Below are positions 1-34,578 of a stretch of DNA of 34,578 bases, one piece after another. The position numbers were made by a program, and so were the translations under genes. Position 1 is the first letter of the stretch; each line of letters opens with the position of its first letter. The notes below the pieces were generated by a model that searched no databases, was not told the DNA's origin, and saw only the letters and a list, made by a program, of their open reading frames with translations. Source of the DNA: Echinicola pacifica DSM 19836 (GTDB lineage Bacteria; Bacteroidota; Bacteroidia; Cytophagales; Cyclobacteriaceae); assembly GCF_000373245.1 (NCBI RefSeq), contig NZ_KB890754.1, positions 21,056-55,633 of the forward strand. The letters are read 5' to 3'.

Positions 1-46
1 GTTGTGAATTGCTTTCAGACTTGTACCTTGCATAGGTAATCACAGC
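1..46 (+). CRISPR. Terminal type II-C CRISPR repeat (array continues left of window)
   Basis: The window opens with a repeat-like unit starting GTTGTGAATTGCTTTCAG. Positions 2-18 are the exact reverse complement of the anti-repeat at 5824-5840, so this is a crRNA repeat and not chance sequence. The 3' end (TAATCACAGC, 37-46) is a degenerate inverted copy of the 5' end (GTTGTGAATT), as expected for the last repeat of an array. Length near 46 is inferred from the 46-47 nt repeats usual for Bacteroidota II-C systems; only one copy is visible. Pairing with tracrRNA shows that crRNA reads on the plus strand, towards cas2, with the array and its leader outside the window. An internal promoter is possible: TTG at 2-4, 19 bp, TACCTTG at 24-30. 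Confidence 0.8.
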
Positions 47-76
47 ATACCTGGTCATAATAGGCTGGTATGCTGT
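42..76 (+). other. 10-bp perfect hairpin overlapping the end of the last CRISPR repeat
   Basis: ACAGCATACC (42-51) and GGTATGCTGT (67-76) are perfect reverse complements around a 15-nt loop. The left arm lies partly inside the degenerate 3' end of the terminal repeat. No T-run follows, so it is not a classical intrinsic terminator. It may still stop or stabilise transcripts leaving the array before they run antisense into cas2. Confidence 0.5.
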
Positions 77-158
77 TAGTTATGTATGAAATTAGGATTG
101 GAAAAACAGAGCTGGAAATATATCAGAGTATACCAAATATCCTTTTAAAATAATTCAA

Positions 159-1392
<1,234 letters not shown>

Positions 1393-1403
1393 AATAATCA
1401 GTA

Positions 1404-4400
1404 TTACCTTGTTTCCCCTATCGAGACCACATCTCCTAAGTGATTTATTCGGACCTTTACTATTCCCTTAAGGCCAGTCAAGCCAGTCCTTTTCCACGTA
1501 ATTCCTTTTAACTTAGCATTTTCCTCTACGCTTGTATCCAAATGATGTCTAAAGAAATAATCTTTTGTCGCAAGCTTCTGTACTCTAAATAAATGTGGGC
1601 TAATAACGCTTTTATTATCTTTACTGAATAGATCGAAATCACTTGGGTTAAAACCATTTCCTAAATCCGGAAAAACAAAATGCTCATTTTGCTTCAAGGA
1701 GAATAAAAATGTCCAGCCTAAGTCCTTGTTATAATTTTTGTCAATTATTTCTAATTTCTGATTTGCTCTAGCTACCGCCTCGAAAAATGAAACTATATTT
1801 TCTTGAAGATTACCCTCCTTATCAATATAAATTGCGACATGATGATTGCTTCCTGTATTTACAAAATCTACAGGGATCTCAAATCCATTTTGATCTAAAA
1901 TTTTATTTCCCAAATGATCCTTTTTAGAATGAAGGCTTTCTGCATTTTTTTTACCCCTAATCCGTACATTCTTAATGCTTATTCCTTTAGCTTTATTTAG
2001 CCAAATTGGATCCTTTTCTAGGTTTGAAAAAGCTTTTTTGCGATCATTATTAAACCTTTCTAGACGTTCCATTAGTATTTGTTTTACTCCTTCATCAATT
2101 ACTTTATCAATATTTAATAAATGGTCTATCTTATTTCTAATAGAATAGCCCTCCAAAAATTGTGTTATCGATATTTTCTCAGGTAGTTTTTCTGTTTTAT
2201 CGGGATTAATGAAGATGGGGTTTTTAGCCAAAGCATTTTTTCCAGTGAAAGCTTTCTTTGGATCATTTCCAAACTCATATAATCTTAATAACAGAAGCTT
2301 TTTGTAATGAGGATTATTAACCATCGAAATTAGTTCTTCATCAAATCTCCCACCTATTTTAACCTCCTTTGTTATTGGGTACTTATATTTTTTATAAATA
2401 CTTTCGTTATGGAGTTGGCCCCTTGGGGTTAATTCGGTTTTTATTAATACCTCCTTAACAGTTTTAATTAAATTTTTATTTCGTGTAACAACTTTGTTTT
2501 TTGCTTTCCTTGAAACTAGCACTGATTCCAAATGAGCTTTTGCCGCCTGTCTGAAATTTGGTATAGGAACATTAAATTGAGTTTTTTTTCTCCCATTTTT
2601 ACTGAGGACCTTATGAGTCTCCTTATTCTCAATCTGGTTTATTAAAATGTGTTTTATATGAGTTTCATCTTTGCGAGCGTTCAAATGATTTAGGTATTGA
2701 ATATGACTGTGTTTAGTGAAGGCTATCGTTAATGCGTCTAAAGCGTGATGCCTATGATCATTTCGTTTATTCCATCCTACAATTCTTTCTTTGAATGTTC
2801 CGTCTTTATTTTCAATTACTTCAGTTAGCCCTATATGATTGTACTTACTAAAATTTAATTCCTGCATTACATTAATTAAATTCCAATCCCTCCTCAATCT
2901 ATCTGTTATATTTCCAGAAGTTGCAACTACTGATCGGGTTATTTCAAAAAGGATAGATTTTGCTTGCTTAGCAATATATTGGCTATCTCTCAAATCTCTT
3001 TCAATAAAACCCTCCCCAATCTGGGAATTAGTTTTTAGAAGTTTCTGATATTTAGCTTTTGAAATGCCTTCCTTATTGTTTTTTTGACCTAAATCAAATA
3101 AGACTTTAATGCGTTCTAAATAGCTATCTAATGCTATTTGACCAAATTCTCCTAAGATATAATCATATGCAGTAAGGTTTCCTTTATCATTATTAATCTT
3201 TCTAAATGTTAAAGTTTTGTTAGAAAAACTATCGTCAAATACTTTAGATTGTGGGATAATATGTTCTATATCTATCTCTTTGGTAAATATTTTGTCACGA
3301 GGAATATAGACATTCGTATAAAGATCCTTAAATCCGGTGCTTTTAAGTTCTTCATATAATTTATATCTTAATATATCATTTCGAGTTGGGTTTTTAATAC
3401 CAAATTCATCTTGAAGAGTGGAAAAAATTGAGTCATGTAAATTTTTGGCATGAGCAATATTTGTGGTCATTTCTTCCCTCTCCTTAGCATTTTTCTTTAA
3501 TTCTCGCGCTAATTCTATTCGTATTTCATCAAAATGAAATTCTGGTGGAAGACCTTGTTTTACAAGGAGGACATTTTCCTGGTCAATTAATGAATTAACC
3601 ACGTTTATCATTTGATTTAGAATTTTCTCTACTACAGGATTGCGTAAACTATTTTTCTTTAATAAATCTAATTTATTTTTTAATGAGCGATTTTGGACCT
3701 CACTTTTTGTAAGTGATGATTTAGAATGCCTATACCCTGCATATTCACACGCCTCTGAGTACTGGTGTTCTTTGATGAATGGATAAATTTTCCGAATGGC
3801 CTTTGAACTTAAGCTTCCGTATTCTCTATCAAGGGGCAGGTTGGTAAGGATCTTTGCATGATGAGGCTGGAATCCATATTTATTACATAGTAGTTTTTTT
3901 AAGTCAATATTATCCTTTCCGAATGTATGTATATCGTCCGCACTATGATTATTGCTGTCATCCTCTGCGGAATAAAGCAGGTGCCATAATTGGTATGAGG
4001 CTTGCTTTTCAAAAGCTTTTCCTTCTAATTCTGCATTAAACTCTAAAATCTGAGAATTTATTTTTAAGGATTCAAAAATTGTCAATATTTTATCCTTTAA
4101 ATCAGATGCTGAAATTGTGAAATCACTTAATTTTACCTCGTCAGAATCAGCCTTGCCGCCAAAGATCTCAATAATGTCATAACCTTCGGATTCAATAATT
4201 TTTAAATAAGCTTCATAAAATAGCTTATTTGTATTATTTCCTTCTATCTGTGTGTAGTTAGCTACTTCCCATTCTGTAGTTTTATATCCTAAATGCTTTA
4301 TTATTTCGGTCGCCTTTAAAGTTCCTTTTATATTTAATTCTGAATAGAGATGCTCTCGGGCAAGTGAATCAAGTATGAAAATATCAGATTCTTCAGTTAG

Positions 4401-5759
4401 AATTTTTTCTTTTGCTACTGATCTTTTTTTACTGCCTTTTTTTCGAATTTTGATATTATGTAAAAGCTGTAAAATTTTGAATTCCTGAAAAAGGGGAGAG
4501 GATCTAGGGATAACTTTTGACCCAATTGTCCTTGTTGAAATTTTTCCTCCTTTTTTAACTGATATTTCTCTATTCTCAAATTCACAAAGACTTATTAATC
4601 CTTTTTGAGATTTTAACTTTCGTTGATAAAAAATAATAATGTCCCTAATTTCCTCCTTTAATTTTCTGGTTAATTCAGGATGATATTTAGCTTGGGTCTC
4701 CCATATTAATTCAAATTCATCAAAATAATCTTGCCTGTAAAAAACTGTATTTTTAAGTTTTGAATTTTTATCTTGCTTTAGGGTGTTGTATAAATATTGG
4801 CCAATAGTAACTTTATTAAAGTATAATTCTTTACTCCTATCTGATATTGCTCCAAGATATCCACTAGATTTTTTCAATTCATTATTAATATCTGTAATCA
4901 CATATGCAGCTTCCTCTTTCTCTAATTTTGAATGAATTCCAATATTTCGCCAATAATATCCTTGATATTTCTTCTTTTCTCTTAAACCAAATGAGATGGT
5001 TTTAGGAGATTTTAACTTTTCGTGGATGTCTTTTATATCTGCGGTGTTAAATCCAAAATTTCTCCAAAAGGCCGCGGATGTTGCTTTTTGGCCTTTGCCC
5101 ATGATTTCTCTATAAAAATTATCAGTAAAAACCTCGGGGTGATATTTTTTTTGAGTATCCCATATACAATCAAATTCCGCTTGTAAATCAGACCGATAAA
5201 ATTCTGGCAAATTTTTTATTCCCTCATTTAATAGCCGAAAAACTAATTGACCAGGATGCAGATTTTCATCATATAATTTTTTTGCTATAACCATACCATC
5301 AATAGAATGACCTTCTTCCTCATTCTTAGCTTTTCGACTGCTTTTATAGCCTCTTTTCTTATTAATAGCCAATAGTACTCTTGCAAGTTGGTTTTTATTT
5401 ATCCTTTCAGAAACAGCAGTTGATCTCAATTTCCATGTCTCAAATGTGGTGTTTTTGCCGGACTCGGCTAAAATTGATTCATTGGTGATTATTCTCTCAC
5501 GAATTAATACTTCAATTAAATTGTTTCTTCGAAGCTGATATCTGTCAAGGTTTCTTCTAGCACTTCGTTTTAATGTTCTATTGGCATTTGTTGTTATTGG
5601 TTTTCCTTTTTCAAAATTGGTTTTTTCGTCTGAAGATAGGGTATTGACTCTGACCCCTATTTTCTCAATTGAGGATTTTTCTTTTTCACTCTCTGCCTCT
5701 TTGATGTATGCCCATCCAATTGATGTAGTTCCTAAATCAAGTCCTAATATTCTTTTCAT
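1404..5759 (-). CDS. cas9: CRISPR-associated endonuclease Cas9, subtype II-C, catalytically intact
   Basis: RNA-guided double-strand DNA endonuclease of 1451 residues, in the long range seen for Bacteroidota II-C Cas9 and longer than the ~1000-1100 of Neisseria-type enzymes. Order: RuvC-I (RILGLDLGTTSIGWA, catalytic D8); Arg-rich bridge helix about 60-88 (ANRTLKRSARRNLDRYQLRR); long alpha-helical recognition lobe; RuvC-II (IRIELAREL, E749); HNH (IDIEHIIPQSKVFDDSFSNK, catalytic H833, then NNDKGN); RuvC-III (DHRHHALDAL, H1005 and D1008); C-terminal PAM-interacting region. All nuclease residues are present, so it should be active. The gene is AT-rich and Lys/Asn/Ile-rich compared with the genes right of 6200, which may indicate acquisition by transfer. 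It is first in the cas9-cas1-cas2 operon and diverges from the tracrRNA gene. PAM cannot be read from sequence. Confidence 0.97.
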   Translation of the reverse strand: MKRILGLDLGTTSIGWAYIKEAESEKEKSSIEKIGVRVNTLSSDEKTNFEKGKPITTNANRTLKRSARRNLDRYQLRRNNLIEVLIRERIITNESILAESGKNTTFETWKLRSTAVSERINKNQLARVLLAINKKRGYKSSRKAKNEEEGHSIDGMVIAKKLYDENLHPGQLVFRLLNEGIKNLPEFYRSDLQAEFDCIWDTQKKYHPEVFTDNFYREIMGKGQKATSAAFWRNFGFNTADIKDIHEKLKSPKTISFGLREKKKYQGYYWRNIGIHSKLEKEEAAYVITDINNELKKSSGYLGAISDRSKELYFNKVTIGQYLYNTLKQDKNSKLKNTVFYRQDYFDEFELIWETQAKYHPELTRKLKEEIRDIIIFYQRKLKSQKGLISLCEFENREISVKKGGKISTRTIGSKVIPRSSPLFQEFKILQLLHNIKIRKKGSKKRSVAKEKILTEESDIFILDSLAREHLYSELNIKGTLKATEIIKHLGYKTTEWEVANYTQIEGNNTNKLFYEAYLKIIESEGYDIIEIFGGKADSDEVKLSDFTISASDLKDKILTIFESLKINSQILEFNAELEGKAFEKQASYQLWHLLYSAEDDSNNHSADDIHTFGKDNIDLKKLLCNKYGFQPHHAKILTNLPLDREYGSLSSKAIRKIYPFIKEHQYSEACEYAGYRHSKSSLTKSEVQNRSLKNKLDLLKKNSLRNPVVEKILNQMINVVNSLIDQENVLLVKQGLPPEFHFDEIRIELARELKKNAKEREEMTTNIAHAKNLHDSIFSTLQDEFGIKNPTRNDILRYKLYEELKSTGFKDLYTNVYIPRDKIFTKEIDIEHIIPQSKVFDDSFSNKTLTFRKINNDKGNLTAYDYILGEFGQIALDSYLERIKVLFDLGQKNNKEGISKAKYQKLLKTNSQIGEGFIERDLRDSQYIAKQAKSILFEITRSVVATSGNITDRLRRDWNLINVMQELNFSKYNHIGLTEVIENKDGTFKERIVGWNKRNDHRHHALDALTIAFTKHSHIQYLNHLNARKDETHIKHILINQIENKETHKVLSKNGRKKTQFNVPIPNFRQAAKAHLESVLVSRKAKNKVVTRNKNLIKTVKEVLIKTELTPRGQLHNESIYKKYKYPITKEVKIGGRFDEELISMVNNPHYKKLLLLRLYEFGNDPKKAFTGKNALAKNPIFINPDKTEKLPEKISITQFLEGYSIRNKIDHLLNIDKVIDEGVKQILMERLERFNNDRKKAFSNLEKDPIWLNKAKGISIKNVRIRGKKNAESLHSKKDHLGNKILDQNGFEIPVDFVNTGSNHHVAIYIDKEGNLQENIVSFFEAVARANQKLEIIDKNYNKDLGWTFLFSLKQNEHFVFPDLGNGFNPSDFDLFSKDNKSVISPHLFRVQKLATKDYFFRHHLDTSVEENAKLKGITWKRTGLTGLKGIVKVRINHLGDVVSIGETR

Positions 5760-5789
5760 AAAAATTATTTATATTTTGAGGAGTGTTTT

Positions 5790-5819
5790 TTTGATTCTAT
5801 TAGTTTTTCCATATCTTTC
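5790..5819 (+). promoter_or_regulatory. Putative Bacteroidota-type promoter of the tracrRNA
   Basis: TTTG at 5790-5793 and TATCTTTC at 5812-5819 are 18 bp apart. This matches the Bacteroidota -33 TTTG / -7 TAnnTTTG pattern with one mismatch in the last base. The predicted start, a few bases after the -7 box, falls at about 5822-5826, the first bases of the anti-repeat. Inferred from sequence only. Confidence 0.5.
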
Positions 5820-5822
5820 TGA

Positions 5823-5908
5823 CCTGAAAGCAATTCACAATAAGGATTATTCCGTTGTGAAAACATTTGGGTTGCCTCTTGTCCATTATAAACCAGGAGG
5901 CTTTTTTT
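5823..5908 (+). ncRNA. tracrRNA of the type II-C CRISPR-Cas9 locus
   Basis: Trans-activating RNA that pairs with the crRNA repeat and loads Cas9. The anti-repeat CTGAAAGCAATTCACAA (5824-5840) is perfectly complementary to repeat positions 2-18. It is followed by TAAGG...TTCCG (5841-5854), a short GGA/TCC stem matching the ACAAUAAGG...CCG element that follows the anti-repeat in Neisseria II-C tracrRNAs. TTCACAA (5834-5840) and TTGTGAA (5855-5861) can also pair, as an alternative fold when no crRNA is bound. The RNA ends at an intrinsic terminator with T-run 5902-5908, giving about 86 nt. It is transcribed opposite to cas9, from the region just upstream of it. Ends are predicted, not measured. 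Confidence 0.88.
5874..5908 (+). terminator. Intrinsic terminator of the tracrRNA
   Basis: GCCTCTTG (5874-5881) pairs with CAGGAGGC (5894-5901) over 8 bp including one G-U, around a 12-nt loop, and is followed directly by seven Ts (5902-5908). A second inverted repeat, AACCAGG (5891-5897) with CCTGGTT (5925-5931), overlaps it and may act as a backup or alternative fold. Confidence 0.8.
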
Positions 5909-5931
5909 ATGCCCCTTTGGGAAGCCTGGTT

Positions 5932-6210
5932 AATTGATATTTTTAATTTTGAGTTTATCATCTATAATAGTATTTCTTTTTTCATTATAGTTAAACGGGT
6001 TTTCAAATTACATAATTTCTCCAATTCATAAAATACCCGAAATGGGGTATTTTTTACTAGTATATCCTCGTGTTAGGGCCCTTTATTGGCGGTTTTAGGG
6101 GGGAGTGGAGGGATGGGCATTCCGAACATTTTCCTATATTTGCTGGAGGTTTTGACTTCATTAATTGACTTATATTTACGATTCATTCACCCTATTATAA
6201 AAAATTATTT
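5932..6210 (+). promoter_or_regulatory. Intergenic region upstream of ggt with candidate promoter
   Basis: No gene seen between the tracrRNA and ggt. The best promoter candidate is TTTG at 6151-6154 and TATATTTA at 6171-6178 (16 bp apart, last base off consensus), about 33 bp before the ggt ATG. A perfect TAnnTTTG box, TATATTTG at 6135-6142, has no good -33 partner. Base composition changes from AT-rich to mixed around 6070, which may mark the edge of the CRISPR island. Confidence 0.35.
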
Positions 6211-7941
6211 ATGCGTTATAATCATTCTTCTTCATGGACCTCAGGCCTGGCTTTTTTGCTGGGGGTCTGTGTTCTATTTTCCTGTGCTCCCATGCCGACC
6301 AAGGACTATTCGGAGGGCAAATCTGTGGTGGGCAATCAGGCGATGGTAGTCTCTGCTCATCATGAGGCCAGCCGTGTGGGTGCTGAGGTGCTCAAGGCGG
6401 GTGGCAATGCCATCGATGCGATGGTGGCCGTGCATTTTGCCTTGGCGGTGGTGTATCCTGCTGCGGGAAATCTCGGTGGGGGTGGATTCATGATGTACCG
6501 TCCAGAGGGTGGAGAAGTGGTTTCGCTGGACTTTAGAGAGAAGGCTCCTCTGGCAGCTTATGAGGAGATGTATCAGGATGAAAATGGAGAAATTATCGAT
6601 GGCCTTAGCACTGCCGGGCCGATGGCCTCCGGAGTACCGGGCTCGGTAGATGGTATGATCCGTGCTCATAAGCGTTTTGGCACTATGCCACTTAAGGACC
6701 TGATCGAGCCTGCCTATCAGTTGGCGAAGAGAGGATTTGCGATTACCGCTCAGCAGGCTGATAATTATAATGGCACCAAGCAGCGATTTATAGATAATAA
6801 CCGTGATAGCACAGCTATTCCCTTGGTGAGGCTGGATCGTCTCTGGCAGGAAGGGGATGTGCTAAAGCAAAAAGACCTTGCGGCCACCTTGAAGCGTATT
6901 CAGAAGTTGGGCTGGGAGGGTTTTTACAAAGGTAAAACTGCCGAGCTCCTCGTGGCTGAGATGCAAAGTGGCAATGGCATCATCAGTATGGAGGATATGG
7001 AGAGGTATGAATCCAAGTGGAGAACGCCTGTGTCTGGCAAATATCATGATGTGACGGTGTACAGTATGGGACCGCCCAGCAGTGGGGGAATCGCCTTGAT
7101 ACAGTTACTGAGGATGTCGGAATATTTCCCGCTGGAGTCTTATGGATTTCATAGCCCAGAGACGGTACATGTGATGACCGAGATGGAGCGACGCGTATAT
7201 GCAGACCGTGCAAAGCATCTTGGTGATGAAGATTTTTGGGAAGTGCCTCGGAAGGAGCTTATGGATGAGGATTATCTCGCTGGCAGGGTGAGCGAAATCG
7301 ATCTTGGCGAAGCCACCGACAGCAATGAAGTGGAGGCTATGGAGCTGGCAGGGCAGGAGAGTGAGGAGACGACGCACTATTCCATCGTGGATAAGGATGG
7401 AAATGCCGTCTCGGTCACCACCACTATTAATTCCGGCTATGGCTCTAAGGTCTTTGTGACAGGAGCGGGTTTTTTGATGAATAATGAAATGGATGACTTC
7501 AGCAGTAAGCCTGGAGTACCTAATCTATATGGTCTGTTAGGCGGTAAGGCGAATGCTATTGAGGCGGAAAAAAGAATGCTTAGTGCGATGACTCCCACCA
7601 TTCTGGAGAGAGATGGCAAGTTGCTGATGGTGGTGGGTACACCTGGCGGTAGTACCATCATCACCTCGGTATATCAGACGATCCTCAATGTTCTCGATCA
7701 TAAGATGACGATGACAGAGGCCGTAAGTGCCGGAAGAGTGCATTCGCAGTGGAAACCAGATTTTATTTTCCCTGAGGAGGGAGCCCTTGATTCTGCGGTG
7801 ATAATGGCATTGGAGAAGATGGGGCATGCCATCAAAGTCCGTGGAACCATCGGTAGAGTCGATGCGATCCTGGTGCAGCCTGACGGCAAGCTTGAAGGAG
7901 CTGGCGATCCTCGTGGAGATGATTGGGCCGCAGGATATTGA
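6211..7941 (+). CDS. ggt: Gamma-glutamyltransferase, lipoprotein form
   Basis: Hydrolyses or transfers the gamma-glutamyl group of glutathione and related compounds, outside the cytoplasm. The 576-residue precursor starts with a hydrophobic signal ending in a lipobox (LFSC, C25), so a lipid-anchored periplasmic or surface form is predicted. The N-terminal nucleophile Thr is T387 in EETTHYSIVD, where self-cleavage makes large and small subunits. The PPSSGG motif (S290-S291) and oxyanion glycines G479-G480 (GTPGGS) are present, each four residues below the E. coli numbering (T391, G483-G484). Length is normal for the family. It stands alone, with its own terminator, between the tracrRNA and the repeat array. 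The ATG at 6211 is favoured because it gives a full signal sequence. Confidence 0.95.
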   Translation: MRYNHSSSWTSGLAFLLGVCVLFSCAPMPTKDYSEGKSVVGNQAMVVSAHHEASRVGAEVLKAGGNAIDAMVAVHFALAVVYPAAGNLGGGGFMMYRPEGGEVVSLDFREKAPLAAYEEMYQDENGEIIDGLSTAGPMASGVPGSVDGMIRAHKRFGTMPLKDLIEPAYQLAKRGFAITAQQADNYNGTKQRFIDNNRDSTAIPLVRLDRLWQEGDVLKQKDLAATLKRIQKLGWEGFYKGKTAELLVAEMQSGNGIISMEDMERYESKWRTPVSGKYHDVTVYSMGPPSSGGIALIQLLRMSEYFPLESYGFHSPETVHVMTEMERRVYADRAKHLGDEDFWEVPRKELMDEDYLAGRVSEIDLGEATDSNEVEAMELAGQESEETTHYSIVDKDGNAVSVTTTINSGYGSKVFVTGAGFLMNNEMDDFSSKPGVPNLYGLLGGKANAIEAEKRMLSAMTPTILERDGKLLMVVGTPGGSTIITSVYQTILNVLDHKMTMTEAVSAGRVHSQWKPDFIFPEEGALDSAVIMALEKMGHAIKVRGTIGRVDAILVQPDGKLEGAGDPRGDDWAAGY

Positions 7942-7970
7942 TCTAGAGAGAAGTGCTATATAAATATAAA

Positions 7971-8013
7971 GGCTGGCCAAGGGAATCAAATCCCCTAGCC
8001 AGCCTCTTTTTTT
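7971..8013 (+). terminator. Intrinsic terminator of ggt
   Basis: GGCTGGC (7971-7977) pairs with GCCAGCC (7998-8004); the inner GGGA/TCCC arms extend the hairpin. A T-rich run (8006-8013) follows. It begins 29 bp after the ggt stop codon. Confidence 0.85.
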
Positions 8014-8040
8014 GGACTATTTTTTTCATTATTTGTCGAT

Positions 8041-9348
8041 CACCCCACCCAGCCTCCCCTGAAGGGGAGGAGCAAAAAAGGCAGATTTCAATGTCGAATT
8101 CTATTGGTCTGGTTCACTTTCTTGAATCTTCAATTTCGGGATCTAATTGTCCTTAAGAGAAGAATCAAGAACCCCCTTTAGGGGGCAGGGGGTAGTCGAT
8201 ACGCTGTCAATTTAACTCAGGATCCAAATACAACTTGTAAACTATTTATAGGGCAAGTCAGGGTTTTATTCACCCCACCCCGCCTCCCCTGAAGGGGAGG
8301 AGCAAAAAAGGCAGATTTCAATGTCGAATTCTATTGGTATGGTTCACTTTCTTGAATCTCCAATTTCAGGATCGAATTGTCCTTTAAAGAAAGATCAAGA
8401 CCCCCCTTTAGGGGGCAGGGGGGAGTTGCCACGCTGTCAATCTAAATCAGGATCTAAATACAAACCTGTAAACTAGTTTTAGGGCAAGTCAGGGTTTTAT
8501 TCACCCCACCCAGCCTGCCCTGAAGGGGAGGAGCAAAAGAAGCAGATTTCAATGTCTAATTCTATTGGTTTGCTTCACTTTCTTGATTCTTCAATTTCAG
8601 GATCGAATTGTCCTTAAAATAGGATCAAGAACCCCCTTTAGGGGGCAGGGGGTAGTTGCCACGCTGTCAATCTAACTCAGGATCTAAATACAACTTGTAA
8701 ACTATTTTTAGGACCAGTCAGGGTTTTATTCACCCCACCCAGCCTGCCCTGAAGGGGAGGAGCAAAAAAAGCAAATTTCAATGTCTAATTCTATTGGTCT
8801 GGTTCACGTTCTTGAATCTCCAATTTCGGGATCTAATTGTCCTTTAAAGAAGGATCAAGAACCCCCTTTAGGGGGCAGGGGGTAGTTGCCACGCTGTCAA
8901 TCTAAATCAGGATCTAAATACAACTTGTAAACTATTTTTAGGACCAGTCAGGGTTTTATTCACCCCACCCCGCCTCCCCTGAAGGGGAGGCGCAAAAAAA
9001 GGCAGATTTCAATGTCTAATTCTATTGGTCTGGTTCACGTTCTTGAATCTCCAATTTGAGGATCTAATTGTCCTTTAAAGAAGGATCAAGAACCCCCTTT
9101 AGGGGGCAGGGGGTAGTCGATACGCTGTCAATCTAAATCAGGATCTAAATACAAACTTGTAAACTATTTATAGGACCAGTCAGGGTTTTATTCACCCCAC
9201 CCCGCCTCCCCTAAAGGGGAGGAGCAAAAAAGGCAGATTTCAATGTCGAATTCTATTGGTTTGCTTCACGTTCTTGAATCTCCAATTTCGGGATCTAATT
9301 GTCCTTTAAAGAAAGATCAAGAACCCCCTTTAGGGGGCAGGGGGTAGT
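8041..9348. repeat. Tandem array of six ~230-bp units, each with an inverted pair of REP-like hairpins
   Basis: Units start at 8041, 8271, 8502, 8731, 8961 and 9193 (periods 229-232 bp). Each begins with REP-like hairpin A (CCCCACCC tail, then CCTCCCC-TGAA-GGGGAGG) and, after a ~100-bp core, has hairpin B (CCCCC-TTTA-GGGGG followed by CAGGGGG). B starts at 8171, 8401, 8631, 8861, 9092 and 9323. The reverse complement of A has the same layout as B, hairpin then C and a G-rich tail, so A and B are inverted copies of one element with tails facing outward. A-core-B measures 155-157 bp in all six units. The five intervening spacers (~75 bp) also resemble each other, but none follows unit six. Neighbouring units share variants, for example GGACCAGTC in spacers 3-5. 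No open reading frame is conserved across units. Confidence 0.92.
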
Positions 9349-9351
9349 GGA

Positions 9352-10980
9352 TTAAAGGACGGTGAAGGTCTTGGTTTTTTGGTAGTGATTTCCTTGCGTA
9401 TCAGTATAGCTGAGGACGATTTCATAGGTTCCCGCTAACTCGGAAGTGGTAAAGGACCATTCTTTTTCTCCATTGCCTTCCATAAAGATATTACTTTGCC
9501 AAAGCAAAATATCCCTTAAGTCGGGGGCTTTTACCTGCTCTTCCGCCCCGCTGGGCTCAAAATCCCAGATCACTTCCTGCTGTATGCTTGGGTATTCGAG
9601 ATAGAGGGCATTTTCGGGTAGTGGATATCCTGCAAAATCATTTTGATAGGACTTTAGATCCAGCACCCCCTTGAAGGACTTATTACGAATATAATATTCA
9701 CGATTGGTGATCAGTGCCTGTCGTATATTTTTTGGGTGGAATTTTGCCAGTTGGTCTGAGTCAAACACAGGCATCCCATCGATAAGCATCAGTGGGTTTT
9801 CATCAAAGACGGTTCCCAAAGGTTTATTGATCAATTTGAAATGGGTCTTTCCATGGGATTTTCTTACCATTACCGTAGGGAAATATTCTTTAAAGGTGGT
9901 ACCCATATCCTCAAATCGGTTATAATCATCCAATAGATAACTTAAATCGGCGGTAAAACCGGTCACCAGGCTGTCTTGTGGCAGGGGAAGCGGCGCAAGG
10001 TAATGCCTAGCGATGCTTTGGCCCAATACCCATTGGTCGAGCCAGGCCTGATCTTCCTCGTCTATCTCCAGCTTTGGCAACCAGGAAAGATCGGGTGGAC
10101 TGGCGAAAGGGGACTGGATATGGAAGTCAAAAGCAACAGAATCGCGCTCTGACTGCAAGATCAGGAAGTCATAATGCTTAAATACCCCAAGATCAAAATA
10201 AATCTCCCCCTCGGCATTTGGACGGGAGAGAAATAGCTCCGACTGCTTGCCATGGGCACTCAATAGGTAATAACTTAGGGTGTCCACCGGGCTGCTCGTG
10301 ACCTGGCCTTGGATTATATGTCCACGGATTTCAGGGATCATTTCACTGGAAGATGCTGGCTCACTGTTTAGTTTTTCCTGAAACACCAGCCTGCTGCTGT
10401 ATGGATTTTTCAGGCTGATGGATAGGTTGACCTTGCCTTGGCTTGGCGCCTTTATCTTTAGTTTGGCTGTTTGAGCACGGCCCATGGAGCTGCTAGCCAT
10501 ATCGATTCCCAGTTCGCCCGCACTCAGCTGGAGGGTATTTCCGGAAGAGGCAGAAGTGCCTCCTTGTCTGGTCGGAGGGATTTCCGGATTGATGATAGTT
10601 ATCAGTTCCTGATAGTTGGCCTTAGGATTGGTAGATTTAGCTCCCAGTCGGCTATAGACTCTTAGCAGATAGTGGTCACTTGGGGTCTCATCGGTGATTT
10701 GAATATAGGCAGAGGCCCGGCCATTTTCCAGAGGTATGATCGCTTCAGCATATCGTATTCCATCTCGGCTGAGCAGTTCGGCATAGACAAAGTTCAGGGG
10801 GCTTGCCTGCCCTTGAAGCTGCAGGGTCACTTGCACGGGTACTTTTTCACCCGCCACAGCGATGGTTTTTGCCAGATGAACGCTGATGGATTCCTCGAAG
10901 GCGGTATTCTGAGCTCCAGCTGAAGCTTGGTATATCGCAAGGAATAATATTGCTAATAGTATGGTTTTGAATTTTTTCAT
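9352..10980 (-). CDS. Secreted MG2-like protein with a TonB plug-like segment, function unknown
   Basis: 542 residues with a signal peptide (MKKFKTILLAILFLAIYQASAGA, predicted cut before QNT). Residues about 25-135 look like a macroglobulin MG2-type beta domain (AKTIAVAGEKVPVQVTLQL, then NGRASAYIQITD). Residues about 360-460 contain NPLMLIDGMPVFDSDQL...IRQALITNREYYIRNKSFKGVLDL (D401 in LIDG), which resembles the plug of TonB-dependent receptors, but there is no beta-barrel. It is the last gene of a four-gene operon, overlapping the DUF4249 gene by 4 nt (ATGA). Its stop codon lies only 3 bp from the repeat array. Such proteins recur beside DUF4249/TonB receptor pairs in Bacteroidota, suggesting an envelope-associated helper; the role is inference. 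Confidence 0.75.
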   Translation of the reverse strand: MKKFKTILLAILFLAIYQASAGAQNTAFEESISVHLAKTIAVAGEKVPVQVTLQLQGQASPLNFVYAELLSRDGIRYAEAIIPLENGRASAYIQITDETPSDHYLLRVYSRLGAKSTNPKANYQELITIINPEIPPTRQGGTSASSGNTLQLSAGELGIDMASSSMGRAQTAKLKIKAPSQGKVNLSISLKNPYSSRLVFQEKLNSEPASSSEMIPEIRGHIIQGQVTSSPVDTLSYYLLSAHGKQSELFLSRPNAEGEIYFDLGVFKHYDFLILQSERDSVAFDFHIQSPFASPPDLSWLPKLEIDEEDQAWLDQWVLGQSIARHYLAPLPLPQDSLVTGFTADLSYLLDDYNRFEDMGTTFKEYFPTVMVRKSHGKTHFKLINKPLGTVFDENPLMLIDGMPVFDSDQLAKFHPKNIRQALITNREYYIRNKSFKGVLDLKSYQNDFAGYPLPENALYLEYPSIQQEVIWDFEPSGAEEQVKAPDLRDILLWQSNIFMEGNGEKEWSFTTSELAGTYEIVLSYTDTQGNHYQKTKTFTVL

Positions 10981-12158
10981 AAATTATCGACCCAAAAATC
11001 TGGTGCTACATTTACCCCTCTCAAGGTACAGTCGGTGCATCTCACGGAGGCGCCTCTATAGCCTAAAATTCCTCCTGTGGGACCCTCTACCACTAAGACA
11101 GGGTTGGCTCCTAAGTCCTGGAACCAAAATCTTTGTTCGCTTATTTTAATGGTGTCATCATACATCTCACATCCAGCATAATAGGGGTTATCCACGCGCC
11201 AGAAATCAATCTCCGATCGATCAAAAAAGACCCGCATAGATACGGAGTTTCCTGCGGTCACCATACCAATCACCCTTTTGTTGGGATCGGTAAGGTGATG
11301 GAGATTGCTACTTAGATTAGAAGGCAGTGGACTGAAAATATCCCCCATATCATTGGTGTTTTTTTCCATAATATTAAAGAAGGTATATGCCTCACGGCTA
11401 ATAGCGCGTTGATTGACCAGAATGGAATAGCGTTCGGTCATCTTTTCGGATCCATAGGGGATATGTTGGATTTTCTTCTCAAAAATGAAGTTTTCCGCGA
11501 ATTGGCTGGCGGAGCCGATATTGATGAGATCCGTATATTCGGTCCTCCAGCAGCGCTCAATACGGTCGGCAGGATTGCTACGGAAAACCACGGTGTCGCG
11601 GACCGCATCATACTTATAGAAGGAGGGAATCCCCGCCCGGAAGATATAGGTTTCCTCATAATCCCAAATGAAATATTGCGCCTCCTCGGTTCCGTGGGTG
11701 GATACATAGACCTCCAGATCCTGCGTTCCGCCCTCAGGCTTATAGCCAATATCATCTATAGGTGAACTGTCGATGGGAAGGAGCCAGTCGCTTTCATAAG
11801 TACCATTTTCGCTGGTGGTAATGACCAGCTTATACTGCTGGTCGGAGGATAATGCAGGGCTTCCAGTATAGCGTCCCGGATTATTTTCATCCAGTGTATA
11901 GCTGCCATTATTCTGATCCAGTATCCTCACTTGCGCCCCTTGAATGGGAAAATAAGAATTGAAATAATCATCTAATGAGCCTGTGGTGCTGAGCGAAACC
12001 CAGGAGCTACCTCCCTCCGTTTCTATATGCCCTTCCACGACCAGCACATTGAGGTCTTCACTGTTTATCTCTGGATCATACGGCTCCCGACAGGCCATAA
12101 AGACCGCAAAGATCAGGAGGTTAATGAGTATTGATTTATTTAGACGAGTCATTTTCAA
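10977..12158 (-). CDS. DUF4249 family outer-membrane lipoprotein
   Basis: 393 residues with an N-terminal hydrophobic stretch and lipobox (VFMAC, C23), followed by REPYDPEI, the usual opening of DUF4249 proteins. The next part (LNVLVVEGHIETEGGSSWVSLS, then AQVRILDQNNGSYTL and GRYTGSPALSSDQQYKLVI) matches the family's N-terminal beta-sandwich. Several Cys occur near the C-terminus (GCEMYDD, VRCTDCTLRGVN). It overlaps the receptor gene upstream and the MG2-like gene downstream by 4 nt each. DUF4249 genes are typically paired with TonB-dependent receptors, so it probably forms a surface complex with the 12155-14917 product, analogous to SusD with SusC. Ligand unknown. Confidence 0.88.
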   Translation of the reverse strand: MKMTRLNKSILINLLIFAVFMACREPYDPEINSEDLNVLVVEGHIETEGGSSWVSLSTTGSLDDYFNSYFPIQGAQVRILDQNNGSYTLDENNPGRYTGSPALSSDQQYKLVITTSENGTYESDWLLPIDSSPIDDIGYKPEGGTQDLEVYVSTHGTEEAQYFIWDYEETYIFRAGIPSFYKYDAVRDTVVFRSNPADRIERCWRTEYTDLINIGSASQFAENFIFEKKIQHIPYGSEKMTERYSILVNQRAISREAYTFFNIMEKNTNDMGDIFSPLPSNLSSNLHHLTDPNKRVIGMVTAGNSVSMRVFFDRSEIDFWRVDNPYYAGCEMYDDTIKISEQRFWFQDLGANPVLVVEGPTGGILGYRGASVRCTDCTLRGVNVAPDFWVDNL

Positions 12159-14917
12159 AATCTAAAATTATAGGTAATATATGGAATAGGACTGGCAAAT
12201 ATCGATAATTGATATCCTTTAAGCTGGCCATTTACAGGGGTATAATAGATGGAATAAGGGTTACTTCTTCCTAATAAATTATAGACGCCTAGAGACCAGG
12301 AAGCATGCGCAGGCTTATCCACCTTATGGTTGCCTTCCAGGTTTAGCGCTAGATCTATCCTGAAATAATCAGGAATCCTATAGGCATTTCTTTCAGAAAA
12401 CAGGACTTGCTCAGCTCCATTATAATAGAATTTTGCCACGGGCAAGGTAATGGGTCTTCCCGTACTATAATTGGTATTTACCGATACGTTGGCTCGCTTG
12501 GAGAGTTCGTAATTGGCTGCTAGCATCACTGCGTGGGGCTGGTCAAAATTACTAGGGTACCAGCTTCCTCCATTGATGGATTCGGATAGCTCCGTATCGG
12601 AGGTGCGCATTTCAGATCTGGAATAGGTATAGCTAATCCAGCCATTTAGCTTGCCTGTGGTTTTCTTCAGCTGCAGCTCCAGCCCATAGGCTCTGCCATC
12701 TGTATCGAGCAGGTCCTGCTCAATATCATTATTCAATAATAACTCCGCACCACTTCGATAATCGATCAGATGACTCATCCCTCTATAATAAACCTCCACG
12801 GAGGTTTCTATCAGTCCCTGATTAAGGTCCTTATAGAAGCCTAGGGAGGTCTGATATCCGCGCTGCGGTTGGATATAGGGATCGCTAAGCTTCCAGGTAT
12901 CAGTAGGAGTGACTGCCGAGGTATTGGACAGCTGATGGATGTATTGCCGGGTGCTGTGTATGCCAGCTTTGATGGAGGTGAAATTGTCCAAAATATACCT
13001 TCCACTAAGCCTAAACTCTGGGGCACCATAAGTGACGATGGTTTCATTTTTGTCATAATCCACGATTCCCGTGACAGTTTCGTCGTTCTTTGGAGCATCA
13101 GGGGCATATTCCTTAAACTGGTTTGGTCCGAGCATGCGGTACATTCCATAGCGAAGTCCAAGGTCTGCAGTGAATTTTTCGGTGACTTCCCAGCGGTCGG
13201 TAAAGAATAGGGCCGACTCTAGCGCTCTTTCGGTGATGACGGTCTCTGGAAGGACGATGGAGTTTGGACCCAGAGGCATAATATCTCCAGGCTGTAGGTT
13301 ATAGAGAATATTATCTACTCCAAATTTAAACGTATGATAATCGCCCTGCTCATAATCGAAGTGGGCCTTCAGGTGGTACTGCTGGATATTAAAGTCAAAT
13401 TCAAAGGCATTGAGCTCATTTTCATAGCCTTCGATACCAAAGGTATATTGATCATAACCCATGGAGAAATCCGCCTCGAGTTGGTCGTTGAAATAATGCT
13501 TCCAGTTTACGGCAATATTTCTATTGGTAAAGTCATATAGGGTGTCGGCGACGAAATTAAATGAATCATGGCTGAGGTAGCTGGTTAGGCTGATCTCATT
13601 TTTCTCATCGAGATAGTGTTTTATATTTAAATTGAGATCGTAGAAGCTTGCTGCCGCAGCGTCGAGGTCCGACTTGTCATTGACCAGATTCAGCAGCCAG
13701 TCGCTATAGGTCGTTCTGGCACTGGCCATAAAGGTGGTTTTGTCACCCACAGGTCCATCAAATGCCAGCCGGCTAGTGAGCAGGCCTATGCCTCCTCTAC
13801 CACTGATTTTCTCACGGTTTCCGTATTTTCCCCGGACATCCAATACCGAGGATAGACGACCTCCATATTCTGCTCCCATGCCTGCCTTATGCAGGGCCAC
13901 ACTTTCGACCATATCGCCATTGAAGGCAGAAAAGAAGCCGAAAAGATGGGAAGGGTTATAGATGGTGGACTGGTTGAGTAGCACTAGGTTTTGGTCGGCC
14001 CCGCCGCCACGGACGTTGAAGCCTACGCTGGATTCTCCCACGGTTTTCACGCCTGGCAGGGTAAGTATGCTCTTGATTACATCGACTTCCCCCATGACCG
14101 AAGGGAGTTTTTTCATGGAGGATACCGACATGGTTTCCACTCCCATCTCTGTTCTGTTTACATTGGAGAGTCGGTCTGAGCTCACCACCACCTCATCCAG
14201 AGACACTATGCTCTCGTCTATCTGGAGCTCCAAAGAGCCTGAGCCCCGCATTTCTACCTGACGTTGCTCCTGAAATTGACCCAGATGCTGGATATAAATC
14301 GTCTGACGCCCCTTAGGAAGTTCGAGGCTAAATTGTCCATTTTCATCTGTGATGGATCGGGTAAAATTCGTTTTTTCATAAACCACTGCTCCGAATACTG
14401 GCTCGCCTGTTTTGAGGCTAAGGACAGTTCCTGACAGCCTAGCGGTGGGCTCGGTATCGCTGCTCTGCGAGCTTCCTATTACCCATAGCTTGTTTTTGGC
14501 AAAGGCTCGATCTAGGTCCAACTCGGAAGACATGCTTTCAAATTCCCCCTGCTGCGGTTCCTGCTGAAAGAAATTGGCGCTCAATCCCGTATGAAAAGGA
14601 CCCGAACGATATATGAATACCCGCTTGGACTTGTCTATGCGGAATTGCATCTCTTTCCCCTCAAAGATCAATTTTAATACATCCGCCAAATCGTTATCCT
14701 TGGCACTTATATTAACCTGAATATCCTTGACATCCGATTGCTTATAATAAAACTGATAGGAAGTCTGGCTTTCCACGGAATTGACAAACCTGGAGAAGCT
14801 GATGCCTGGAAATAAGCCGGTAATTTTTTCCTGACTGGATTTTTGATCTTGGGCAAATCCACTGCCGAGGCCCCCCATAAATAAAAGGACTATAAAAATA
14901 AGTTGGGTTGACTTCAT
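12155..14917 (-). CDS. TonB-dependent receptor with STN and carboxypeptidase-like regulatory domains
   Basis: 920-residue outer-membrane transporter. Order: signal peptide (MKSTQLIFIVLLFMGGLGSGFA, cut before QDQ); STN domain about 33-105 (SFSRFVNSVESQTSYQFYYK...DNDLADVLKLIF); linker; CarboxypepD_reg-like beta domain about 160-245 (LSGTVLSLKTGEPVFGAVVYE); TonB-box-like SLDEVVVSSD; plug about 265-360 (VIKSILTLPGVKTVGESSVG, then FNVRGGGADQNLVLLNQSTIYNP); 22-strand type barrel ending in an aromatic residue (YITYNFRF). STN domains usually signal to a FecR-type anti-sigma factor, but neither FecR nor an ECF sigma gene is in the window. It overlaps both neighbouring genes by 4 nt. Substrate cannot be inferred. 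Confidence 0.92.
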   Translation of the reverse strand: MKSTQLIFIVLLFMGGLGSGFAQDQKSSQEKITGLFPGISFSRFVNSVESQTSYQFYYKQSDVKDIQVNISAKDNDLADVLKLIFEGKEMQFRIDKSKRVFIYRSGPFHTGLSANFFQQEPQQGEFESMSSELDLDRAFAKNKLWVIGSSQSSDTEPTARLSGTVLSLKTGEPVFGAVVYEKTNFTRSITDENGQFSLELPKGRQTIYIQHLGQFQEQRQVEMRGSGSLELQIDESIVSLDEVVVSSDRLSNVNRTEMGVETMSVSSMKKLPSVMGEVDVIKSILTLPGVKTVGESSVGFNVRGGGADQNLVLLNQSTIYNPSHLFGFFSAFNGDMVESVALHKAGMGAEYGGRLSSVLDVRGKYGNREKISGRGGIGLLTSRLAFDGPVGDKTTFMASARTTYSDWLLNLVNDKSDLDAAAASFYDLNLNIKHYLDEKNEISLTSYLSHDSFNFVADTLYDFTNRNIAVNWKHYFNDQLEADFSMGYDQYTFGIEGYENELNAFEFDFNIQQYHLKAHFDYEQGDYHTFKFGVDNILYNLQPGDIMPLGPNSIVLPETVITERALESALFFTDRWEVTEKFTADLGLRYGMYRMLGPNQFKEYAPDAPKNDETVTGIVDYDKNETIVTYGAPEFRLSGRYILDNFTSIKAGIHSTRQYIHQLSNTSAVTPTDTWKLSDPYIQPQRGYQTSLGFYKDLNQGLIETSVEVYYRGMSHLIDYRSGAELLLNNDIEQDLLDTDGRAYGLELQLKKTTGKLNGWISYTYSRSEMRTSDTELSESINGGSWYPSNFDQPHAVMLAANYELSKRANVSVNTNYSTGRPITLPVAKFYYNGAEQVLFSERNAYRIPDYFRIDLALNLEGNHKVDKPAHASWSLGVYNLLGRSNPYSIYYTPVNGQLKGYQLSIFASPIPYITYNFRF

Positions 14918-15672
14918 TGACCTGGGGAGTTATCGTTAGAAAAATAGGCTTTGCCAACCTCGATCATGGTGCGGTGTTGATTTTTATTAAACCGCAGACC
15001 ATTTTTTCTTAAAACGCTGTTGATTTCCTTTTTGCTAATCCCCGCCGCATTGGCCAGGTCTTTTTTGGTCCGAATTCTTATAAATTCCTGATCCTTCATT
15101 ACGAAGAAATCCTCATGATTTATAAAAATAAAAGCTTTTTCGGAACTCCCGTAATCGCGCTGAATTTCTTCGGTTTTATAGTGCTTGGAGAGAAATTTGA
15201 TTTCTGCATCCAGCAAAACCTCGTAAAATCCATTCTTATGCCATGAATAGGAGGTATTTCGGTCGATTTTCATGAAGATCCTGTCATTGGCAAGGCCAAA
15301 CATCTCCACTTTGCGTGCATCCAATACGATCTGCTGGAAATTAGCGGAGTGGTAGGTTACCAGTTGGTCTCTCATCACATCATAATTCAAGAATAAGTTC
15401 CTGAAAATTTCCCGATTGATGGAGACGTTTCCGCGGATAAATTCGGAGGAAACCAGGAAGGCAGTTCCTTCGATATGGAATGTTCCTCCAGCTTCGTAGA
15501 TTCCTCCAGCGGAAATTTCCTGCGGGTAGGGGATGAGCTCTTGATAGAGCCCTTTTAGCTCATTGAGCTCGGTTTGGTTGGCCTGTACTGCTTCTGTATC
15601 ACCTTGAGCCAAAAGTATTTGGTAAGGAACGCAAAGCAGGTAGGCACTTATGAAAAGGTAGAGTTGCTTCAT
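14914..15672 (-). CDS. Secreted protein of unknown function, first gene of the receptor operon
   Basis: 252 residues with a signal peptide (MKQLYLFISAYLLCVPYQILLA, cut before QGD). No named domain recognised. The middle part alternates beta-like stretches (GTFHIEGTAFLVSSEFIRGN, VEMFGLANDRIFMKID, SWHKNGFYEVLLDAE). The C-terminal ~55 residues (from 197) run FIRIRTKKDLANAAGISKKE and on through INSVLRKNGLRFNKN, a helical K-K-x-L...K-K-x-I pattern that recurs at the C-terminus of secreted hypothetical Bacteroidota proteins; this is recalled, not searched. It heads the operon and its stop overlaps the receptor start by 4 nt (ATGA), so the two are expected to be made together. An accessory or signalling partner of the STN receptor is possible but unproven. 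Confidence 0.7.
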   Translation of the reverse strand: MKQLYLFISAYLLCVPYQILLAQGDTEAVQANQTELNELKGLYQELIPYPQEISAGGIYEAGGTFHIEGTAFLVSSEFIRGNVSINREIFRNLFLNYDVMRDQLVTYHSANFQQIVLDARKVEMFGLANDRIFMKIDRNTSYSWHKNGFYEVLLDAEIKFLSKHYKTEEIQRDYGSSEKAFIFINHEDFFVMKDQEFIRIRTKKDLANAAGISKKEINSVLRKNGLRFNKNQHRTMIEVGKAYFSNDNSPGQ

Positions 15673-16152
15673 TATTCGGAATAATCATAATATTCCAGCA
15701 AATTTGCAATAGAAAAAGGATATTTATTCATTCATTTGATAAAAGGTTAAATACGCGTTTAAATGAATACCTCTTTTTAACCCAGATGAAGTCCATCCTA
15801 TATATTAAGGCTATATGAATAGGCGGTTATTTTATGCCTCAGAACTGATGTAATATGGCTTAATATCAATTGATTTGAAGAAAAGGTGGTTGATTCTCTA
15901 ATCGGTGGAATAAGATATGGTAAATCTTTAATTATTAGTAATAATATTAATTTAATTAGAGGTAGTATTATTTGTAAATAATGATTTTTCTAATCGAGAA
16001 GTTAGCAGCATTTCAAGCTTATCGATTAATTGAATTACTCTTTTTATTGGGATTTAAGTTGAACCCTGATGGAAATCGAAACAAAAAAGGTCTGAAGTGA
16101 AACACTCCAAACCTTTAAACATTCAAATCAAATTAGGGCTAAGTATCAACCT
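15673..16152. other. AT-rich intergenic region between receptor operon and PL1 gene
   Basis: 480 bp without a credible gene. The left part must hold the promoter of the receptor operon (start codon at 15672, minus strand), but no clear TTG...TAnnTTTG match was seen. The middle (about 15900-16060) is very AT-rich. The right end holds the PL1 terminator at 16083-16116. Confidence 0.6.
16083..16116 (-). terminator. Intrinsic terminator of the PL1 gene at 16153-17868
   Basis: Read on the minus strand, a 14-bp stem (AAAGGTTTGGAGTG with CACTTCAGACCTTT, two G-U pairs) closes a 3-nt loop at 16100-16102. A run of six Ts overlaps and follows the stem. It begins 36 bp after the PL1 stop codon. Confidence 0.85.
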
Positions 16153-17868
16153 TTATTTATCTACCGATAGCCCATTTTCGGTAAGCGTGTCCTTATTATT
16201 GGATAGGTCTTTCCAGTTTATAGTTAGTTTAGGGTCTATTCCATTGATATATTTTTCGATATTGGTATAGCCATCTCCATTGATATCCCCGTTTGCATCG
16301 CTGGGGTCATGTGGATCCAGCCCCTGGGCCTTTTCCCAGGAGTCGGGGATACCGTCCATATCCGAGTCGAGGTAAGGCTGACCTTGATATTCCGGATATC
16401 CACCCACCTGACGGATCTCGGTGATGATTCCTTGTTTATAGGCATCGTTGGGCAGTCGTCGGTGTTCGAACTGGTAGAAGGATTCAGGATCAAGTCCTTT
16501 GGTGTATTCTATTTCACCCGTCTTGACGGTTCTGATGATCCGTTCATCAACAGGGTCACGCTTAGGAAGGGTCGCACCAGCATTTTCCAATACATGATCA
16601 TAAGCATTTTGTGTGGGTAATACACTCATATGAGGCATGGGGAATGGTTTGCTGGCCTTCATCCTAGAGAAATAATGCTGTGCCTGCTCTAAAGTCATAG
16701 CTTGGCCATTCTTCCCTTCCATCTGTACTCCACCATTCCAATTGTCCTGAGTGACAGCGGACATACCCTCCACGATATTTCCATGGACATAAGCTCTGCC
16801 AAAGACCACGGAGTCCAGGTCACTGCGTCCCGACTCAGGTTTCAAAATACGGTAGGACACCGGAGAGCTTCTATCAGTGACAGGGCCGGGTTTATAGTAA
16901 TTATTAATGATATTATAGGTGGCCTTATAGTCGCCTCCATCGGTGGTGCGGTGTGCCCAGTTGAAGATCACATTATTGACGAAGTTGAATATGCCATTCC
17001 AGCCAATGGAGGGGTTTCTTCCTGCATTGCTGGCCCATAAGTTTCTCATAAACGAGCAATTTTCGCCTCCCAGGGTGCTACCCAAAGAGTGATTATAGGT
17101 GTCCAGGTCTTCGGAGAAGATGCTATTCTGGATGGTGATATTGACGGTGGGGAGTTTCTCCTGTTTATATCCACCTCCAGGGTCGTACATATGTCGGTAG
17201 ATAGACATATTTTCGTCCAATCCCCAGCTGGCAGAGACATGGTCGATCATGATATTTCCGACGGGATTGCCACCAATCGCATCATCTCTTCTGCCTACAA
17301 AGGTCTCTCCTCGACGGAATCTCATATGGCGAATGACCACATCATGGCTATCTATCCATACGGACTCCCCGGCGATACAGACGCCATCCCCGGGAGCGGT
17401 CTGGCCAGCGATGGTCAGGTAAGGGGCACGGATGATCAGTGGTGTCTCCAGCTGGATGATCCCGGCGACATTGAAGACGATGATCCTAGCTCCGCCGGTT
17501 TCGCAGGCTTCGCGTAAGGTGCCAGGGCCATGATCTGCCAGGCTGGTGACAGTGATTACCTGTCCTCCTCGTCCTCCGAAGCTGTACATTCCTCCGCCTT
17601 CTGCTCCCGGAAAGGCCGGCAGGTCTGATTGGGGTAGGTCGCTGGGGCGCGCTGCCCATGGGATATAGGGCTTGCCTAGGGTCTCCTCTTCGTACACCCG
17701 CTCGCGTGCTATTTCCCACATCTTATCAGAATGTGCGAGAGCGGCATTTTTTATGGAATCGGCTTTGGCTCGGTCCGCACCCGATTCTTTGGGGTACTGG
17801 GCCATGGCCGCAGTGAGCAGCAACGACCCCGTGAGGGTGAGTAAAAATCTCTTTTGGTTTTGCAACAT
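16153..17868 (-). CDS. Secreted pectate-lyase-like protein, polysaccharide lyase family 1
   Basis: 571 residues with a signal peptide (LLTLTGSLLLTAAMA, cut before QYP). A right-handed beta-helix PL1-type domain starts at FPGAEGGGMYSFGGRGG and continues VITVTSLADHGPGTLREA, YLTIAGQTAPGDG and HRTTDGGDYKATYNIINNYY. This is the pattern of Bacteroidota proteins annotated as pectate lyase. The C-terminus (from about 498) holds two Asp-rich calcium-binding-like segments, DSDMDGIPDSW (501-511) and DANGDINGDGYTN (525-537). It probably cleaves acidic polysaccharide by beta-elimination, in the periplasm or outside the cell; catalytic residues were not assigned. It is a single-gene unit with its own terminator, next to the LytTR operon, and has a paralog at 21567-24005. 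Exact polymer unknown. Confidence 0.85.
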   Translation of the reverse strand: MLQNQKRFLLTLTGSLLLTAAMAQYPKESGADRAKADSIKNAALAHSDKMWEIARERVYEEETLGKPYIPWAARPSDLPQSDLPAFPGAEGGGMYSFGGRGGQVITVTSLADHGPGTLREACETGGARIIVFNVAGIIQLETPLIIRAPYLTIAGQTAPGDGVCIAGESVWIDSHDVVIRHMRFRRGETFVGRRDDAIGGNPVGNIMIDHVSASWGLDENMSIYRHMYDPGGGYKQEKLPTVNITIQNSIFSEDLDTYNHSLGSTLGGENCSFMRNLWASNAGRNPSIGWNGIFNFVNNVIFNWAHRTTDGGDYKATYNIINNYYKPGPVTDRSSPVSYRILKPESGRSDLDSVVFGRAYVHGNIVEGMSAVTQDNWNGGVQMEGKNGQAMTLEQAQHYFSRMKASKPFPMPHMSVLPTQNAYDHVLENAGATLPKRDPVDERIIRTVKTGEIEYTKGLDPESFYQFEHRRLPNDAYKQGIITEIRQVGGYPEYQGQPYLDSDMDGIPDSWEKAQGLDPHDPSDANGDINGDGYTNIEKYINGIDPKLTINWKDLSNNKDTLTENGLSVDK

Positions 17869-17943
17869 GGGTAGGCGTATGGTTTATTGTCGAATAGTAT
17901 CGTTTCTGGGGAAATGAAAATCACTCTTCCCCGAAATATGATT

Positions 17944-17989
17944 TACCTTAGAGCCTTCTGGCTGCTAGGGGATATTCGAACTTAAGGTA
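17944..17989 (-). promoter_or_regulatory. Inverted repeat upstream of the PL1 gene
   Basis: TACCTTA (17944-17950) and TAAGGTA (17983-17989) are exact reverse complements. They enclose a smaller AGCC/GGCT hairpin (17952-17963) and the motif GGGGATATTCG. The element lies about 76-121 bp upstream of the PL1 ATG, so it could be an operator or part of the leader. No protein can be assigned. Confidence 0.3.
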
Positions 17990-18066
17990 TAAGCCATACT
18001 AAAGAAAGTTGCTATCTGTCAATAAGGACATCTTCCTGCTGAACCGGGATTTATGCTCGCTTAAAA

Positions 18067-18837
18067 TTACTGGTCTAGCCAGGCTTTGAAGCTGGGGGTT
18101 CTTTCACTGCTGATGATAATCTCCTGGTCCAAAGAAGGCGTAATTTCGAGTTTTACCCGCCCCTTGAAATAAGGATGGATGACCTTGACCGCGTCAATAT
18201 GTATGATCAACTGGCGGTTGGCGCGGAAAAAATCCTGAGGATCCAGCAGCTGTGATAGCTCATCTAGGGACTGATCAACAGGGTAGCGGTCTCCCTCACC
18301 AGTGACGAGCAGGTTCAGCTTGCGGTCCGTATAGATATAAGCAATTTCGCTGCTCTTGACCGATCGTATTTTGGTACCTGCTTTGACCAGAAAGCGGGAC
18401 TTAAAGCGCTGTTTTTGACCTTCGAGAGCTTCCATAAGCTGGTCCATATTCACCGGGGAAGGCTTGAGCTCCTGACGGTTTTGCTGGATATCCATAAGTT
18501 TATTGAGGCTGATCTCGAGCTTCTCATAGCTGAATGGCTTCAACAGATAATCAATGCTATGCACCTCAAATGCACGAATGGCGTATTGGTCATAGGCGGT
18601 GGTAAAGATCACTGGACTCAGAACTTTCACCTCCTTAAAAATCTCAAAACAAAGCCCATCGTCGATCTGAATATCCATCATGATGAGATCGGGAGCTGGA
18701 TGACTGCTCAGCCAGGCCACCGTCTCCTGCACCGAACTGAGATTGGCCACCATCTCCATTTCATTACTGTACCTCAGGAGCATCTGCTTCAGCTTATTGG
18801 CCGCAGGACTTTCATCTTCTACGATTAGAACTTTCAT
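18067..18837 (-). CDS. LytTR-family response regulator
   Basis: 256-residue DNA-binding response regulator. The receiver domain (about 1-120) has acidic residues E7-D8, phospho-acceptor D55 (LIMMDIQ), T79/T80 (FTTAYD) and K100 (YLLKPF), so phosphorylation should work. The C-terminal LytTR domain (about 150-256) reads RFLVKAGTKIRSVKSSEIAY and DFFRANRQLIIHIDAVKVI. LytTR regulators bind direct repeats in promoters. The gene overlaps the kinase gene by 4 nt (ATGA), making a kinase-regulator pair in one operon. The adjacent PL1 genes at 16153 and 21567 are the natural candidate targets, by position only. Confidence 0.95.
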   Translation of the reverse strand: MKVLIVEDESPAANKLKQMLLRYSNEMEMVANLSSVQETVAWLSSHPAPDLIMMDIQIDDGLCFEIFKEVKVLSPVIFTTAYDQYAIRAFEVHSIDYLLKPFSYEKLEISLNKLMDIQQNRQELKPSPVNMDQLMEALEGQKQRFKSRFLVKAGTKIRSVKSSEIAYIYTDRKLNLLVTGEGDRYPVDQSLDELSQLLDPQDFFRANRQLIIHIDAVKVIHPYFKGRVKLEITPSLDQEIIISSERTPSFKAWLDQ

Positions 18838-20009
18838 GATTTAGTTTCCATTTCGATCAGGGGGATTTTTACCTCGAAAAAATCCTCGTTTTGAATTAAA
18901 ATTACTTGTTTTTCTGTAAAATACGCCAGCCTTTTTCTGATATTATCAAGCCCCGATTGAGGCAGTTCGCTGGGTGCTTTTACCTTAGGTTGGTAGGTAT
19001 TCCTCACGGTAATGTACTGATCCTGTTCACAATTGATCTCAATTTTCAGCGGCCGCAGGGCGCTTGCGATATTATGTTTAATGGCATTTTCTACCAGCAT
19101 CTGCAGACTCAGGGTGGGGATGTACAAGGCCTTATTTCCACCCGAATAATGAATAGCTATCTTAAGCTGACGGTCCAGACGTTTTTGAAATAAATACATA
19201 TAAGAACTGATAAAGGCCACTTCCACCTCCAACTCTACCAGCTCTTCTTCACGATGCTGAAGCACATAGCGGTACACCTCTGCGAACTTGTCCAGAAAGC
19301 GCTGGGCCTCCTCATTTTCCATATCGATCAGCGAGGAAAGCACATTGAGGTTGTTGAAAAGAAAGTGAGGATCGATATGGCCTTTAAGTGTTTCCAGCCT
19401 TGTTTTGAGATTTTCGGCCTGCAATTGTTCGGATTTTCGTACCGCGGCCTTCCAGCGCTGCATAAAGTACAGCCCAAAAACCAGGGAGATAATGGGAATG
19501 AAGAATAGTAGCCCATAGATATTAAGGACCAGAAACTGATCCGAGCTGGGAGGACGGCCGATCAGCAGGGTTTTTAGGCTATAATAGCAGATATTTATAC
19601 AGGCTAAAGAATAGATGCCGCTGAGGATAAATTGACTGAGAAACCGCCTTAAGGGAATATGATCCCAAGGCTGAAGTTTTTCTAATTTCTGGTGGATAAA
19701 CAGATTGCCCAGCACCAAAAAAACTAAAACCGCCTCAATCCATAATATGGCAGCTGCAAAATCCGTGTTTCCAAGGCTCAGCAGCAGGATCACGGGCAGT
19801 ATAAGCACCAGCAGTAGGATTACCAGCCTTTTTTTACTGGGATATATTTGATTGTTTTCCTTCAATTTTAACCTTTTATCATGCTGAATATACTCACTTT
19901 TATCAAAAATCTCCTTGCCCCCATGATTGTCCGCCTGGAGGCTGCTTATTGTTTTCCTGCCCTTGCTCCTAATTAATGGATGAAGGAAATTTCCTTTATT
20001 TTTGCCCAT
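18834..20009 (-). CDS. LytS/YehU-type sensor histidine kinase (His_kinase family)
   Basis: 391 residues. Four predicted membrane helices (about 61-80, 84-104, 125-148, 160-183) precede a short coiled coil and the His_kinase region: phospho-acceptor H215 in GHIDPHFLFNNLN, the N-box QMLVENAIKHN, and a later GLDNIRKRL glycine motif of the ATPase domain. There is no separate extracellular sensor domain, as usual for this family. It should phosphorylate the LytTR regulator encoded next to it (4-nt overlap). The ATG at 20009 gives a 60-residue charged N-terminus and overlaps the upstream gene by 37 bp. A later non-ATG start nearer the first membrane helix is possible. Confidence 0.92.
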   Translation of the reverse strand: MGKNKGNFLHPLIRSKGRKTISSLQADNHGGKEIFDKSEYIQHDKRLKLKENNQIYPSKKRLVILLLVLILPVILLLSLGNTDFAAAILWIEAVLVFLVLGNLFIHQKLEKLQPWDHIPLRRFLSQFILSGIYSLACINICYYSLKTLLIGRPPSSDQFLVLNIYGLLFFIPIISLVFGLYFMQRWKAAVRKSEQLQAENLKTRLETLKGHIDPHFLFNNLNVLSSLIDMENEEAQRFLDKFAEVYRYVLQHREEELVELEVEVAFISSYMYLFQKRLDRQLKIAIHYSGGNKALYIPTLSLQMLVENAIKHNIASALRPLKIEINCEQDQYITVRNTYQPKVKAPSELPQSGLDNIRKRLAYFTEKQVILIQNEDFFEVKIPLIEMETKS

Positions 20010-21241
20010 GGGAAATATTGGAAGGTTTCATCGCTTTTTTGGATCATAATGCCCCAGTTTTGGGAGTTTACATCACTTCTGTCCCCCAGCGTAATCAACT
20101 CCCCACTACGCAGTAAGACCTTAGACTGGCTGTCATTAAGGGGAGTGATTTTTTTGATTTCCCGAAATGGGATTTGCAGCAGCCCTCCACCTTGAGCCCA
20201 GGCGTCTAGGGTTTCTATGTCCCATCGCTCGTCCAGGTCATAAAATATCGCTCCGGATATCGTGGAATTGTCTTTCAGCGTCAAGCTGCCTCTAAGGGGT
20301 TTTGGGGTTCTGAAATCGGAATAGCTGTAGCCGGTTCCACTGGAAGTATGCGCAGGTACAGGGCTGAAATGGGCGTTTTTGAAGTCCCCCCATTGGAGGG
20401 TGATCTGGCCCCAAAGGGGATTTCTTATCTGAATACCCGCGTTGGTATTGTTGACATTGGGATGGTCATCCATATAAATTTCCTTTCCCGATTGCAGCTG
20501 GATGAGGGAGCCGTGATTCTTTGGGCGGATGCTTTTGACCTCGGCAAATTGATGACGAATGTGACGATGGTCTATGCTCGTCCCATCGAGGTATTGCTGG
20601 GAGAGATATTCGTCCATATCCCATTTGATCAGGCCTGAATAGAAATAACCAAACCGTGTCTCTACCTTCCCATAAAGTGGACTATTTCCATTGGGGTTAG
20701 GGGCCTTCTCTTGCAGGAACACGATACTTTGCAGGTCTTCCCACTTCACGGTGACTTTCTTTTGGTCGGCGGTCACAATGACCAAGTCCTTACCCAGTTG
20801 GTTTTTGTATTCTACATCCTCATTGATGAAGATGCGAATATCATGGTTGTTTTTGAGTCGAATGGTGGCTTCATTGGCTCCTGTGACGGTGAGCTGACGA
20901 ATATTGCCAAATTGGCTGCGGAAGGTTAGTTTTCTATTGGGATATTGGTTTTCCCATAAAGCCATAAAACTCCAATCGGTTTTCTTTTCGGAGGCGCTGA
21001 GTTGACGGAGGTCTTCCTTGCTGAGGTATTGCAGGATGGTATTGTCCTTTTTTTCGGCAAGGAGCAGGTCCACCCATAGGCTTTGGCCAGCGGCCCAGCG
21101 TATATGTCCTTCGATTTCGCTGGAATTGCGGAGTTTCACCTTGCCATAGATAAAAGCCCCATTCTGCCCCTGGGCATTAAGCCCGAGCATCAGCGTAAAT
21201 ACGATGGAAAGAAAAATGGTATGGATAAGTTTTTTATTCAT
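19973..21241 (-). CDS. Secreted protein with three internal repeats, function unknown
   Basis: 422 residues with a signal peptide (IHTIFLSIVFTLMLGLNAQG). No named domain recognised. It appears built from three related beta-rich repeats, about 29-176, 188-292 and 315-422. Each opens with a G-x-h-x-x pattern (YGKVKLRNSSEIEGHIRW; YGKVETRFGYFYSGLIKW; RGSLTLKDNSTISGAIFY). The later ones share SGKEIYMDDHPNVNNTNAGI / SGELITLGDRSDVNSQNWGI, and all end in W..hK.I.F-like strands (WEDLQSIVF, WGDFKNAHF, WAKIKEISF). It leads the operon with the LytS kinase (37-bp overlap) and LytTR regulator, so it may supply the extracellular sensing the kinase lacks. That role is inference. Confidence 0.75.
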   Translation of the reverse strand: MNKKLIHTIFLSIVFTLMLGLNAQGQNGAFIYGKVKLRNSSEIEGHIRWAAGQSLWVDLLLAEKKDNTILQYLSKEDLRQLSASEKKTDWSFMALWENQYPNRKLTFRSQFGNIRQLTVTGANEATIRLKNNHDIRIFINEDVEYKNQLGKDLVIVTADQKKVTVKWEDLQSIVFLQEKAPNPNGNSPLYGKVETRFGYFYSGLIKWDMDEYLSQQYLDGTSIDHRHIRHQFAEVKSIRPKNHGSLIQLQSGKEIYMDDHPNVNNTNAGIQIRNPLWGQITLQWGDFKNAHFSPVPAHTSSGTGYSYSDFRTPKPLRGSLTLKDNSTISGAIFYDLDERWDIETLDAWAQGGGLLQIPFREIKKITPLNDSQSKVLLRSGELITLGDRSDVNSQNWGIMIQKSDETFQYFPWAKIKEISFIH

Positions 21242-21566
21242 TATTCGCTTGCGAAGATATGAATTAAGGGAAAATAAAACAGCAGGCCAAGACGCCAGCC
21301 TCTAAGGAGGAGATGAGAAAGCTGAACTGGGATATGAATCCACTCAATCTGCAGGATCCGGGATTTGGAAGTGGAGGAAGGCAGCAGGACTCAGTGGGTT
21401 TTGGGCGGTGGTATTGAAAGGTAGATTTTCCCGATTCGGCAAACTTATATCCCTATTGGTCAGAGAGGCTAGAAGGGATATAATTCTCTATGCTTAAGTT
21501 TATCATGAATTAATACTAAAATTTTATTTGGGCCGAAGGCCATATCCTATAATAACCCAATACGCC
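21242..21566. promoter_or_regulatory. Divergent promoter region with a 10-bp perfect dyad
   Basis: 325 bp between two divergent genes. TTATATCCCT (21445-21454) and AGGGATATAA (21474-21483) are exact reverse complements, 19 bp apart, ending 83 bp before the lyase ATG at 21567. This looks like an operator dyad or a hairpin in the leader. No convincing -33/-7 pair was found. A candidate TATCTTCG box (21252-21259, minus strand) is too close to the 21241 start codon to be trusted. The rest of the region shows no gene. Confidence 0.45.
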
Positions 21567-24005
21567 ATGAAGAATACGATGTCACGATTTTTCCATATCG
21601 CTCTAGTTATTTACTGCTGCCTGGTCGGTGGGGAGGCTTTTGCTCAACAGCCCACAGTGAAGGTGGACCTTGATTTTGCAGGCAGGAAGGCTGCTGAGGT
21701 AAATGAGCCGGGCTATCAGCCATGGGTGATAGAGGAAGGCCGATCAGCCGAGTTTTCCGCTGAGGGGCTTCAATTTAAGTTTGACGGGGCTTTTCGCAGC
21801 AACTGGTATAAGGCCGGTGTGCAGGCGCCTTATTGGGCGAGGCTAAGCAATGATGGCTTGGTGGCGGAGGGGCAATTGACACTTACCATTTCTGGCCTGC
21901 CTAGTGGGAAGCATAGTCTGTTGACCTATCATAATACCTTGGACAAGACCGATAATCCTACCGCTCCTACCTTTCGAATTCAGGTAGCAGGGACGGATAG
22001 GCCTATAGAGCTGTCACCCTCCAATCGCGTGGGGGCCAATGCTGAGGCGGCTACGGCCTATCTCACCTTTGAAGCCATAGAGAATCAGCCGGTCGTTTTG
22101 CGGTTTAGTAAAGCGGAAGGGGATGCCTCCTCATTTATCCTGAATGGGTTTGAGCTCAATACGCCCAATATGAAGTTGCAGGCGAAACGGCCTTTCCCCG
22201 CAGATGGGGAGGAGCATGTGGAGATGGGGACTTCCTTGCGCATGGACTGGGAGCCAGGAGAGAAGTCCGTGAGGCATCATATTTACTTTGGTACATCGAA
22301 GGCAGAAATTAGCGCTGCCGAGCAGGGAGACAGCAGCTATCAGGGGGTGATGGATAGACCGGGATTTGTGGTTAAGGATTTATATAGCTTGGATCATTAT
22401 TATTGGAGAGTGGATGAGGAAAGCAGCGATGGCCGCATCACCAAAGGGGATGTATGGTATTTCCAGCCGGCCCAGCTGGCCTTTCCGGGGGCGGAGGGAT
22501 ATGGCAGATATGCTCGTGGAGGACGTGGAGGAAAGGTGGTGACGGTGACCAATCTGCATGATGATGGGCCGGGGTCTTTAAGAGAAGCCATTACCAGTGA
22601 TATTGGACCGAGGACTATTGTATTTGCGGTGGGAGGCACCATCGAATTGGAGTCTCGGCTAGTGGCCAACCAGCCCTATATCACCATCGCAGGACAGACC
22701 GCTCCAGGGAAGGGAATCATGATCAGTAGAGCCCCGCTGGGCATGACAGGAAATGACGGCATAGTCCGATTTATGAGAGTGGGAATCGGTGCTGGAAGGA
22801 CCTATGACGGCATGGGGCTTACTGGCGCCAACCATAGCATAATGGATCACTGCTCGATCCGATGGACGATAGATGAGTCATTCAGTTCGCGAGGTGCCCA
22901 TAATATTACACTACAGCGTACCCTGATCGCCGAGGCGCTAAATGTAGCCGACCATGGTAAATATGCTGGAGGAGCCATGCATGGCTATGCCGCGACGATT
23001 GGTGGGGATATTGGCAGTTTTCATCATAATCTCCTAGCGCATTGTTATGGTAGGAACTGGAGTATGGGTGGAGGACTGGACGGCAATGGCTATAGTAGTG
23101 GACGGCTGGACATCAGGAATAATGTGGTATATAATTGGGGAAAAAGAACCACCGATGGAGGGGCGCATGAAGTGAATTTCGTAAACAACTATTATAAACC
23201 AGGGCCTAGCACGGTGTTTTTTAAGGCCTTGAAGGCGCAGCATGAGGGGATAGGCAAGGGGACTCAGCAGTATTATTTTGCAGGAAATGTGATGCCTGGG
23301 TATTTTGGGCTTGAAAATCAGGAAGAGGGAAGAATGATTCAAGGCAAGGTGGATTTTCCCACTTTTATGGACCAGCCGTTTTTCCCCTCCTTTGTCACCA
23401 GCCAAAGTGCAGAAGAGGCCTATAAGCGGGTGCTTTCGGATGTAGGGGCAAACCAGCCCGTGTTAGATGAGCATGATTCGAGGATCATCCAGGAGACATT
23501 GGATGGCAGCTATCGCTATAAGGGAAGCATTAGTGGCCTTGCAGGAATGCCGGATACAGAGCAGGATGTCGGGGGTTGGGAAGAATACCCCGAGGTAAAA
23601 AGAGAGGAGAACTGGGATAGCGATGCCGATGGACTGCCAGATTGGTGGGAGCTGGCGGTGGGAAGTAACCCTCACAGTTCCCCGGGGGATTTTTCGGAAG
23701 CCAATGCCGATCCTGATAGGGATGGATTTACCGAATTGGAAGACTATCTGAATTGGCTGGCCGAGCCTCATTATTTCCTGGAAGAAGCTGAGGCTCTATC
23801 GCTGGATATACCGAGTTTTTTCAGAGGATATACCATGGAGCCACAATATAAGCTGATCTCCCATTCAGGAAACTTGAATGCTGAGATCTCTGGGGATAAG
23901 CTACAGATCCACACCAAAAGCTCAGGTTTTGCGGAGATTCAGCTGGCCGTGGAGGATCCGGAAGGAGGCAGCATGCAGAGGACACTTCATCTTTATATAC
24001 GATAA
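21567..24005 (+). CDS. Multidomain secreted pectate-lyase-like protein, PL1 family
   Basis: 812 residues from ATG 21567. An in-frame TTG at 21528 would add 13 residues before a clear signal peptide (SRFFHIALVIYCCLVGGEAFA, cut before QQP), so the ATG is preferred. Order: N-terminal beta-sandwich, malectin-like in appearance (about 25-200); fibronectin III-like domain (about 205-300, DHYYWRVDEES); PL1-type beta-helix from F306 (FPGAEGYGRYARGGRGGKVV; YITIAGQTAPGKG; KRTTDGG with R527); calcium-binding-like DSDADGLPDWW (from D684) and DPDRDGFTELEDYL; short C-terminal beta domain. The first two domains may bind sugar. The PL1 core matches the 16153-17868 protein, for example RTTDGG...NNYYKPGP in both. 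It diverges from the LytS/LytTR operon. Confidence 0.85.
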   Translation: MKNTMSRFFHIALVIYCCLVGGEAFAQQPTVKVDLDFAGRKAAEVNEPGYQPWVIEEGRSAEFSAEGLQFKFDGAFRSNWYKAGVQAPYWARLSNDGLVAEGQLTLTISGLPSGKHSLLTYHNTLDKTDNPTAPTFRIQVAGTDRPIELSPSNRVGANAEAATAYLTFEAIENQPVVLRFSKAEGDASSFILNGFELNTPNMKLQAKRPFPADGEEHVEMGTSLRMDWEPGEKSVRHHIYFGTSKAEISAAEQGDSSYQGVMDRPGFVVKDLYSLDHYYWRVDEESSDGRITKGDVWYFQPAQLAFPGAEGYGRYARGGRGGKVVTVTNLHDDGPGSLREAITSDIGPRTIVFAVGGTIELESRLVANQPYITIAGQTAPGKGIMISRAPLGMTGNDGIVRFMRVGIGAGRTYDGMGLTGANHSIMDHCSIRWTIDESFSSRGAHNITLQRTLIAEALNVADHGKYAGGAMHGYAATIGGDIGSFHHNLLAHCYGRNWSMGGGLDGNGYSSGRLDIRNNVVYNWGKRTTDGGAHEVNFVNNYYKPGPSTVFFKALKAQHEGIGKGTQQYYFAGNVMPGYFGLENQEEGRMIQGKVDFPTFMDQPFFPSFVTSQSAEEAYKRVLSDVGANQPVLDEHDSRIIQETLDGSYRYKGSISGLAGMPDTEQDVGGWEEYPEVKREENWDSDADGLPDWWELAVGSNPHSSPGDFSEANADPDRDGFTELEDYLNWLAEPHYFLEEAEALSLDIPSFFRGYTMEPQYKLISHSGNLNAEISGDKLQIHTKSSGFAEIQLAVEDPEGGSMQRTLHLYIR

Positions 24006-24255
24006 GGGCCTTCATCAGCTAAGGAAATACTCGTCGTTAGAAAGTGTCTAGCTGGAGCCTAGGGAGAAAGTATATCCGATTATTGAGGAGACTATTTCTT
24101 ATTGGCTAGACGATATGCTCTCATCTGCACAATGCTAAGCGTTTGCGGGAGGCAAAGTGTTGGGTTATTTTATTACATTATTTTCTGGTTTTACTACTAT
24201 TTGAGTTCTTTATCTGTTATTTTCATGTCATTCATTACTCTTTAATTTTTAACAG

Positions 24256-25248
24256 ATGATAATAACAGTTTTTAGTGCACATAAGTATGAGCAAAGTTAT
24301 TTGCAGGAGGCGATGCCAGCGCATGAGTTGCGGTTATTTGAGGTGAGGCTGACGCTCAAGACGGTGGAGCTGGCTCAGGGATCGGAGGCGGTAGCGCTAT
24401 TCGTGACGGATGATGGTTCTGCGCCGGTGATTCGTCGGCTTGGGGAGATGGGGGTGAAGTTTATCGCTTTACGTTCGGCAGGGTTTAATCATGTGGACCT
24501 GTCTGCGGCGGAGTCCTTGGGGATCAAGGTGGCCCGGGTGCCAGAGTATTCACCTGCAGCGATAGCGGAGCATACGGTGGGGCTTATGCTAGCACTGAAC
24601 AGGAAACTGGTCAAAGCTCATAATAGAGTGAGGGATTTGAATTTTTCCCTTGAGGGATTGGTAGGTTTTGATATGGAAGGCAAAACGGTCGGCGTGGCCG
24701 GCACGGGGAAGATTGGGAGCAAGGTGGTAAAGATTCTCCATGGTTTTGGCTGCAAAATCCTGGCCTTTGACCCTTATATTAATGAGAAGCTTCAGCAGGA
24801 AATTCCGATTAGCTATGTGGATTTTGATACGCTGTGTCGGGAGTCTGACATCATCACTCTGCATCTGCCACTTACGGCAGAGTCCAAGTATATCATCAAT
24901 CTGGAGAACATCAGCAAGATGAAGGCAGGGGTGATGCTGATCAATACGAGCAGAGGGGCGCTGGTCAACACCCGGGATGCTATCGAGGGGCTGAAGAGTG
25001 GTCAGATTGGCGGCTTGGGCCTTGATGTATATGAAGAAGAAGAGGATTTGTTTTTTGAAGATCATTCGGGGGATATTCTTCAGGATGATATTATTGCGAG
25101 GTTGATGACTTTTCAGAATGTACTTATAACCAGTCATCAGGCTTTCCTGACAGTGGAGGCCCTGCAGAAGATCGCCTCTGTGACGAGCATGAATATCGAT
25201 AGCTTTGCGAAATCGGGTACCAGTCCCAATGAATTACATCCTTCCTAA
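24256..25248 (+). CDS. ldhA: D-lactate dehydrogenase (NAD-dependent, LdhA type)
   Basis: Cytoplasmic enzyme that reduces pyruvate to D-lactate with NADH. The 330-residue protein has the Rossmann motif GVAGTGKIGSKV (146-157) and the D-2-hydroxyacid dehydrogenase catalytic set R233 (NTSRGALVN), D257/E262 (DVYEEEEDLFFED) and H294 (ITSHQAFLT). Each is two below the numbering of the characterised Lactobacillus D-LDH (R235, D259, E264, H296). The DLFFED and QDD segments match E. coli LdhA closely, favouring D-lactate over other 2-hydroxyacids. It stands alone, with about 250 bp of intergenic DNA upstream; no confident promoter or terminator was seen. Confidence 0.92.
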   Translation: MIITVFSAHKYEQSYLQEAMPAHELRLFEVRLTLKTVELAQGSEAVALFVTDDGSAPVIRRLGEMGVKFIALRSAGFNHVDLSAAESLGIKVARVPEYSPAAIAEHTVGLMLALNRKLVKAHNRVRDLNFSLEGLVGFDMEGKTVGVAGTGKIGSKVVKILHGFGCKILAFDPYINEKLQQEIPISYVDFDTLCRESDIITLHLPLTAESKYIINLENISKMKAGVMLINTSRGALVNTRDAIEGLKSGQIGGLGLDVYEEEEDLFFEDHSGDILQDDIIARLMTFQNVLITSHQAFLTVEALQKIASVTSMNIDSFAKSGTSPNELHPS

Positions 25249-25449
25249 ATAGGAGGTATAATGGACAATGTCGGTTATAGTATCAAAATAGGCTGGAAAA
25301 ATATTGGTTAAAAATGATATTATAGCTATTTTAAAGGAGATTCCAAGGGGAGGACTTTCCCACTTGCAGAAAATAAAGATTTAGTTTAGCAGATAGTTTT
25401 TAACAGTACGGTTAAGCTAAGGCGATTTGACATTTTGAGCAAGATAAAG

Positions 25450-25902
25450 ATGATGACAGAACTCCTACAAAAGCGGCAAGAGGTATTAGAACCGAGCAAT
25501 GAGGCCAATAGCCTGGTGCAATTTTATGCATTGGGAGAGCATTGGCGATCCGATGTGGCCTTTTACCATGACGAAATTCGATTTCTTCAGGATTTGATGG
25601 AGAGTTATTTCCATCACTTTTTAGATCAGATGAATCTCGCTTGGGCAAAACGAATGGAACGTAAAATCTCTATTCTTGACCGACGAAGGGAGGAAATAGA
25701 ACGAAAGCTGAACCTTCATTTGCATCATATCTGTGATATGATAAAGGACAATGACTTCCGCCAGGAGAAGCATCTCTTGCAAGATCAGGAAGAACTGGAA
25801 AACCTGCTTGCGACTTATGCCAAAGACTTCCGAACCTTAAAAAAGCAAATTTTTACCTTGACAGAAAACGGTTTACGGAATTTTCAAAAAAATCAGGATT
25901 GA
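25450..25902 (+). CDS. Hypothetical coiled-coil protein
   Basis: 150 residues from ATG 25450; the next codon is also ATG, and an in-frame TTG at 25435 would add five residues. No signal peptide or membrane segment. The sequence is largely helical and charged (WRSDVAFYHDEIRFLQDLME; RMERKISILDRRREEIERKL; DQEELENLLATYAKDFRTLK), suggesting an antiparallel coiled-coil bundle. No family recognised with confidence. It lies between ldhA and the small YtxH-like gene, a setting that may suggest a stress-related cytosolic protein. That is a guess. Confidence 0.65.
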   Translation: MMTELLQKRQEVLEPSNEANSLVQFYALGEHWRSDVAFYHDEIRFLQDLMESYFHHFLDQMNLAWAKRMERKISILDRRREEIERKLNLHLHHICDMIKDNDFRQEKHLLQDQEELENLLATYAKDFRTLKKQIFTLTENGLRNFQKNQD

Positions 25903-26159
25903 TAAGGAGAGAAGACTGCCTTTTGGGGTAATTTTTATTTCTAGCATGGTTGTTGTTCCTTATAAACTAGTTATTCCTCAATTGATTAATCTCGATTTGG
26001 GAATAAGTTTTTACTAATAACAAGGGGAGATAGCCAGTCAAAAGTAGATTGTACTTAATGCATTTTGTCACATCTTTTGAGATGGCATATTACTTGAAGT
26101 ATTCAACTTGTTATTCGAAAAAAGATAAAATTATTTTAAACACTAAAATTGAAAAAATC

Positions 26160-26405
26160 ATGGGTGAAGGAAAAGTATTATTAGGAGTCGTTGCCGGTTT
26201 GGCGGCAGGTGTAGCATTAGGTGTAATGTTTGCTCCTGATGAAGGGACCAAAACCAGAAAAAAAGTGCAAAAGCAAGGCGAAGATCTTGCCAGCTCCCTA
26301 AACGGCAAAATAGACAAGAAATTTGATGAGCTCAAAGGCTCAATTTCTGAGCTATCCAAAAAAGTAAAAGCACAAAAAGACGCCGTGCTCGAAAAAGAAG
26401 TATAG
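26160..26405 (+). CDS. YtxH-like small membrane protein
   Basis: 81 residues from ATG 26160. An upstream in-frame extension to 26049 is rejected because it starts at a non-ATG codon and its 37 residues break the family layout. A glycine/alanine-rich membrane helix (VLLGVVAGLAAGVALGVMFA) is followed by the APDEGTKTRKKV turn that marks YtxH proteins and an amphipathic, Lys-rich coiled-coil tail (LKGSISELSKKVKAQKDAVL). YtxH proteins are linked to general stress in several phyla, with no defined activity. A strong terminator follows 45 bp after the stop. Confidence 0.8.
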   Translation: MGEGKVLLGVVAGLAAGVALGVMFAPDEGTKTRKKVQKQGEDLASSLNGKIDKKFDELKGSISELSKKVKAQKDAVLEKEV

Positions 26406-26450
26406 TTTGGTACAGGTGCAAGGTTGGGAATTATTCCACAATCTTGACCA

Positions 26451-26490
26451 AAAATTCCCCGATGATCCATTCGTCGGGGAATTTTTTTTT
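26451..26490 (+). terminator. Intrinsic terminator of the YtxH-like gene
   Basis: AAAATTCCCCGA (26451-26462) pairs perfectly with TCGGGGAATTTT (26474-26485) around an 11-nt loop, followed by Ts to 26490. The A-run on the left means it could also work on the minus strand. Confidence 0.9.
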
Positions 26491-26497
26491 GCCCATG

Positions 26498-26565
26498 GCA
26501 AAATGATTTTCATCCCAACCCCATAAATAAATCTCCCAGCCTGACTCCAAAAGCTGGGGAGATGA
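26498..26565. repeat. Hairpin repeat, copy 1 of 2
   Basis: A 68-bp segment (GCAAAATGATTTTC ... GGGGAGATGA) repeated almost exactly at 26693-26760, 195 bp downstream, with only a handful of differences. Its right half folds into a hairpin, ATCTCCCAGC with GCTGGGGAGAT (one bulged G). It does not match the array at 8041-9348. It lies in the long susC upstream region. Confidence 0.75.
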
Positions 26566-26692
26566 AGGGTCCCAAGACCTGAAATTCCGTATGGCTCATA
26601 GCCATGCCTACTATGATGGAAGAACTTAAGGAAGGGAGGCTGCCCTTTGGGAATTAGCTATAATAAAGTATGGGACTTTTCATTCTTTACTA

Positions 26693-26760
26693 GCAAAATG
26701 ATTTTCCTCCCAACCCCATAATTAAATCTCCCAGCCTGGCTCCAAAAGCTGGGGAGATGA
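26693..26760. repeat. Hairpin repeat, copy 2 of 2
   Basis: Second copy of the 68-bp element at 26498-26565, with the same ATCTCCCAGC / GCTGGGGAGAT hairpin. The DNA between the copies and from 26761 to about 27039 shows no gene. The copies may be remnants of a small dispersed noncoding repeat. Confidence 0.75.
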
Positions 26761-27039
26761 TGAGTCCTTGAAAATCAATTCGCTTTTGAGATAATCCTTA
26801 ACTCTTCTTCTCCCTCAAAATCGACCTATCTTTTTAATTTAGGGTTCCGATGATTCTGCACCATTACCAAGGGAAAACTGACTTTTAGTTCCATGATAAA
26901 TGGGCGGTGGAAAGACCTGGCAGAAGGCGATAGTAAAGGAGGGATGTTTTTTAGTTGCTTAGTATCTGATTGATTTCATTAAATGTTTTTTACCTATAAT
27001 AAAAAGGAAGTACCTGAAAAAAGCCTTTTTTAGAGTTCC

Positions 27040-27090
27040 TGCGCATGTTTTTAATGATCTGTCCATGTTTTTGAAAAATTTGTCCATCCC
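27040..27090 (+). promoter_or_regulatory. Three phased direct repeats upstream of susC (putative operator)
   Basis: TGCGCATGTTTTT (27040), TGTCCATGTTTTT (27060) and TGTCCATCCC (27081) are spaced 20 and 21 bp, two helical turns, so they lie on the same DNA face. They end 55 bp before the susC ATG. A candidate -7 box, TACCTTG, is at 27109-27115. Direct repeats of this kind fit an AraC-type or other dimeric activator of a polysaccharide utilization locus; the protein is not in the window. Confidence 0.55.
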
Positions 27091-27144
27091 TTGGGGAGGC
27101 ACAAAAATTACCTTGGAGCTATTAACAATAAACTCAAAATCAAT

Positions 27145-30100
27145 ATGCTGAAATTTACTATGATGCTAATGGCATTGGTGTGGTCCACCATTGCTATGGC
27201 CCAGGTCAAGGTGACCGGGGAAGTGTATGATGACCTAAACGAACCTTTGCCGGGGGCCAATGTGCTCATCAAAGGGACGACCAATGGAACTATTACAGAT
27301 CTCGATGGCAAGTTTTCACTAACGGTTACCGATTCCAATGTGACTTTGTCGGTATCCTTTATAGGTTTCGAGACTCAGGAGTTGACCTTGGGCAATTCAA
27401 ATCATTTCAAAGTGAAGTTGCAGCCTTCCCCTTCCAGCCTCGATGAGGTGGTGGTGATCGGCTATGGCTCGGTGAAGAAAAGAGACCTTACTGGCGCAGT
27501 GGCTTCGGTGGATACCGAGACCCTGACGGAGCAGAAGAAGACCGATATCGGCCAGGCCCTGCAGGGACGGATCGCCGGTGTGGATGTAAGGACCTTAAGT
27601 AATAAGCCCGGAGCGCCACTATCTATCGACATTCGTGGAAATACGGTAATCAAAAATGGCGATGCATCGCGGGATGGGATTAGCGATGATCCGGCTTCCG
27701 ATCTTTCCAAGCCACTCTATGTGGTGGACGGGATTTTCTTTGAGGATATCAATATGCTGAATCCTGCTGATATCCAGCAAATAGACGTGCTGAAAGATGC
27801 TTCCGCCACAGCCATTTATGGTGCCCGTGGGGCCAATGGTGTGGTAATCATCACTACCAAAAATGGGATCGAAGGTAGGTCTGTATTTAGCTACGAAGGA
27901 ACCTTCGGGATTCGCTCAGCGACCAATAAGCCTGATTTTTATGACGGGGATGAATATGTGGAGTTTGTAGATGGAGTCCTTAGAAGTACCGCCTGGAAAG
28001 GGCTCTTCAGCACTGGAGTGCCTACCGTGGAGGATTATAGAAACCTTACCGTGGACATGGGCCGTGAGATCCGATCCTCCAACGAGGAGGCGGATAATGT
28101 CGCCAACCGTCGTTATACCGATTGGGCTGAAGATTACCTGCATCAGGGAATCCAAACCTCCCATAATATCGGAATGTCTGGAGGAAGTGATGGACTGGTG
28201 TACAGCGGATCCATCAGTTACCTTAAAGATGAGGGCGTCATGGGTATTGAAAACTATGAGCGATATAATATCAGCGCCTCTCTGTCCAAGAAAGTTTCCG
28301 AGAAATTTACCGCCGGATTAAAAACCTATTTGGCTTATGCCAATAGGGAAGAAGGTAGCCGTGAGCTATTTAGAAGTACGCTGAGACTTCCACCTACGGT
28401 GAACGAAAGAGATCCTGAAGGCAATGTGATATTGATCCCGGATGATCAGGATCAGCGATTCCTCAATCCTTACTATGATGCGAATGGCGCATGGATCACC
28501 AATACCAAATCACTCGATGTAATCGCCAACGTTTATCTGCAATTTAAGCCGGCCAACTGGGTGAATATCAAAACGCAATTTGCACCCAATATGCAGAGTA
28601 ATAGGTTTGGGGAGTTCAGAGGGCTCTATACCAAATCTTCACGTAACGAATCTGAGCGTGTGCAGTCCATTTATAATAACTCCTTCAGAACGGCCTACAC
28701 CTGGGATAATATTGTCAATTTTGATTTTGACCTTGCTGAGGGCCATAACCTGAAGACTACCCTGGTTTCCTCTATCTATTATAACCAGTTCGAAAGAGGA
28801 AATATAGAAACGAGAGATTTTGATACCGATTCTTATCTCTATTATAATACTGGCGCGGGCTTGGACGTGAGAAGTTATCACTCCAACTATGTGAAAAGCA
28901 CCCTGTCGTCATTTGCCAGTAGAGTAAATTACTCCATTAGCGACCGTTATTTATTTACCCTCACAGGCCGATATGATGGATCTTCTAAGCTGGCCGTGGA
29001 TAATAAATGGGCATTTTTCCCTTCCGCAGCCTTTGCATGGATCGTAAGTGATGAGAACTTCATCAAGAACACCAAGTGGATCAATAACCTAAAACTCCGC
29101 TTGAGCTATGGTGAGTCAGGAAATGACAGCCCAGTGAGCCCTTATAGTTCGCTGGCCTTCCTGGGAGGTGCTGATTACCTTTTTGGTAATACCCATACGA
29201 ATGGGGTGGATGTCAATGGCCTACCCAACTATGCCTTGACCTGGGAGCGCTCCAAGGAGTTTAATATTGGCGTGGACATGTCCATGTTCCAAAATCGAAT
29301 CCGTGTGGGAATGGACGTCTATAGCAAAACCACAGTGGATGCGATCCTCAATAAAACCCTATCAAATATCACTGCTTATGGAAGTGCTGTAGGTAATTAT
29401 GGTTCGGTTCGTAATAAGGGCCTGGAGGTTACTTTAAATACCATCAATATCCAGAAGAACAATTTCAGATGGAGCAGTAGTCTTAATTTCGCGCGAAACA
29501 TCAACCAGATTTTAGAGCTTGATGGAGACCTGGATCAGGAGCCCTATGGTACTCATGGCGTGTTGAAAATCGGGGAGGCTGTAGATGCAGTATATGCCTA
29601 CGAAAAAATCGGAATCTGGCAGCTGGAAGAAGCTGATCAGGCCGCAGTATATGGCAATTTTCCCGGACAGTATAAATACAAGGACCAAAACAATGACGGC
29701 TTCATCAATCAAGAAGATAAGGTCGTACTGGGGTCTGTATCTCCAAAATGGATCGGTGGCTTGAACAATAGCTTTAGCTATAAGAATTTTGATCTATCCG
29801 TACAGATCTATACCCGTCAGGGAACCTATGGCCACTCCGAATTTTATTCTCACTTCGCTCCCTACCAAGGGGATGATGCCAAGTTCAACAAAATTGACCT
29901 GGACTATTGGACACCGGAAAATACCGATGCCAGCTATCCTGCATTGGAATACGGGCATCCCGGAGAGTGGTATTATGAGTCCTTTGATTTTGTGAAAATC
30001 GGAAATATCGGATTAGGATATCAGGTGCCTACTGAGGCATTGGAGCGACTGAAGATGACCAGCTTACGCTTTACCCTGGATGTGCAGAACCCATTCACCT

Positions 30101-30204
30101 TTACCAATTATGAAGGTCCCGATCCTGAGACAGGCTTGCAAAACTCCTATAATGGAGGGTATATGACCAAGATTATTCTGTTTGGAGTGAAATTGACTTA
30201 CTAA
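27145..30204 (+). CDS. susC: SusC-family TonB-dependent outer-membrane transporter
   Basis: 1019 residues from ATG 27145. The upstream in-frame TTG at 27091 lies inside the operator/promoter region, and the ATG gives a clean signal peptide (MLKFTMMLMALVWSTIAMA, cut before QVK). Order: CarboxypepD_reg-like domain about 22-100 (VTGEVYDDLNEPLPGANVLI); TonB-box-like DEVVVIGYGSVKKRDLTGAV, the classic SusC sequence; plug about 115-240 (IGQALQGRIAGVDV, PLYVVDGIFFEDINMLNPAD, ATAIYGARGANGVVIITTK); beta-barrel ending MTKIILFGVKLTY. No STN domain, unlike the receptor at 12155. It imports oligosaccharides with the SusD partner encoded 20 bp downstream. The substrate is probably a mannose-containing glycan if the GH92 belongs to the same locus. 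Confidence 0.95.
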   Translation: MLKFTMMLMALVWSTIAMAQVKVTGEVYDDLNEPLPGANVLIKGTTNGTITDLDGKFSLTVTDSNVTLSVSFIGFETQELTLGNSNHFKVKLQPSPSSLDEVVVIGYGSVKKRDLTGAVASVDTETLTEQKKTDIGQALQGRIAGVDVRTLSNKPGAPLSIDIRGNTVIKNGDASRDGISDDPASDLSKPLYVVDGIFFEDINMLNPADIQQIDVLKDASATAIYGARGANGVVIITTKNGIEGRSVFSYEGTFGIRSATNKPDFYDGDEYVEFVDGVLRSTAWKGLFSTGVPTVEDYRNLTVDMGREIRSSNEEADNVANRRYTDWAEDYLHQGIQTSHNIGMSGGSDGLVYSGSISYLKDEGVMGIENYERYNISASLSKKVSEKFTAGLKTYLAYANREEGSRELFRSTLRLPPTVNERDPEGNVILIPDDQDQRFLNPYYDANGAWITNTKSLDVIANVYLQFKPANWVNIKTQFAPNMQSNRFGEFRGLYTKSSRNESERVQSIYNNSFRTAYTWDNIVNFDFDLAEGHNLKTTLVSSIYYNQFERGNIETRDFDTDSYLYYNTGAGLDVRSYHSNYVKSTLSSFASRVNYSISDRYLFTLTGRYDGSSKLAVDNKWAFFPSAAFAWIVSDENFIKNTKWINNLKLRLSYGESGNDSPVSPYSSLAFLGGADYLFGNTHTNGVDVNGLPNYALTWERSKEFNIGVDMSMFQNRIRVGMDVYSKTTVDAILNKTLSNITAYGSAVGNYGSVRNKGLEVTLNTINIQKNNFRWSSSLNFARNINQILELDGDLDQEPYGTHGVLKIGEAVDAVYAYEKIGIWQLEEADQAAVYGNFPGQYKYKDQNNDGFINQEDKVVLGSVSPKWIGGLNNSFSYKNFDLSVQIYTRQGTYGHSEFYSHFAPYQGDDAKFNKIDLDYWTPENTDASYPALEYGHPGEWYYESFDFVKIGNIGLGYQVPTEALERLKMTSLRFTLDVQNPFTFTNYEGPDPETGLQNSYNGGYMTKIILFGVKLTY

Positions 30205-30224
30205 TATAAAAAGTGGTAAAAAAG

Positions 30225-31874
30225 ATGAAAAAGATAATTAATACAATACAATATAAAATAGTCATACTTGCCTCTTGTTTAATGATTTCGGCTTGTAATG
30301 ATTTTATAGATGAGGATATTTATTCTCAACTTACCAGCGAAAACTTCCTGGAGGAGTCCAATGCGGACCAATTGGTCGTGGGCATATATGGAGCCATGCG
30401 TGGGGTGTACCAAAACTACGGATATAAGTTTGAAGGAACAGATATCTTTACCACCCAATCTGAGATTTTCAGTACTTCCAGTGGCAATGATTACTTTGGA
30501 TTTGTGGCTCCCACCACCAATGGTGTTTGGAATGCCAACTATAATGTGATCTCCAAAGCCAATACCGCCATCAATAGGTTCGAAAATCAAATCGAGTTCA
30601 GCCCGGGGTTTCAGGATGAAAAGGAATATGGAATCGCTCAGGCTCGCGCATTAAGAGCGCTGGCTTTTTTCAACCTTGCCCAGCAGTTTGGTGGCGTGGT
30701 ACTGGACCTTGAAGAGCCCCAGAGTATCAGGAATGATTATACACGTTCTTCCGAAGAAGATACCTATACGCTCATTATCAGCGAGCTGGAAGCGGCAATA
30801 CCGACCCTATTGGATGAGCCTCAAACAGGTAGATTTTCGAAGCGTGCGGCGAAGCATGTTTTGGCGGAAGTGTACCTTACCCGAGCTTATAAGTCCTACG
30901 GACAAAGCACCGATTTTGCCAAGGCTGGCCAGCTCGCCGAAGAGGCTATCGGAGATTATGATATCCGCGAGCAATCCTACGCAGAGGTATTTGCCTATGA
31001 CAATCAGGTAAACCCTGAGATTCTCTTTGCCGGACAATGGGGAGACACTGGTTTTGCCGAGGATAAAGGGAATACTAAACACTCTTTATTCATGTTTCAG
31101 GTGTTTGACCTTCCAGGTATAAGCCGGGCAAACTTATATGGTACCAAAGGCAATAGTCTGATGCCAACGCCTTATTTCTATTCCCTATTTACGGATAATG
31201 ATAGCCGTGAGGAAGTGACCGTGCACAGAGCACTCATTGCCGATATGAGCGATAAGCTGGGTACGGACATTATTGCCCCCGGGGATACCATCATGTATTT
31301 CCCTAAATACGCCTTGAGTCAGGAGGAGCTGACGCGCCGATTGAATGATTATTGGGTGTATCAGCCGGATCAGTACCTTTTTGGTAGACCGGAGGAGATT
31401 CCAGGGGTGAATTATAGATATACTCTCAACCCAGCCTTTACCAATTTCCCCATTTTCAAGAAATTTGACGATGAGAATAAGGAAGCAGAAACCAATGGTG
31501 CCAGAGATACCTTTATCTTCCGTGTGGCAGAAACTCACCTAATCGCCTCAGAGGCCTATCTAGGGGATAATAATACTGCAAAAGCCCTGTTTCATATCAA
31601 TAGGGTAAGAGAAAGAGCCACAGGAGTCGAAAACCCTTATGCTAGTGTAACTATAGATGATATCCTAGTGGAGCGTGCGTTAGAATTAGCCGGAGAATCC
31701 AATCGTTGGGCCGTGCTGAAGAGGACTGGAAAGCTGCAAGAACGAATAGAAATGTACAATCCACATGTGGTGGATCATGGGGCTTTCAATCCTGCCGTGC
31801 ATTTATTGCGTCCTATACCTTTCCGTGAACTGGAGATTTCTCCGAATACGATGACACAAAATCCCGGGTATTGA
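30225..31874 (+). CDS. susD: SusD/RagB-family glycan-binding lipoprotein
   Basis: 550 residues including Met, from ATG 30225 (an in-frame GTG at 30213 adds four). Signal with lipobox (LMISAC, C24), then NDFIDEDIYSQLTSENFLEE, the usual start of SusD proteins. TPR-like helices include EYGIAQARALRALAFFNLAQ; the second half reads AETHLIASEAYLGDNNTAKA and the C-terminus is RPIPFRELEISPNTMTQNPGY, the conserved SusD ending. It caps SusC at the outer membrane and delivers oligosaccharide to it. The gene lies 20 bp after susC with no terminator between, so they are co-transcribed. A strong terminator follows 17 bp after the stop. Confidence 0.95.
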   Translation: MKKIINTIQYKIVILASCLMISACNDFIDEDIYSQLTSENFLEESNADQLVVGIYGAMRGVYQNYGYKFEGTDIFTTQSEIFSTSSGNDYFGFVAPTTNGVWNANYNVISKANTAINRFENQIEFSPGFQDEKEYGIAQARALRALAFFNLAQQFGGVVLDLEEPQSIRNDYTRSSEEDTYTLIISELEAAIPTLLDEPQTGRFSKRAAKHVLAEVYLTRAYKSYGQSTDFAKAGQLAEEAIGDYDIREQSYAEVFAYDNQVNPEILFAGQWGDTGFAEDKGNTKHSLFMFQVFDLPGISRANLYGTKGNSLMPTPYFYSLFTDNDSREEVTVHRALIADMSDKLGTDIIAPGDTIMYFPKYALSQEELTRRLNDYWVYQPDQYLFGRPEEIPGVNYRYTLNPAFTNFPIFKKFDDENKEAETNGARDTFIFRVAETHLIASEAYLGDNNTAKALFHINRVRERATGVENPYASVTIDDILVERALELAGESNRWAVLKRTGKLQERIEMYNPHVVDHGAFNPAVHLLRPIPFRELEISPNTMTQNPGY

Positions 31875-31891
31875 TTTGCCTATAATAAATC

Positions 31892-31944
31892 CCACAGGTC
31901 AATTGATCCCGCATTGAGGGACGCTCTTGACCTGTGGTTTTTTT
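31892..31944 (+). terminator. Intrinsic terminator after susCD
   Basis: CCACAGGTCAA (31892-31902) pairs perfectly with TTGACCTGTGG (31927-31937), an inner TCCC/GGGA stem extends it, and seven Ts follow (31938-31944). It separates susCD from the GH92 gene, which must therefore have its own promoter or rely on read-through. No clear promoter was seen in 31945-32165. Confidence 0.9.
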
Positions 31945-32165
31945 GGATTTACGGCCACGAACTGGGTCGGTTTAGGACTTTTTGAATGATTTTGGGGATA
32001 AATAAAATATGAGTTCGCATCAGAGGACTATAAAAAATGAAATTAATCGTATTATGGCAGCGGAAAAAAAGAGGGCCAATTTGTAACTATGATTATTCGG
32101 CTATCAAACCAACCTGTTAAACCAATGTTAGATTTAATTTCGACTGAAATTAGAAAATCATTATT

Positions 32166-34481
32166 ATGAAATATAAAATTAAATTGCCACTGCTAGTGGC
32201 ACTTACTTTTGTGGTCTCTTGTATGATGCTACCTGAAGGAAGCTTTGCCCAAGGCAAAAAAGTAAAAGAACCTGTAGATAAGGTGTTTCCTCAGCTGGAT
32301 AGCGAAAATTCAAGATGGTTTTTCTTCTCATCCGCTTCCCGGCCTTTCGGCATGGTCAACTTAAGCCCCGACAATGAGGTGGATGGCGCCTGGGGCAGTG
32401 GCTACCGATATAAGGTGAATACCGTGCGTGGTTTTAGTCATATTCATGCCTGGCAACTTTCGGGATTGTCGGTGATGCCAGTGACGCTTGAAGAGTCGGG
32501 TGAGGAGAATATTTTTACGGATTACCCCTCATCCTTTAGCCATGATACCGAAAAAGTTCACCCTGGGTATCACTATCTGGAGCTGGATAAATATGGGATA
32601 TCCGTGGAGCTCAGCAGCACCAAAAGGGTGGGCTTTCATTCCTATCACTTCCCAAAACATAAGAAATCCGGCATTCTTTTTAACCTAAATGGCCCCCTGG
32701 GTCCCAATGATAACCTGAATGGAAAGCTGGTCCAGGAGGATAAGCGTAGCCTGTCGGGAGAGCTGCTGATACAAAAAACGCATAGAAGACCGAAGCCGGT
32801 CAAATTATACTTCTATGTCCGTACGGACAAGGACATAGTGCAGATAGAGCAGGATAAGGCCACGGGAAATTACCTGTTGATGCTGGACAGTGAGGGCAAA
32901 AAGGCCGCTATGAAAGTGGCCATTTCCTATACATCCATCGAAAACGCCAAAGCCAATATGCTGGGAGAGCTGGACCATTGGGACTTTGATCAGGTGGTAG
33001 CCGACTCCAAATCTGAGTGGAATGCTATGCTGAGCAGGATCCAGGTAGAAGGCGGCAGCGAACAGGCTTCGAGTCGATTTTACACCGATCTATGGCATGC
33101 GCTGCAAGGACGTAGGGTGATCAGTGATATCAATGGAGCCTATCCAGACTATACAGGAGAGAAATTCAGAAAGGGACAGTTGCCAGTGGACAATGATGGA
33201 AAGCCATTATTTAACCATTATAATTCAGACTCCTTTTGGGGTGCTCAGTGGACCCTCAATACACTCTGGGGCTTGGTATATCCGGAAATCATGGAGGAGT
33301 TTGTGCATTCTATGATGCAGTACTATCGTGACGGAGGCCTGGTGCCTAGAGGACCATCAGGAGGAAATTATACCTATGTGATGACGGGTGCCTCATCCAC
33401 ACCTTTTATCGTCACAGCCATTCAGAAGGGTATCATCACCGAGGACTTGGAGGAAATATATCAGGCCTTGAAGAAAAACCATATGCCCGGAGGGATAATG
33501 GAGAAGGCCGGATATGAGCATAATACTAATCTCGGCGGTGGATTATCTTATTATATCAATCAGGGTTATGTGCCTTATCCTATTCCCGAAGGGAAATTTG
33601 GTGGCCATCAGGATGGAGCTAGCCTGACCCTGGAATATGCCTACCAAGACTGGACCTTGGCGCAGCTGGCCAAGAAGCTAGGACATAATGAGGACTATAT
33701 TTACTTTATAGAGCGATCAGGCAATTATAAAAATGTCTTTGATGACTCCATAGGATGGATGAGACCGAAGAATGTGCAGGGAAAATGGATGAAGAACTTC
33801 GATCCATATGAGCATGAGCACGGCTTTATCGAGTCCAATGGCGCCCAGTCCACTTGGTTTGTCCCACATGATATATCAGGTCTTGCGGAGCTTATGGGAG
33901 GCAAGGAGCAGGCGGTAAATAAGCTAAACCAGCAATTTACCACTGCCCAGAAGATGAATTTTGCCGCAGGCAATTCCCACGCTCAGGAGCTGCACCCGGA
34001 ATACAGAAGGGTGCCGATCAATTATGGTAATCAGCCTTCTATACAGACCGCTTTCATCTTTAACCAACTCGGCAGACCCGACCTCACCCAAGCCTGGAGC
34101 AGGAAAGTGGTCGATGCGATTTTCTCAGGCTTGAGCCCTTCCACCGGCTATTTCGGGGATGAGGACCAAGGGTTAATGGGAAGCCTGGCGGTATTGATGA
34201 AAATCGGCTTATTTCAAATGAATGGGGGAACGGAACAAAACCCATCTTACGAAATAGGTAGCCCTTTATTTGATAAGGTGACTATAAGCCTCAACCCGGA
34301 TTATTACTCGGGCGGTAATTTTGTGATTCGTACCACAAATAATGGCCCAACCAATTATTTGGTAAAGAAAGCCACGATAAACGGTAAGCCGGTTCAAAAT
34401 TTTCAAATCTCCCACCAAGACCTTATAGAAGGTGGTGAATTGCTGCTGAAAATGTCCGGCTCGCCAAATAAGGAAGACTAA
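32166..34481 (+). CDS. Glycoside hydrolase family 92 protein (alpha-mannosidase-like), divergent
   Basis: 771 residues. GH92 enzymes are calcium-dependent inverting exo-alpha-mannosidases. The N-terminal signal can be read as a lipoprotein (VVSC, C19) or as type I (SFA, cut before QGK). The N-terminal beta domain has SSASRPFGMVNLSPD and GFSHIHAWQLSG; the (alpha/alpha)6 domain has HGFIESNGAQSTWFVPHDIS. The general acid aligns with E556, and base candidates are D665 and D667 in GDEDQGLMGSLAVL. Their spacing (+109, +111) is that of the characterised Bacteroides thetaiotaomicron enzyme as I recall it (E533, D642, D644). Several usually conserved residues differ: the canonical W-D-T-x-R is W358-G-A-Q-W here, and EGNAWQY is ESNGAQS. 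Linkage or sugar specificity may therefore be non-standard. Confidence 0.85.
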   Translation: MKYKIKLPLLVALTFVVSCMMLPEGSFAQGKKVKEPVDKVFPQLDSENSRWFFFSSASRPFGMVNLSPDNEVDGAWGSGYRYKVNTVRGFSHIHAWQLSGLSVMPVTLEESGEENIFTDYPSSFSHDTEKVHPGYHYLELDKYGISVELSSTKRVGFHSYHFPKHKKSGILFNLNGPLGPNDNLNGKLVQEDKRSLSGELLIQKTHRRPKPVKLYFYVRTDKDIVQIEQDKATGNYLLMLDSEGKKAAMKVAISYTSIENAKANMLGELDHWDFDQVVADSKSEWNAMLSRIQVEGGSEQASSRFYTDLWHALQGRRVISDINGAYPDYTGEKFRKGQLPVDNDGKPLFNHYNSDSFWGAQWTLNTLWGLVYPEIMEEFVHSMMQYYRDGGLVPRGPSGGNYTYVMTGASSTPFIVTAIQKGIITEDLEEIYQALKKNHMPGGIMEKAGYEHNTNLGGGLSYYINQGYVPYPIPEGKFGGHQDGASLTLEYAYQDWTLAQLAKKLGHNEDYIYFIERSGNYKNVFDDSIGWMRPKNVQGKWMKNFDPYEHEHGFIESNGAQSTWFVPHDISGLAELMGGKEQAVNKLNQQFTTAQKMNFAAGNSHAQELHPEYRRVPINYGNQPSIQTAFIFNQLGRPDLTQAWSRKVVDAIFSGLSPSTGYFGDEDQGLMGSLAVLMKIGLFQMNGGTEQNPSYEIGSPLFDKVTISLNPDYYSGGNFVIRTTNNGPTNYLVKKATINGKPVQNFQISHQDLIEGGELLLKMSGSPNKED

Positions 34482-34512
34482 CTATTCCCATCATTAACAC
34501 CCTAAACTCTAT

Positions 34513-34542
34513 AAGGACGGCCTCTCAAAGGGCTGTCCTTTT
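34513..34542 (+). terminator. Intrinsic terminator after the GH92 gene
   Basis: AAGGACGGCC (34513-34522) pairs with GGCTGTCCTT (34531-34540) over 10 bp with one G-U, around an 8-nt loop, followed by a short T-run. It starts 31 bp after the GH92 stop. Confidence 0.8.
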
Positions 34543-34578
34543 GATTTGGGGAGGTTTTAGGAAAAGGTAGAAGTACAG

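Follow-up and report, generated by a model that had tools for sequence, protein, structure and literature searches.

The window (the whole stretch of 34,578 nucleotides analysed here) contains, in the convergent intergenic region between a gamma-glutamyltranspeptidase (GGT) gene and a minus-strand gene without a Pfam match, a single tandem array for which TRF reports a period of 230/231, 5.7 copies, 92% matches and a score of 2178 (Table 1). Between the end of the array and the convergent gene's stop codon there are 3 bases. On the minus strand at 159-5759, the window also carries genes that, by eye, we take to be Cas2-, Cas1- and Cas9-like. The first-pass annotation gave the array a span of 8041-9348, of which the array itself and its end stand, whereas the start has to be placed at 8040. 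The same annotation described six A-core-B units of 155-157 bp, in which A and B are hairpins, separated by five alike spacers of about 75 bp, and this anatomy is confirmed by TRF, the repeat search and alignment. The A block is found six times (95-98% identity to the reference copy) and the B block six times (88-95%), with a spacing of 229-232; the six doublets align with a mean column identity of 95%, and the five spacers (73-75 bp) are 94% alike. Both ends of the array are formed by a doublet, never by a spacer.

Table 1. Features of the array and its surroundings (window coordinates)
Feature	Position	Strand	Basis or remark
Left flanking gene, gamma-glutamyltranspeptidase (GGT)	6211..7941	+	PF01019, E 1.2e-158
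Terminator-like stem-loop in the gap between left gene and array	7968..8007		Scan, minus strand only; plus-strand T run by eye
Whole array, six A-core-B doublets and five spacers	8040..9348		TRF and repeat search
Doublet 1 (A 8041-8070, B 8170-8196)	8041..8197	+	Repeat search, doublet alignment
Spacer 1	8198..8270	+	Spacer alignment
Doublet 2 (A 8271-8300, B 8400-8426)	8271..8426	+	Repeat search, doublet alignment
Spacer 2	8427..8501	+	Spacer alignment
Doublet 3 (A 8502-8531, stem substitution; B 8630-8656)	8502..8656	+	Repeat search, doublet alignment
Spacer 3	8657..8730	+	Spacer alignment
Doublet 4 (A 8731-8760, stem substitution as in doublet 3; B 8860-8886)	8731..8886	+	Repeat search, doublet alignment
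Spacer 4	8887..8960	+	Spacer alignment
Doublet 5 (A 8961-8990, B 9091-9117)	8961..9117	+	Repeat search, doublet alignment
Spacer 5	9118..9192	+	Spacer alignment
Doublet 6 (A 9193-9222, B 9322-9348)	9193..9348	+	Repeat search, doublet alignment
Right flanking gene, convergent	9352..10980	-	No Pfam match

Several common explanations for such a repeat can be discarded. Start-codon ORFs located wholly inside the array do not exceed 51 aa, and one 67-aa ORF overlaps its left end; thus, the units lack a long frame, coding repeats are ruled out, and the continuous coding frame that, according to the first-pass annotation, would have spoken against its reading is absent. A CRISPR-like array is ruled out as well, given that the spacers are 94% alike instead of unique. 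The search for known RNA families yields two matches, both below the threshold, and a 462-bp portion of the array has no match in phage and plasmid collections.

The A element consists of the tail CACCCCACCCAG and the stem CCTCCCC/GGGGAGG, and the B element of the stem CCCCC/GGGGG and the tail CAGGGGGTAGT. The two are mutually inverted, with the C/G-rich tails facing outward and the core between them, exactly as the annotation had it. The tail of each element approximately repeats the adjoining stem arm, so that one arm has two possible pairing partners. In the predicted DNA folds (copies from doublet 1), B alone pairs preferentially with its tail, and A with the near arm; the predicted fold of the doublet, from which parts of both tails were omitted, contains A and B as separate hairpins and an internal core stem adjoining B. 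One pair of the A stem is broken by a substitution common to doublets 3 and 4, so that this stem is not strictly kept.

With a size of 27-30 nt including the tail and an intergenic location, A and B resemble REPs, which are palindromes of 20-40 bp, and they form inverted pairs as REPINs and BIMEs do (six pairs in the window and five measured on contig C13 of the same genome). The GTAG/GTGG or CGTC tag is absent from the 5' foot of the stem, which instead carries C-rich tails (CACCCCACCCAG, CTACCCCCTG). On the opposite strand, the G-rich tail does contain GTGG (in A) and GTAG (in B), at a position 3' of the stem, but GTAG is lost in doublet 2, and the corresponding CTA precedes the tail in only 9 of 98 related elements. 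A high dispersed copy number typical of REPs is not observed in the genome; the hairpins accordingly fall outside the REPs of the REPIN/BIME definition. A resident RAYT is lacking, with zero Y1_Tnp matches in the genome, and a profile built from seven proteins of Y1 subclass 1.2 has zero matches in it too, so that the array has no subclass-1.2 gene beside or inside it. Because the tag, the dispersed copies and the resident RAYT are all missing, the element is REPIN-like and is not a canonical REP or REPIN.

A second full copy of the 231-bp unit is not found in 59 genomes, this one included; only the hairpins recur, which is the part of the expectation of further copies in the genome and its relatives that holds. 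Allowing up to 3 mismatches, B-type hairpins occupy 13 places in the genome, namely six in the window, two elsewhere on the same contig (C16), which flank a run of N, and five on C13, where the places resolve into two arrays with a period of 172. A-type hairpins with at most 1 mismatch occur in the window and on C13 only; at a tolerance of 3 mismatches, the count over the two strands, with the array places, rises to 51, vs 30 for a control pattern. Close copies are thus confined to arrays or paired places and do not constitute a dispersed family. Between the C13 arrays there is a partial copy of the neighboring hydrolase gene (L024:5862-5990 and 8731-8872), with the join, by eye, at a short CCTCCCCAG match.

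The cores measure 105, 105, 106 and 105 bp in the window (n=4; two doublets with the stem substitution were left out and differ by at most 1 base in the alignment) and 104, 106, 105, 105 and 105 bp on C13 (n=5). The best comparison of a window core with a C13 core scores 16, where the 95% point of shuffles is 18. Hence, across the window and C13 doublets, the core length of about 105 bp is kept and the core sequence is not; the notion of a defined unit, based originally on the near-constant A-core-B length, is borne out by cores of 104-106 bp in all nine measured doublets. A helical-turn rule for core length, based on gaps of 94 and 105 bp, was rejected in view of further gap lengths: the gap of 94 is seen six times, but two of the six lack the tails-outward form, six other doublets from the phylum have gaps of 85-99 (by hand), and those of the both-tailed doublets on viral contigs are 52-90.

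Beyond this genome, the motif C4, 2-7 bases, C4TNNAG4 is present in 19 of the 59 genomes (every one of the 11 genus genomes, and 8 of the 48 others), compared with 7 matches in all for the reversed control pattern; counts in the ten genus relatives range from 1 to 78, overlapping matches included. Of 395 genomes from the phylum, 6 contain hairpin pairs that have a gap of 82-112 and an outer tail on at least one side; these pairs are commonest in the genome under study. Tails-outward pairs with a gap of 94 are found, among the named records, in a Pedobacter, a Mucilaginibacter, a Ferruginibacter and a Paludibacter. On viral contigs, 18 stretches match the hairpin-pair pattern, with 6 pairs that are both-tailed. 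In the set of 98 unique Bacteroidota-type elements, a purine precedes the tail in 92 and an A follows the hairpin in 92, so that these flanking bases define the hairpin family better than the palindrome alone. The first-pass description of a Bacteroidota counterpart of REP doublets is therefore upheld with regard to the inverted doublets, their tandem amplification and the relatives in the genome, genus and phylum, and is not supported with regard to a canonical REP/RAYT system, given the lack of tag and Y1 gene. The window's gene content, together with that description, is the basis for placing it in Bacteroidota.

Two lines of search were abandoned. A genome-wide scan for bare hairpin pairs lacked specificity: Alphaproteobacteria with other hairpins make up many of its 80 named rows. 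The occurrence of a short-core doublet at several places in relatives, initially taken as proof of movement, was withdrawn: this doublet is part of longer shared blocks, and the surroundings of two of its four places are alike (97% over 4.3 kb), so that it shows no independent movement. In genomes G008 and G001 (L191, L192 and L193), stretches of tens of kb contain recurring hairpins, both C-tailed and other, and frames nearby in L193 look by eye like glycosyltransferase and sulfatase genes. C-tailed tandem arrays are present in G005 and G001 (L196:3048-3926, L197:2303-3041 and L227:3996-4698, with periods of 394, 371 and 285); among the Y1 matches listed for these two genomes, none falls within these stretches. 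In the open-licence literature, we found no published description of this hairpin family or of arrays at subclass-1.2 genes; searching for four hairpin sequences turned up three papers, all on other subjects.

The counterpart sites in the genus bear on the origin of the array. A GGT ortholog is present in 10 of the 11 genus genomes, the studied one included, and in 5 of the 9 relatives the right gene is its convergent neighbor, with gaps between the matches of 93, 136, 177, 201 and 375 bp; in the remaining 4, the contig ends or the neighbor is not found within the fetched flank. Here, the same gap is 1410 bp, or 101 bp after subtraction of the 1309-bp array. A pattern search of the five counterpart gaps finds no C-tailed hairpin. 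Because these gaps are short and devoid of such hairpins, the array is probably a lineage-specific gain, with loss in the relatives as the alternative.

All ten genus relatives have Y1 matches (2-19 per genome), and a side finding concerns a different kind of hairpin array. All 29 subclass-1.2 loci collected here (9 from the genus and 20 from the family) contain the Y---Q--HH signature that defines this subclass in the cited part of PMC6006769. Tandem arrays with a period of 100-500 lie within 3 kb of the gene at 7 of the 9 genus loci, which were picked during exploration, and at 8 of the 20 family loci, which were taken one per genome as the strongest subclass-1.2 profile matches on contigs long enough for a control, i.e., at 15 of 29 together (L193, L195, L198, L205, L206, L208, L210, L260, L261, L263-L266, L273 and L274). 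The units at these loci have periods of 123-438, and the genes are located beside or inside the arrays. No arrays are found at 20 displaced controls or at 15 genus Y1 loci without the signature (14 and L221). The Fisher p is 0.003 for the family loci vs the controls and 0.0006 for all 29 vs the 14 signature-less loci, which come from six genus genomes, include near-identical copies and hence are not independent. In a third, mixed sample (28 Y1 loci from 14 genomes, flanks of at most 1.5 kb), arrays occur at 2 of 16 loci with the signature, one of the two being the L193 gene again, vs 2 of 12 without it, so that the association is not borne out as a general rule. The gene is flanked on either side by direct repeats of 16 nt or more at 8 of 9 loci from the genus, 3 of 20 from the family, 1 of 14 other Y1 loci and 0 of 20 controls; inverted repeats around the family genes (4/20 vs 0/20, p 0.11) were rejected as a feature. 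Two further arrangements were seen. In G007 (L205:3928-5279), a Y1 frame of 158 aa is present in two identical copies, separated by 878 bp, amid repeated hairpins, and at L333:539-1011 a tandem repeat with a 247-bp period lies at a distance of about 0.5 kb from a signature-less Y1 match.

The hairpins at subclass-1.2 genes differ in sequence from A and B and mostly lack the C tail. An exception in overall plan is L209 (G004), where the Y1 gene itself is the core between perfectly inverted 21-nt hairpins with C/G-rich tails outward, as in A-core-B. A Y1 or RAYT gene flanked by the same hairpin as in the window, which the first-pass annotation proposed to look for, was not encountered: the genome itself has none, and a C-tailed hairpin directly flanks the Y1 gene at 0 of the 28 loci read, among 56 Y1 matches listed in 14 genomes that were chosen for holding C-tailed hairpins. 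At two of the 28 (L322 and L325), such a hairpin lies 1.1-1.5 kb from the gene. What does exist in a genus relative is the comparable hairpin pair of L209.

We favor, with confidence about evenly balanced, the explanation that a non-autonomous REPIN-like element was amplified in tandem here, its unit being an inverted C-tailed doublet with a core of about 105 bp. In the most likely course of events, the convergent intergenic region of this lineage came to contain two doublets, one on each side of about 75 bp; the doublet-spacer segment would then have been multiplied to six doublets and five spacers by recombination or slippage between the two, which form direct repeats. The doublet would have been inserted as a unit, the amplification might have proceeded by homologous exchange between doublets, and the mover could have been a Y1/HUH-type single-strand transposase, which is not found in the genome. 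The anatomy of the array, the copies elsewhere, the equal length of two unrelated cores and the hairpin-free sites in five relatives are direct observations. The presence of doublets at both array ends fits exchange between doublets, and the pairwise doublet identities (90-96% for all pairs) carry little information on the amplification route. Against this explanation stand the lack of a Y1 match in the genome and of directly flanking C-tailed hairpins at the Y1 genes of the 28 loci, as well as the fact that the hairpin copies in the genome are not a dispersed family.

The main rival regards the C-tailed hairpin as an element of gene 3' ends (a terminator, an mRNA stabilizer or a Rho-loading site) and the array as a multiplied 3'-end module, in which case facing pairs would arise wherever two genes converge; we regard this as possible, if rather unlikely. 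In its favor, 13 of the 98 elements start 0-6 nt past the stop of a same-strand frame, compared with 0 at 7-13 nt and 5 at 14-20 nt (frames were taken from stop to stop with at least 120 codons, and some elements come from related loci, so that not all are independent), although most of the 98 have no such stop within 20 nt. The tails at L084, L102 and L342 start at most 1 nt from the stops of convergent frames, with a strong terminator-like stem in the core, and in the window B6, the last B hairpin of the array, is 3 bases away from the convergent gene's stop codon. The orientation of neighboring frames speaks against this rival: the 19 classified doublets, among them the window's and one from C13, comprise 5 convergent, 10 codirectional, 1 divergent and 3 undecided cases. 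On the minus strand, a T-rich stretch follows the six B hairpins, which are scored as terminator-like (10 sites vs 3.0 expected from shuffles), but what follows A is an A run instead of a T run, and a terminator-like stem-loop is already present between the left gene and the array.

A plain minisatellite, i.e., local duplication of hairpin-rich intergenic DNA without mobility or function, where the hairpins merely provoke replication slippage, appears improbable. Duplication at such sequences has also occurred on C13, as seen by eye in the partial hydrolase-gene copy with its short CCTCCCCAG match, but this scenario has to contend with the occurrence of both hairpins on another contig around cores of equal length and unrelated sequence, and with doublets of like design in other Bacteroidota.

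The subclass-1.2 genes invite two further readings, and the link between the window array and their array system is suggestive only. It seems quite doubtful that Bacteroidota possess a REP-like system of their own, with two-partner-arm hairpins, a core of set length and tandem arrangement, handled by array-dwelling Y1 proteins of subclass 1.2, the transposase of which the window array would have outlived. Least probable of all, and very unlikely, is that a subclass-1.2 system lost its gene here, possibly by exchange between the repeats flanking it, and left the array as an orphan: the arrays at genus (7 of 9) and family (8 of 20) loci vs 0 of 20 controls, the direct repeats on both sides of the gene at 8 of 9 genus loci and the L209 gene as the core of an inverted hairpin pair are in its favor, but the third sample is without the association (2/16 vs 2/12), L209 alone resembles the window design while the other subclass-1.2 hairpins differ in sequence and mostly lack the C tail, and the genome, with no Y1 match, retains no recognizable remnant.

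A tagless REPIN-like unit in Bacteroidota, in a genome without a detectable Y1 gene and with a core constant in length but not in sequence, raises the question whether such units require RAYTs at all or are served by another Y1 class. Subclass 1.2 generally lacks the typical terminal IS200 structures, as described in the cited part of PMC6006769; the frequent location of its genes at tandem hairpin arrays in this family offers a candidate substrate for a subclass published without typical termini.

Among the known systems, REP doublets as treated in the cited parts of the papers compared here are mainly proteobacterial, with GTAG tags and a resident RAYT. The Y1 subclass-1.2 arrays identified in this work belong to the same family and genus as the window array and, like it, consist of tandem hairpin-containing units (123-438 bp), but differ from it in hairpin sequence and mostly lack the C tail. 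The atypical REP-like structures associated with Y1 subclass 2.6 (RAYT group 5) in Bacteroidetes are, by their description in the cited part of PMC6006769, palindromes without the GT[AG]G tag, as in the array; the comparison is with that description, and the genome of the array has no Y1 match. Enterobacterial BIME-2 shares with the array the tandem repetition and the two oppositely oriented palindromes but has a different sequence, and enterobacterial REPs carry the GTAG tag (PMC2817692, in part). A close parallel is provided by the REPIN clusters of Pseudomonas fluorescens SBW25, which, in the cited part of PMC3116915, are intergenic inverted hairpin doublets repeated in tandem together with flanking DNA, the tandem copies being nearly identical, flanks included. 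There, the doublet spacing peaks at 71 and 110 bp and the tandem spacing at 184 bp, and the largest cluster comprises four REPINs and a REP in little over 700 bp, compared with six doublets in 1.3 kb here; SBW25 contains roughly a thousand extragenic copies, and clusters lie next to its RAYT genes, whereas the genome of the array has neither. The array works in the manner of a REPIN or BIME-2 cluster, with exchange between its doublets as the most likely route of amplification.
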